Positions 1-11,162 of a stretch of DNA of 11,162 nucleotides are shown one piece after another; position 1 is the first letter of the stretch; every line of letters begins with the position of its first letter. The position numbers and the translations under genes are program-made. The notes under the pieces are model-generated. The model did no database searches and was not told the DNA's origin. It worked only from the letters and a program-made list of their open reading frames with translations. This DNA is from Bifidobacterium breve (GTDB taxonomy: Bacteria; Actinomycetota; Actinomycetes; Mycobacteriales; Mycobacteriaceae). The DNA is taken from contig CALQLM010000008.1 in assembly GCA_943331415.1 (NCBI GenBank), forward strand, positions 1 through 11,162. Reading direction: 5' to 3'.

Positions 1-3000
1 ACGGATTTCACGATCTGACTGACCTCGGCGAGAAGCTGGGTTGAGCTGGCACTCGCCACGTCCATCACCGGCAATGCGATCGGGTAGATCGGGGAGAACC
101 CACCGACTGTCCGGCGGAAGTCCACCTCCGGACGTAGCACCGACCGTCCGGCGCCGGCAAGGTCAACCGCAGCGACACCGTCGCCGAGGGTGACCGCCAG
201 TCGACGCGCCAGCGCAGCCAGCAGGATCTCCTCGGTCGAGGCCTTCAGCAGCCGCCGGGCGTTGTCGGTCTGCGACGTCTGATCGGGGGTCAGCGCCGTC
301 GGCACTCTGATCAGATCGCCGGGCCCCGGCGAGCCAGCTTCTCCTGCCCCGGCCAACCGCAACGACGCCATCCTCGCCGTATCGATCCAATAGTTCCGCC
401 GCTCCAGCACGGCGGGATGGGAGGCCAGCGCCGCATAGCGTTGCGACCACTCCCGCCAACTCGTGGTCGCTGGCTCCAGGGCGATGTCACTGCCGGCTAA
501 CCGCTGCCCGAACCCCATGAGCAGGTCGGTCACCAAGACCTCCCGCGAGGTGGGGTCATCGACCATCGCATGCAGAGTCAGCACCAGGAACCGTGGCTCC
601 GCCTGCGCGTCGACGACATAGGCGGCCGTCAGCGGCCCGCCGCTCAGATCCTGTGCCGCGATGATGTCATCGACGATCCCCAGCAGCGCGTCCCGCTCCG
701 CACCGCTACCCGGCCCGGCCGCGGCGGGCAGTGCCCGCTCGGTCAGGTCGACGAAATCGTCGGGATCACTGATCTGCTGCTCCCAGATTCCAGCGTTGTC
801 GACCACCCGCATGCGCAGTGCGTCATGGTGATTGACCACCGCGGTCAGAACCGCCGTGACATCGGCCGCACTTACCCGGGAATCCAGGCGCAGGACCAGA
901 GGCACCCGCCAGCGACCAGGTTCGGCAAGTCCATTGTCGAGGAAGCGCAGGATGTTCGGCGGGACCTGGGGATCCAGATCTCCGATGTCCTGACTGGCCA
1001 GTCCGCCGGCGGCCTGGCGTGCGACCAGGGTGTCGGCCAGTGCACTGAGACTGGAATTGTCGTAGAGGTCCTGGGGGGTGAGTTCGACACCTTCGTGCGA
1101 CGCGGTCATCGCGACGCCGATCGCAACCAGCGAGTCACCGCCGATCTCGAAGAAATTGTCTCCCGGCGCAACAGATTCCACCCCAAGGCACTGCGACCAG
1201 ATCCGCTGCAGGGTTGCCTGCATTTGTGCCCGAGCGTCCACCGGTGCACCGCCCTGACCGTTGGCCGACGAGGCCTCGGTTGCTGATGCGCCGCCCTGGC
1301 CGCCCGCACCGGTCGTCCGCACTGCGGCGGTATCAGGTTCGATCCAATGCTGTTGGCGCGCAAAGGCATAGCCGGGCAACGTGACGCGCTTCGGGTGCTC
1401 GCCGTACAACCTCGTCCAGTCCACCGCGACGCCGACCGCCCACAGTTGCCCCAGCGCGAGCAGGAAGGCATCCCGATCGTCGCGGGTCTGTACGGGGTGG
1501 CGCATCAGGCGGACCGCGCGGTGGGTCTGGGTCCATCCGGGAAGACGCACGGCCGAACCGGTGAGACTTCCGCCGGGTCCAACCTCGACAAGCACCCGAT
1601 CGGAATCATCGAGTAGTGCCGAAACATTGTCGGCGAACCGGACGGTGGACCGGAGGTGCTGGGCCCAACGATTCGGATCGGTGGCCTCCGCGTCGGTCAT
1701 CCAGGTACCGGTCACGTTGGAGAGTATCGGGATTCGAGGCGCGTGCAGAGTAAGACCGGAGAGGAATTCGGCGAAGGGCTCCAGGACCGTATCCATCGCC
1801 TGGGAGTGGAACCCGTGCGAGGTGCGGACCCGCCGGGCAACGATGGCTTCGGCGGCAAGGCGATTGGTGAAGTCGCGGATGGCCTCCACGGGGCCGGCAA
1901 CCACGCAACTCCCGAATTCGTTGATGGCGGCGAGGTCGACGTCGGCGGTCATCTGGGCGGCGATATCGTTGGGACTTGCCGCCACGGCCACCATGGCGCC
2001 GGGAGGCGCCTCATGCATCAGGCGTGCCCGCATCGAGACGACCCTGATCGCCGTGTCCAGGTCGAAGACCCCCGCCAGGGTGGCGGCCACCAGTTCGCCG
2101 ATGCTGTGTCCGGCAAGCGCGGTCGGAGCTACGCCGAAGGACATGACCAATTGCGCCAGCGCGTATTCCACCGCGAACAGTGCCGGCTGGGCCAGGTTGG
2201 TGGGCTCCAGTCCGTTCGGCTGCTGCTCGCCGGTGCCGAGCACCTCGGCCTTCAGATCGATTCCCAATTCGGCGTCGAAACCGGCGACACACCGGTCGAA
2301 GTTCTCCCGGAATACAGCCTCGGTGTCGTACAGGCCGCGTGCCATGCCGACATGCTGGGCGCCCTGACCAGGAAACAGGAACGCCACCTGCGCCGCACCC
2401 CGTGTTGCACCCGCGGGGCAGTGGCCGATCGAGACGTTCTCGTGCTCGGCGGCGGCCAGCACGACACATGCATCGGCGCGGTCGGCCACCACGGCCGCCA
2501 TCCTGACCTCATGCTGCCGCCGGCTGGCCAGGGTGAATGCGACATCGGACAGTGACAGGTTTTCGTCCCTGGCGAGCTCGGCAGCCAGTGCGGACCTGGC
2601 ATCGTCGAGTGTCCCGGGGGTGCGGGCCGACAACAGCAGTACCTGCGGACCGTCCGGGCCGGCGGCGACTGTGGCAGGCTCCGGCGCCTCCTCGAGGACG
2701 ACGTGCGCATTGGTGCCGCCCACACCGAAGGAGCTGACCCCGGCCCGGCGGGGACCGTCAGATTCCCATGGCGTGTAGGCGTTCGCCACCACGAACGGCG
2801 TGTCCTCTAAGTGCAGTTCGGGATTGGGAGCGGTGTAGTGCACGGTCGCGGGAATGGCCTTGTTCTTCAGACACAGGATGGTCTTGACCATGCCGGTGAC
2901 TCCGGATGCCGCATCGAGGTGGCCGATGTTTGACTTCACCGACCCCAGAACACACGGGCTCGACCGCGTGATTGTGGAGAGCTTGAAAGCCTGTCGCAGC

Positions 3001-4034
3001 GCCTCGATTTCGATCGGGTCGCCCAGCGGGGTGCCGGTCCCATGGGTCTCCACAAACCCGATTGTCGAGGAGTCGACATCGGCGACAGCCTGCGCCTCGG
3101 CGATGACCTCGGCCTGCCCGGATACGGTGGGCGCGGCATAGGTCATCTTCATCGCGCCGTCGTTATTGATCGCTGATCCGCGGATCACTGCGTGGACCCG
3201 ATCACCGTCCTCAAGTGCGGCCTGCAGCGGTTTGAGAATCAACGCGGCAACGCCGCTGCCGAAGATGGTCCCATCGGACCGAACGTCGAATGGTCGGCAG
3301 TGACCCGAGGGAGACATCATCGCACCCGGTTCGAAGGTGTACCCGACGTGATGCGGAACCCGGATCGCCGAGGCACCGGTCAGCGCCAAATCGCATTCGC
3401 CGGCCAGCAGGCTCTGACATGCGAGGTGCACCGCGACCAGCGACGACGAACATGCTGTCTGCACCGACACACTCGGCCCACGCAGGTTCAGTTCGTGCGA
3501 CACCCGAGTTGCCAGGTGATCCTTGTCGTTGAGCAGCACCAGGTTGAACATCTCGACGGTGATTCCCTCGCCGACCAGCTTCCTGGTGTCGCGGTGTGAC
3601 ATCAGGTTGTCCATCAGGTAGCCACTGGAGGTGCTGCTGGCGAAAACGCCGATCGTCCCGTCATAGGTGACAGGGTCGTATCCGGAGTCCTCCAGGGCAT
3701 GCCAGGAGGTCTGCAGGAACAAGCGCTGCTGCGGATCCATCATTCGCGCGGTGTACGGGGTGATCCCGAAGTATTCGGCGTCGAACTCGTCAATCCCGTT
3801 AAGCATGGCCGCACGGCGGACGTAGGCGGAATCGGCAAGCGTCTTAGCACTGACCCCGGCGGCGGTGAGTGCCTCCTCGGACAATGTGGTGATCGATTCC
3901 TCACCGTGGCGCAGGTTGTCCCAGAACTGGGTTAGCGAGTCCGCGCCGGGAAAGCGGCCAGCCATTCCGATGACCGCAATCGCGTTGGGCGGCAACTCAT
4001 TCGATACGCCTACGTTCGCGTTCTCTGTGGTCAC
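1..4034 (-). CDS. ppsE: PpsE-like type I polyketide synthase, KS-AT-ACP-condensation; 3' end beyond window
   Basis: This is a terminal extension module of a phthiocerol-type assembly line, expected to act on the chain delivered by the PKS encoded upstream. The frame is open without a stop from a GTG at 4034 to the left edge, about 1344 residues; M. tuberculosis PpsE is about 1488, so roughly the last 150 are missing. Domains: KS at about 16-450 (nucleophile Cys195 in TACSSS, His331 in THGTGT, His372 in NIGHLD); AT at about 548-860 (GHSIGE, Ser644; specificity motif HGFH 740-743); a Gly/Ala/Ser/Gln-rich linker; ACP with FFEIGGDSL (phosphopantetheine Ser968); a condensation-type domain from about 1023, with HAMVDD at 1155-1160 and RRTVGGFSPIYP near the edge. 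No KR, DH or ER is present, so the added unit should keep its keto group. The GTG start is chosen because it overlaps the upstream stop as GTGA and has GGAAAGGA eight bases upstream. Family recognition comes from close recall of M. tuberculosis PpsE, including AIAVIGMAGRFPGA and the ACP-C region. The symbol is by homology; the product may differ. Confidence 0.9.
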   Translation of the reverse strand, partial: MTTENANVGVSNELPPNAIAVIGMAGRFPGADSLTQFWDNLRHGEESITTLSEEALTAAGVSAKTLADSAYVRRAAMLNGIDEFDAEYFGITPYTARMMDPQQRLFLQTSWHALEDSGYDPVTYDGTIGVFASSTSSGYLMDNLMSHRDTRKLVGEGITVEMFNLVLLNDKDHLATRVSHELNLRGPSVSVQTACSSSLVAVHLACQSLLAGECDLALTGASAIRVPHHVGYTFEPGAMMSPSGHCRPFDVRSDGTIFGSGVAALILKPLQAALEDGDRVHAVIRGSAINNDGAMKMTYAAPTVSGQAEVIAEAQAVADVDSSTIGFVETHGTGTPLGDPIEIEALRQAFKLSTITRSSPCVLGSVKSNIGHLDAASGVTGMVKTILCLKNKAIPATVHYTAPNPELHLEDTPFVVANAYTPWESDGPRRAGVSSFGVGGTNAHVVLEEAPEPATVAAGPDGPQVLLLSARTPGTLDDARSALAAELARDENLSLSDVAFTLASRRQHEVRMAAVVADRADACVVLAAAEHENVSIGHCPAGATRGAAQVAFLFPGQGAQHVGMARGLYDTEAVFRENFDRCVAGFDAELGIDLKAEVLGTGEQQPNGLEPTNLAQPALFAVEYALAQLVMSFGVAPTALAGHSIGELVAATLAGVFDLDTAIRVVSMRARLMHEAPPGAMVAVAASPNDIAAQMTADVDLAAINEFGSCVVAGPVEAIRDFTNRLAAEAIVARRVRTSHGFHSQAMDTVLEPFAEFLSGLTLHAPRIPILSNVTGTWMTDAEATDPNRWAQHLRSTVRFADNVSALLDDSDRVLVEVGPGGSLTGSAVRLPGWTQTHRAVRLMRHPVQTRDDRDAFLLALGQLWAVGVAVDWTRLYGEHPKRVTLPGYAFARQQHWIEPDTAAVRTTGAGGQGGASATEASSANGQGGAPVDARAQMQATLQRIWSQCLGVESVAPGDNFFEIGGDSLVAIGVAMTASHEGVELTPQDLYDNSSLSALADTLVARQAAGGLASQDIGDLDPQVPPNILRFLDNGLAEPGRWRVPLVLRLDSRVSAADVTAVLTAVVNHHDALRMRVVDNAGIWEQQISDPDDFVDLTERALPAAAGPGSGAERDALLGIVDDIIAAQDLSGGPLTAAYVVDAQAEPRFLVLTLHAMVDDPTSREVLVTDLLMGFGQRLAGSDIALEPATTSWREWSQRYAALASHPAVLERRNYWIDTARMASLRLAGAGEAGSPGPGDLIRVPTALTPDQTSQTDNARRLLKASTEEILLAALARRLAVTLGDGVAAVDLAGAGRSVLRPEVDFRRTVGGFSPIYPIALPVMDVASASSTQLLAEVSQIVKS

Positions 4035-7000
4035 ACCACACGTCCTTTCCGTCTACCCACCTGGGCTCCCTGGCGGGCTCGGGCGCGTTGCTGGGCGCGC
4101 GCCCCGAGGCCAGGTCGGCCAGCAGCCAGCGAATCATCCGCTGGCGGGTAACCCATCCGCTCACACAGTGCGTCGGTGAGAGCGGAGATGGTCGGGTACT
4201 CGTAGATGACTGCTGCGGGCAGTGTGATGCCGAGGCTCGCGCTGAGGCCACGCTGAAGCGTGACGCTCATCAGCGAATCCATACCGAGCTGGAAGAAACC
4301 GACCTCTGGATCCAAAGTGTCCGCCGACGATAGTCCCATCACATCTGAGGCCAACGTTCCAATGTGGTCGGCGAGTAACTCTCGACGTCGTTCCGGCACA
4401 GACTCGCGCAAAGCTTTCGCGAACTCGCTCTCCGGCAGGTCCGCATTCGATGCATCGATTTCGGCTAATACGTCGTCAACCATGCGCAGCGCACCACGGG
4501 TTCGATATGCCGCTGCCAGCAGAGGCCAGTCAGCGTCCACCACGGCGGACCGCACTGGGGTGTCGGGGCCCATCACCATCGACAGCGCGCGAATGGCCAC
4601 CTCGTCGGACATCGGCACGAGACCCGAATCAGAGGTCACCTGGCTGGTGTCGGATTGCAGATCGGCCAACGATTTCCACAGCCCCCAGTTCACGGTGGTG
4701 GCGGGCAGTCCAAGATTCCGACGCGCATAGGCGAAGGTATCGAGGAAGGTACTCGTCGCCGTGTAATGGGCGAGCCAGCGGGATCCAAGCAAACCGGAGA
4801 TCGACGAGAACAGCACGAAATGCCGGATATCCCTCTTTAGCGACAGCGCGTGCAGTACACCGAGGGCATCCAACTTCGGACGAAACATAATGGCGACATC
4901 CTCGTCGGTCATGCCGGACAACGCCACGGGTCCGCCGGCGAAAGCCGCCAGATAGATGCCCTCAAGGGCCGGGAGATCGGAACCAAACCGCTCGAAGAGC
5001 GTCGACATCGCAACTTCGTCTGTGGCGTCAGCAGCGACCTCGATGAGCGTCGTCCCCGCCGACGAGAGTCGCTGGGCCAGTTCGTTGAGCCGCCCACCTG
5101 GGTTTCGCGACACGGCCACGATCGTTCCTGCACCCATGTCAGCCAGTTGTTGGATCAAGTGCGGACCGATATGGCCGGTGGCTCCGATGACCAGATGGCT
5201 GGTGTCGGGGCCGATCACCTCCGTCGATGCCGACCACGGCGCGACATGTTCCAGACGCGGCACATGGCGGGCGCCAGCCCGATACACCACTTGATCCTCA
5301 CCGTCACCGGCCTGAGCCTCGGTGAGGACACGTCGGGCAGTTAATGCCGCAGGCATCGACTCATCGACATCGATCACGCCTGCCCAGATTTCGGGGTGCT
5401 CCAGCGCAAGCGTGCGGCCCAGCCCCCAGAGGACAGCGTGGGTGGCATTGGCTCGGTCGCCTTCGATAACAGGCTGGGCGTTGCGCGTGACGATGAACAG
5501 TTTCGGCGGCGAAGACATCGAAATGAGTTCTTCAACAAGGGCTCTGGCCTCGTTGAAAAGATCGTAGGCCGATTCGATGTCGAGCAGGGTACCGGTGGAG
5601 GGCGGCGCGAACACCACGTTGTCTACCTGGGCGAGCGCGGCGCGCAGTACGGCCCTCTCGCTGCAGTGCGCCAATCCCCGACCAAGCTCGGTGCCTAGGT
5701 CCGCATCACCGATGACGAGCCAGGGCCCGGCAATACCGGCATCGGCTACCGGTAACGGTCGGAGCTGCCACGTCGGCTCGTACAGCCAGTCTGCCGGAAT
5801 GGGGCTGTCCTCCGGCCGCAGCAGACGTTTTCCGTTCCGGCTGGATCCACTGAATCCGGCTCTGGACAACGCCGGTGCCATGTCGATCCAATGCCGAGTG
5901 TGACGCCACGGCGTAGTCGGGATGACGGGGTGCGGCTCCGGCGGGTGTGCACCGAGTGGTGCCCGCGCCGTATGCGTCGCGTTGAGGTTGGTGTGAAATG
6001 CGACCGTGTCATGGGCGTCACGCTGCAGTGTGCCGAGACTGTGGTGATGCGCATTGCCGATATTCGGCTCATCGAGCGTGTCCGAAATCGCCCTGCTGAG
6101 CACGGGGTGCGGGCTGATCTCGATGAAGGTGCAGTGGTTCGCACCGGCGGCCGCGATCGCCTGGCTGAACCGAACCGGGTTGCGGACGTTGGCCACCCAG
6201 TGGTCGGCGCCGAATAGCGCCGCAGGGTCCGCCTGGTCGACTGTGCTGAACACCGGGATCCGCGGCACCTGCGGCGCCAGAGAAGCCAACTCGGTTCGAA
6301 GCTCGTCCAGAATCGGATCCATCATCGCAGTGTGGGAGGCCACCTCCATGTTCACCCTGCGGGCGAAAACATTCTGCTCACGAGCCGCCGCGATCACCGC
6401 ATCGACCAACTCGGTCGGCCCGGCAACGACAGTCTGTCGTGGGGACGAATACACCGTCACCGTCACGCCGGGGTAATCGGCGATCAGTGCCTGGGTCGCG
6501 GAAGCGTCGAGCTCCAGCAACGCCACCGCGCCCTTCTCAACGAGCTGCGACATCAACTGCGATCGGCTGGCGATCACCCGTAATCCCTCAGCTGGGCTCA
6601 GCACGCCGGCAACCACTGCAGCAGAGACCTCGCCCATCGAATGGCCGATCACCGCATCAGGTTCCACACCATAGGAGCGCCACAGCGCCGTCAGTGCCAA
6701 CTGGATACCGACCAACACCGATTGGACCCGCACCGAGCCTTCCACCGGCTCTTGGTTGGCTAACACATCACGGAGCGAAAACCCTAGCTGCGCAACGAAG
6801 TCAGGCTCCAGTTCCGCGATGGCGGCGGCGAATGCCGGCTCATCGGCAAGTAACTGCCGTCCCATGCCCGCCCACTGCGATCCCTGACCCGAATACACGA
6901 AGACCGTGCCCGAACCGCACTCTCCCGGATGCGGGCCGACAACACCGGTTGCGGGCTGTCCTGAAGCCAGCGCACGGAGGCCGGCCACTGCCTCGTCACG

Positions 7001-8788
7001 GTCGGTTGCGCACACCGTGCCGAAAATCGGGTGATGAGTCCGATGGTGATTAAGTGTGTGCGCGATATCGGCCAATGGCACCTGCGCGCCCGCAGCGGTC
7101 ATCCAGTCAGCCAGCGTGGTGGCCATCTCGGCCATGCGCTCTACGCTCTTTCCGCTGACCACCAACGTGCTTACCGGCGAGATCGTCGCCGGCTCCGGCT
7201 CGCTCATCTCGGGTGCCTGCTCAAGCACGATGTGGGCGTTCGTGCCGCCGAAGCCGAACGATGACACACCCGCGAGACGCGGACGGCCGGTTTCCGGCCA
7301 ATCGGTCGCTTCAGCAACAACTTTCAAGCGCAGCTGGTCGAAAGGAATGTGCGAATTCGGCGTATCGAAGTGCAGATTCGCCGGGATCGTGCCGCGCTGT
7401 ACCGCCAGGGTTGCCTTGATCAGGCCGACGATGCCCGCAGCTGCCTCCAGGTGGCCGAGATTGGTCTTGATCGCACCGGCCAGCAGTGGCGCATCCGGCT
7501 GCCGGCCCCGCCCGTAGACCGCGCCGAGGGCACGGGCTTCGATGGGGTCGCCGAGCAGTGTTCCGGTGCCGTGCGCCTCGACATAGTCGACCTCTGCTGG
7601 CTGGATACCCGCATCGGCGCATGCGGCACGCAACACCGCCGCCTGGGCGGCCGGGTTGGGCGCCATTAGTCCATTGGAACGCCCGTCTTGATTAACCGCT
7701 GAGCCACGTACGACCGCGAGCACCTGATCGCCGTCGCGAATAGCGTCGGAAAGTCGTTTGAGCACGGCCACCCCACAGCCCTCGCCGCGGACGAAGCCGT
7801 CAGCGGCCGCGTCGAATGCGTGACAGGCGCCGGTGGGCGACATCGCTTCGGCAGCATCGAAGCTGCGCGTCACGACTGGCGACAGGATCAGGTTCACTCC
7901 AGCGGCAATCGCCAGTTCCGATTGGCCGGTGCGCAGGCTTTGGCATGCCAGGTGCACCGCCACCAGTGACGACGAGCACGCGGTGTCCACGGTGAGCGAC
8001 GGACCACGCAGGTCGAGGAAATAGGACAGCCGGTTGGCGATGATGCTCAGGGCACCGCCCGTTCCGGTCCAGGCGTCGATCTTGCTCAAGTCGCGCGAGG
8101 CGAGGTAGCCGTATTCACTCACACAAGAACCGACGAATACTCCGGTTTGGGAACGCTGCAGCGTTTCAGTCGGGATGCCGGCATGTTCAAATGCCTCCAC
8201 GGCGACCTCGAGCAACAATCGTTGTTGCGGATCGATCCGGTCGGCTTCCCGCGGCGTGATGCTGAAGTATTCGGCGTCGAAGGCATCGATGTCGTTGAGG
8301 AATGAGCCCCACTGCGTAGTGTGCGCCAACGCCGAAGCCGTTTGCGGCGTGCCGTCGTCGAACGGCGCCCATCGCCCGTCGGGCACTGTGGAAATCGCGG
8401 AACGGCCGGCGGCCAGGAAATCCCACAGCGCGTCCGGGCCGTGAATGTCTCCGGGAAGTCGGCAGCCGAGTCCGATGATCGCGATCGGCTCGTTCGATAT
8501 GCCGGCGGTGACACCGGGCACGGCGCCGACCGCCTCCGAATCTCCGGCCAGCAGCGCAGCGGCAAGCGCGTTAATCGTGGGGTTCTGCCAGAAGTCGACC
8601 GGTGAGACAGGCTGCCCGAGGTGCTCGGACAGTTCGCCGGACAGGACGACGGCATCACGTGATCCGACGCCCAATTCGTTGAATGGAGCGTCGAGGTCGA
8701 TCTCCTCTGGACTGCATCCGAGATTCGTGATGAGGTAGTCGACCAGCCAGTGACGAAGTTCGGCGTGGGCGTCTCCCTCTTGGGTCAT
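4031..8788 (-). CDS. ppsA: PpsA-like type I polyketide synthase, ACP-KS-AT-KR-ACP
   Basis: This is probably the first extension module of a phthiocerol-like pathway: it would accept a fatty acyl group from the FadD26-like ligase on its N-terminal ACP, add one unit and reduce it to a beta-hydroxy acyl chain. Domains by residue: ACP about 10-80 (LGVGSRD, Ser43); KS about 101-525 (Cys271 in TACSSS, His406 in AHGTGT, His446 in NLGHLE); AT about 628-920 (GHSMGE, Ser717; specificity motif VASH 816-819); KR about 1000-1430 (GATGHIG 1202-1208, Lys1305, Ser1329, Tyr1342); C-terminal ACP about 1465-1548 (LGMDSL, Ser1505). No DH or ER is seen between AT and KR. The whole protein, including the N-terminal stretch LRHWLVDYLITN and the KR stretch SRWLAHYTATS, matches what I remember of M. 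tuberculosis PpsA, although that protein is longer (about 1876 residues as I recall). The last 30 or so residues are a basic Arg/Ala/Gln tail. The ATG overlaps the fadD26-like stop (ATGA), with no clear Shine-Dalgarno site. PpsB is the main alternative, but it lacks the N-terminal ACP. Confidence 0.93.
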   Translation of the reverse strand: MTQEGDAHAELRHWLVDYLITNLGCSPEEIDLDAPFNELGVGSRDAVVLSGELSEHLGQPVSPVDFWQNPTINALAAALLAGDSEAVGAVPGVTAGISNEPIAIIGLGCRLPGDIHGPDALWDFLAAGRSAISTVPDGRWAPFDDGTPQTASALAHTTQWGSFLNDIDAFDAEYFSITPREADRIDPQQRLLLEVAVEAFEHAGIPTETLQRSQTGVFVGSCVSEYGYLASRDLSKIDAWTGTGGALSIIANRLSYFLDLRGPSLTVDTACSSSLVAVHLACQSLRTGQSELAIAAGVNLILSPVVTRSFDAAEAMSPTGACHAFDAAADGFVRGEGCGVAVLKRLSDAIRDGDQVLAVVRGSAVNQDGRSNGLMAPNPAAQAAVLRAACADAGIQPAEVDYVEAHGTGTLLGDPIEARALGAVYGRGRQPDAPLLAGAIKTNLGHLEAAAGIVGLIKATLAVQRGTIPANLHFDTPNSHIPFDQLRLKVVAEATDWPETGRPRLAGVSSFGFGGTNAHIVLEQAPEMSEPEPATISPVSTLVVSGKSVERMAEMATTLADWMTAAGAQVPLADIAHTLNHHRTHHPIFGTVCATDRDEAVAGLRALASGQPATGVVGPHPGECGSGTVFVYSGQGSQWAGMGRQLLADEPAFAAAIAELEPDFVAQLGFSLRDVLANQEPVEGSVRVQSVLVGIQLALTALWRSYGVEPDAVIGHSMGEVSAAVVAGVLSPAEGLRVIASRSQLMSQLVEKGAVALLELDASATQALIADYPGVTVTVYSSPRQTVVAGPTELVDAVIAAAREQNVFARRVNMEVASHTAMMDPILDELRTELASLAPQVPRIPVFSTVDQADPAALFGADHWVANVRNPVRFSQAIAAAGANHCTFIEISPHPVLSRAISDTLDEPNIGNAHHHSLGTLQRDAHDTVAFHTNLNATHTARAPLGAHPPEPHPVIPTTPWRHTRHWIDMAPALSRAGFSGSSRNGKRLLRPEDSPIPADWLYEPTWQLRPLPVADAGIAGPWLVIGDADLGTELGRGLAHCSERAVLRAALAQVDNVVFAPPSTGTLLDIESAYDLFNEARALVEELISMSSPPKLFIVTRNAQPVIEGDRANATHAVLWGLGRTLALEHPEIWAGVIDVDESMPAALTARRVLTEAQAGDGEDQVVYRAGARHVPRLEHVAPWSASTEVIGPDTSHLVIGATGHIGPHLIQQLADMGAGTIVAVSRNPGGRLNELAQRLSSAGTTLIEVAADATDEVAMSTLFERFGSDLPALEGIYLAAFAGGPVALSGMTDEDVAIMFRPKLDALGVLHALSLKRDIRHFVLFSSISGLLGSRWLAHYTATSTFLDTFAYARRNLGLPATTVNWGLWKSLADLQSDTSQVTSDSGLVPMSDEVAIRALSMVMGPDTPVRSAVVDADWPLLAAAYRTRGALRMVDDVLAEIDASNADLPESEFAKALRESVPERRRELLADHIGTLASDVMGLSSADTLDPEVGFFQLGMDSLMSVTLQRGLSASLGITLPAAVIYEYPTISALTDALCERMGYPPADDSLAAGRPGLGARAQQRARARQGAQVGRRKGRVV
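4043..4050 (-). promoter_or_regulatory. Ribosome binding site of the ppsE-like gene
   Basis: On the minus strand GGAAAGGA lies inside the last codons of the ppsA-like gene, eight bases before the GTG at 4034. This supports the GTG start and the GTGA stop-start overlap. The corresponding fadD26-ppsA junction has no comparable purine-rich site. Confidence 0.7.
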
Positions 8789-10530
8789 ACCGCTATATCT
8801 AACCGGTTAAATTCGCCGCCGCGGTATAGATCAGCACATGATGACCGACGGATCTTGCCGCTGGTAGTGATGGGGATCGAGCCGGGCGACACCAGAACGA
8901 GGTCGCCGACGCGGAGGCTGTGCTCCTTCCAGATCGCAGTCTTCACCGCGCGGCTGACGGTGTTCAGCTGCGAGTCCTGTTCGTCAGCGTCCGCCGGCTT
9001 GAGTTCAACGATCGCCACGAGGTTCTCGCTGGAGTCATCCTCGACGGCGATCGCAGCGACGCGCCCCCCGGTGATCTCCCGGATGGTGGCCTCGATGTCA
9101 TCGGGGTAGTGGTTGCGGCCGTCGACGATCAGCAGATCCTTGAGACGGCCCATGATGAAAAACTCACCATCAGAGAGTGCACCGAGATCGCCGGTACGCA
9201 GCCACGGCCCGGCAGGGGTGCCCGGGGACGGATTGCTAATCTGAGCACGGAAGACACTGGCGGTGAGCTCAGGCTTCTGCCAGTAGCCCAGCGCAACGTT
9301 GTCGCCGCAAACCCAGATCTCGCCGATGGAGCCCTCCGGCATCTCGATCCCGGTCTCCGGGTCGACGATGCGGACCGGGTAAGCCCGCGGAGGGCCGTAG
9401 GTGACGAGTTCGGTGCTGGCCTCCTGGCCTGCCTCGCAGCGCAGCGCGACACCGGCGGCCAGTTTCGCAAGGTCGAAGTGGGCAGTGCGAACTGGGTCCG
9501 CGACGTCGGGCGTGGCCACGTACAGCGTCGCCTCAGCCAGACCGTAGGACGGCTGAACCACCCGGTCCTTGAGTCCAAACTTGGCGAAGCGGGTGACGAA
9601 GCGATTGACGGTTGCCGAGTGCACACGCTCTGCACCACTGAGGATCACGTGGACACGGCTCAGGTCGAGCCCTTCCATATCGGCGTCAGAGGTTCGACGC
9701 GCCGCGAGCTCGAAGGCGAAGTTGGGTGCGCCCGAGAAGCAGTGCGGGTGCTTGGCCATCAGCTGGATCCAGCTGGCGGGCTTCAGCAGAAACGCCAGCG
9801 GGCTCATCAGCACCGCCTTGCGCCCGGTCACCAGGGGTGAGCAGACACCCATGATCAGCCCGAGATCGTGGAAAAAGGGCAACCACGACACAACCGTGGT
9901 CTCTTCCGGCAGCGAGGTGGTGCCGAAATAATCGAGCATGATCTGCTCGACATTGGATGTCACGTTTCGGTGCGAGACGATCACACCGGCCGCCGTTCGG
10001 GTCGATCCCGAGGTGTACTGCAGATAAGCCGGGCCGGAACGTGAATGGTCGGTGGTGTCCAGTGCCCGGGTCGCGTCGAAATCGAGCAGATCGACCTCAA
10101 TGACGGCCGGCGCCGGCCGACCACCCTGACCAGAGGCGTACTTGTTAACGTCGGCAACCGCGGACGACGTGGTCAGCAGCACAGTGGGCATGCTGTCCTC
10201 CAGCGCAGAGGCCACCCGCTGGTCGTGCACGCCGAATTGCGGCACCGACAAAGGAACAGCGATGAAGCCCGCCTGAAGTGCACCCAGGAAGGAGACGATG
10301 TAGTCCAGGCCCTGCGGAGCCATAATCGCGACCCGGTCGCCGGGAGCACCGTGCAGACGCAACTCTTCGGCCAGGACAAGGGACTTGCGGTACAGCTGGG
10401 CCCAGGTGAGCACCTCGGCCTCGCCGGTGCCGGTCACCTCGGGGTCCATAAAAACGTAGGCGGTTGCATCCGGCTTTTCGGTAGCACGGCGCAGGAGCAG
10501 AGCAGGGAGGGATAGATCGGTCTGCATCAT
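8785..10530 (-). CDS. fadD26: FadD26-like long-chain fatty acyl-AMP ligase (FAAL)
   Basis: The enzyme activates a long-chain fatty acid as acyl-adenylate and passes it to the N-terminal ACP of the adjacent PKS, providing the starter unit. The protein has 581 residues; FadD26 and FadD28 have about 580. Visible motifs are the nucleotide loop YTSGSTRTAAG (172-182), WLPFFHDLGL (216-225), SYGLAEAT (328-335), RTGD (445-448), GRNHYPDDIEATI (471-483) and the C-terminal ITTSGKIRR with Lys559. Residues about 335-375 fit the extra segment that separates FAALs from acyl-CoA ligases. The C-terminus RLDIAV is nearly that of FadD26. The frame stays open upstream to an ATG at 10755, but I chose 10530 because GAAGAGG lies nine bases before it, the protein then begins as the family does (SLPALLLRRA), and the longer form would run through the putative promoter. 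The stop overlaps the ppsA-like start by four bases. FadD28 or FadD29 types are alternatives, but position next to ppsA favours FadD26. Confidence 0.93.
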   Translation of the reverse strand: MMQTDLSLPALLLRRATEKPDATAYVFMDPEVTGTGEAEVLTWAQLYRKSLVLAEELRLHGAPGDRVAIMAPQGLDYIVSFLGALQAGFIAVPLSVPQFGVHDQRVASALEDSMPTVLLTTSSAVADVNKYASGQGGRPAPAVIEVDLLDFDATRALDTTDHSRSGPAYLQYTSGSTRTAAGVIVSHRNVTSNVEQIMLDYFGTTSLPEETTVVSWLPFFHDLGLIMGVCSPLVTGRKAVLMSPLAFLLKPASWIQLMAKHPHCFSGAPNFAFELAARRTSDADMEGLDLSRVHVILSGAERVHSATVNRFVTRFAKFGLKDRVVQPSYGLAEATLYVATPDVADPVRTAHFDLAKLAAGVALRCEAGQEASTELVTYGPPRAYPVRIVDPETGIEMPEGSIGEIWVCGDNVALGYWQKPELTASVFRAQISNPSPGTPAGPWLRTGDLGALSDGEFFIMGRLKDLLIVDGRNHYPDDIEATIREITGGRVAAIAVEDDSSENLVAIVELKPADADEQDSQLNTVSRAVKTAIWKEHSLRVGDLVLVSPGSIPITTSGKIRRSSCADLYRGGEFNRLDIAV

Positions 10531-10539
10531 GCTGATCAA

Positions 10540-10546
10540 CCTCTTC
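10540..10546 (-). promoter_or_regulatory. Ribosome binding site deciding the fadD26-like start
   Basis: GAAGAGG on the minus strand sits nine bases before the ATG at 10530-10528. A second ATG follows directly, so translation could begin at either of two consecutive Met codons; the first has the better spacing. This site argues against the upstream in-frame ATG at 10755. Confidence 0.7.
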
Positions 10547-10634
10547 GCTATCGGTGTAACGGTCCGGGTGGTGTACCCGTGGATCGCAGATCCGGAGATT
10601 GACGAACACATCAAGGCCGGTCGCAAGCCAGAAC

Positions 10635-10666
10635 TGAGCGCGCTAGCACTCAACCGTGAGCGCTCA
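10635..10666. promoter_or_regulatory. Two tandem palindromes in the fadD26-like leader, possible operators
   Basis: The plus strand shows an 18-base imperfect palindrome with outer arms TGAGCGC and GCACTCA around a TAGC-type centre (10635-10652), then a perfect 10-base palindrome TGAGCGCTCA (10657-10666). All arms share the half-site TGAG(C/T)GC, and the two centres are 18 bases apart. They lie downstream of the promoter candidate and upstream of the ribosome binding site, where a repressor could block transcription; the larger one could also fold as an RNA hairpin with one G-U pair. The palindromes are seen in the sequence; their function is inferred. Confidence 0.45.
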
Positions 10667-10689
10667 TCGCTCCCCCAATCTATCAGCTT

Positions 10690-10718
10690 AGTGTAATACT
10701 CGCCCGGGGAGGCGGCAA
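10690..10718 (-). promoter_or_regulatory. Candidate sigma-70-type promoter for the fadD26-pps operon
   Basis: On the minus strand TTGCCG (10718-10713) and TACACT (10695-10690) are separated by 17 bases. Each box matches its consensus at four of six positions. Transcription would begin near 10683 and leave a leader of about 150 bases before the fadD26-like ATG. The placement agrees with the known promoter position upstream of fadD26 in M. tuberculosis, but the boxes are imperfect and overlapping choices (TATTAC) exist. Confidence 0.4.
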
Positions 10719-10918
10719 GATTGGACCTGCCCAAACACTCTCGGGCACACTCCAAACGTTAGCTGTGATGTAGATTACCGCTGACCTCAGATCCGAGAAT
10801 ATAGTTACTGAACTGGATATTCAGTCGGTGCTTACGGCGTGCACAGGCTAACTTCAGCCAATTGATCAACTTGCACGGCAAACAGATACCCGGGGCACCT
10901 TGTGCTCTTAGCTAAATC

Positions 10919-11162
10919 TCAGCTACGGCCCTGTCGGCGGTGCTCGCAACCCGCCAGAATCCGCTCCTCCATCCAGTGGGCCAGTTGCGGCAGGTTGTCG
11001 TTCATATAGAAGTGACCGCCGCTGAAGACCGTCAGGTCGAAAGTCGCGGTGGTCCGCTGCTGCCACGGCGACATCAGTTCCTCGGTGCCTAACTCATCGT
11101 TGTCGGCCATCATCGCGTGGATCGGGCAGGAAACCTTCGCCTCCGGCGGGCTCTCGTAGCCA
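10919..11162 (-). CDS. tesA: TesA-like type II thioesterase, C-terminal part only (5' end beyond window)
   Basis: About 80 C-terminal residues of an alpha/beta-hydrolase thioesterase are visible, from GYESPPEAK to the TGA at 10921-10919. Type II thioesterases release or edit chains on PKS carrier proteins; in M. tuberculosis TesA is needed for PDIM formation and has been reported to bind PpsE. The fragment contains CPIHAMMADND, where an Asp of the catalytic machinery is expected, and GGHFYMNDNLPQL with the catalytic His. It matches what I remember of the TesA end (SCPIYAFIGDKD and GDHFYLNDNLPEL) almost position for position. The serine nucleophile (GHSMG) and start lie outside the window. The order tesA, fadD26, ppsA is that of the PDIM locus. 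The 388-base gap suggests separate transcription from the PKS operon. Confidence 0.88.
   Translation of the reverse strand, partial: GYESPPEAKVSCPIHAMMADNDELGTEELMSPWQQRTTATFDLTVFSGGHFYMNDNLPQLAHWMEERILAGCEHRRQGRS

What the first reader, a model, noticed from the sequence alone, without database searches (positions are those of the whole stretch)
1..11162. Condensed PDIM-like locus: tesA-fadD26-ppsA-ppsE with ppsB, ppsC and ppsD absent
The sequence shows a PpsA-type module whose stop codon overlaps the start of a PpsE-type module. In the known phthiocerol locus three further synthases stand between them. The loading enzyme, first module, terminal module and thioesterase are all here with every catalytic residue I checked, so this looks like a working two-module line rather than a decaying remnant. 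It may represent a distinct mycobacterial lipid pathway.
Basis: partly seen in the sequence, partly recalled or inferred. Interest (0 to 1): 0.8.

Follow-up and report, generated by a model that had tools for sequence, protein, structure and literature searches.

The report
Naturally shortened two-enzyme mycobacterial wax-lipid line
This mycobacterium carries a two-enzyme version of the five-enzyme line that builds the backbone of the phthiocerol waxes of tubercle bacilli; its first enzyme ends in a piece matching a middle enzyme that is missing here, so the line likely arose by a natural deletion that kept a predicted hand-over tag, and it would make a shorter wax.

Summary
Confirmed and extended. 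The window is one whole contig of a mycobacterial MAG: tesA (last 80 aa), a fatty-acyl-AMP ligase, a PpsA-type module (ACP-KS-AT-KR-ACP) and, overlapping by 4 nt, a PpsE-type module that runs off the contig. A second contig overlaps the end and continues ppsE-drrABC-papA5. No ppsB, ppsC or ppsD lies between, and no PpsC or PpsD was found elsewhere in six better-assembled relatives. The same junction occurs in 18 genomes, two of them in only two contigs, so it is no assembly artefact. New here: the PpsA-type protein is a chimera. Up to residue ~1520, inside its C-terminal ACP, it is PpsA; from there it matches the end of a PpsC ACP plus the tail carried by whichever module stands before PpsE (147 of 148 informative sites). 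Two relatives keep the A-C-E layout. So recombination inside the ACP sequence likely deleted ppsC and re-docked PpsA onto PpsE. Purifying selection (dN/dS 0.11-0.19) and DIM-type neighbours argue for a working line. It would make a beta-hydroxy-ketone, then a 1,3-diol esterified by PapA5. Direction, docking, extender units and product are predicted, not shown.

The parts
10919..11161 (-). tesA-type thioesterase, C-terminal 80 aa only (runs off the contig)
   Evidence: open ORF; 64% over 77 aa to the full TesA-type protein of G161, which matches PDB 6fvj TesA, 249 bits
8785..10527 (-). fatty-acyl-AMP ligase (FadD26 position), 580 aa from the likely start at 10527; ATGA overlap with PKS2
   Evidence: NCBIfam NF004509 fatty-acid--AMP ligase, 881 bits against a cut-off of 775; PDB FadD23 and FadD28
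4031..8788 (-). PKS2, PpsA-type module, 1585 aa: ACP-KS-AT-KR-ACP plus docking tail
   Evidence: Pfam, domain map, KS tree
8519..8764 (-). N-terminal ACP of PKS2, predicted acceptor of the acyl starter
7364..8491 (-). KS of PKS2
   Evidence: PpsA-type group
5963..6904 (-). AT of PKS2; VASH loop as in Mas, against VAPH in the PpsA and PpsC AT structures
4673..5200 (-). KR of PKS2
4154..4378 (-). C-terminal ACP of PKS2, chimeric: PpsA-type first part, PpsC-type end
4228..4240 (-). inferred crossover between ppsA and ppsC (PKS2 residues ~1517-1521)
   Evidence: best split at residue 1521; window fits 148 of 151 informative sites, 0 of 10000 permutations reach it; coordinates
4034..4153 (-). C-terminal tail of PKS2 (ARAQQRARARQ...GRRKGRVV), the tail found on the module before PpsE in longer lines
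4031..4034 (-). GTGA overlap of the PKS2 stop and the PKS1 start
3..4034 (-). PKS1, PpsE-type module, first 1344 aa: KS-AT-ACP-Condensation (runs off the contig)
2835..3983 (-). KS of PKS1
1566..2381 (-). AT of PKS1 (HGFH loop)
1020..1229 (-). ACP of PKS1
12..923 (-). condensation-type terminal domain of PKS1 (incomplete)
   Evidence: Pfam PF00668
1..91 (.). end shared with contig C46 (L029), which carries the rest of PpsE and drrA-drrB-drrC-papA5-WS/DGAT-SDR-CMD

Best explanation
The window encodes a two-module phthiocerol-type polyketide line whose first enzyme is a chimera of PpsA with the end of PpsC, and which likely arose when recombination inside the ACP sequences of ppsA and ppsC deleted ppsC from an A-C-E line. 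The tail left on PpsA is the one that, in longer lines, sits on whichever enzyme stands before PpsE; it is therefore predicted to dock PpsA straight onto PpsE. Predicted working: the fatty-acyl-AMP ligase loads a long acyl chain on the N-terminal ACP; PpsA adds one unit (methylmalonyl predicted from the VASH loop) and its KR makes a beta-hydroxyl; PpsE adds a last unit (malonyl-like loop) without reduction; TesA-aided release and loss of CO2 would give a beta-hydroxy-ketone; the neighbouring SDR would reduce it to a 1,3-diol; PapA5 would esterify it with methyl-branched acids from a Mas-type synthase; DrrABC would export it. Shown: gene order, domains, chimera, tail rule, conservation, purifying selection. 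Inferred: direction of the event, docking, extender units, product, export.
For: PKS2 groups with PpsA, PKS1 with PpsE, and the extra module of G127 and G370 with PpsC. The breakpoint fits 147 of 148 informative sites for the majority of 18 two-module sequences and 148 of 151 for the window, with 0 of 10000 permutations reaching it; each of the 18 splits at residue 1521 or 1524, and the 4 controls (PpsA and PpsC of the A-C-E lines, scored against longer lines) show no split. Tail pattern: on 31 of 31 modules next to PpsE and 0 of 30 others (pattern written on this set; 3 modules undetermined); in 40 loci not used to write it, 35 of 40 against 0 of 61 (one of these, G111, lies on a contig of the same length as that of G413 in the first set and is probably the same record, so 39 are new), the 5 misses being the same tail with one change. 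A-C-E lines in G127 and G370 keep the PpsA tail on PpsA and put the PpsE tail on PpsC. Junction seen in 18 genomes. No further PpsC- or PpsD-like module in seven carriers searched. dN/dS 0.11-0.19 for the two modules in 12 comparisons. Co-conserved drrABC, papA5, WS/DGAT, SDR and Mas-type synthase in the members long enough to show them, with exceptions.
Against: The trees do not prove the direction: in the concatenated tree 19 rows (the 18 short lines plus G268, whose junction is not seen) are together with support 54/82 only; PpsE alone puts G127 and G370 outside with 93/91, not starred; in the quick KS tree the PpsA of G370 pairs with that of G329 (90). The informative sites right of the breakpoint are few (15 for the clade majority, 1 of them A-like). 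PapA5 does not reach the NCBIfam equivalog cut-offs (best 502 against 716 bits). The Mas-type gene that follows the SDR in G161, G329 and G418 is not between SDR and CMD in the window's genome (contig C46) or in G209; in G000 only a partial Mas-like gene on contig C138 is seen. G142 and G275 lack drrABC and WS/DGAT between ppsE and the SDR. MmpL7 and FadD28 were not searched. The VASH loop is also found in PpsA-type modules of longer lines, so a changed extender unit would not be special to the short line. The genome is 63% complete.
Confidence: 0.74

Rival explanations
1. The two-module line is the older state and A-C-E lines gained ppsC by insertion at the ACP.
For: The base of the clade is poorly resolved (54/82); one insertion would explain G127 and G370 too.
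Against: The end of the PKS2 ACP carries PpsC-type residues also when scored against the PpsC of longer lines (window: 8 C-like against 2 A-like right of the break), which is expected if a PpsC once stood there; lines with a PpsC-type module between A and E occur elsewhere in the genus.
Confidence: 0.12
2. It is an assembly or binning artefact: ppsA and ppsE collapsed together over similar KS or ACP sequence.
For: Fragmented MAG, 371 contigs, 63% complete; ACP and KS repeats are where assemblers fail.
Against: The same junction and chimera occur in 18 genomes, including G161 and G329 (two contigs each), with diverged sequences.
Confidence: 0.02
3. A decaying remnant of a PDIM locus that no longer makes a lipid.
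For: The MAG and several relatives are small; PKS2 of the nearest relative G209 reads as two overlapping frames; mas is missing from the locus in this genome and G209.
Against: Open frames in the window and in the other short lines as far as their contigs reach, dN/dS 0.11-0.19 for the two modules, catalytic motifs kept, 4-nt gene overlaps.
Confidence: 0.08
4. A working line for another lipid, for example a wax ester made with the WS/DGAT enzyme, not a DIM-type diester.
For: A WS/DGAT gene follows papA5 in 10 of the 12 short-line loci that reach so far; G142 and G275 lack it.
Against: PapA5, TesA and a Mas-type synthase, in most loci with DrrABC, are the DIM set.
Confidence: 0.2

Closest known systems
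Phthiocerol dimycocerosate (PDIM) locus: tesA-fadD26-ppsABCDE-drrABC-papA5-mas (order recalled; pathway passages in PMC3089613 and PMC1238737)
   Same: Gene set and order on both sides of the PKS genes; PpsA and PpsE by phylogeny; PapA5-type and TesA-type enzymes
   Different: Two extension modules instead of five; PpsA ends as PpsC plus the PpsE-docking tail; WS/DGAT and SDR genes beside papA5; Mas not next to them in this genome
Longer Pps lines of environmental mycobacteria and Tsukamurella (L095, L096, L098, L106)
   Same: PpsA-type module, PpsE, drr; papA5 in three of these four (L096 shows none in the stretch read)
   Different: They keep two to three modules between the last PpsA-type module and PpsE, a DH-KR module standing before PpsE
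Engineered shortened lines such as mini-stambomycin (PMC8792006; start of abstract and passages seen)
   Same: Internal modules removed and docking domains matched so that distant subunits meet
   Different: There it is engineered, with shunt products, and the paper calls such work largely inefficient; here it is natural and the break lies inside the ACP
Altered PDIM line of M. spongiae (PMC11361433; passages seen)
   Same: PDIM-type product predicted to change through module and domain arrangement
   Different: There the configuration of the diol changes; no loss of modules is described in the passages seen
M. shigaense ppsA/ppsE remark (PMC6015043; one passage seen)
   Same: Homologs of ppsA and ppsE reported without the full PDIM set
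   Different: No layout, fusion or line is described in the passage; I could not test that genome by name

Membership tests
PDIM locus | FAAL (FadD26) next to the first Pps module | tested here: met
PDIM locus | five collinear synthases PpsA-E | tested here: not met
   only PpsA and PpsE types between the FAAL gene and drrA; no PpsC or PpsD elsewhere in seven carriers, this incomplete genome among them
PDIM locus | drrABC and papA5 after ppsE | tested here: met
   contig C46
PDIM locus | Mas with its own FadD28 and MmpL7 beside papA5 | tested here: inconclusive
   a Mas-type gene follows in several relatives but not on this genome's contig C46; FadD28 and MmpL7 not searched
PDIM locus | makes phthiocerol dimycocerosate | not testable with these tools
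   chemistry needed; five units are not expected from two non-iterative modules (inference)
PpsA | N-terminal ACP, KS-AT-KR-ACP, KS in the PpsA-type group | tested here: met
PpsA | PpsA-type C-terminal tail | tested here: not met
   PpsC-type ACP end and PpsE-docking tail
PpsE | KS-AT-ACP-C and KS in the PpsE group | tested here: met
PapA5 | whole-length match to the solved PapA5 | tested here: met
   1q9j, residues 1-411, 370 bits
PapA5 | NCBIfam equivalog cut-off | tested here: not met
   best 502 of 716 bits

The most novel reading that the evidence does not exclude
A natural, selected shortening of the phthiocerol assembly line: recombination in and around ACP sequences removed whole modules step by step (A-B-C-D-E, A-C-D-E, A-C-E, A-E), each time leaving the PpsE-docking tail on the new last-but-one enzyme, and lake-dwelling mycobacteria now make a so far undescribed short 1,3-diol diester with a two-enzyme line.
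Probability: 0.5. Interest if true: 0.76.

Novelty: new variant of a known kind. Interest (0 to 1): 0.64.

Why it matters
Removing modules from assembly lines in the laboratory is largely inefficient (PMC8792006, start of abstract). Here nature seems to have done it more than once in one pathway, at three kinds of breakpoint (inside the ACP, after the ACP, before the ACP), each time keeping one short tail. If the tail docks as predicted, that offers engineers proven break sites and a simple docking rule. It also makes the chemistry directly testable: a two-step line next to PapA5 predicts a simple diol lipid, in mycobacteria several of which come from lakes by their record titles, and it suggests that DIM-type pathways serve mycobacteria outside hosts as well.

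Tried and rejected
PKS2 first looked PpsB-like, because its best match in G016 and G022 is the second synthase (62-63%); rejected, since the KS tree puts that second gene and PKS2 with PpsA, and the first gene there with the PpsC-type group. Mas next to papA5 in this genome: looked for, not found between SDR and CMD. A methylmalonyl switch unique to the short line: rejected, as VASH also occurs in PpsA-type modules of longer lines. Luciferase-like genes beside Mas in G161 as ketoreductase candidates: the fourth is F420 glucose-6-phosphate dehydrogenase, the second and third pass cut-offs of the MsnO8 and NtaA/DmoA groups, the first is below its cut-off; not pursued. The plasmid collection gave only matches under 60% identity. 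Literature: nine searches showed no two-module Pps line among the titles and abstract starts listed; subscription papers and preprints are not held. Direction of the event by AU test: the tool ran no test, because the groups were already present with weak support.

Full report
What is there. The window is contig C8 (11162 bases) in full of a MAG of 1.89 Mb in 371 contigs, 63% complete; its nearest relative in the named collection (95% in PpsE) is titled Mycolicibacterium sp. (L091). The genes of interest lie on the minus strand: the last 80 aa of a TesA-type thioesterase, a fatty-acyl-AMP ligase, PKS2 (1585 aa) and PKS1 (1344 aa, open at the contig end). Pfam gives PKS2 two ACPs, KS, AT and KR, and PKS1 KS, AT, ACP and a condensation domain. 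The genes overlap by ATGA and GTGA. Contig C46 overlaps window 1-91 at 87 of 91 bases and carries the end of PpsE, drrA, drrB, drrC and papA5, then WS/DGAT (opposite strand), an SDR and a CMD-family gene.

Which modules. A quick KS tree of 96 rows (3 of 99 rows dropped) places PKS2 in the PpsA-type group (99), PKS1 in PpsE (100) and the middle module of G127 and G370 with PpsC (99). An early hint that PKS2 was PpsB-like came from gene position in G016 and G022 and was wrong.

How common. Of 396 genomes drawn from the genus, 166 hold a PpsE-like match at E of 1e-180 or better. The window's PpsE has a clade of its own at 72-95% (G268 at 76% and G362 at 82% are cut members of it); the other matches listed are at 62% or below, the list being capped. 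The ppsA|ppsE junction is seen directly in 17 of the 396 (G000, G209, G142, G139, G275, G283, G333, G407, G161, G041, G329, G398, G083, G303, G122, G227, G362) and in G418, reached by another route: 18 in all. G362 is 6% contaminated, also holds a longer line, and its short-line contig is nearly identical to that of G275, so it may not be independent. G268 is split between contigs and undetermined. G127 and G370 have A-C-E. Named records include SupBloom_Metag MAGs (L091, L147) and one whose title holds 'LakeFargette' and 'LacPavin' (L104), so a lake habitat is likely for these (reading of titles).

No hidden ppsB-D. With PKS2 as query (E limit 1e-150, up to 25 candidates scored per genome) the other hits in G161 and G329 are at 48% or below. 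With a PpsD and a PpsC as queries, seven carriers (G000, G161, G329, G139, G083, G209, G398) show PKS2 itself at 55-61% and otherwise nothing above 45%, except a 558-aa KS piece at 51% (PpsD query) on contig C138 of G000, which is 63% to a Mas-type synthase. Positive controls: G413 100% (PpsD), G370 77% (PpsC). In the larger genomes only part of the candidates was scored (for example 59 of 99 in G083; 50 of 124 in G161), so the statement covers the scored ones; G000 is incomplete. No PpsB query was run; PKS2 itself stood in for it.

Other lines. In 40 further PpsE loci from 39 genomes (G111 is probably the same record as G413), the module before PpsE is a DH-KR module in 35, a module with KR but no DH found in 4 (G178, G207b, G168, G103) and undetermined in 1 (G163). 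None shows an N-terminal-ACP module directly before PpsE, though G178 is cut at its 5' side and could hide one. G158 shows A-C-D-E as its last four. G416 has a KR module without DH before PpsE.

The chimera. Aligning the KR-to-end part of PKS2 from 18 genomes with PpsA and PpsC of the A-C-E lines gives 167 diagnostic sites. For the clade majority 148 are informative; 133 of 133 left of residue 1521 are PpsA-like and 14 of 15 right of it are PpsC-like; 0 of 10000 permutations fit as well. For the window it is 148 of 151. All 18 members split at residue 1521 or 1524. Against longer lines (four PpsA- and three PpsB-type modules with the same kind of KR, and five PpsC; the PpsA of G080 and of G417 were in the alignment but left out of this reference set) the window splits at residue 1526 (105 of 110). 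Four control sequences (PpsA and PpsC of G127 and G370) do not split. One origin is the simplest reading.

The docking rule. The tail with RAQQRAxAR is on 31 of 31 modules next to PpsE and on 0 of 30 others (pattern written after seeing this set; three modules undetermined, among them that of G139, which does carry the tail). In the 40 loci not used to write it: 35 of 40 against 0 of 61; the five misses carry one substitution. Many of these genomes are related, so the counts are not independent events. In A-C-E lines PpsC carries the tail, with the switch from PpsC-type to PpsD-type sequence after the ACP; in G416 a PpsA/B-type KR is followed by a PpsD-type ACP and tail. So the pathway seems to have been shortened in at least three ways. 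That the tail docks is inferred from this rule and from the general role of C-terminal docking domains (PMC8792006, passages seen).

Is it working? dN/dS is 0.11-0.19 for the two modules in the short lines (12 of the 15 comparisons), 0.21 for the PpsC of the two A-C-E genomes, 0.16 for papA5 and 0.19 for drrA. KS, AT and ACP motifs are intact. The KR has Y-TATS as in the PpsB-type KRs of G045, G006 and G080, so a departure from the textbook Asn is normal in this family.

Chemistry, predicted. The AT of PKS2 is nearest to the PpsC and PpsA AT structures (425 and 399 bits) but has VASH as in Mas where they have VAPH; VASH is in 16 of 16 short-line PKS2 measured (G209 and G362 not measured) but also in PpsA-type modules of other lines. 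That such loops report extender choice only in part is stated in PMC8044089 (passages). PKS1 has HGFH, a malonyl-like loop (recalled). One reduced and one unreduced step would put a hydroxyl and a ketone in 1,3 position; reduction would give the 1,3-diol geometry that PapA5 esterifies in phthiocerol (recalled biochemistry).

Phylogeny and limits. The clade of 21 genomes (18 short lines, G268, G127, G370) is supported 100/100. Inside it the order is weak: the 19 rows other than G127 and G370 together 54/82; PpsE alone 93/91. MmpL7 and FadD28 were not searched.

Literature. PMC3089613 (passages) lists species with missing pps genes; PMC6015043 (one passage) reports ppsA and ppsE homologs without the full set in M. 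shigaense; PMC1238737 (passages) gives the PDIM pathway; PMC11361433 (passages) predicts an altered diol in M. spongiae. None of the passages seen describes a two-module line, a fusion or a docking swap. Searches.

Noticed in passing
L071:13714-19149 (G142), with the matching end in L074 (G275): The Mas-position synthase of G142 is itself a chimera: its KS-AT half is nearest to Pps modules (62-70% to PKS2), its DH-ER-KR-ACP half to Mas (59-84%). G142 and G275 also lack drrABC and WS/DGAT.
   Followed up: partly
L029 (contig C46) and L070 (G209), after the SDR gene: The Mas-type gene that follows the SDR in G161, G329 and G418 is not between SDR and CMD genes in the window's genome or G209; Mas-like genes lie elsewhere (partial on contig C138 of G000, full-length on C25 of G209).
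   Followed up: partly
L070:3-4765 (G209): PKS2 of the nearest relative reads as two overlapping frames; possibly a low-coverage error (cov 7.3 in the record title). Not mended.
   Followed up: no
L077, L081, L191 (G407, G041, G122), upstream of the FAAL gene: A second FAAL and an ACP-KS-AT synthase sit before the short line; in G407, where Pfam was run, the synthase ends in a thioesterase and a carboxyltransferase follows (FadD32-Pks13-AccD4-like, the mycolate condensation set, by recall).
   Followed up: partly
G016 and G022 (L036-L039): In these loci no drrA is seen after ppsE, and the first synthase is a PpsC-type duplicate by its KS, standing before the PpsA-type gene; G016 resembles the Mycolicibacter record L101.
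   Followed up: partly
L177 (G413), L213 (G207b), L227 (G168), L240 (G103): These lines have a KS-AT-ACP module with no reductive domain found, standing after the PpsA-type or KR module.
   Followed up: no
L080:13502-19129 (G161): Four luciferase-like oxidoreductase genes stand beyond the Mas-type gene; one is F420 glucose-6-phosphate dehydrogenase.
   Followed up: partly
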